Below are positions 1 to 26,618 of a stretch of DNA of 26,618 nt, piece after piece. Each line of letters begins with the position of its first letter. Within the stretch, counting starts at the first letter, position 1. The position numbers and the translations under genes are program-made. The notes beneath the pieces are model-generated. The model ran no database searches and had not been told where the DNA came from. It saw nothing but the letters and a program-made list of their open reading frames with translations. The DNA comes from a virus: positions 1-26,618 of IMG/VR virus record IMGVR_UViG_3300046798_000131, one strand, 5' to 3'.

Positions 1-35
1 TGGCAGTAGTCGGTCGGGGTCAGCGTGTCCGGCAT
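1..35 (-). CDS. Partial CDS, N-terminus only, runs off left edge
   Basis: An ATG on the minus strand (33-35) directly follows the TAG stop (36-38) of the next gene upstream, with no gap, so it looks like the next gene of the leftward operon. Only about eleven residues are visible (MPDTLTPTDYC). The product cannot be recognised. The abutting stop/start suggests translational coupling. Confidence 0.5.
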   Translation of the reverse strand, partial: MPDTLTPTDYC

Positions 36-254
36 CTAGGACTCCTCGTCGCCGTGCAGGTGCGTCAGCCCCGCCGTGATCGCCGCCTCGACGCGGGCGC
101 CCATCGCCTGCAGCCGCTCGTTCACCGTGACGATCCGGTCAGCCGCCTCGCCCAGGTGCTCCGCCGTCTCGCGCATCAGCCGGCCGTTGTCCTGCAGGTA
201 GCGGGTGGTGGCGGCCAGTTCGTGCAACATGGTCTCGATGTCGGCGCGCGTCAT
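36..254 (-). CDS. Small helical coiled-coil phage protein (72 aa)
   Basis: The start is placed at the ATG that overlaps the previous gene's TGA as ATGA (251-254). A longer reading in the same frame would run back through the upstream gene and is Arg-rich shadow sequence. The protein begins MTRADIETML and is mostly helical, with heptad-like hydrophobic spacing (METMLHELAAT, then LMRETAEHLGEAADRI and VNERLQAM), so a short coiled coil is likely. It ends in an acidic tail, HGDEES. No family is recognised. It is a late gene of the leftward operon, probably an accessory early phage protein; function unknown. Confidence 0.65.
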   Translation of the reverse strand: MTRADIETMLHELAATTRYLQDNGRLMRETAEHLGEAADRIVTVNERLQAMGARVEAAITAGLTHLHGDEES

Positions 255-568
255 GCGTCCCTCCTCGCGTCGGCGGCAGTGTAGCCCAGCCCGTCGTCGC
301 CGGTCAGCCGGCGGTAGTCGTCGTGGCGCTGCAGCCGGCCCGTCTCGCCCGGTTCGACGCTGCACACCACGCCGTGCTCGCGGTCCTCCAGGCCGCACTC
401 GATCCGGCGGTTCGCCAGGGCGCGCCATTGCAGGTACGCGGTACGCCCGTCAGTCGTGACGGTCAGCACCCGGCCCGCCTCGGTCACGAAGTACAGGTTG
501 GGCGACTTGCCGTCGCCGACGAGTTCGCTCGCCAGCTGGTTCAATCGTTCGTAGGCACTCATCATCAT
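251..568 (-). CDS. Hypothetical phage protein (105 aa)
   Basis: Three consecutive ATG codons open the frame (568, 565, 562). A GAGGAG Shine-Dalgarno stretch lies about 8 nt before the first, supporting a start here. The N-terminal ~20 residues are helical, followed by a compact beta-rich section with the phrases LYFVTEAGRVL, IECGLEDREHG and VVCSVEPGE. Two cysteines flank the LEDR motif. I recognise the general look of a small phage protein but not a named family. It overlaps the next gene by ATGA, so the two are probably co-translated. Function unknown. Confidence 0.7.
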   Translation of the reverse strand: MMMSAYERLNQLASELVGDGKSPNLYFVTEAGRVLTVTTDGRTAYLQWRALANRRIECGLEDREHGVVCSVEPGETGRLQRHDDYRRLTGDDGLGYTAADARRDA

Positions 569-606
569 GGGGTCCGCTCCTCGTCGTCGTCGTCGCTGGT
601 GAGACT

Positions 607-616
607 TGCATATGCA
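607..616. repeat. 10-bp AT-rich palindrome TGCATATGCA
   Basis: A perfect 10-bp palindrome lies in the 53-bp gap between two minus-strand genes. Words this AT-rich are uncommon in this GC-rich sequence. A near copy of the extended word (GCATATGNATCA) occurs at 6623-6634 over the large-terminase start codon. It could be chance or a protein site. Confidence 0.3.
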
Positions 617-621
617 TCATG

Positions 622-885
622 TTACCGCTGCTGGTGACGGTACCGCCAGCGCTGCTGCCGGATGACCAGGCCCAGCCGGCACAGCGCACAGCAGGCATAG
701 CGGGGGTCGGGCCGCGCCGCGCCGCAGCCGTGACAGCGGCCGGCGGCCGCCCAGCCCTGGCGGAGCGCCGCGCTGCGCGCCCGGTTGGCGGCGCCGGTCT
801 GGGAGGGGGCCGGGTGGCGCCGCGGCGCCTGGGCCAGCGCGCCCAGGGTGTGCGCCGCGGCGCGGGGGTAGCGCCAGGGGGCCAT
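622..885 (-). CDS. Small basic Cys-rich (zinc-ribbon-like) protein (87 aa)
   Basis: The start is the ATG at 883-885, two bases after the TGA of the upstream gene (junction TGACCATG, identical to the one at 2788-2795). This makes re-initiation likely and argues against the longer Arg/Pro-rich in-frame extension. The product is Arg/Ala-rich. In its C-terminal half it has two Cys pairs, CHGCG and CCALC, about 12 residues apart, an arrangement compatible with one bound zinc ion. The basic character plus zinc site suggests nucleic-acid binding, but this is inference. It ends in a basic tail and TAA. Confidence 0.6.
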   Translation of the reverse strand: MAPWRYPRAAAHTLGALAQAPRRHPAPSQTGAANRARSAALRQGWAAAGRCHGCGAARPDPRYACCALCRLGLVIRQQRWRYRHQQR

Positions 886-887
886 GG

Positions 888-1403
888 TCAGTTCCAGCGG
901 CGCCGGCCGCCGCGGTCGCGGTGCGCGCCGTCGTGGCCCTGCTCCGCCGCGCACACGATGCCGGGTTCCAGGGCATCACCGCAGCGCGGCGCGGGCGGCT
1001 CGGGCGCTCCGCTGACCCGCTCGCAGGGGCAGCCCGCCACCTGGCAGCGGTAGGGGCTGGTCAGCCAGTGGCCGGCCGGCTGCCGCTGGTGCTGGTGCAG
1101 CCCGTGCCCGCAGTCCGGGCAGGTCGTGTCTGCCTGCTCCGGCTCGGGCCGGCGGCCCATCGCCTTGCAGTAGTCCTCCTTCCACAGCTGCGCCAGCGCT
1201 GGGCTCTCCGCTGCGCTCCACAGCCGGCGCGCCGCCGTCTTCCACAGGCGCGCCAGGCCTGGATCCTGCCAGGCCTCGTCGATGTGCTGCGCCTTGGCGT
1301 AGGCAATCATCGATAGCGCTTCGACGACGGCGCGCAGGCCGTTACTGTCCACCAGCTGCTCTAGCTGCCGGCCGACGTTTGACTCCAGATCGATCTCAGG
1401 CAT
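888..1403 (-). CDS. Phage protein with helical N-domain and C-terminal zinc-binding Cys/His cluster (171 aa)
   Basis: The ATG at 1401-1403 has a GAGGAG Shine-Dalgarno upstream. Residues ~10-65 form a helical domain (LEQLVDSNGLRAVVEAL, then the Trp-containing WKTAARRLW). It resembles a widespread small phage/bacterial domain of unknown function that often starts with an LxxLVDxxGL phrase. Residues ~94-130 contain CPDCGHGLHQH followed by a C-x4-C-x-C group (CQVAGCPC), a likely zinc ribbon, and two more Cys follow near the end. The C-terminus is Arg/Gly-rich. It sits mid-operon and its function is unknown. Zinc binding is a motif-based inference. Confidence 0.7.
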   Translation of the reverse strand: MPEIDLESNVGRQLEQLVDSNGLRAVVEALSMIAYAKAQHIDEAWQDPGLARLWKTAARRLWSAAESPALAQLWKEDYCKAMGRRPEPEQADTTCPDCGHGLHQHQRQPAGHWLTSPYRCQVAGCPCERVSGAPEPPAPRCGDALEPGIVCAAEQGHDGAHRDRGGRRRWN

Positions 1404-1495
1404 CGGGTGCTCTCCTCGGGGTGTGAAGCATGAGCGCTCCGCGAGTGAGACGAACGCAGGTGCCTACGCCCGCGCTCGTCCCCTCCGCGCGGCGC

Positions 1496-2059
1496 TCAGG
1501 CCGCCCAGTGCTTGCCCCTGGCCGACGGCTCGACCGCCCGTGCGGAGTTCTGCGGGCAGATCGAGTAGCACAGCACCAGCCGCTCGACCACGCGCCGGCC
1601 CTGGCGGACGACGTCCACGCAGCACTCATCGACGTACAGCCGGTCATACCCGTACGCGTGGTGCCCGCCGTCTTCGTGCATCGCGCCGGCCGGGATGCTG
1701 GCGGCGCGCAGGTAGCCGTTCGAGTTGTCCTCTGCGGCGTAGAACCGCAGCACATCGCCGGCCCGGACGATCCGCGCCAGCGCCTGCCAGGCGCCCTGTG
1801 CGTACAGCTGCACGAAGGTGGCCCGGGTCAGCGTGCCGGCGGCGCCGACGATCGTACGGGACCGCTCCAGGTCCGTACGCTCGTACCCGTCCTTCCGGGC
1901 CGGGGTGCGCTCCTTGCGGGTCAGCGTCAGCTGCACCGTCTCGCCCTGCAGCCAGACCACGTAGCTGGTGGCGCCGCGGATAGCGGCGCAGTCCTCCGCG
2001 GACAGCAGGAAGGGCTGGGGTCGGTCGGTCGGCGTCGTGGTCGTCGTGTCGTCACTCAT
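1496..2059 (-). CDS. Hypothetical phage protein (187 aa)
   Basis: The start ATG (2057-2059) has a GGAGG site 8 nt upstream; the long upstream in-frame extension is Arg/Pro shadow and is rejected. The N-terminus is a Thr/Asp-rich disordered tail (a run of Thr from the repeated ACG/ACC codons), then a beta-rich body with WLQGETVQLTLTRKE. The C-terminal half has GDVLRFYAAEDNSNGY, LYVDECCVDVVRQGRR and a closing NSAR phrase. That pattern resembles a small actinophage-type family of unknown role, recalled only loosely. The gene overlaps the upstream gene by 8 bp. About 92 bp separate its stop from the next gene, and I see nothing there beyond that gene's Shine-Dalgarno. Confidence 0.68.
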   Translation of the reverse strand: MSDDTTTTTPTDRPQPFLLSAEDCAAIRGATSYVVWLQGETVQLTLTRKERTPARKDGYERTDLERSRTIVGAAGTLTRATFVQLYAQGAWQALARIVRAGDVLRFYAAEDNSNGYLRAASIPAGAMHEDGGHHAYGYDRLYVDECCVDVVRQGRRVVERLVLCYSICPQNSARAVEPSARGKHWAA

Positions 2060-2372
2060 GGTCGGATCCTCCGGGTGTCGGGTTGATCGGGGTCGGGTCG
2101 GGCGCCGCGGTCGGCGCCTGCTCGGGCGCCGCCTGGGGCCAGTGGGTCGCCAGCGTCTGGCAGCGCTCAGCGCTGCCGAGCGGGTAGCAGCGCTCGCAGA
2201 GCAGCGCGCAGCCGGCGCCGCGCTCGGGTGGCGCGTCGTACAGGATCGATCCGTGGCTGGTCGCCAGGCCGCAGCGCGTCTCCAGCGCGGCGTACCCGCG
2301 GCCGGCCGGCCGGCGCTGGGCCTGGGCATGTAGCCGGCCGGTCGTGGCGTGGCGTAGCACGGGGGCGCTCAC
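2052..2372 (-). CDS. Small Cys-containing phage protein (106 aa), GTG start
   Basis: The start is a GTG at 2370-2372 overlapping the upstream TGA as GTGA; the reading further upstream in this frame is a shadow of the neighbouring gene. The protein begins MSAPVLRHAT. It has a central block with TRCGLATSHG and CALLCERCYPLG, four cysteines plus a histidine that could coordinate a metal. It then ends in a Pro/Ala-rich disordered tail. No family recognised. Both ends overlap neighbours (4 bp and 8 bp), so translation is strongly coupled along this stretch. Confidence 0.6.
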   Translation of the reverse strand: MSAPVLRHATTGRLHAQAQRRPAGRGYAALETRCGLATSHGSILYDAPPERGAGCALLCERCYPLGSAERCQTLATHWPQAAPEQAPTAAPDPTPINPTPGGSDHE

Positions 2373-2581
2373 TGGTCGCCCCCGGCGCGCTGGCGCGCCG
2401 CCTGCAGCACCTGGTAGCGTTCGCCGACGTCCTGGGCCGTGGTGCCGTGGGCCGGGTGCCAGCTGTCCCGCGGGCAGCCCTGCCGCCAGTACTGGGGGCA
2501 GTACTGGCAGCCGCACGCGGGGCAGACGGTGTAGGGCTGGTCGTGGCAGCGGCAGCGGTAAACGGTGGCCGGGGTGCTCAC
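2369..2581 (-). CDS. Small zinc-finger-like protein (70 aa), GTG start
   Basis: The GTG start (2579-2581) overlaps the upstream stop as GTGA. The N-terminal 30 residues are dense in metal ligands: CRCHDQ, then CPACGCQYCPQYW, followed by a further Cys and His (GCPRDSWHPAHG). At least six Cys and three His lie within ~45 residues, so one or two zinc sites are plausible. The C-terminal 25 residues are helical. Its size and position suggest a small regulatory or nucleic-acid-binding protein, but no homologous family is recognised. Confidence 0.62.
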   Translation of the reverse strand: MSTPATVYRCRCHDQPYTVCPACGCQYCPQYWRQGCPRDSWHPAHGTTAQDVGERYQVLQAARQRAGGDQ

Positions 2582-2790
2582 TGGGCACCCCCTGCCGCCT
2601 GGGGGCCGTCGTAGCTGTCCAGCCGCGCCAGGGCGGCTGTGATGTTGGCGCGGGCCGCGACCAGACGCCGCGCCGCGTCAGCCTGCAGCACGGGCGGCAG
2701 CAGGTCGTCAGCCGCCTGGGTGATCAGCCGGGACGCCGCCCGCAGCTGCGCTGCGGCGTCGAGCAGAACCGCGTGGGGGTGGGGGGCCAT
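2578..2790 (-). CDS. Small helical protein (70 aa)
   Basis: I prefer the ATG at 2788-2790, which follows the upstream TGA after two bases (TGACCATG, the same junction as at 883-890). An ATG five codons earlier would overlap the upstream gene. The protein is almost wholly alpha-helical by composition: LLDAAAQLRAASRLIT, ADDLLPPVLQ, then ANITAALARL. It is Ala/Leu-rich with heptad spacing, so an antiparallel helical hairpin or small coiled-coil oligomer is likely. It ends in a Gly/Ala tail. Function unknown. Confidence 0.6.
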   Translation of the reverse strand: MAPHPHAVLLDAAAQLRAASRLITQAADDLLPPVLQADAARRLVAARANITAALARLDSYDGPQAAGGAQ

Positions 2791-2792
2791 GG

Positions 2793-3359
2793 TCAGAATC
2801 CCCACTCCGCTGCAGACACCTGAGGCGCCGCCGGCCGTGCCACGGGGCGCGCCACCGGCTGGAACGCCGGCCGCGGGGCCGCCTGGGGTGCCTGGGGTGC
2901 CGGCGCCGCCGGCCTGGGTGCCGGGGTCAGCGCCGCAGCAATGCCGGCCGGCTGGCGCAGCGTCGGCACGGGCAGCGCTGCCGCCGGCGCGGTCGGGACA
3001 ATCGGCGCCGGCGCCAGGGGCGCGCCGGGTCCGAGGTTGGGCCGGTCAACGCCGGCCGGCGCTGCCTGCTCCGCCAGGGCCGCCAGGCGCTCCGCCTGGT
3101 CCGCCAGCCGGCCGCGGAGCGCCGCGCTGATCCGGCGCTGGCAGTCGGCCAGCTGCTCCGCGGAGCGCTCCGCCACCTGTCGGCCGCCGGCCACGGCCAC
3201 CGGGAACACGTAGTGCGCCAGCTGCAGCGCGTCATCATCGCAGCCGCCGGTATTGCCGGTCGCCAGGCAGAACAGCAGCGCGCGCCAGCCATACGCGTGC
3301 AGGTCCTCGCCAGGGGCGCGGGGGTCGAGGGTCGGAAACGGGCTCGTAGTCGTCATCAT
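2793..3359 (-). CDS. Hypothetical phage protein with helical N-half and Pro/Ala linker (188 aa)
   Basis: Two tandem ATGs (3359, 3356) follow a TGAGG Shine-Dalgarno. Residues ~1-105 look ordered: AYGWRALLFCLATG, a CDDDALQLAHYVF stretch and a long helix ending LAALAEQAAP. Residues ~106-178 are a Pro/Ala-rich, low-complexity linker. The last residues are AAEWGF, a short acidic/aromatic tip ending in Phe. Helical core, disordered linker and aromatic tip are reminiscent of proteins that dock through their C-terminus (SSB is the classic case), but there is no OB-fold signature and this is only an analogy. Function unknown. Confidence 0.65.
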   Translation of the reverse strand: MMTTTSPFPTLDPRAPGEDLHAYGWRALLFCLATGNTGGCDDDALQLAHYVFPVAVAGGRQVAERSAEQLADCQRRISAALRGRLADQAERLAALAEQAAPAGVDRPNLGPGAPLAPAPIVPTAPAAALPVPTLRQPAGIAAALTPAPRPAAPAPQAPQAAPRPAFQPVARPVARPAAPQVSAAEWGF

Positions 3360-3383
3360 CGGTGCCTCAGTCGGTCGTGGTTG

Positions 3384-3399
3384 GGAGCGTAGGCGCTCC
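3384..3399. repeat. Small inverted repeat GGAGCG-TAGG-CGCTCC
   Basis: A 6-bp stem with a 4-nt loop lies in the 141-bp gap between the DUF932-family gene and the next gene of the leftward operon. The word GCGCTCCAGGC recurs at 3393-3403 and 3485-3495, near both ends of the gap. This may be an RNA processing or pausing element in the operon; it is too short to call a terminator. Confidence 0.3.
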
Positions 3400-3500
3400 A
3401 GGCTGCCCCCTGGTGGCCCGCCGGGGTCCGGCAGGGGTCAGGGGGCAGGCCGCAGCGCCGGAGCGCGCCAGGGGTCAGCCTGACGCGCTCCAGGCCCTGC

Positions 3501-4610
3501 CTAGGCCGCGACCAGCTGCCGGCCGCGGCTGAGCACCTTCGCCGCCAGCTGATCCAGGGCGAGCCGGTCATCCTGGTGCCCGCTCTCCTGCGAGACGCGG
3601 GTCAGCCCCTGGGCAATGCCCCAGAACGAGCGCGGGCTAACGTTCTCGGTCTGCACGGTCGCGACGTAGGCCGCCTCGGCGTCGGCCTGGGTGGCGCCCA
3701 TCTTCCGCAGTTCATCAACAATCCCCTCCTTGGTCGCGGCAAGCTCGGTGCTGATCAGGGCCTTGATTAGCTGCTCGTCGGCGCTGGCGGGACGGGTGGA
3801 CACGCGGCGGACCAGGGCGCCGATCTCACGCAGGGTGTCGCGGAGGACGGCCGTGCCGACGTGCCGGCGCTTGAACTGCGCGCCGTAGACCGCGCCCCAG
3901 AGCATGTGGTTCCCGCACACGAACCGGAACAGCACCTCATCGCACCACACCGACGTCAACCCAACCTCGCTGTTGCGCAGCATCACGCCGCGGTACAGCT
4001 GCTGGCCGTCGCCCTGGCGCGCGCTGGGGTCGCTGACGATGCTGCCGCCGTTGACCATGATCAGGAAGCTATCCCGGTCACTGAGGTAGGCGCCGGCCGG
4101 CTTGCCGTCCCAGGTCGGCGGCGTGTCCCAGCCCTGCGCGCTCAGGGTGTTGACCACGGGCGCGTAGTAGTCGGCATCCCACAGCCGGCCGTACGTCTCG
4201 GTCGTGATGGCCCGCGCCGTGACGGTGCCCGTGTCGGGGGCGCGCTGGGCCAGCACTACGGCCTTGGTTCCGACCTGCGAGGCCTGCAGCCCGTGGTTCA
4301 GCGCCGCGGCCGCGACGTCGCTCGGCAGGGTGCGCACGTAGGCCGCGGGTGCCCCGACCAGCCGGCACAGCTGCCCGTGGGACCAGGGCGTGAGCTCGGC
4401 CTGTCCCCTGGGAGAGGCCAGGGCGATCCGGCCGTGGCTGCCGTCGCCGGCCTCGACCGGCATCACCTGCAGGTCCTTGGCATTCCAGGTTACTTCCCGG
4501 CTGGCCTGCTTGCGCGCCGTGACGGCGTCCACCAGGGCCTGGGGGCTGTCCATCCGCTGGTCAGCGGGACGGCTGTAGTACTCGCGGGCGGCAACGTTGA
4601 TCGTGTTCAT
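3501..4610 (-). CDS. DUF932-family phage/plasmid protein (369 aa)
   Basis: The ATG at 4608-4610 has an AGGA Shine-Dalgarno 8 nt upstream and is the first gene of the leftward operon. The protein matches the look of DUF932 (phage/plasmid-like) proteins. An N-terminal domain contains the region WSHGQLCRLVGAPAAYV; the centre has YGRLWDADYYAPVV and FLIMVNGGSIV; the hallmark stretch is LFRFVCGNHMLWG, followed by a helical C-terminal half. Length is typical for the family. The biochemical role of DUF932 is not established; such genes are common in early regions of phages and in plasmids. Being first behind the promoter, with a structured leader, suggests it is an early, regulated product. Family assignment is confident, function is not. 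Confidence 0.85.
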   Translation of the reverse strand: MNTINVAAREYYSRPADQRMDSPQALVDAVTARKQASREVTWNAKDLQVMPVEAGDGSHGRIALASPRGQAELTPWSHGQLCRLVGAPAAYVRTLPSDVAAAALNHGLQASQVGTKAVVLAQRAPDTGTVTARAITTETYGRLWDADYYAPVVNTLSAQGWDTPPTWDGKPAGAYLSDRDSFLIMVNGGSIVSDPSARQGDGQQLYRGVMLRNSEVGLTSVWCDEVLFRFVCGNHMLWGAVYGAQFKRRHVGTAVLRDTLREIGALVRRVSTRPASADEQLIKALISTELAATKEGIVDELRKMGATQADAEAAYVATVQTENVSPRSFWGIAQGLTRVSQESGHQDDRLALDQLAAKVLSRGRQLVAA

Positions 4611-4629
4611 GGCGTGTCCTGTTCTGCTT

Positions 4630-4662
4630 GCGGCGCCAGCGGAGATCCGCTGTGGGCGCCGC
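4630..4662 (-). promoter_or_regulatory. Stem-loop in the 5' leader of the leftward operon
   Basis: GCGGCGCC (4630-4637) pairs perfectly with GGCGCCGC (4655-4662). Inside it AGCGG/CCGCT forms a second stem around AGAT, with a 3-nt GTG bulge on one side. It lies about 20 nt upstream of the DUF932-family start codon, inside the predicted transcript leader. There is no U-run, so it is not an obvious intrinsic terminator. It may control ribosome access or RNA stability. Confidence 0.5.
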
Positions 4663-4672
4663 GGGTTATGGC

Positions 4673-4725
4673 TGCCGGCTGGGTGCTCGGGGTGCTCGCC
4701 CCTTGCGTTTGAGAATCAGCCGGCA
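4673..4725 (-). promoter_or_regulatory. Leader inverted repeat TGCCGGCTG / CAGCCGGCA
   Basis: A perfect 9-bp inverted repeat (4673-4681 and 4717-4725) encloses a 35-nt loop that begins with a tandem 9-bp repeat GGGTGCTCG (4681-4689 and 4690-4698). It falls within the presumed leader RNA of the leftward operon. Its right arm shares one base with, and is interleaved with, the DNA-level inverted repeat 4698-4766, so the two folds compete. Confidence 0.4.
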
Positions 4726-4766
4726 CCCGCGGTCCTTGCGGGCACGTCGATTCTCGGTCAAGGGGC
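4698..4766. repeat. Composite inverted repeat overlapping the leftward promoter
   Basis: GCCCCTTG (4698-4705) pairs with CAAGGGGC (4759-4766) and GAGAATC (4711-4717) with GATTCTC (4749-4755), separated by a 5/3-nt internal loop. A further CCCGC/GCGGG pair (4726-4730, 4738-4742) lies near the centre. The right arms coincide with the -10 and spacer of the predicted leftward promoter, so this could be an operator or a cruciform affecting transcription. Confidence 0.45.
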
Positions 4767-4779
4767 TGGAAGCTGTCAA
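4750..4779 (-). promoter_or_regulatory. Sigma70-like promoter for the leftward operon
   Basis: On the minus strand a consensus TTGACA -35 (4774-4779) is followed after 18 bp by GAGAAT (4750-4755, four of six consensus bases). Transcription would start near 4743 and give a leader of about 130 nt before the DUF932-family ATG. The -10 lies inside an arm of an inverted repeat, suggesting regulation. Confidence 0.5.
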
Positions 4780-4811
4780 TAGCTAACTACAGCCACTGCC
4801 GGCAAAGGCTG

Positions 4812-4829
4812 TTAGGTCGCATAACCTAA
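4812..4829. promoter_or_regulatory. Operator-like palindrome TTAGGT-N6-ACCTAA
   Basis: Perfect 6-bp arms (4812-4817 and 4824-4829) around a 6-bp centre form an 18-bp dyad, a size typical of dimeric repressor sites. It sits in the AT-richer part of the divergent region. Just to its left ACAGCC/GGCTGT (4789-4794, 4807-4812) forms another small inverted repeat around the palindrome TGCCGGCA. No repressor gene is visible in this window. Confidence 0.35.
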
Positions 4830-4843
4830 ACTCCCCTGGTAGC

Positions 4844-4945
4844 GTTTTCCACAGGGTGGCAGGGGCAAGGGTGCGCGTTTTCGCCCGCGTTGAACCTGGG
4901 GCATCCTGGCGCGTTCTACGGCCTGTTGAAAAAGCTGTGGAAAAC
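4844..4945. repeat. Inverted DnaA-box-like pair GTTTTCCACAG
   Basis: GTTTTCCACAG at 4844-4854 and its exact reverse complement CTGTGGAAAAC at 4935-4945 are 80 bp apart. The core TTTTCCACA differs by one base from the classic DnaA box TTATCCACA. The second copy lies in the spacer of a weak plus-strand promoter-like pair (TTGAAA 4926-4931). The pair, in the AT-richest DNA of the window, is suggestive of a replication origin. Confidence 0.45.
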
Positions 4946-5063
4946 CGGGCTAACTTAGGCAAACGGCCGGAGCGCGGGTTGACTTCTGGCCTGGGAGGTT
5001 GACTTTCTGCGGCAGCCGGCGCCGGCTGGCCGTACTGAGCCGGCCGCCGGCCGCGGTTGGGAG

Positions 5064-5090
5064 GACCCTACGATCCGGGATCGTAGGGTC
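5064..5090. repeat. 27-bp palindrome with perfect 12-bp arms
   Basis: GACCCTACGATC (5064-5075) and GATCGTAGGGTC (5079-5090) are exact reverse complements around CGG. There is no U-run, and the two operons diverge here, so a transcription terminator would have no obvious job. A protein-binding site (operator, resolution or attachment site) or an origin hairpin is more likely. Confidence 0.55.
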
Positions 5091-5205
5091 TGATCCGGCA
5101 AGCGCCGGCAGCGCGCCAGGTTACCGCGCCGCGGTCGCCGGCCTGCCGGCCGCGGTCCCAACTGGCGCGCCGAGCCGCGCCGCCGGCCGCGCCACCAGGG
5201 CGCAG

Positions 5206-5265
5206 GGGAGCAGCGCGCCAGCGCGCAGCCTCGGTGCGGGCAGGGAGCAGCGCGCCAGCGCGCAG
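5206..5265. repeat. 23-bp direct repeat, two copies
   Basis: The 23-bp word beginning GGGAGCAGCGCGCC occurs at 5206-5228 and again at 5243-5265, a period of 37 bp. Each copy contains the imperfect palindrome GCGCGCCAGCGCGC. The spacing and position in the divergent region resemble iterons or operators. Confidence 0.5.
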
Positions 5266-5452
5266 GCCCCCTGCATTGTCCGGGGGCTGGGGGGCGGGGG
5301 GCGCGCGAGGGCACGCGCCCGACTTCAGATCAATTTTTTGAAAATCGTGCGGCGGCCATCCCCCTCGGGCCGGGGGGTGCCCGCGGCCCGCGGCGGGAGG
5401 GGGATCTAGACAAGCCCGCGGATCTGGTCCCATCCTCCCCCAGGACCCCCGC

Positions 5453-5815
5453 ATGTTCCAGCGACTCGCGACCGCGCTCCTCTTCCGCCGCCTGGCGCGT
5501 GACCTCGGCGAGGTCGCGGCCGCGCTCCGCCAGCAGAACGCGCTGCTGCTGCGCCTGGCCGACCGCTACGCCCCGGCCGACCCGCCGACCGAGCGGGTGG
5601 AGGTCCGGATGGACACCGGCGTGAGCCACCTCGACGCCACCGAGGCGCAGCTCGCCCAGGAGTATGTGGCGCGGACCCAGCGCGACACCGGGCACATCCC
5701 CGACGACGAAGAGGTGCTGATCTATCTGGCCGATGAGAAGACCCACGACCTGCACCAGCGGCTGGTGGCGCGCGATGCGGACCTGGAGCGCCTGCGGGCG
5801 GCGCGCGAGTGGTGA
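5453..5815 (+). CDS. Hypothetical protein, first gene of the rightward operon (120 aa)
   Basis: The ATG start has a weak AGGA about 8 nt upstream. The N-terminal ~40 residues are amphipathic and helical (MFQRLATALLFRRLARDL, then LRQQNALLLRLADRY), a likely coiled coil. Residues ~43-95 are acidic (VEVRMDTG, DDEEVLIYLADE) and the C-terminus is again helical (LVARDADLERLRAAREW). No family recognised. It overlaps the next gene by GTGA and lies directly before the terminase genes, so a packaging or early-late transition role is possible but unproven. Confidence 0.65.
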   Translation: MFQRLATALLFRRLARDLGEVAAALRQQNALLLRLADRYAPADPPTERVEVRMDTGVSHLDATEAQLAQEYVARTQRDTGHIPDDEEVLIYLADEKTHDLHQRLVARDADLERLRAAREW

Positions 5816-5970
5816 AGCCGGACCCTGTGGACCCGCCGCCTGAGCCCGCCAAGGAGAGTGACCGCTTCCTGCGCCCCCAGCCCCCGGTGCCGATCCCGGC
5901 GCGGGTCCAGCCCCCGCGGGCGCCCGGGCTGGTCGCCTCGGCGGTCCTCGGCTACCGGGTGTGCAAGTGA
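5812..5970 (+). CDS. Small proline-rich protein (52 aa), GTG start
   Basis: A GTG at 5812 overlaps the previous TGA as GTGA, and its own TGA (5968-5970) overlaps the next GTG the same way. It is therefore wedged with coupled junctions on both sides. The product begins MKPDPVDPPPEPAKE and is Pro-rich (runs such as RPQPPVPIPARVQPP) with a short hydrophobic C-terminus (GLVASAVLGYRVCK). It is probably disordered. No function can be assigned; the phased overlaps are the main evidence that it is a real gene. Confidence 0.5.
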   Translation: MKPDPVDPPPEPAKESDRFLRPQPPVPIPARVQPPRAPGLVASAVLGYRVCK

Positions 5971-6620
5971 GCCGGCCCAGCGCGGGTCGCCGCCCCCGCG
6001 GGCGCCCCTCGACCCCGACCTCGGCCCTGGTGCCCGCGGCGGCACGGGTCGACCGGCCGCTCGATGACCTCGAAGCGGTCCTGAACGCGGATGCGATCGA
6101 AGCGTTCGCCAAGGCGGTCGGCGGCCGCGCCGAGCTCGCCGACACGCTGGCGGTCGCGGGCCGCGGCAGCGAGATCGAGCGCATCACGACGCTGCTGCTC
6201 GACCCGCGGTATGCGGCCTGGAGCCTGGGACGGCTCTGCACCCTGGTCGGCCTCACGGTCGCGGACCTCTTCGCCAGCTACCGCAAGGCGATGATCCTGC
6301 GCGCCGGCATCGAAGCGAGCCACATCATCGCCCGGAAGCTGCCGCCGATCGTCACCGACGTGATGGACAAGGCGCTCAGTGACCCGACGGTGGAGCGCCA
6401 CAAGCTCGCGCTCGAACTCGGCCAGCTGCTCGAAAAGAAGGGCGGCCTGGTGGTGCAGCAGAACAACCTCGCGGCGAACCTGGGCGGCACCGCGCCCGGC
6501 GCGCTCGAACAGCTGCAGCAGGCGGTCGGCGACCTGCTGTTCGGCGAGCGCCCGGGGACGGCGGCCGCCGAGGTCATCGAGGCCGAGTCGGTACTCGCGC
6601 CCCCCGCGGAGCCAGCGTAG
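5967..6620 (+). CDS. terS: Probable terminase small subunit (217 aa)
   Basis: It lies immediately before the large terminase (6-bp gap). The start is placed at GTG 5967, which overlaps the preceding stop as GTGA; GTG 5961 is an alternative two codons earlier. A basic, disordered N-terminus is followed by a helical body. Residues ~80-107 (RYAAWSLGRLCTLVGLTVADL) have helix-turn-helix spacing, fitting recognition of packaging-initiation DNA. The central helices (LPPIVTDVMDKAL, VERHKLALELGQLLEKKGG) could form the oligomerisation core, and a Gln/Leu helix and acidic Pro/Ala tail follow. Small terminases diverge strongly, so the call rests on position and HTH-like architecture. Confidence 0.7.
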   Translation: MSRPSAGRRPRGRPSTPTSALVPAAARVDRPLDDLEAVLNADAIEAFAKAVGGRAELADTLAVAGRGSEIERITTLLLDPRYAAWSLGRLCTLVGLTVADLFASYRKAMILRAGIEASHIIARKLPPIVTDVMDKALSDPTVERHKLALELGQLLEKKGGLVVQQNNLAANLGGTAPGALEQLQQAVGDLLFGERPGTAAAEVIEAESVLAPPAEPA

Positions 6621-6622
6621 AC

Positions 6623-6634
6623 GCATATGTATCA
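6623..6634. repeat. GCATATG-containing word over the large-terminase start
   Basis: GCATATGTATCA matches GCATATGCATCA at 608-619 in 11 of 12 bases. It includes the terminase ATG (6627), which has no Shine-Dalgarno upstream. Initiation probably relies on coupling with the small-subunit gene. Confidence 0.25.
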
Positions 6635-8918
6635 CCCGGATGTGATCGCCGAGCGCGAGGCCCAGGCGACGCGCCAGTTCGGGAGCGCCTTCCCGAACGG
6701 CGTCATCCCGTGGTACTCGGTCCCTGACAGCGCCGCGCTGACCGCCAGCGCGATGCAGGCGGTCGACGACGAGGGCGCGCCGACCCGGGCGCTCACGGAG
6801 GACGAAGGGCTGTTCGTGTCGTCGGCGCGGCTGCGCTACATCTACGACTTCCCCTACTTCGCCGAGCGCTTCTGCTGGATCGACATGGAAGGCCACGGCC
6901 TGCGCCGGCTGACGCCGTTCTGGGAGTCGCAGCGCCTCGTGCTCGATCAGCTCGGACGGATCGAGAAAGCGAACCGGGACAACGGCTCCCCCGACGGCCT
7001 GCTGCTGAACATCCTCAAGGCGCGGCAGCTCGGCGTGTCCACCCTCTCCGAGGCGCTGGTCGCGCACCGCATCATCACCCGCGCCCACATCCGGGCCCTG
7101 GCCGCGGCCGACGTCGAGGAACAGGCCGGGTATCTGTTCCGGATGGTGGTGCGGATCTACGACCAGCTGCCCTGGTTCCTGCGGCCGCGCAAGGTCTACT
7201 TCAACAAGAACCGCGAGCTCAGTCTGGCGAACTCGTCGTTCCTGAAGACCGCCTGGGGCAAGTCGACCCGCGGCGCGCTCCAGAGCGTGAGCGGCGCTGA
7301 AGGCAGCAAGGGCTCGATCGGCCGCGGCCAGACCTACTCGGTGGTGCACATCAGCGAGCTCCCGACCTGGGAGAACCCGGAGCAGCTCGACACCGCGCTC
7401 CTCCCGGCGATCCCCTACGCGCCCGACACGCTGGTGCTGTACGAGGCGACCGCGGAGTTCGCCGGCGACTGGTGGCACAAGCACTGGCTGGCGAGCGGAG
7501 AAGGTGAAGGCCGCTTCAAGAACATCTTCATCCCGTGGTCGGCCGAGCCGAAGAAGTACACCCTGCCCGCGCCGGTCGACTGGACGCCGCTCGCCTCGAC
7601 GACCACCCACGCCACCAAGTGCGAGCGGGACTCGCCGAAGTGGTTCGCCGGGAAGACGGTCACCCTGACCCGGGACCAGCTGTACTGGTACGAGCGGACC
7701 CGCGCCTTCTACGAGAAGAAGGGCCAGCTCTACAAGTTCCTCAAGGAGTACCCCGCCGACGACCAGGAGTGCTTCCAGTATGCCGGCCGCTCGGTGTTCA
7801 CCCTGGAGCAGCTCGAACAGATCGACCAGGCCGGCTCCCGCCCGCTCTTGGACGTCTGGGCGGTCGAGCCCGCGCTGGAGATCGCGCAGCTGCGGCGCGA
7901 CCCCACCACCGCGAGCGCCGACCTCCAGGCCAAGCGGATCGTGCCGCCGCTCGCGCCGCACGTCACGCGGCTCTCGACCCGGGTGAGTCACGAGATCGAA
8001 CCGGTGCCGCCGGGGTATGGCTTCCGCCGGCTCGATAAGGCGCAGCTCGCCAGCCTGCCGAACCTGCGCCAGGGGGTGTTCTCGATCTGGGAGTACCCGC
8101 GGCTCCGGGGCAACCGCCGCTACATCCTCGGGGTGGACGTGAGCGATGGGCTCGGCCAGGACTACAGCGTGGTCGATGTCATCCGCCAGCCGACCATCGA
8201 AGAGCCTGCCGAGCAGGTCGCGCAGTACGTCACCAACGTGCTCGACCCCAAGGCGCTCGCCTTCATCTGCGACGCGATCGGCCGCTACTACTGCGACAGC
8301 GACGGCATCGAGGCGCTCGCCGCGATCGAGACCAACAACCACGGCTTGGCGACGCAGGACACGCTGCAGCTGCACCTCGGGTACTGCCACTTCTACGTCT
8401 GGGAGTATGCCGACGCGGCGAGCGTCGAGCGGCGCTACAGCACACGCATCGGGTGGCTGACCTCCCCGCGCACCCGGCCGCTCCTCCTCGCCAGCTTCCA
8501 CGGCGCGGTGACCGCGGTCGACCCGATCAGCCATCAGCCCGATTACATCCTGAACAGCCCGATCACCCGCGGCGAGCTCCGCCACTTCATCACCGCCAGC
8601 ACCATCGGCGAGGCCGAAGCGGCGCGCGGGCAGCACGACGACTGCGTGATGGCGGCGGCGATCGGCTACTACGTCGCCTGGCGCATGGCCGGCGGCGAAG
8701 TCGAACCGGTCGCCGAGCGGCGCCGCCGCCACGCCGCCTTCAACGCGCTGGCGAAAGAACGCCAGATCGAACGCCCCGACTACCGCAACTCCCCGGCGAC
8801 CACCGAGGACGCCGACGACCTGGAGACCGACCATGAAGAACGCGCCAGCAGCGACGACTACTACACCCTCAGCGATGAGACCGCGGGGATCTACTTCGAC
8901 GACCGCACCCGCGCCTGA
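6627..8918 (+). CDS. terL: Terminase large subunit (ATPase and nuclease, 763 aa)
   Basis: This is the motor that pumps DNA into the prohead and cuts it. The ATPase domain shows a Walker A-type LKARQLGVSTL (residues ~130-140), a Walker B-type VVHISELPTW (~239-248, with E244 as the likely catalytic Glu in the S-E form seen in some terminases) and the coupling motif LYEATAEF (~271-278). The nuclease domain has the three expected acidic positions: GVDVSDG (D504), AIETNNHG (E568) and HDDCVMA (D671/D672). Length is on the long side for the family, with a ~100-residue N-terminal extension and a ~65-residue charged C-terminal tail. All key residues are present, so it should be active. There is no clear Shine-Dalgarno. 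Confidence 0.95.
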   Translation: MYHPDVIAEREAQATRQFGSAFPNGVIPWYSVPDSAALTASAMQAVDDEGAPTRALTEDEGLFVSSARLRYIYDFPYFAERFCWIDMEGHGLRRLTPFWESQRLVLDQLGRIEKANRDNGSPDGLLLNILKARQLGVSTLSEALVAHRIITRAHIRALAAADVEEQAGYLFRMVVRIYDQLPWFLRPRKVYFNKNRELSLANSSFLKTAWGKSTRGALQSVSGAEGSKGSIGRGQTYSVVHISELPTWENPEQLDTALLPAIPYAPDTLVLYEATAEFAGDWWHKHWLASGEGEGRFKNIFIPWSAEPKKYTLPAPVDWTPLASTTTHATKCERDSPKWFAGKTVTLTRDQLYWYERTRAFYEKKGQLYKFLKEYPADDQECFQYAGRSVFTLEQLEQIDQAGSRPLLDVWAVEPALEIAQLRRDPTTASADLQAKRIVPPLAPHVTRLSTRVSHEIEPVPPGYGFRRLDKAQLASLPNLRQGVFSIWEYPRLRGNRRYILGVDVSDGLGQDYSVVDVIRQPTIEEPAEQVAQYVTNVLDPKALAFICDAIGRYYCDSDGIEALAAIETNNHGLATQDTLQLHLGYCHFYVWEYADAASVERRYSTRIGWLTSPRTRPLLLASFHGAVTAVDPISHQPDYILNSPITRGELRHFITASTIGEAEAARGQHDDCVMAAAIGYYVAWRMAGGEVEPVAERRRRHAAFNALAKERQIERPDYRNSPATTEDADDLETDHEERASSDDYYTLSDETAGIYFDDRTRA

Positions 8919-8936
8919 GCCGAGCGGCCGAGCGGC

Positions 8937-8953
8937 GCAGCACGTCGTGCTGC
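8937..8953. promoter_or_regulatory. 17-bp palindrome upstream of a ribbon-helix-helix gene
   Basis: GCAGCACG (8937-8944) and CGTGCTGC (8946-8953) are exact reverse complements around one T. It lies between the large-terminase stop and the start of the next gene, whose product looks like a ribbon-helix-helix DNA-binding protein. A self-regulatory operator is the natural guess; as RNA it would be a hairpin just before the ribosome-binding site. Confidence 0.5.
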
Positions 8954-8970
8954 AGGAGATAGAGGCGAGC

Positions 8971-9285
8971 GTGGCGACGATGCACCAGCTGCTGCACGAG
9001 TACGCCAGCGAGCTGAAGTTGCCGGCGGGTCTGCACCTCGCGCCGACCGAGGTCGCCGCGCTGGAGGAGCTGCTCGGCGTCTCGATGCCGCTGACCCCGA
9101 GCTCGCTGCGCACCGCGATCGAGCGGCTGGCCTCGGTGCGGATCGGCGACATCCGGATCCCGTTCACGCCCGGGCAGCTCGCCGAGCTCCAGCACCGGGC
9201 GGCGAAGCGCGGGCGCACGGTCGAGGCCGAGATTCGGGCGGTGGTGGCGCGGATCGAGGACGAGCTGTTCTACCAGGGCGGCTAG
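8971..9285 (+). CDS. Ribbon-helix-helix-like (Arc/CopG-type) protein (104 aa)
   Basis: The frame stays open upstream into the terminase gene, but that part is shadow. The best start is GTG 8971, with GAGG five bases before it and AGGAG at 8954-8958; GTG 8947 and ATG 8980 are alternatives. Residues ~1-55 are helical (MHQLLHEYASEL, PTEVAALEELLG). The C-terminal ~40 residues, from IRIPFTPGQLAEL through AAKRGRTVEAEIRAVVARI, match the strand-helix-helix pattern of Arc/FitA-type DNA-binding proteins. Placement right after the terminase and behind a perfect palindrome suggests a late-operon regulator that may autoregulate. No toxin partner of recognisable type is adjacent. Confidence 0.65.
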   Translation: MATMHQLLHEYASELKLPAGLHLAPTEVAALEELLGVSMPLTPSSLRTAIERLASVRIGDIRIPFTPGQLAELQHRAAKRGRTVEAEIRAVVARIEDELFYQGG

Positions 9286-9369
9286 GTGCGCAGTCTGGCC
9301 GTGCTGAGTGCGTTGGTGGCGCTGTGCTACCTGCTCGCGTGGCCGTTCGGGAGAGGGAGACGACGCTGA
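9286..9369 (+). CDS. Membrane micro-protein (27 aa), GTG start
   Basis: The GTG directly follows the previous TAG with no gap, and its TGA overlaps the next ATG (TGATG at 9367-9371). The product is one hydrophobic segment of about 18 residues (LAVLSALVALCYLLAWPF) flanked by a single Arg near the N-terminus and an Arg-rich tail (GRGRRR). By the positive-inside rule the C-terminus would be cytoplasmic. It is too short to assign; holin-like or inhibitor-like peptides look similar. Its reality rests on perfect phasing between two genes. Confidence 0.4.
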   Translation: MRSLAVLSALVALCYLLAWPFGRGRRR

Positions 9370-9857
9370 TGGCTTTGCACGATTACTGGTGTCAGGTCTG
9401 CGGGCAGGTCCTGACCGACATCAACGTCCCGATCGCGATCGGGGCGACCAAGGGCGCGCCGCTGCACTGCGACCGCCCCGCCGCCTGGATCCCGCAGGTC
9501 GGGCGGATGGACGCCTACGAGCCGCTGCAGGAGTTCGAGACCTACGACGGCCAGAACCGCAAGGTCACGATCGACTCGCTCAAGAAGCTGCGCGACGTCG
9601 AGCGCCAGTCGGAGATCGATGCGCGCAACGGCGAGGGGCAGCAGATCAACTGGCGCCGCTACAGCAACGATCGCTCGAACCTCCACAGCCACAGCCTCGC
9701 GCCCGGCTGGACCGGCGGCGCGCAGCCCGACCCGGCGTTCGTCAAGAAGCACGGCAGCCGGATCCGCCGCGACGCCGCGGTCGCCGACACCGAGTATGGG
9801 CCCGGCGTCAGTGACGCCACGCCCTCCGCGCTCGACCACCTCTCGAAGGATGCATAG
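9369..9857 (+). CDS. Zinc-ribbon phage protein (162 aa)
   Basis: The ATG at 9369 overlaps the micro-ORF stop and has an AGGGAG stretch about 12 nt upstream; the longer in-frame reading is not needed. The N-terminus has WCQVCGQV and, about 25 residues later, LHCDRPAAW, a split Cys/His zinc ribbon similar to the FmdB-type ribbons often encoded by phages next to packaging genes. The middle (FETYDGQNRKVTIDSLKKL) and the basic, Asn/His/Ser-rich C-terminal half show no known domain. Position between terminase and portal fits a virion assembly or DNA-binding role, not established. Confidence 0.65.
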   Translation: MALHDYWCQVCGQVLTDINVPIAIGATKGAPLHCDRPAAWIPQVGRMDAYEPLQEFETYDGQNRKVTIDSLKKLRDVERQSEIDARNGEGQQINWRRYSNDRSNLHSHSLAPGWTGGAQPDPAFVKKHGSRIRRDAAVADTEYGPGVSDATPSALDHLSKDA

Positions 9858-9859
9858 GC

Positions 9860-12019
9860 ATGGCTGACTTCTCCCGCTCCGGCGTCGCTGACCTCGGCCT
9901 CCCCCGCACCAGCGCCGAGCAGCTCCAGCACGGCGACCCGCGCGTCCTCGGCTGGCTGCGCGAGTGGATCCAGGAAGGCGACATGATCAACCGCCAGGAT
10001 CCCTCCTACGACCTGATCGGCAAGGCCCAGGACTACATCGTCGGCAACCAGCTCTCGGCCGACCAGTGCAAGCTGAAGTACCTCCCGCAGGTGGTGATCA
10101 ACGAGACCCGCAAGGCGATGCAGGCGCACGTCGCCGCGATCACCGACCTCAAGCCGGTCGCCGGCTGGAAGACCAATCCCGAGTACCAGGTCCAGGCCAA
10201 CATGCTGAACCAGTACCTCATGGCCGAGTGGATGACGACCATGATGGATCTGGACCTGGGGGACTGTGTGAAGTACTCCCTGGTCGGCGGTACCGGCGAC
10301 CTGGTGATCGACTGGGATCCGCACGCGCCCCACGGCGGCGCCCACCAGCTGACCGCGCGCGACCCGCGCGACACGCTGCCGCTCCGCCCCTCGTTCGGCA
10401 GAAGCAACCAGCTGTGGGAGGGCGTCTGCTTCCGCGAGGAGCACACCGTCAACGTCCTCAAGAGCATGTACCCGATGCAGGCGGCGCTCTTCAAGGCCTC
10501 ACCCGACACGCTCCTCGGGCAGGTGATGGGCCGCTTCCGCACCGGGCTGTCGCGGCTGATCTCACCCGCTGACCCGCTCGACTCGATCGCCTGGCCGGGC
10601 AGCGCCGCCACCACCCGCCGCGCCCGCGCCGGCGCGATCGTCGTCTACCGTGCCTACTTCAAGGACCGCACCCGGAACCTCACCAGCAAGCCGATCCCGA
10701 TGGGCACCCCCGGCGCGAACTGGGCCTACGTGGTGCAGCCGCAGCAGCCGCTCTACCCGCGGATGCGCCTGATCGTCGCGACCGAGGACGCGATCATCTA
10801 CGACGGCCCCAACACCTACTGGCACGGGATGTTCCCGTTCTGCCGGCTGAAACTCTGGAGCGTCCCCTGGCAGTTCCTGGGCGTGCCGCTCTTCAACGAC
10901 CTCCTGCCGCTGCAGGACGCGATCAACGACACGATGCAGGACGTCCGCCTGGCGATGCGGCAGTGGACCAATCCCGACATCACCTACAACCGCACCGCCG
11001 TCAGCGAAGCGACCATGAAGCTGATGGACCCGCGGCGCCCCGGCAAGCGCGTCAAGGTGATGCCCGGTTTCGGCGATCCCTGGAAGAAGGAAGACGGGCC
11101 GAACCCCGCCATCATCCAGATGGGGATCGAGATGTGGGAGAAGCTCACCCAGAAGTTCGCCGACCTCTCGGGCACCGCCAACCTGCAGGCGCTCCTGCAG
11201 CTGCGCCAGATGCCCTCGGCCGACACCATCCAGAAGTACTACGAAGCGCTCACGCCCGAGATCCGCTCTGAAGCGCGCCAGGTCGAACTGTTCCTCCGCG
11301 ACTTCAGCGAGATGGTCAAGATCAACTACTTCCAGTTCCTCAGCCAATCGAAGCGCGTGCAGATCCTCGGGCAGGGCGGGAACATGCTCAACGAGTTCGA
11401 CTTCGATCCGGCGATGTTCGTCCCGGCGCTCCTCCCGCACCAACCGGGCTACACCCCGGAGCTCGACGCCAACAACACCACCCGCGACCAGCGCGCGCAG
11501 TATTTCCACAAGCAGTTCGTGTTCGTGGTGCAGCCGAACTCGGTCCTGGCGATGGACGCTACCGAGCGGAAGATGATGCGGGTGCAGCTCGCGCGCATGG
11601 GCTACTACGACTTCTGGTCGCTGCACGAGACGCTCGAAACGCCGAACGTCGGCGCCCCACCCGCCCTGCCGCTGCCGCCGCTCACCCCGCCGCCCGCCGA
11701 TGTCCTCCAGCAGATCCTCCTCCAGGTGCAGAACACCCAGGGCGCGCTCGGCGTGATGGCGACCGGGGCGATGGGGCTGCCGCAATACACCGACCCGGCG
11801 ACCCAGCGCACCTTCTCGCTCGACCAGGCCTCAGGCCAGATCCTCGAAGTCCGCGTCCCGGTCACCGTCACCGAGCGGCTGCAGGCGCAGGCCTCGCTCG
11901 GCATCGGCCAGACCGTCAACCCCGCCGGCCGGAAAGCCTCCGGCCAGGCCCCGCCCCAGTCCGAGACCAAGGGTGATGAACCCGGCGGGCGGCAAACCAT
12001 CACTGAGTCGAAAAAGTAA
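9860..12019 (+). CDS. Portal protein (P22-like, 719 aa)
   Basis: The portal forms the dodecameric ring through which DNA enters and leaves the capsid. The ATG follows the previous stop by two bases, with AAGGA nine bases upstream. The family signature is the stretch PWQFLGVPLFNDLLPLQD (~336-353) continuing into an AINDTMQDVRLAM helix, preceded by the beta-rich WHGMFPFCRLKLW. Residues ~420-500 are helical (stem/crown), with LSGTANLQALLQLRQM and KYYEALTPEIRSEARQVELFLRDF split across them. The length agrees with P22-type portals. The C-terminal ~90 residues are Pro/Gln-rich and probably disordered. Its place after the terminase is the usual order. Confidence 0.9.
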   Translation: MADFSRSGVADLGLPRTSAEQLQHGDPRVLGWLREWIQEGDMINRQDPSYDLIGKAQDYIVGNQLSADQCKLKYLPQVVINETRKAMQAHVAAITDLKPVAGWKTNPEYQVQANMLNQYLMAEWMTTMMDLDLGDCVKYSLVGGTGDLVIDWDPHAPHGGAHQLTARDPRDTLPLRPSFGRSNQLWEGVCFREEHTVNVLKSMYPMQAALFKASPDTLLGQVMGRFRTGLSRLISPADPLDSIAWPGSAATTRRARAGAIVVYRAYFKDRTRNLTSKPIPMGTPGANWAYVVQPQQPLYPRMRLIVATEDAIIYDGPNTYWHGMFPFCRLKLWSVPWQFLGVPLFNDLLPLQDAINDTMQDVRLAMRQWTNPDITYNRTAVSEATMKLMDPRRPGKRVKVMPGFGDPWKKEDGPNPAIIQMGIEMWEKLTQKFADLSGTANLQALLQLRQMPSADTIQKYYEALTPEIRSEARQVELFLRDFSEMVKINYFQFLSQSKRVQILGQGGNMLNEFDFDPAMFVPALLPHQPGYTPELDANNTTRDQRAQYFHKQFVFVVQPNSVLAMDATERKMMRVQLARMGYYDFWSLHETLETPNVGAPPALPLPPLTPPPADVLQQILLQVQNTQGALGVMATGAMGLPQYTDPATQRTFSLDQASGQILEVRVPVTVTERLQAQASLGIGQTVNPAGRKASGQAPPQSETKGDEPGGRQTITESKK

Positions 12020-12031
12020 CCGGAGGTTCGC

Positions 12032-12793
12032 ATGACACGCCCGCGCCCCATCGACGCTACCCCCACCGACGGCCCGACCGCGCCGATGGTGGAGGTCTAC
12101 TTCTACACGACGCCGACCGGCGCGACGCTGACGCTCACCCTCGACCAGGGCGGCGCGGTGCTGCCCGGCGTGCCGATGACCGCCCACGGCCGCCCCGACG
12201 CGCAGCGGGTGGCGCTCCCCGCGGGGACCGGCCAGCAGGGCGCGACGCTCGACGTGACCGCGGTGCATCCCGACCCGGCGCTCGTCTACCCGGTGTTCCA
12301 CGGGCGCGGCGTGCTCACGCCGTCGACGACCGGCGAGGCGACCTACCAGTTCGACGACGTGCACCTGGTGGCGCTGCCGGCCGTGCCGGTCACCCCGCCC
12401 GACCCGCCGGGCCTCCCCGAGCCGCCGAACCCGAACGATCCGTTCGACACCATCCTCTGGGTCTACAACCAGGGCAGCTTCAACCTGGCGACGACGCGCG
12501 GCTGCGGCGAGTTCGTCGAGGCGTGCGCGCTGACGCTCTTCACCTACACCTCGCCGGCGTGGGGCCACGTCCGCAAAACCCCCGGCCAGGTCCAGTGGAA
12601 CGGCCACGCCGTCGACGCGATCCACGCGCTCGCGGGCGACTACACCGGCATCTGGGACATCATCACCAACAGCCAGGTCCCGGGCGCCGCGCCCGCCTTC
12701 AACTTCGCTGGCCCCGCCGACCCGATGCTCTGGTATCCGGGCAACCTCGCGGCGCCGCCGCCGGCCAGCCGTCGCAAGGCCGCCCACCGCTGA
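12032..12793 (+). CDS. Virion-associated protein with possible Cys/His/Asp hydrolase domain (253 aa)
   Basis: GGAGG lies five bases before the ATG. Residues ~18-116 form a beta-rich domain (VEVYFYTTPTGATLTLTLDQ), followed by a Pro hinge (~117-137). The C-terminal domain (~138-238) contains GCGEFVEACALTLF (C158, C165), WGHVRKTPGQ (H179) and NGHAVDAI (H192, D195), then IWDIITNS (D209). This set of conserved-looking Cys, His and Asp residues recalls papain-like or amidase folds and a phage domain I have seen described only as hypothetical. A tail- or head-associated peptidoglycan hydrolase is plausible, but catalysis is inference. It is followed by a strong hairpin. Confidence 0.55.
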   Translation: MTRPRPIDATPTDGPTAPMVEVYFYTTPTGATLTLTLDQGGAVLPGVPMTAHGRPDAQRVALPAGTGQQGATLDVTAVHPDPALVYPVFHGRGVLTPSTTGEATYQFDDVHLVALPAVPVTPPDPPGLPEPPNPNDPFDTILWVYNQGSFNLATTRGCGEFVEACALTLFTYTSPAWGHVRKTPGQVQWNGHAVDAIHALAGDYTGIWDIITNSQVPGAAPAFNFAGPADPMLWYPGNLAAPPPASRRKAAHR

Positions 12794-12806
12794 CCGTCGC
12801 GCGGGC

Positions 12807-12862
12807 GCGGCGTCGCTCACTGGGATCCGTTGGCTTGCCATGGTCGACGGGAGCGACGCCGC
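12807..12862 (+). terminator. Long GC-rich hairpin, possible terminator or RNA processing site
   Basis: GCGGCGTCGCTC (12807-12818) pairs perfectly with GAGCGACGCCGC (12851-12862), a 12-bp stem. The 32-nt loop holds inner pairs CCGT/ACGG (12827-12830, 12847-12850) and TGGC/GCCA. It lies 13 nt after a stop codon in the largest gap of the rightward operon. No U-run follows, so factor-independent termination is uncertain. A TTGACG -35-like word at 12904-12909 with only a poor -10 could restart transcription. Confidence 0.45.
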
Positions 12863-12943
12863 CCCACGCGCCGGCAGGTCCGCGCGCCGACCGGAGGGGG
12901 ATCTTGACGGCTCCGCATTCTCCCCTGACGCTAACCGACAGCC

Positions 12944-13117
12944 ATGCCGCTCACCCCCTCGGGCCGCAACGTCCTCGCCTCGATGCAGACGCAGTACGGC
13001 GCCGACAAGGGCGAGCGGGTGTTCTACGCGACGGCGACCAAGAAGCCCGCGCTCGGCCAGAAGTGGCATGGCAAGGCGGGCTCGCCGACCGCCCCTCGGA
13101 GCCTAGCCAAGCGATAA
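12944..13117 (+). CDS. Small basic phage protein of the 'GKKVMxSMxxQYGxxKGExVFYA' type (57 aa)
   Basis: Translated from ATG 12944; an in-frame TAA at 12932 rules out an earlier start. The protein has the phrase SGRNVLASMQTQYGADKG followed by ERVFYATATKK. This is a pattern common to short phage proteins of unknown function whose genes sit near capsid genes; they usually read MPLTxxGKKVM with a QYG and a VFYA. The C-terminus is basic (SLAKR). No Shine-Dalgarno is evident; a GGAG at 12893-12896 is about 48 nt away and could pair with CTCC downstream. The family resemblance is recalled, not searched. Confidence 0.65.
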   Translation: MPLTPSGRNVLASMQTQYGADKGERVFYATATKKPALGQKWHGKAGSPTAPRSLAKR

Positions 13118-13121
13118 GCCG

Positions 13122-13280
13122 ATGGCGAAAGAAACCTTCGACCAGATGATCGCGCGGGTGACCGCGAAGAAGTCCGCGCCCGCCGCCGCCAGCGGGGGCC
13201 CGCCGCCGCCGCCCAAGCTCTCGCCGTCCCCGGTGAAGGTGCCGCAGCCCGCGGCGCCGAAGAAGTTCGGAGGGATCTGA
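13122..13280 (+). CDS. Small Pro/Lys-rich protein (52 aa)
   Basis: It begins MAKETFDQMIARVTAKK, four bases after the previous stop, and continues as a Pro/Ala-rich disordered tail (SGGPPPPPKLS, KVPQPAAPKK) ending FGGI. The two terminal Gly codons are GGA GGG, which form the Shine-Dalgarno for the next gene (ATG at 13280, TGATG overlap). No family recognised. It is probably a disordered virion or assembly factor of the mini-gene cassette. Confidence 0.55.
   Translation: MAKETFDQMIARVTAKKSAPAAASGGPPPPPKLSPSPVKVPQPAAPKKFGGI
13269..13274 (+). promoter_or_regulatory. Shine-Dalgarno GGAGGG embedded in the preceding gene's last codons
   Basis: GGAGGG sits in the codons for the terminal Gly-Gly of the previous gene, five bases before the ATG at 13280. 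It is the first of four embedded sites in this cassette. Confidence 0.6.
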
Positions 13281-13453
13281 TGCCGTTCGTGCCCTTCACC
13301 AAGAAGTCTGCGATGGGCGACGACGCCACCGCCTCGCCGACCGCGCCCGCCTTCAGCAAGAAGCCGGGCAAGCGGAAGCAGCGCAAGGCCGCCCCCGCAC
13401 AGAAGGCGCTGATGAACCCCGGCGGCCGCGCGATGAGCGGAGGCGGTCGCTGA
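13280..13453 (+). CDS. Small Lys/Arg-rich protein (57 aa)
   Basis: The ATG overlaps the previous TGA (TGATG) behind an embedded GGAGGG. The protein starts MPFVPFTKKSAMGDD and has a strongly basic middle (SKKPGKRKQRKAAP), ending NPGGRAMSGGGR. Its basic, low-complexity composition would suit a DNA- or RNA-binding internal protein. The C-terminal Gly codons GGA GGC double as the next gene's ribosome-binding site. No known family. Confidence 0.55.
   Translation: MPFVPFTKKSAMGDDATASPTAPAFSKKPGKRKQRKAAPAQKALMNPGGRAMSGGGR
13439..13443 (+). promoter_or_regulatory. Embedded Shine-Dalgarno GGAGG
   Basis: GGAGG lies within the codons for the MSGGGR tail of the previous gene, nine bases before the ATG at 13453. 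The stretch GGTCGCTGATGGCC spanning this junction is repeated exactly at the 13827 junction. Confidence 0.6.
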
Positions 13454-13827
13454 TGGCCGACGACGAGCTCGACGCCATCCGCCGCCACGTCGAGCGCTCG
13501 ACCGGGCGGCAACGGGACGCCTTCACGGCGGACGATCGGGCGGAGGTGGGCCGGCACCTCGGGTCGTCGATGAGCGCCTCGCGCGACATCGAGCTGCCGA
13601 ACGAGTCCGGCACGACCGACATCCGACGGGACACCGAGGTCTCCACGGGCGACAGCAAGCGGCCGACCAAGACCGTCTACTACCGGGACTCGGTCATCCC
13701 GGCCCGGCGGGCGGGGGAGGCGGACGCCGACTTCAGCAAGCGGTACCGCGCGTTCACCGTGGCGGACAAAGAGGCGGCGCGGCGACAGGCGAGCAAGCCA
13801 CGCTCGATGAGCAAGGGAGGTCGCTGA
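13453..13827 (+). CDS. Small charged protein (124 aa)
   Basis: The ATG overlaps the previous stop (TGATG). The N-terminal half is charged and helical (DELDAIRRHVERSTG, DDRAEVGRHLG). The middle is polar (IELPNESGTTDIRRDTEVS) and the rest is basic: RDSVIPARRAGEADADFSKRY, read as two parts, then ASKPRSMSKGGR. The FSKRY and MSKGGR phrases echo FSKK and MSGGGR in the preceding gene and FNKR in the next one. That suggests either relatedness among the cassette proteins or a shared constraint from the embedded Shine-Dalgarno. Function unknown. Confidence 0.6.
   Translation: MADDELDAIRRHVERSTGRQRDAFTADDRAEVGRHLGSSMSASRDIELPNESGTTDIRRDTEVSTGDSKRPTKTVYYRDSVIPARRAGEADADFSKRYRAFTVADKEAARRQASKPRSMSKGGR
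13816..13820 (+). promoter_or_regulatory. Embedded Shine-Dalgarno GGAGG
   Basis: GGAGG lies in the codons for the MSKGGR tail, six bases before the ATG at 13827, where TGATG again overlaps the two genes. Confidence 0.6.
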
Positions 13828-13997
13828 TGGCCCGCGTCACCGTCACCAAGGCGCCCAGCGCGGACAACGCCGTCGTGATGAGCAAGAACCACGACCCCGC
13901 GCTCCTCAAGGGCTCGATGGCCGCGCAGGACTTCAACAAGCGAACAACCGCGACCAAGCCGATCCGCGGCGGTCGGTCGCTGAAAGGCAGGCGCTGA
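13827..13997 (+). CDS. Small basic protein (56 aa)
   Basis: It starts at the overlapping ATG (TGATG). The sequence runs MARVTVTKAPSADNAVVMSK, then a middle with MAAQDFNKRTTATK and a basic end (IRGGRSLKGRR). It has no hydrophobic core of note and is likely disordered or nucleic-acid-associated. It is one base from the next gene (stop TGA 13995-13997, ATG 13999). No family recognised; its reality is supported by phasing and a strong ribosome-binding site. Confidence 0.55.
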   Translation: MARVTVTKAPSADNAVVMSKNHDPALLKGSMAAQDFNKRTTATKPIRGGRSLKGRR

Positions 13998-13998
13998 G

Positions 13999-14616
13999 AT
14001 GGGCTTCATGGATGCGCTCACCGGCGGGCTCGGCGCGATCGGCGGAGCGGCCAAGGCGCTGACCCCGGGGCTGGGTGGCGGGCTGAACCCCGTCAAGAAC
14101 ATGCAGGGCGCGGGCAACGCGCTCGCCGGCGCCCCCGGGCTGGTCGGCAAGGTCGCGGGCGGGATGGGCGGCAACGCCCCCGGCGGCGGTGTGAAGCCGA
14201 TGGCGGGCACCGCCCAGGGCTCAGTGGCCCCCGCCGGGCCAGCCACCCCACCGGCCGCGCTGGGTGCAGGACCGGGACTCGCTACGCCGGACACCGAGAT
14301 GGCCGCCGGCCCAGGCATGGCGGCGGGCCCAGGTCTCGCCGCGGGCGCGGGTGATCCAGGCATGGCCGCCGGCGCCGGTGCGATGGGCGGCCTCGGCAAG
14401 ACCGTCGGCTTCTCCGGTGCTGGCCTCGGCAAGCAGCTCGGGGGCGACGCCGGCATGGCGAAGAACCCCGGCCTCGCGGCCCTCAGCCAGAACCCCGGCC
14501 TCGCCGGCGGGATCGGCCAGATGCTCGCCAACAACCCCGGCCTCGGCGCGCAAGCCGGCCTCAGCAAGAAGAAGTCGATGATGGCCTCACGCAAGCTGAC
14601 CGGAGGTAAACGCTGA
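13999..14616 (+). CDS. Gly/Ala-rich low-complexity virion protein (205 aa)
   Basis: The N-terminus is MGFMDALTGGLGAIGGAAKA, followed by Gly/Ala/Pro-rich sequence with internal repeats (AAGPGMAAGPGLAAGAG, and NPGLA three times in the C-terminal third: KNPGLAAL, QNPGLAGG, NNPGLGAQ). The C-terminus is basic (LSKKKSMM, LTGGKR). Glycine-rich amphipathic proteins near capsid genes can be DNA-pilot or ejection proteins, but there is no long coiled coil here and the call is only suggestive. GGA GGT in the last codons forms the next Shine-Dalgarno. Confidence 0.55.
   Translation: MGFMDALTGGLGAIGGAAKALTPGLGGGLNPVKNMQGAGNALAGAPGLVGKVAGGMGGNAPGGGVKPMAGTAQGSVAPAGPATPPAALGAGPGLATPDTEMAAGPGMAAGPGLAAGAGDPGMAAGAGAMGGLGKTVGFSGAGLGKQLGGDAGMAKNPGLAALSQNPGLAGGIGQMLANNPGLGAQAGLSKKKSMMASRKLTGGKR
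14602..14606 (+). promoter_or_regulatory. Embedded Shine-Dalgarno GGAGG
   Basis: GGAGG lies in the Gly-Gly codons of the LTGGKR tail, nine bases before the ATG at 14616 (TGATG overlap). Confidence 0.6.
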
Positions 14617-15026
14617 TGTATCCCCCCGCGGGCTTCCCCTCGACCGGCCCCTCGCCCGGCGCCCCAGCGCTCGACTCCCCGCCGCCCTCGCCGACCCCGA
14701 TGGGCGACGCCGGCTCGGGCTTCTCGATGCGCGGCATCGCCGGCCCGGGCCCAGGCCCTGCCGGCCAGATCCCGACCGGCGGGATGCCGCCCGAGGTCCT
14801 GACCGGGATCACCCAGTCGGCCCAGGCGATGTCGGATCTGCTCGACAGCTGGGCGCAGATCACGCCCGACCAGGGGCCGCAGCTTTCCCTGATCAAGGAC
14901 ATGGTGCAGCAGTACCTCGCCTCGCTGATGGGCGCAGGCGCCGGCCCGGTCTCGCCGACCGCCCCCGGCTCCGCCTTCCCCGGCGGCGGCATGGACCGCG
15001 GCGTTCCTGGCCCTGGCACCGTTTAG
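14616..15026 (+). CDS. Pro/Gly-rich virion-region protein (136 aa)
   Basis: The first ~75 residues are Pro/Gly/Ser-rich and disordered (PPAGFPSTGPSPGAP). One ordered segment follows at ~78-112 (VLTGITQSAQAMSDLLDSW, then LSLIKDMVQQYLASLMG), predicted as two amphipathic helices, before a Gly/Pro tail. The helical pair inside disordered flanks suggests a small assembly chaperone or linker. No family recognised. It shares composition with the preceding Gly/Ala-rich gene. Confidence 0.55.
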   Translation: MYPPAGFPSTGPSPGAPALDSPPPSPTPMGDAGSGFSMRGIAGPGPGPAGQIPTGGMPPEVLTGITQSAQAMSDLLDSWAQITPDQGPQLSLIKDMVQQYLASLMGAGAGPVSPTAPGSAFPGGGMDRGVPGPGTV

Positions 15027-15036
15027 GAGGATCCCC

Positions 15037-15528
15037 ATGACCTACGAGAAGTACGACCGGTCGGAGAAGCTAGAGAAGCCGGACAAGCCGGAGCGGCCGG
15101 AGAAGCCGGCCATCCCTGTCCCCAAACTGAAACCGAGCGCCCCGCGGGAGCGCACGGGGGAGCACGCCGAGGCGCTCGTCGACGAGCCCGAGGTCATCCC
15201 CCCGCCCGTGATCTCCGGGCTCCTGCCGCCGACCGCGGCCGTCGGCGACCCGTCCTTCGGGCTCCGGGTGGTCGGCTCCGGGTTCGACCTCAACTCCGTC
15301 ATCGTGTTCGCCGGCAACGACGAGCCGACCACCTACTTCTCCGAGTCGGAGCTGACCACCGGGATGAATATGCCGCTCTGGACCGGGCCGGACTCGCTCT
15401 CGGTGCAGGTGCGGAACCTCGATGGTCAGGAGAGCAACACCGTGCCGTTCGTCCTGACACCCGCACCTGCGGTGCCGGTCGACCCGGCGAGCGCGTCGAA
15501 GCCGACGCCCGCGGTCGACCTGATCTAG
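15037..15528 (+). CDS. Ig-like (IPT/TIG) domain virion protein (163 aa)
   Basis: AGGAGG (15025-15030) overlaps the previous stop and gives strong initiation. The N-terminus has repeated Lys-Pro units (KLEKPDKPERPEKP). Residues ~57-140 read as an IPT/TIG-type Ig-like domain: PVISGLLPPTAAVGD, then LRVVGSGFDLNSVIVF, then SLSVQVRNLDGQESNTV. Such domains decorate phage capsids and tails and bind weakly to surface carbohydrate. Position just before the scaffold and capsid genes suggests a head decoration or fibre role. The C-terminal tail is Pro/Ala-rich. Confidence 0.7.
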   Translation: MTYEKYDRSEKLEKPDKPERPEKPAIPVPKLKPSAPRERTGEHAEALVDEPEVIPPPVISGLLPPTAAVGDPSFGLRVVGSGFDLNSVIVFAGNDEPTTYFSESELTTGMNMPLWTGPDSLSVQVRNLDGQESNTVPFVLTPAPAVPVDPASASKPTPAVDLI

Positions 15529-15536
15529 CCTGCACT

Positions 15537-15566
15537 CCCGCCGACGACGACCCCGCCGACGACGAC
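15537..15566 (+). repeat. Tandem 15-bp duplication after an Ig-like gene
   Basis: CCCGCCGACGACGAC occurs twice in a row (15537-15551, 15552-15566), nine bases after the stop. In another frame it would encode PADDDPADDD before a stop at 15591-15593, so it may be a remnant of an acidic tail lost by frameshift. A small hairpin GTGAG-AGGAG-CTCAC lies at 15590-15604. Confidence 0.4.
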
Positions 15567-15674
15567 GCCAACCACCACAGTAGCCCCAGGTGAGAGGAGC
15601 TCACGCCGGCCTTGCCCGCAGCCGCGGAGGGTCGCGCGCCGCTCTTGCCTCAACCCCGGGAAGGAGACAGTCCG

Positions 15675-16466
15675 ATGGGTGCATTCGAGTCGGGTCAATC
15701 GTTCCTCACTGGCGTGCTCAGCAAGCTCCCGCCGGAGCAGCAGGCACAGGCGCGGGCGATCTTCGAGGCTGCGGAGGCCAAGGATGCCGTCACCCTGCTG
15801 GGCGACGGCGCGCTCGCCCGCAGTGACTACAGCCGCTCGATGGATTCGATCCGTGAGAAAGAGCAGGCGCTCAACGAGTACTACGTGCGCCTCGACGGCT
15901 GGTACAACGAGAACAAGACGACGCTCGACGCCGCGAAAACGGGCACCGACCCGGCCCGTGAGCAGCCGCGTCAACCCGCTGCACCGGCGGCGGGGGGCAA
16001 CCTCGCGCTCACGCCCGACGACATCCGCCGGATCGCGGACGACGCGGTCAACGCGGCGGGCCGCGACTACATCGCGGTGTCGGCGTTCCTCGGCACCCAA
16101 GGGGGGCGACATCAGCACCTCTTCAACGAGCCGCTGGACATGACGGAGCTGGTCGCGAACCCGAAGCTCGGCAAACCCATCTACGGACAACCGGGGCGGG
16201 TCTACTCGCTGCAGGACGCCTACATGGAGCGTTACGGCGAGCGGATCCAAAAGAAACAACAAGAGGCAGAAGACAAGCGGATCAACGACGAAGTCGACAA
16301 GCGTCTCGGCGAGAAACTCAAACAGAGCAACAGCGGCCACCCGTTCCCGCTGCGCCAGGAGTCCTCCCCGCTCGACGTGCTCCAGTCCAAAGAGGGCCCG
16401 GCCCAGCACACGCTCGACTCGGCGGTCGCCGAGTACGAACGGCTGGTCGCGGCCAAACAGGGCTGA
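15675..16466 (+). CDS. Probable scaffolding protein (263 aa)
   Basis: The start ATG 15675 has AAGGAG nine bases before it; the longer frame upstream is rejected. The protein is charged, Gln/Glu/Lys-rich and largely helical: LPPEQQAQARAIFEAAEA, DSIREKEQALNEYYVRL, and later ERIQKKQQEAEDKRIND followed by EVDKRLGEKLKQ, a clear coiled coil. It has no signal or membrane segment. An acidic-basic helical protein directly upstream of the major capsid gene is the classic scaffold position and build; it would direct procapsid assembly and be absent from mature virions. Family-level homology was not recognised. Confidence 0.65.
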   Translation: MGAFESGQSFLTGVLSKLPPEQQAQARAIFEAAEAKDAVTLLGDGALARSDYSRSMDSIREKEQALNEYYVRLDGWYNENKTTLDAAKTGTDPAREQPRQPAAPAAGGNLALTPDDIRRIADDAVNAAGRDYIAVSAFLGTQGGRHQHLFNEPLDMTELVANPKLGKPIYGQPGRVYSLQDAYMERYGERIQKKQQEAEDKRINDEVDKRLGEKLKQSNSGHPFPLRQESSPLDVLQSKEGPAQHTLDSAVAEYERLVAAKQG

Positions 16467-16529
16467 GGCACCCGAGGCACCGACGCTGACCCGATCGCCG
16501 TCGCGCTGACTCCGCACTAGGAGGCTCCC

Positions 16530-17582
16530 GTGGCAATTCAGCTGGACGAAGTCAACACAACGGTCACCAAAGAGATCGAGCCGGGGGTCGTCGACGGCTA
16601 CTTCAAAGCCGGCCCCTTCATCGCGATGGCGAAGTCGCGGTTCAACCGGAAGTGGATCGGGCCGCAGATCCAAGAAAACTTCATGTATAAGCCGATGAAG
16701 GGCGGGGCCTACCGGAAGGGCACCTCGTTCGACATCACGCGGCGGCAGACCCGCACCGGCCTCCTCTTCGGGCCGCGCTACTACCAGGTCGGCATCACCG
16801 AGTTCCTGGAAGACCTGGAAGTCGAGCTCGCCGGCCCGCGCGCCGCGTTCTCGGTCATCCGCACCGACATGGCGCAGGCCTCCCTCACCATGTCCGCGAT
16901 CCTGGAGATCGCTGCCTTCCACCACGGCCAGGCGCTCGCCGGCGACGACCGCTCGATGGAGATCAACGGCCTCGAAGAGGCGTTCAACAACGGCACCTCG
17001 GCGTCGTGGGCCGGCAACATCTTCCCGAGCTACGGCGGCCAGACCCGCACCGATGTCAGCCCCGCGCTCGACCCGCCCGCCGGGCTGATCGCGCAGGACC
17101 TGGGCGGCGCGCCGATCTCCTACCGCGTGCTGCGCCACAGCTACTTCTCCTGCATCATCGGCAACGAAGCGCCGACGATCGGGATCACCACCAACCGCTG
17201 CATGGGCTACATCGCGGAGAACTTCCTGCCGCATCAGATCATCGACACCACCCAGCCGGAGATCAACTGGCCGGGGATGAAGTTCGACAAGGCGACGATC
17301 ACGATGTCGCAGTACTGCCCCGGCGCCGACGGCGTCAACGACGCCGACCTCGGCAGCTACTACGCCCCGAACGAGACCTTCTGGTGGCTGAACTTCGGGC
17401 CCCAGGGCGACGACGCCTACATCCGCCTCTACATCGCGCAGTCGCGGAAGTTCGCGTTCGGCTTCACCGGCTTCAAGGGCGCGCGCCAGGACAACCAGGT
17501 CGCGGGGCAGATCCTGTTCGCCGGCAACCTCACCGTGAAGGCGCTGCGCCTGTCGCGCGTGATCTCAGGCATCGGCAGCTAA
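16530..17582 (+). CDS. Major capsid protein (350 aa), GTG start
   Basis: A near-perfect AGGAGG (16519-16524) lies five bases before the GTG, in keeping with very high expression. The sequence has the mix of long N-terminal helix (FLEDLEVELAGPRAAF, ASLTMSAILEIAAFHHGQ) and beta segments (NETFWWLNFGPQG, YIRLYIAQSRKFAFGF) usual for HK97-fold capsid proteins. There is no obvious N-terminal delta domain, matching the presence of a separate scaffold gene. Location after the scaffold and before a decoration-like gene supports the call. It lacks a motif that would name the subfamily. Confidence 0.8.
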   Translation: MAIQLDEVNTTVTKEIEPGVVDGYFKAGPFIAMAKSRFNRKWIGPQIQENFMYKPMKGGAYRKGTSFDITRRQTRTGLLFGPRYYQVGITEFLEDLEVELAGPRAAFSVIRTDMAQASLTMSAILEIAAFHHGQALAGDDRSMEINGLEEAFNNGTSASWAGNIFPSYGGQTRTDVSPALDPPAGLIAQDLGGAPISYRVLRHSYFSCIIGNEAPTIGITTNRCMGYIAENFLPHQIIDTTQPEINWPGMKFDKATITMSQYCPGADGVNDADLGSYYAPNETFWWLNFGPQGDDAYIRLYIAQSRKFAFGFTGFKGARQDNQVAGQILFAGNLTVKALRLSRVISGIGS

Positions 17583-17593
17583 GGAGAACCTTC

Positions 17594-18142
17594 ATGCCCA
17601 GCACCTTTGAACAGAATGCGATCTACCTCCAGAGCGGCGACCCCACCAAGGAAGACACCCCGACGCTGGTGGCGCCGGGTACCCTCGGGGCGCGCTTCAC
17701 GATGCAGCATCCGACCGGACGCAACACCCCGGCGGTGCCGCCGCGCACCAAGCGCTTCCAGCTGGTGAAAACCGATCCGGCGATGGCCGCCGCCACCGTC
17801 ATCGGCGGGCCGGCGTACTGGCTCGACAAGTCCCAGTACATCGTCACCACCAGCCCCGCGGCGCTGAACCAGATCGCGGGCGTCTTCAACAACGTCACGG
17901 TCAAGGGGAACTACACCTGCATCCAGGTGGGCGGGCCCTGCCCGGTGACGCTCTCGGGCGCCAACGTCACGGCTGCCGCCTCGGGCGACATGATCATCGG
18001 CGGGGCCGCGGGCCTCGGCCTGCTGGTCGCGTCGGGGACGGCGCTGACCAACATCCCGCTCGGGCGCGTCGCCTTCCCGCTGGTCAAGGACGTCCCCAAC
18101 GCGCGGGTCGTGATCGACCTGGACCTGCCGGAAGGGGTGTAG
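17594..18142 (+). CDS. Putative head decoration protein (182 aa)
   Basis: The ATG has AAGGAG eight bases upstream. The first ~60 residues are extended (TLVAPGTLGARFTMQH, NTPAVPPRTKRF). Residues ~100-180 form a beta-rich section (GNYTCIQVGGPCPVTLSGA, GDMIIGGAAGLGLLV, LGRVAFPLVKDV) that resembles the DUF2190/lambda-D-like decoration fold, in which a small barrel caps capsid threefold sites. It directly follows the capsid gene, as decoration genes usually do. The resemblance is by pattern only, so a different capsid-stabilising role is possible. Confidence 0.55.
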   Translation: MPSTFEQNAIYLQSGDPTKEDTPTLVAPGTLGARFTMQHPTGRNTPAVPPRTKRFQLVKTDPAMAAATVIGGPAYWLDKSQYIVTTSPAALNQIAGVFNNVTVKGNYTCIQVGGPCPVTLSGANVTAAASGDMIIGGAAGLGLLVASGTALTNIPLGRVAFPLVKDVPNARVVIDLDLPEGV

Positions 18143-18144
18143 TC

Positions 18145-18465
18145 GTGACGGGGACGATCGACAAGACGAACCTCCAGTTCCACGACAGCTCCTCGGCGCG
18201 CATCCGCAAGATCGGCGGCTACGTCGGGCCCGCCAGCTACGTCAGTGGCGGCGATCCGATCGGGCCGGGCGACCTCGGGATGGGCCGGATCGAGCTGATG
18301 CTGTTCACGCCGGCGACCAACGGCACCCTCTTCACCTATCCGGTGTGGGTGGCGACGGCGACCGGCGGCACGGTCAAGTGGCTGGTCGGCACCACCGGGG
18401 TGGAGGTCGCGGGGGGCGTCAACCTCTCGGCCTACACCGCGCGCTTCGAGGCGATCGGCAAGTAA
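18145..18465 (+). CDS. Conserved-looking phage structural protein (106 aa), GTG start
   Basis: A GTG start lies two bases after the previous stop. It is beta-rich: IRKIGGYVGPASYVSGGD, then LGMGRIELMLFTPAT, then YPVWVATATGGTVKWL, ending NLSAYTARFEAIGK. The YVxGGDPIxPxDLGMGxIE phrase is familiar from short structural proteins in the capsid modules of many phages with no assigned job. Downstream of capsid and decoration genes it may be a head or head-tail component. Confidence 0.65.
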   Translation: MTGTIDKTNLQFHDSSSARIRKIGGYVGPASYVSGGDPIGPGDLGMGRIELMLFTPATNGTLFTYPVWVATATGGTVKWLVGTTGVEVAGGVNLSAYTARFEAIGK

Positions 18466-18473
18466 CCGTCGCC

Positions 18474-19253
18474 ATGCAGCTCACGACCTACCAGGCGGTC
18501 CCCAGCGGGATGTCGTTCGATCTGGACGTCACCTCGACGGGGACCGCCTATCTCCTCTCGACGCCGGGCAACGAGGCCACGGTCGCGCTCCAGGGCACCG
18601 GCGTCTGGGCGGTGGAGATCCTCGCCTCGGCCGACGGCGTGGAGTTCACCCGGCTCGCGGTCCAGACCATGCCCGGGCAGTGGCGCTACGGCACCAAGGG
18701 GGCGGCCGCCGCGGCGATCCGCGTCCTCGGCTACACCAGCGGCGTCATCTCCGGGATGCTCGCGCACGGCGGGCTGACCCCGATCACCAACGTTTCGGCG
18801 CTCTTCGGCTCCTACCTGGTCTACAACTACAACAGCACGCGCGCCGAGCCCCCGAGCGACGGGCAGCTGCGCTTCGACACCAACCTGCCCGCGGCCGTCA
18901 CCAAGGTGTGGATCGCCTACCAGTCCGATGGCGGCAGCGACCAGTATCAGAGTCTGCTGCGGCTGCCGGTGGGCGGCACGCTCCTCGTCCAGAAACGGAA
19001 CGACCACTACACGGCGCTGCTGCTCACGCTGCGCGGCGCGTCGGTCGACAAGGGTACCTACGTCGAGGTGCCGGTCAGCTATCAGGAACACGTCGGGTCG
19101 CTGACCGCGGCGCAGAACCAGGCGATGCTGGTGGCGGTCTTCAGTCCGGGCGCGGCGATCTCGCTCACGCCGACGACCGCGACCGCGCTGCCCGGGCCGC
19201 CCGAGCCGTCCGGGCCGATCGCCACGCCCAAGGCGAGGGCCCACAAGCCATGA
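18474..19253 (+). CDS. Hypothetical virion protein, beta-rich (259 aa)
   Basis: The ATG at 18474 is preferred, eight bases after the previous stop; the frame is open further upstream but overlaps that gene. Repeated short strands occur throughout: MSFDLDVTSTGTAYLLS, GVWAVEILASADGVEF, TKVWIAYQSDGG, HYTALLLTLRGASV. A Pro-rich tail closes the protein. It resembles a beta-sandwich head or tail accessory protein, not a catalytic one. The TGA overlaps the next ATG (ATGA), so translation is coupled to the membrane mini-protein. Confidence 0.6.
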   Translation: MQLTTYQAVPSGMSFDLDVTSTGTAYLLSTPGNEATVALQGTGVWAVEILASADGVEFTRLAVQTMPGQWRYGTKGAAAAAIRVLGYTSGVISGMLAHGGLTPITNVSALFGSYLVYNYNSTRAEPPSDGQLRFDTNLPAAVTKVWIAYQSDGGSDQYQSLLRLPVGGTLLVQKRNDHYTALLLTLRGASVDKGTYVEVPVSYQEHVGSLTAAQNQAMLVAVFSPGAAISLTPTTATALPGPPEPSGPIATPKARAHKP

Positions 19254-19396
19254 CCGGGCTGATCGTCCTCTGGATGGTCTGGTCCGCCCTGACGAGTGCG
19301 GGCGCGGCGTGGGTCGTGGCGCGTCGCTTGGCGGCGCTGGAGCGACGGGTGGGCACGTTGGAGCGCGGGCTGGGCGTCACAGGGAGTGGGGCATGA
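19250..19396 (+). CDS. Single-span membrane mini-protein with coiled-coil tail (48 aa)
   Basis: ATGA overlaps join it to both neighbours (start 19250, end 19396). Residues ~4-24 are hydrophobic (LIVLWMVWSALTSAGAAWVV), and then a short basic heptad helix (RRLAALERRVGTLERGLG) follows. This resembles phage membrane mini-proteins such as spanin- or holin-associated parts, although no partner is evident. It could equally be a virion-linked anchor used during entry. The real gene is strongly indicated by its phasing; its function is open. Confidence 0.5.
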   Translation: MTGLIVLWMVWSALTSAGAAWVVARRLAALERRVGTLERGLGVTGSGA

Positions 19397-20112
19397 GCCA
19401 GGACTTCGGCTACTGCTGGCGCACGGTGCGGCTCTACTGCCCGGCGGCGCCGACCTTCCTGGCGCGCGAGTGGGTGCAGGCCGCCTGGAAGCAGCTCCTG
19501 GCGGCGCGCCGCTGGGGCTTCATGCGCGCCGAGATCGCGCTGCCGGTCCTCGCCGGCGACACGGCGATCATCCTGCCGCCCGACTTCGCCAGCTTCAAGG
19601 TGGTCGTCGACCAGGTGCGCCAGGTGCGCCTCCCGTTCACCACCACGATCGAGGAGCTCCTCACCGCCGACCCCGCGCTCAGCGCGACCGGCGCGCCGAA
19701 CGCCCTCGTCGCGACCTCGCCGTCGCCCGACCCGCTCACCCTCGGCCAGGCGCGCTACCGGCTCTATCCCGCGCCGGCGTCCCCGGTCACCCTGACCGCG
19801 GTCTACCATCGCCAGGGCGGCCGCCTCACCGACGCCGACGCCTTCGCGGGTGTGCTGGCCGACGGCGCCGAGGTCCTGGTCGCGGGTGCGCTCGCACAGG
19901 CCGCGCTCTGGCCCGGCACCGGCGAGAAGCCGAGCCCCTACTTCAACGCCGGGCTCGCCCAGACCAAGACCGCCGAGTTCAAGTACGGCGTGCAGATGCT
20001 GTCGCTGCGCGACGACGAGCAGTACCCCGACGACCTGTGGGACAGCTGGCCGGAAACCTGTCACACGGCGGTCGGCGCCGACCCGCGTGCCACCGACGCG
20101 TGTGCCTGTTAG
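19393..20112 (+). CDS. Probable head-tail connector/adaptor protein (239 aa)
   Basis: ATGA overlap with the mini-protein, with GGGAG upstream. The N-terminus shows WVQAAWKQLLAARRWGFMRAE, the W-x-A ... R-x-W-x-F pattern seen in phage adaptor proteins that bind under the portal. It is followed by beta-rich ALPVLAGDTAIILPPDF, YRLYPAPASPVTLTAVY and a helical stretch GAEVLVAGALAQAALW. Length suits an adaptor. If right, it would mark the head completion stage. The assignment rests on that pattern and on the position after the capsid genes. Confidence 0.6.
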   Translation: MSQDFGYCWRTVRLYCPAAPTFLAREWVQAAWKQLLAARRWGFMRAEIALPVLAGDTAIILPPDFASFKVVVDQVRQVRLPFTTTIEELLTADPALSATGAPNALVATSPSPDPLTLGQARYRLYPAPASPVTLTAVYHRQGGRLTDADAFAGVLADGAEVLVAGALAQAALWPGTGEKPSPYFNAGLAQTKTAEFKYGVQMLSLRDDEQYPDDLWDSWPETCHTAVGADPRATDACAC

Positions 20113-20128
20113 TCAGTAGGAGAGCCTT

Positions 20129-20416
20129 ATGTCTGATCTGAAAACCTTCTGGGACAAGCCGGGGATGCCGATGAGCACCGACCTCGGCGGCGACGCCGTC
20201 GTCAGCAGCGGCACCGACCCGCAGGTCTCGCTCTCGGGCGAGAACGCGCTGCAGCCGATCTGGACCAACGACCCGGTGCCGAAGACCGACGGCGAGGAGT
20301 CGTCGAACTCGGTGAGCGGCCTGCCGCAGCAGCCGTCGCGCTTCCAGCCGACCGAGATCCCGCCGCCGCTGCCGACCCTCCAGGATCGCCGGCCCGGCAC
20401 CATCGACGAGCAGTAG
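20129..20416 (+). CDS. Small Pro/Ser/Asp-rich protein (95 aa)
   Basis: TAGGAG precedes the ATG by seven bases. The product, starting MSDLKTFWDKPGMPMS, is acidic and Pro-rich throughout (SGTDPQVSLSG, PIWTNDPVPKTDG, PTEIPPPLPTLQ) with almost no helix. It is likely a disordered linker or virion tail protein. No family recognised. Confidence 0.55.
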   Translation: MSDLKTFWDKPGMPMSTDLGGDAVVSSGTDPQVSLSGENALQPIWTNDPVPKTDGEESSNSVSGLPQQPSRFQPTEIPPPLPTLQDRRPGTIDEQ

Positions 20417-20428
20417 GAGGTCGCGCAC

Positions 20429-20734
20429 ATGGTCGTCACCCTGCAGCTCGCGCTCGCGGCCTCGCCCGTCAAGCGCCTCTCGGATGTCTACGGGGGGACG
20501 GCCGGCGTGCCCGACGAGACCAAGAACATCCCGTACCGGCAGCTGGTGATCACCAGCGTCGGCGCGTCGGCGACGATCGGCTCGACGGTCGGCGTCACGA
20601 CCACGACCGGCTACGTCCTCCCGACCACCGGCCAGCTGGTACTCGGGCCGTTCCCCACCGGCGCCGTCAAGCTGAGTGATCTCTACGGCGTCGGGGCCGG
20701 GGCGACGCTGACCATCCTGGGCGTACCGTTCTAG
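20429..20734 (+). CDS. Small beta-rich virion protein (101 aa)
   Basis: A strong AGGAGG (20415-20420) lies eight bases before the ATG. It is Val/Thr/Gly-rich with alternating hydrophobic residues (MVVTLQLALAASPVKRLS, YRQLVITSVGASATIG, VTTTTGYVLPTTGQLVLG). An echo of LSDVYGG near the start appears as LSDLYGVG near the end, perhaps an internal repeat of a beta motif. It probably forms part of the head-tail or tail structure. No family recognised. Confidence 0.55.
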   Translation: MVVTLQLALAASPVKRLSDVYGGTAGVPDETKNIPYRQLVITSVGASATIGSTVGVTTTTGYVLPTTGQLVLGPFPTGAVKLSDLYGVGAGATLTILGVPF

Positions 20735-20742
20735 GGGCCCCG

Positions 20743-22557
20743 GTGGCGGTCTTCGATCTCATCGAAGCGCAGTACGGGCGCACGGGTGGGTCGAATCCGC
20801 ACACGCTGACCTTCACGGCGACGATCCCGACCGGCAGCCTGGTGCTGGCCTGGGCGCGCAACAACAACCTCGACGCCGGCCGCTCGATCACCGACAACAA
20901 GGGCAACACCTACACCCGCGTCGCCGACGGCGACAGCTTCTGGGGCGACTGGTACTACGCCGTGAACGTCACCGGCGGCGCCAGCTTCGCGGTCAGCCAC
21001 AACAACTCGGTCTCCTCGGCGGCGGCGCTGATCATCCTCGCCTTCGTCGGCGACGCCAACGTCGTCCTCGACAACTGGTGCACCCTCCAGTACAACGGCG
21101 GCGGCGTCGCCACCTACGACTTCGGCGACTGTGCGACCTCCGTGACCGGCGCCCTCCTGGTGGGCAGTCTGGCCGGGCATCTGGCGGGGCTGCTCGGCTT
21201 CCACGACACGACCGGGTTCACCACCGCGACCGTCAACAGCACCGGCGACTACGTCGACGACGTCGCCTCGCAGTACAAGCTCGCCGGGGCGGCGGGGAAC
21301 TACCGCGAGACCGGCACCACCGGGAGCGCCGGGCAGACGCTCGGCCAGGTGATCGCCTTCAAGGGCGCCCTGCCGGCCGGCACCGTCGCGCCGGGTACGG
21401 GGACGATCACGTTCGCGGGCCAGGTCACGACGCTCGTCCGCAGCGCGTTCAACGCGCAGCGCTACATGACGCCGTTCGTCGTCCGTCCGAGTGGGCTCGG
21501 GTCCGTCGACTTCGTGACCCTGGTCGATCGGACGCTCCCGCGCTTCAAGTCGGTCGCCAACAGCGGCCACGTCGCGAGCGCGCAGGGCTACGACCTGATC
21601 CCCTACGCCGATGCGGGCTGTACCCAGCCGCTCGACTACGAGCGGGAGTTCTACGATCCGACGACCGGGCAGGTGGTCGACTGGGTGCGCGTGCCGGAGC
21701 TGCTGACCGGCACCACGATCTACTACGGCTACGGCGACCCCTCGATCACCACCGACCGGACCACGCCCGCCGCCGTGTGGATCAATCACCACCTGGCGGT
21801 GTATCACCTGGGCGCGAGCGGGGGCACGCTCGTCACCACCGACTCCACCGCGCACGGCTATCACGCCACCAACAGCGGCGTGACCGCCACGGCGGGCCGG
21901 TTCGGCGGCGGCGGCGCGCTGTTCGATGCGGCCAGCGACAAGATCTACTCTGGGGCGACGGTGAGTGACTTCAGCACCAACGCGAACTGGGGGATGAGCT
22001 GCTGGTTCAAGCCGACCTTCGCCTCGACCGACACCAACCTGTGGTCGATCTTCGGGTCGTGGAACCTCTCCACCAACGACCCGCGCGCGCAGATGCTCTA
22101 CCGCAACGACATCGGGCTCTACACCGAGATCGTCAACAGCGGGACGTCGCGGGCGCATCAGCTGTTTCCCACCTTCTCCGCCAATACGTGGCACTACATC
22201 GTGCTCTCCCACCCCGGCGCCGGCACGCCGTCGATCTGGTTCGACGGGACGGCGCTGACCCGGGTGGACTCGGGCTCCGGCACGGCGTCGGTGGTGAACC
22301 AGCCGTTCGTCATGGGCGAACGCCTGGTGGCCCCCGCCTGCGGGTTCAGCGGCGTACTCGACGAGGTGCGCTACTACGACTTCTTCACCGACAGCTTCCA
22401 GGTCGGCGCCGACTACGTGTGCCAGGGCGACCAGGCGACCTGGTGGGGCGCGACCGAGAACGAAGTGCCACTCGGCGGGATCGTCCCCGGCGACCTCCTC
22501 TTCGCCGGTGGCGCGGCCTCCCTCGGCTTCCGCATCAACATGCCGGACGAACCATGA
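20743..22557 (+). CDS. Tail fibre / receptor-binding protein with DUF2341-like and LamG-like domains (604 aa)
   Basis: GTG start directly after the palindrome GGGGCCCC, with no Shine-Dalgarno. Residues ~1-207 form an Ig-like adhesion domain (SITDNKGNTYTRVADGD). About 225-345 resembles DUF2341 (YDLIPYADAGCTQPLDYE, then VVDWVRVPELLTGTTIYYGY). About 350-565 is a LamG/concanavalin A-like lectin domain (WGMSCWFKP, NTWHYIVLSHPG, FSGVLDEVRYYDFF). Such multi-domain surface proteins bind host carbohydrate. ATGA overlap with the next gene ties it to the methyltransferase. A short C-terminal beta stretch could serve in oligomerisation. Confidence 0.75.
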   Translation: MAVFDLIEAQYGRTGGSNPHTLTFTATIPTGSLVLAWARNNNLDAGRSITDNKGNTYTRVADGDSFWGDWYYAVNVTGGASFAVSHNNSVSSAAALIILAFVGDANVVLDNWCTLQYNGGGVATYDFGDCATSVTGALLVGSLAGHLAGLLGFHDTTGFTTATVNSTGDYVDDVASQYKLAGAAGNYRETGTTGSAGQTLGQVIAFKGALPAGTVAPGTGTITFAGQVTTLVRSAFNAQRYMTPFVVRPSGLGSVDFVTLVDRTLPRFKSVANSGHVASAQGYDLIPYADAGCTQPLDYEREFYDPTTGQVVDWVRVPELLTGTTIYYGYGDPSITTDRTTPAAVWINHHLAVYHLGASGGTLVTTDSTAHGYHATNSGVTATAGRFGGGGALFDAASDKIYSGATVSDFSTNANWGMSCWFKPTFASTDTNLWSIFGSWNLSTNDPRAQMLYRNDIGLYTEIVNSGTSRAHQLFPTFSANTWHYIVLSHPGAGTPSIWFDGTALTRVDSGSGTASVVNQPFVMGERLVAPACGFSGVLDEVRYYDFFTDSFQVGADYVCQGDQATWWGATENEVPLGGIVPGDLLFAGGAASLGFRINMPDEP

Positions 22558-23117
22558 CCGCCATCACCGACGCGGAACGGCGCACCTACGACGCGATCTG
22601 GCAGCACGACGCCTACGCCGCCCACGCGCCCGGCGAGCACTACGTCGACGTCTTCCTGGCGATGAGCGGCGCCGAGCCCGGGCAGCGCATCACCGATGTC
22701 GGCTGCGGCAGCGGCAAGGGCGGTGTGGCGCTCGCCGCGCGCGGCTTCGACGTCCAGCTCTGTGACCTCACCCACGCCGGCCTGGTCCCCGCGGCGCGGG
22801 CGCTGCCGTTCACCGAGACGGTCCTCTGGCGCGGGCCGATCCCGTGGGCCGACTGGTATTACTGCTGCGACGTGCTCGAACACCTGCCGCTGCCGTTCAC
22901 GATGCTGGTGGTCAGCCGGCTGATCGCGCGCGGCCTCGGCGCCTTCTTCTCGATCGCGCTGATCCCCGACACCTTCGGCGCGCTGGTCGGCACGCCGCTC
23001 CACCAGTCGATCCAGAGCTTCACCGCCTGGCGCGACCAGCTCGCGGAGATCGGCGAGGTGGTCGAGTGCCGCGACCTCGGCGACACCGGCCTCTATGTCG
23101 TGCGGAGTGACCGATGA
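22554..23117 (+). CDS. SAM-dependent class I methyltransferase (187 aa)
   Basis: The start is the ATG of an ATGA overlap. Motif I is DVGCGSGKGG (residues ~48-57), followed by an acidic end of strand 2 (LCDLTHAG, D71) and the motif DVLEHLPLP (~106-114), the typical class I fold order. It lacks the DPPY/NPPY motif of DNA N6-adenine or N4-cytosine enzymes and the PC motif of C5-cytosine enzymes. A small-molecule, sugar or protein substrate is therefore more likely. Its position between a lectin-like fibre and a DUF115 protein hints at glycan modification. The 4-bp overlap with the next gene supports joint expression. Confidence 0.8.
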   Translation: MTAITDAERRTYDAIWQHDAYAAHAPGEHYVDVFLAMSGAEPGQRITDVGCGSGKGGVALAARGFDVQLCDLTHAGLVPAARALPFTETVLWRGPIPWADWYYCCDVLEHLPLPFTMLVVSRLIARGLGAFFSIALIPDTFGALVGTPLHQSIQSFTAWRDQLAEIGEVVECRDLGDTGLYVVRSDR

Positions 23118-23989
23118 TCGATCCCGCGCTCCAAGTCCTCGACGGCATCGAACTGGTCGGCGGCGCGGTCAACACGCCCGACGACGTGCTGCTCGCCAAC
23201 ATCACCGCGAACATCCGCCGCGGCCACCCGCAGATCAAGGAGCAGCTCGGGCTGCAGCGCGACGCGATCGCGCTCGTCTGCGGCGGGCCGTCGCTCGCGG
23301 CGACGCTCCCCGAGCTGTACGCGCTCGCCGCCGACGGCGTCAAGATCGTCACCGTCAACGGCGCCTACCAGTGGTGCATCGCGCACCACCTGATCCCGTC
23401 GATGCAGATCGTGATGGACGCGCGCGCCGGCAACGCCCGCTTCCTCGATCCGCCGCTCCCCCGCTGTCACTACCTGCTCGCCTCGCAGTGTGACCCGGTC
23501 CTCTTCGACGCGGTCGCCACCCGCCCGCACGTCTGGATCTACCACGTCGGGATCAACGACGACACGCCGACGACCAAGGCGGTGCTCGACGGCTACTACC
23601 TCGGACACTGGCACAACGTCGGCGGCGGCACCACCGTCGGCACCCGCGCGCTGGTCCTCCTGCGCACGCTCGGCTTCGTGCGCTTCGATCTGTTCGGCAT
23701 GGACTCGTGCTGGCAGGACGACGTGCACCACGCCTACGCGCAGCCGGAGAACGATCACGACCAGCGGCTGCGCATCACGGCGGCGCCAGCCGGGCATCCC
23801 GAGCTCGCGCGCGTCTTCTGGTGCGCGCCGTGGCACCTGCAGCAGCTGCAGGACTTCCTCCAGCTGGTACGCCTGCACGGCGACGCGTTCGTCCTCACCG
23901 TGCACGGCGACGGGCTGCTCGCCTACGCGCTCACCAGTTCGGCTGACGTGCAACTTCTCGATGATCAAGGAGCGATAACTTATGGCTAG
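23114..23989 (+). CDS. DUF115 / MptE-like glycosyltransferase-related protein (291 aa)
   Basis: ATGA overlap with the methyltransferase. The sequence shows ALVCGGPSLAATLPEL (~53-68), KIVTVNGAYQWCIAHHL (~77-93), MQIVMDAR (~97-104) and GGGTTVGTRALVLLRTLGF with a following FDLFGMDS (~170-198). These match the DUF115 family, related to MptE and to flagellar Maf proteins implicated in pseudaminic acid transfer. In phages such genes occur near tail fibres; a role in glycosylating virion proteins or imitating host glycan enzymes is inferred. The C-terminus overlaps the next gene by 8 bp. Substrate unknown. Confidence 0.75.
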   Translation: MIDPALQVLDGIELVGGAVNTPDDVLLANITANIRRGHPQIKEQLGLQRDAIALVCGGPSLAATLPELYALAADGVKIVTVNGAYQWCIAHHLIPSMQIVMDARAGNARFLDPPLPRCHYLLASQCDPVLFDAVATRPHVWIYHVGINDDTPTTKAVLDGYYLGHWHNVGGGTTVGTRALVLLRTLGFVRFDLFGMDSCWQDDVHHAYAQPENDHDQRLRITAAPAGHPELARVFWCAPWHLQQLQDFLQLVRLHGDAFVLTVHGDGLLAYALTSSADVQLLDDQGAITYG

Positions 23990-24428
23990 TGCGTGGTCGG
24001 TCTACAACCTGGCGAAGAAGAAGATCGGCAACGGCTCGATCAACCTCGCCGCCACCGTCTACCGGATGACGCTGCACACCAGCGCGTCCAACGCCAACAC
24101 CGCGACCCTCGGCACCTACGTGTCGCTGACCAACGAAGTGACCGAGAACTTCGGCTACTCGTCCTCGGGCAAGGCGATGACCTCCGAGGTCTGGACGACC
24201 GGCGCCTCCGCCGGCCAGTACAAGTGGGACATGGATGACGTGTTCTGGTCGGCCAACGCCGGCACGATCGCGAACATCAAGATCGCGGTGCTGTGGCTGT
24301 CGGGCACCTCGGCGAACGGCCGGCACCTGGTCTGCCGCTCGCTGCTCTCGACCTCGCAGTTCTCGCTCTCGGCCGGCAACCGCCTCACCATCCAGATGAA
24401 CGCGGCGGGTGTGCTGACGCTGACCTAG
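23982..24428 (+). CDS. Phage structural protein, beta-rich (148 aa)
   Basis: AAGGAG lies nine bases before the ATG, which overlaps the previous stop by 8 bp. It begins MASAWSVYNLAKKKIGNG and has YRMTLHTSASNANTATLG, YVSLTNEVTENFGY and IAVLWLSGTSANGRHL, closing with RLTIQMNAAGVLTLT. This form (short yn-xxK start, a central TxEV phrase and a G-x-L-T-L end) is common to a group of small phage virion proteins of unknown role, placed near tail genes. It probably forms a tail or capsid beta-structure. Confidence 0.65.
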   Translation: MASAWSVYNLAKKKIGNGSINLAATVYRMTLHTSASNANTATLGTYVSLTNEVTENFGYSSSGKAMTSEVWTTGASAGQYKWDMDDVFWSANAGTIANIKIAVLWLSGTSANGRHLVCRSLLSTSQFSLSAGNRLTIQMNAAGVLTLT

Positions 24429-24430
24429 TG

Positions 24431-24808
24431 ATGGCGCCGGAGAAGTTCGTGCTGCGGCTGGTCGACGCGGCCGGCGACCTGCTCGCCTGGGCGACGGTCT
24501 ACGCCCAGCCGTCGCCGCAGGACCGTGCCGCGTCGTGTCCGTTCTGGCCGGTCGACGGCCGCACCACGCCGCTCGTGATCGAACGCGAGGGCGTCACCGA
24601 CGCGATCACCGTGCACTGGTGCGCGCTCGATGTCGCGCGCCAGTCGGCGGTCGACGCGGTCGGGGTCGCCGCCGGGCAGGTGTTCGCCTTCACCTGGATC
24701 GAGCCGGTGTGGCTGGTGTCCGGGATGCGCGGCGTGCCGCTGCCGGCGGTGACCGAGCGGGCGTCGGTCGTCGCCAGCGCGCCCACCGGCACGATCGCGG
24801 GGGCCTAG
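24431..24808 (+). CDS. Hypothetical virion-region protein (125 aa)
   Basis: The ATG follows the previous stop closely; a GTG at 24428 overlapping the stop is an equal alternative, giving one more codon. No Shine-Dalgarno is seen, so coupling is likely. The protein is mixed alpha/beta with FVLRLVDAAGDLLAWATVYA, VIEREGVTDAITVHW, VFAFTWIEPVWLV. No family recognised. It lies between small virion proteins and the large repetitive tail protein and may be a tail accessory component. Confidence 0.6.
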   Translation: MAPEKFVLRLVDAAGDLLAWATVYAQPSPQDRAASCPFWPVDGRTTPLVIEREGVTDAITVHWCALDVARQSAVDAVGVAAGQVFAFTWIEPVWLVSGMRGVPLPAVTERASVVASAPTGTIAGA

Positions 24809-24820
24809 CCCCGGGCCCCC
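24799..24820 (+). promoter_or_regulatory. GC hairpin abutting the start of the repeat protein
   Basis: GGGGGCC (24799-24805) pairs with GGCCCCC (24814-24820) across an 8-nt loop holding the previous TAG stop. The stem ends one base before the ATG at 24821, where a Shine-Dalgarno would be expected but is missing. It may limit initiation or be a chance effect of GC-rich sequence. Confidence 0.35.
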
Positions 24821-26618
24821 ATGGCCTCCCAAGTCTTCACGACCCTCGGCGCCCAGACCTGGACCTGGCCTGCGGGCGTGACCAGTGTGGTGGCCGAGTG
24901 CTTGGGCGGGGGTGGTAGTTCCGGAGACGCGACCGGCAACCCGTGTACGAGTGGTGGGGGGAAGGGCGGTTCGTACGCGAGAACCACCATCACCAAAGGC
25001 GCGGAAGCCTCGCTGGACATTGTCGTCGCGGATAAAGGGGCGTCGTCCTACGTCTCCCAGGGCGGGACGATGCGCGCGCTCGGGGTTGGGGGCACCAACT
25101 CGTCCACCAACGTGACGGCGAGTAGCAATGGGGCGGGGGCCACCGCGCAGAACGGGACACCCGTCGGCACGACGCTGTTCACGGGTGGCAACGGCGGCAC
25201 CGGCAACTTCACCTCCGGTGTCGCCGGTTCTGGGGCTGGCGGCGGCGCGGCGGGCCCGACCGGCAACGGTGGCAATGCCTCCGTCAACGTCGCCGGGATC
25301 GTCGGCACGGGCGTCTGGGCCAACGGCGTGACCTACCAGAAAGCCGGGTCCGCCGGGGTCGGCAACTCCACTGACGGCATCGCCGGGGTGGCCTACGGCG
25401 GCGCGGCGTCGGGAGCGAAAAAGAACTCGGGGGCGAACAAGCTCGGGGCGGCGGGCGCGCAGGGCATCGTCGTCCTGACCTGGCCCGACTCGATCCTGAT
25501 CGCGCCGCCCGCGGGCACGTTCGGCCTGGTCGGCACGATCGCCACCGCGCTGATCCTGCTCGGGCCGATCCCCGCTGGCTCGCTCAGCCTCGGCGGTCCC
25601 CCGCCGACCCTCGCGATCATCCAGGGGCCGCGCATCGACGTCCCGTCCGGGTCGCTGGTTTTCAAGGGCCCGGCGCGTCCGGCCGCGGGTGGGTTCACCG
25701 TCACCCCCGGGGTCGGGGCGCTCACGCTCAGCGGGCTCGCGCCCACCGTCCCGACGCCGCTCCTCAGCACACCCGGCGTGGGGGCGCTCACCCTCACCGG
25801 CCAGCCGCCCAGCCGCCCGATCACCAGCGGCCTGGTCATCCCGGCCGGGGCGCTCACGCTCACCGGCCAGCCGCCGACCGCCGCCCTCGACACTCGGCTC
25901 GCCGTCCCGACCGGCACGCTCGTCCTCAGCGGGCTGGCGCCGAGCCTCGCCCTCGACACCCGCCTCGCCGTCCCCGCCGGCGCGCTGGTCCTCGCCGGCC
26001 CGGTCCCGACCGTCGCGCAGGCGCTCCGGTTCACCGTCACGCCCGGGGTCGGCGCGCTCACCCTGACCGGCCTCGCGCCGTCGCTCGCGCTCGACACCCG
26101 GGTGGCCGTCCCGACGGGCCTGCTGACCCTCAGCGGCCTCGCGCCGTCGCTCAGCCGCCTCACCCCCGTCCCGACCGGCGCGCTCGTCCTGGCGGGCCTG
26201 CCGCCCGGCCAGGCGGGCCTGGTCAACGTCCCGGTCCCCGCCGGCGCGCTCCTGCTGCAGGGGCTGGCCCCGACGCTCTCCGCGCCGGTCCTCGTCGCCG
26301 TCCCGTCCGGCACGCTCCAGCTCACCGGCCTCGCCCCGACCGTCGGGCTGGCGGTGTCGCCGCTCGTGCCCGCCGGCGCGCTCACGCTCACCGGCCTCGC
26401 GCCGCTCGTCACCGCCACCGCTGGGGCGATCACCCCCAGCGGCGCGCTCGTCCTGACCGGCTACGCGCCGACGCTCAGCCAGCCGCTCCTCACCGCCGTG
26501 CCCGCGGGCACCCTCGTCCTCCAGGGCCAGTCGCCAACCCTCGCCCGGATGGTGACGATCGTCACCCCCGCCGGGACGCTGACCCTCACCGGTCGCGCGC
26601 CCAGCCTCGCCTGGACGG
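24821..26618 (+). CDS. Partial tail protein: glycine-rich head plus tandem ~22-aa repeats (599+ aa)
   Basis: Open from ATG 24821 to the right edge with no stop, so incomplete. Residues 1 to ~225 form a glycine-rich domain of the phage fibre type: QVFTTLGAQTWTWPAGVTSV, AECLGGGGSSG, GGGKGGSYARTT, then many GG/GN steps, ending GAQGIVVLTW. From ~228 on come at least 17 repeats of about 22 residues, consensus VPAGALTLTGLAPTL with a variable joint such as ALDTRLA. The repeats probably stack as beta units and space the receptor-binding part. The unit PxGxLxLxG is familiar from other phage tail proteins. Total length is unknown. Confidence 0.8.
   Translation, partial: MASQVFTTLGAQTWTWPAGVTSVVAECLGGGGSSGDATGNPCTSGGGKGGSYARTTITKGAEASLDIVVADKGASSYVSQGGTMRALGVGGTNSSTNVTASSNGAGATAQNGTPVGTTLFTGGNGGTGNFTSGVAGSGAGGGAAGPTGNGGNASVNVAGIVGTGVWANGVTYQKAGSAGVGNSTDGIAGVAYGGAASGAKKNSGANKLGAAGAQGIVVLTWPDSILIAPPAGTFGLVGTIATALILLGPIPAGSLSLGGPPPTLAIIQGPRIDVPSGSLVFKGPARPAAGGFTVTPGVGALTLSGLAPTVPTPLLSTPGVGALTLTGQPPSRPITSGLVIPAGALTLTGQPPTAALDTRLAVPTGTLVLSGLAPSLALDTRLAVPAGALVLAGPVPTVAQALRFTVTPGVGALTLTGLAPSLALDTRVAVPTGLLTLSGLAPSLSRLTPVPTGALVLAGLPPGQAGLVNVPVPAGALLLQGLAPTLSAPVLVAVPSGTLQLTGLAPTVGLAVSPLVPAGALTLTGLAPLVTATAGAITPSGALVLTGYAPTLSQPLLTAVPAGTLVLQGQSPTLARMVTIVTPAGTLTLTGRAPSLAWT
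25502..26618 (+). repeat. In-frame ~66-bp tandem repeat array, at least 17 units
   Basis: The repeat units are roughly 66 bp, imperfect, and remain in frame throughout. Some units are closely alike: LALDTR followed by LAVP or VAVP occurs in neighbouring units. A larger duplication is visible too, since TTCACCGTCAC plus the following GVGALTL codons appear at 25694 and 26030, 336 bp apart. Recombination between units could change fibre length. The array is cut by the window end. Confidence 0.75.

Follow-up and report, generated by a model that had tools for sequence, protein, structure and literature searches.

The DNA analysed here (the window) comprises positions 1 to 26,618 of a virus record, IMGVR_UViG_3300046798_000131, from an uncultivated virus of bacteria. 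A palindrome lies in it between two divergent gene blocks, flanked by a DUF932-like gene at 3501-4610 (-) on one side and an ORF at 5453-5815 (+) on the other, so that, as the earlier note had stated, genes point away from it on both sides. A portal match at 9860-12019 is weak (E 5.6e-5), and no tRNA was found in the window. Three long ORFs overlap the palindrome (4955-5314 (-), 4999-5409 (+) and 5068-5454 (-)), and these we presume to be chance ORFs of a GC-rich stretch. The features of the locus are the following, with the strand given where one was assigned.

3501..4610, minus strand: DUF932-like (phrog_1362) gene, with which the leftward block opens
4750..4779, minus strand: sigma-70-like promoter, TTGACA-18-GAGAAT, reading towards the DUF932-like gene
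4845..4853 (TTTTCCACA) and 4936..4944 (TGTGGAAAA): inverted DnaA-box-like nonamers, the sole TTWTNCACA matches in the window
5056..5162: complete element, GTTGGGA...TCCCAAC; TTGG to CCAAC spans 106 bp here and 105 bp in the four relatives
5056..5062: left arm of the closing inverted repeat, GTTGGGA
5064..5090: palindrome, or hairpin 1, with perfect 13-bp arms and centre G 5077
5097..5103: 5' arm of the weaker helix 2, pairing with 5119-5125; score not above the rotation null
5119..5125: 3' arm of the weaker helix 2; score not above the rotation null
5156..5162: right arm of the closing inverted repeat, TCCCAAC
5206..5274: iteron-like direct repeats of 32 nt, 88% identical, at a spacing of 37 bp; their core, GCAGCGCGCCAG, recurs at 5108
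5274..5331: 58-bp box, CATTGTCCG...CGCGCCCGACTTCAGATC, with fixed spacing in relatives
5319..5351: AT-rich stretch, a candidate unwinding element, with the lowest-GC 30-mers of the window
5400..5411, plus strand: conserved motif GGGGATCTAGAC, a candidate promoter element preceding the first rightward ORF
6627..8918, plus strand: large terminase gene, in the rightward block

The leftward promoter is the only promoter-like site in a scan of 4500-5500 and stands 285 bp from the palindrome. Exact copies of the motif GGGGATCTAGAC occur in 24 of 67 loci, each overlapping locus being counted on its own, with two copies in L009, and ATCCT-like letters can be seen by eye about 17 bases beyond the motif, which is a candidate phage promoter. 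An intrinsic terminator was rejected for the palindrome because no T-run directly follows its GC-rich stem, the sole terminator-like site of 4500-5500 being at 4689-4702; the earlier note had likewise thought a terminator unlikely, and indeed neither arm is followed by a T-run.

The palindrome within the window

The arms of the palindrome (5064-5076 and 5078-5090) are 13 nt each and 100% complementary around G 5077. The earlier note had described the same site as a perfect palindrome with 12-bp arms around CGG, which is one pair short, and as the cleanest dyad in the window. The observation is confirmed: the longest perfect arm in the 26.6-kb window is 13, whether the loop limit is set to 1, 3 or 8, and no perfect short-loop palindrome there is longer. 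Arms of 13 were reached in 1 of 200 dinucleotide shuffles of the window when the loop was at most 1 and in 2 of 200 when it was at most 3 or at most 8, and in 2 of 2,000 shuffles of the intergenic region 4611-5452. The palindrome is therefore unlikely to have arisen by chance.

It is also a single site. No further copies were found in its own virus record, a DNA similarity search of phage and plasmid collections gave no match, and the exact 27-mer occurred in 0 contigs of IMG/VR, in a search from which the window's own or near-identical records were possibly excluded. The search for the 12-mer in the rest of the phage, which the earlier note had proposed, returned no exact copies but two places in the window, both with 2 mismatches, and 20 of 100 shuffles held at least as many matches. 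Among the perfect or one-mismatch palindromes upstream of 45 terminases from relatives, none resembled 5064-5090 at the equivalent place; the perfect 13-bp form is seen in the window only, and the homologous stems described below are imperfect. A different perfect palindrome with 13-bp arms and 1 base between them (CAGCTATGGCAACCGTTGCCATAGCTG) is found at about 4513-4539 of L019 and also in L032 and L049, which are overlapping or near-identical relatives, in each case 3,488 bp before the terminase.

The element in related phages and the covariation of its first hairpin

With the large terminase as query we recovered 59 distinct IMG/VR loci, the remotest at 25-33% identity and several on contigs of about 70 kb, and with the DUF932-like protein 5; in bacterial genomes the terminase scan gave one remote match, in a Runella bin, among the matches listed. 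Four related phage contigs of 49-70 kb, namely G001 (locus L043), G002 (L011), G003 (L008) and G004 (L009), identify the palindrome as hairpin 1 of a 105-106-bp element closed by GTTGGRA...TYCCAAC. In these relatives the element runs from TTGGRA through TTGGGGATC, which starts at base 17, to YCCAAC, measures 105 bp in total (106 in the window) and aligns without gaps. Between L011 and L043 the left flank and the first 40 bases are near letter-identical, and most of the remainder has diverged at constant length. The ends of G001 share no exact overlap and two frames cross the joint, and its circularity is putative. An attC-like reading of the closing repeat was rejected, its orientation being the wrong way round relative to the attC layout.

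A model built from the four relatives (R1) matched the window at 5055-5163 with E 9e-13, a value that combines sequence with a structure supplied by us, and laid the palindrome on the model stem. In the other eight records, scanned whole, the best match had E 0.07, and among the loci given to the model (54 plus 15) only L074 (5028-5127) and L075 (8079-8178) fell below 0.01 besides the element carriers. These two matches, at E 0.002, come from another phage and lie in what by eye is portal-like coding sequence; we count them as chance because they are coding-like and motif-selected. The pattern GTTGGAA-N10-TTGGGGATC retrieved 12 stretches from IMG/VR, comprising the 4 known relatives and 8 unrelated stretches, with L074 and L075 among the latter.

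Across the five records the element occurs once per record and keeps its length, and its first hairpin combines a conserved loop with compensatory changes in the stem. The homologous stem of the four relatives has 8 pairs, 5 to 7 of them standard or G-T, around an 11-nt loop; the eight pairs correspond to the outer part of the window palindrome and are centred on the conserved loop sequence, which reads TTGGGGATC in the relatives and TCCGGGATC in the window. Counted over this sample of only five sequences, 33 of 40 stem cells are paired (8 of 8 pairs in the window, 7 in L043 and 6 each in L011, L008 and L009), 5 of the 8 pairs have changed on both sides, versions of the stem slid along the alignment pair 20-47.5% of their cells, and the covariation score was reached by 0 of 500 shuffles. 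The four relatives by themselves, which had no part in proposing the stem and hence test one read off the window, pair 25 of 32 cells (slid versions, 15.6-46.9%), a value matched by 12 of 500 shuffles for cells paired and by 9 of 500 for the covariation score. When all helices were searched with an ad hoc score, hairpin 1 came first with 4.42, narrowly above the maximum of 4.29 among 100 rotated controls, and helix 2 fell under the null maximum. RNAalifold, run unprompted on the five sequences, returned the closing repeat, hairpin 1 and a second and third hairpin, with a covariation term of +2.2, which is a net penalty. The letters of the arms thus drift and pairing and loop stay, which makes a single-strand fold likelier to be what is selected than the arm sequence of a repressor or recombinase site. 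This also bears on the earlier note, which had named absence from all related phages, together with no binding activity, as what would refute it: the exact sequence of the palindrome is indeed absent from the relatives in IMG/VR, but a homologous hairpin is present in four of them.

The origin-like neighborhood and the dif-like sites of other relatives

From left to right the region holds the leftward promoter, the DnaA-like nonamers, the element, the iterons, the 58-bp box, the AT-rich minimum, GGGGATCTAGAC and the first rightward ORF. Iteron-type origins are laid out as iterons and an AT-rich stretch, and direct repeats beside an AT-rich stretch are present here. Iteron-like repeats, box and AT-rich minimum are common to most box-bearing relatives. 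The box, CATTGTCCG...CCCGACTTCAG, has no gaps in 19 of 22 regions. It immediately precedes the AT-rich minimum and could be an initiator-binding or a packaging site; a wider box pattern retrieved 3 contigs. Repeats are in excess (p<0.05) in 18 of 21 regions, with L007 left out for its short upstream sequence. In 18 of the 20 loci that we chose among the box-bearing ones, the AT-rich minimum of the locus follows the box at a distance of about 50 bp, a count somewhat favored because a T4/A4 run behind the box was one criterion in the selection of the box and repeat regions. That filter is also why L009 falls outside the box and repeat sets; its AT-rich minimum still lies behind the box. The DnaA-box-like nonamers, absent in most relatives, form a pair within a perfect inverted repeat whose 11-bp arms stand 80 bases apart. 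The cumulative GC skew has a maximum, not a minimum, near 5000, which by the usual rule counts against an origin; the signal is weak and confounded by gene direction.

At a place similar to that of the element, a dif/Xer-like site (11-6-11) is present in 12 to 14 other relatives and reads GTGTCTGATAA-N6-TTATGTTAACC. Twelve distinct sites were recovered with a matrix whose training set comprised 11 of them, L028 being the sole new one, and L048 and L033 hold two further sites that by eye have one extra base between the arms. The sites stand in either orientation, 172-281 bp before the box in 11 of the 13 that could be placed (65 bp in L051 and 137 bp in L006; no box was found in L028), and the element precedes the box by 213-243 bp. 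Their arms are conserved and their 6-base centers variable, RNAalifold gave no common fold for them, and examples standing before iterons include L025:474-500, L026:962-988, L031:2163-2189 and L051:5426-5452; several of the records also have a PF00589 integrase. Against the dif seeds of E. coli, B. subtilis and F. alni as given in PMC3025954, the arms of 13 sites (L005 left out) match the best of the three at 12-18 of 22 positions, compared with 13-15 of 22 for the best chance match in element-bearing loci. The term dif-like therefore rests more on the shared arm pattern than on identity. No dif-like core (11-6-11, with an TTATGTTAA-type arm) was found in the window or in the element-bearing loci scanned, among which G001 was scanned whole, and nothing scanned carries element and dif-like site together. 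A stricter set of 16 regions, with duplicate boxes dropped, contains 2 element carriers, 9 dif-like carriers and 0 with both; the other scans give the fuller counts. These distributions are suggestive of an element and a dif-like site that may replace each other at one slot.

A proposed single-stranded origin element and its alternatives

Known origins offer partial parallels. Origins of the lambda type have iterons followed by an AT-rich stretch, and the phage region keeps this order, but it is intergenic instead of inside an initiator gene and adds the folded element and the 58-bp box. The oriV of the IncQ plasmid RSF1010 has a hairpin beside repeats of roughly 20 bp, with a GC-rich and an AT-rich stretch. 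Like the phage element with its surroundings, it thus sets a hairpin, there belonging to the sites ssiA and ssiB that are read by the primase RepB', beside repeats and GC-rich and AT-rich stretches. The description of ssiA in PMC4434180 is of a 40-nt site with its hairpin at nt 7-27. Unlike RSF1010, the phage has one larger element with a closing repeat in place of two ssi sites on opposite strands, and a search with PF09250 recognized no RepB'-type primase in the phages (0 of 13 records). As for a RepA-type helicase, AAA_25, a broad family that we take to include such helicases, has matches in 10 of the 13 records, as it does in all 14 control genomes, and phmmer with the AAA_25 protein of G001 found no solved structure, RepA included, up to E 1. 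Further matches among early G001 ORFs are to a Dda-like helicase, a cold-shock domain, DNA polymerase A and an HTH_17 protein, presumably of the excisionase type, whose gene adjoins the integrase gene; no initiator or primase was recognized among the 20 of 44 G001 ORFs scanned with Pfam. Near the same integrase, L087:17184-17657 encodes a circularly permuted YpsA (SLOG) protein. With dif/pdif sites and the Xer-dependent attP of phages, the likeness lies in the place of the element, which resembles that of the 11-6-11 site of the relatives; the window differs in having no dif-like core.

Our preferred reading, to which we give a probability of roughly 0.4, is that the palindrome belongs, as a hairpin, to a conserved folded element in an origin-like region and that this element acts as single-stranded DNA. 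The element would stand at the left end of a control region that resembles a replication origin and separates the divergent gene blocks; the repeats, the 58-bp box and the AT-rich stretch behind the element would constitute the origin. The element would fold as a single strand, either as a cruciform or as a hairpin in DNA that melts outward from the AT-rich stretch close by, and may mark the loading place of a replication or priming protein. The anatomy has fairly good support, and the role as a part of an origin is one that we infer from sequence. Among the four options that the earlier note had listed, an origin hairpin is the one that best fits the covarying stem and the origin-like context.

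The main rival, a possible but doubtful one, is that 5056-5162 is transcribed into a structured noncoding RNA or leader, some 106 nt long, whose first hairpin would be the palindrome. Stems that covary around a conserved loop are characteristic of RNA, and as RNA the window, L011 and L043 fold better than their shuffles (z -3.96, -2.81 and -2.36); L008 and L009 do not (z 0.35 and 0.61), and the window folded as DNA gives z -5.33. Moreover, 4600-5500 contains no match above the gathering score of any Rfam family, the scan of 4500-5500, which covered promoters of the sigma-70 type, finds none pointing into the element, and the 110 cells of the three helices include 5 G-T and 6 A-C, so that neither strand is favored. 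It is the origin-like context that leads us to prefer a DNA fold over an RNA. A further reading is a recombination or multimer-resolution site standing in for the dif/Xer-like site of the relatives, for which speak the similar distances to the box and the lack of any scanned sequence with both; the earlier note's resolution site, a weak proposal, gains to that extent. We nevertheless think it unlikely, as a PF00239 resolvase is found in 0 of 13 records, some of which are fragments, the core is missing from the window and from G001, the element's arms vary in sequence as those of a recombinase site would not, and the dif-like sites stand in either orientation. ParA-type AAA_31 was likewise matched in 0 of 13 records.

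The fixed spacing of the box and its place about 1.35 kb before the terminase gene would accord with a packaging (cos or pac) neighborhood in which the hairpin serves terminase binding. This, too, we consider quite unlikely: all seven placed contigs of 69.7-71.6 kb have the box in their interior, at differing places whose distance from the nearer-read end ranges from 9.5 to 55.5 kb, so that there is no sign of a fixed end at the box, and cos sites do not typically have iterons with an AT-rich minimum. A perfect dyad within a divergent intergenic region invites comparison with the operator of a dimeric repressor specific for the arm sequence, but arm letters that change under kept pairing, a single copy in the window and the distance to the only promoter-like site make such an operator very improbable, and the repressor site of the earlier note is correspondingly less well supported. 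The same applies to its attachment core. PF00589 is matched in 8 of 13 records, the window record not among them, and in place of an attP next to its integrase we find the integrase 22-25 kb from the element in G001 (if circular), G003 and G004, or 44 kb away in G001 if linear. Terminator, attP and ordinary operator are accordingly all disfavored. There is, finally, a very slight chance that a random palindrome happens to sit atop an unrelated conserved region; five sequences are few and the perfect 13-bp form occurs in one of them, but the rarity among shuffles, the covariation, the rank of the helix, the stem in the relatives taken alone and the model match all argue against coincidence.

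Returning to the proposed single-stranded origin element, the comparison illustrates how a lone palindrome can be read through its relatives, in which letters that differ while pairing is kept make the fold look selected. In this region, a group of uncultivated phages would have a short candidate origin that lends itself to testing. More tentatively, and with considerable doubt, the element may represent an undescribed class, that is, a fixed-length multihairpin element of single-stranded DNA or RNA that would serve the origin of a phage lineage and be exchangeable with a dif/Xer site in sister lineages. If this is true, two unrelated devices occupy a single slot next to the origin, and the replacement of one by the other would bear on how such phages keep their circles single.
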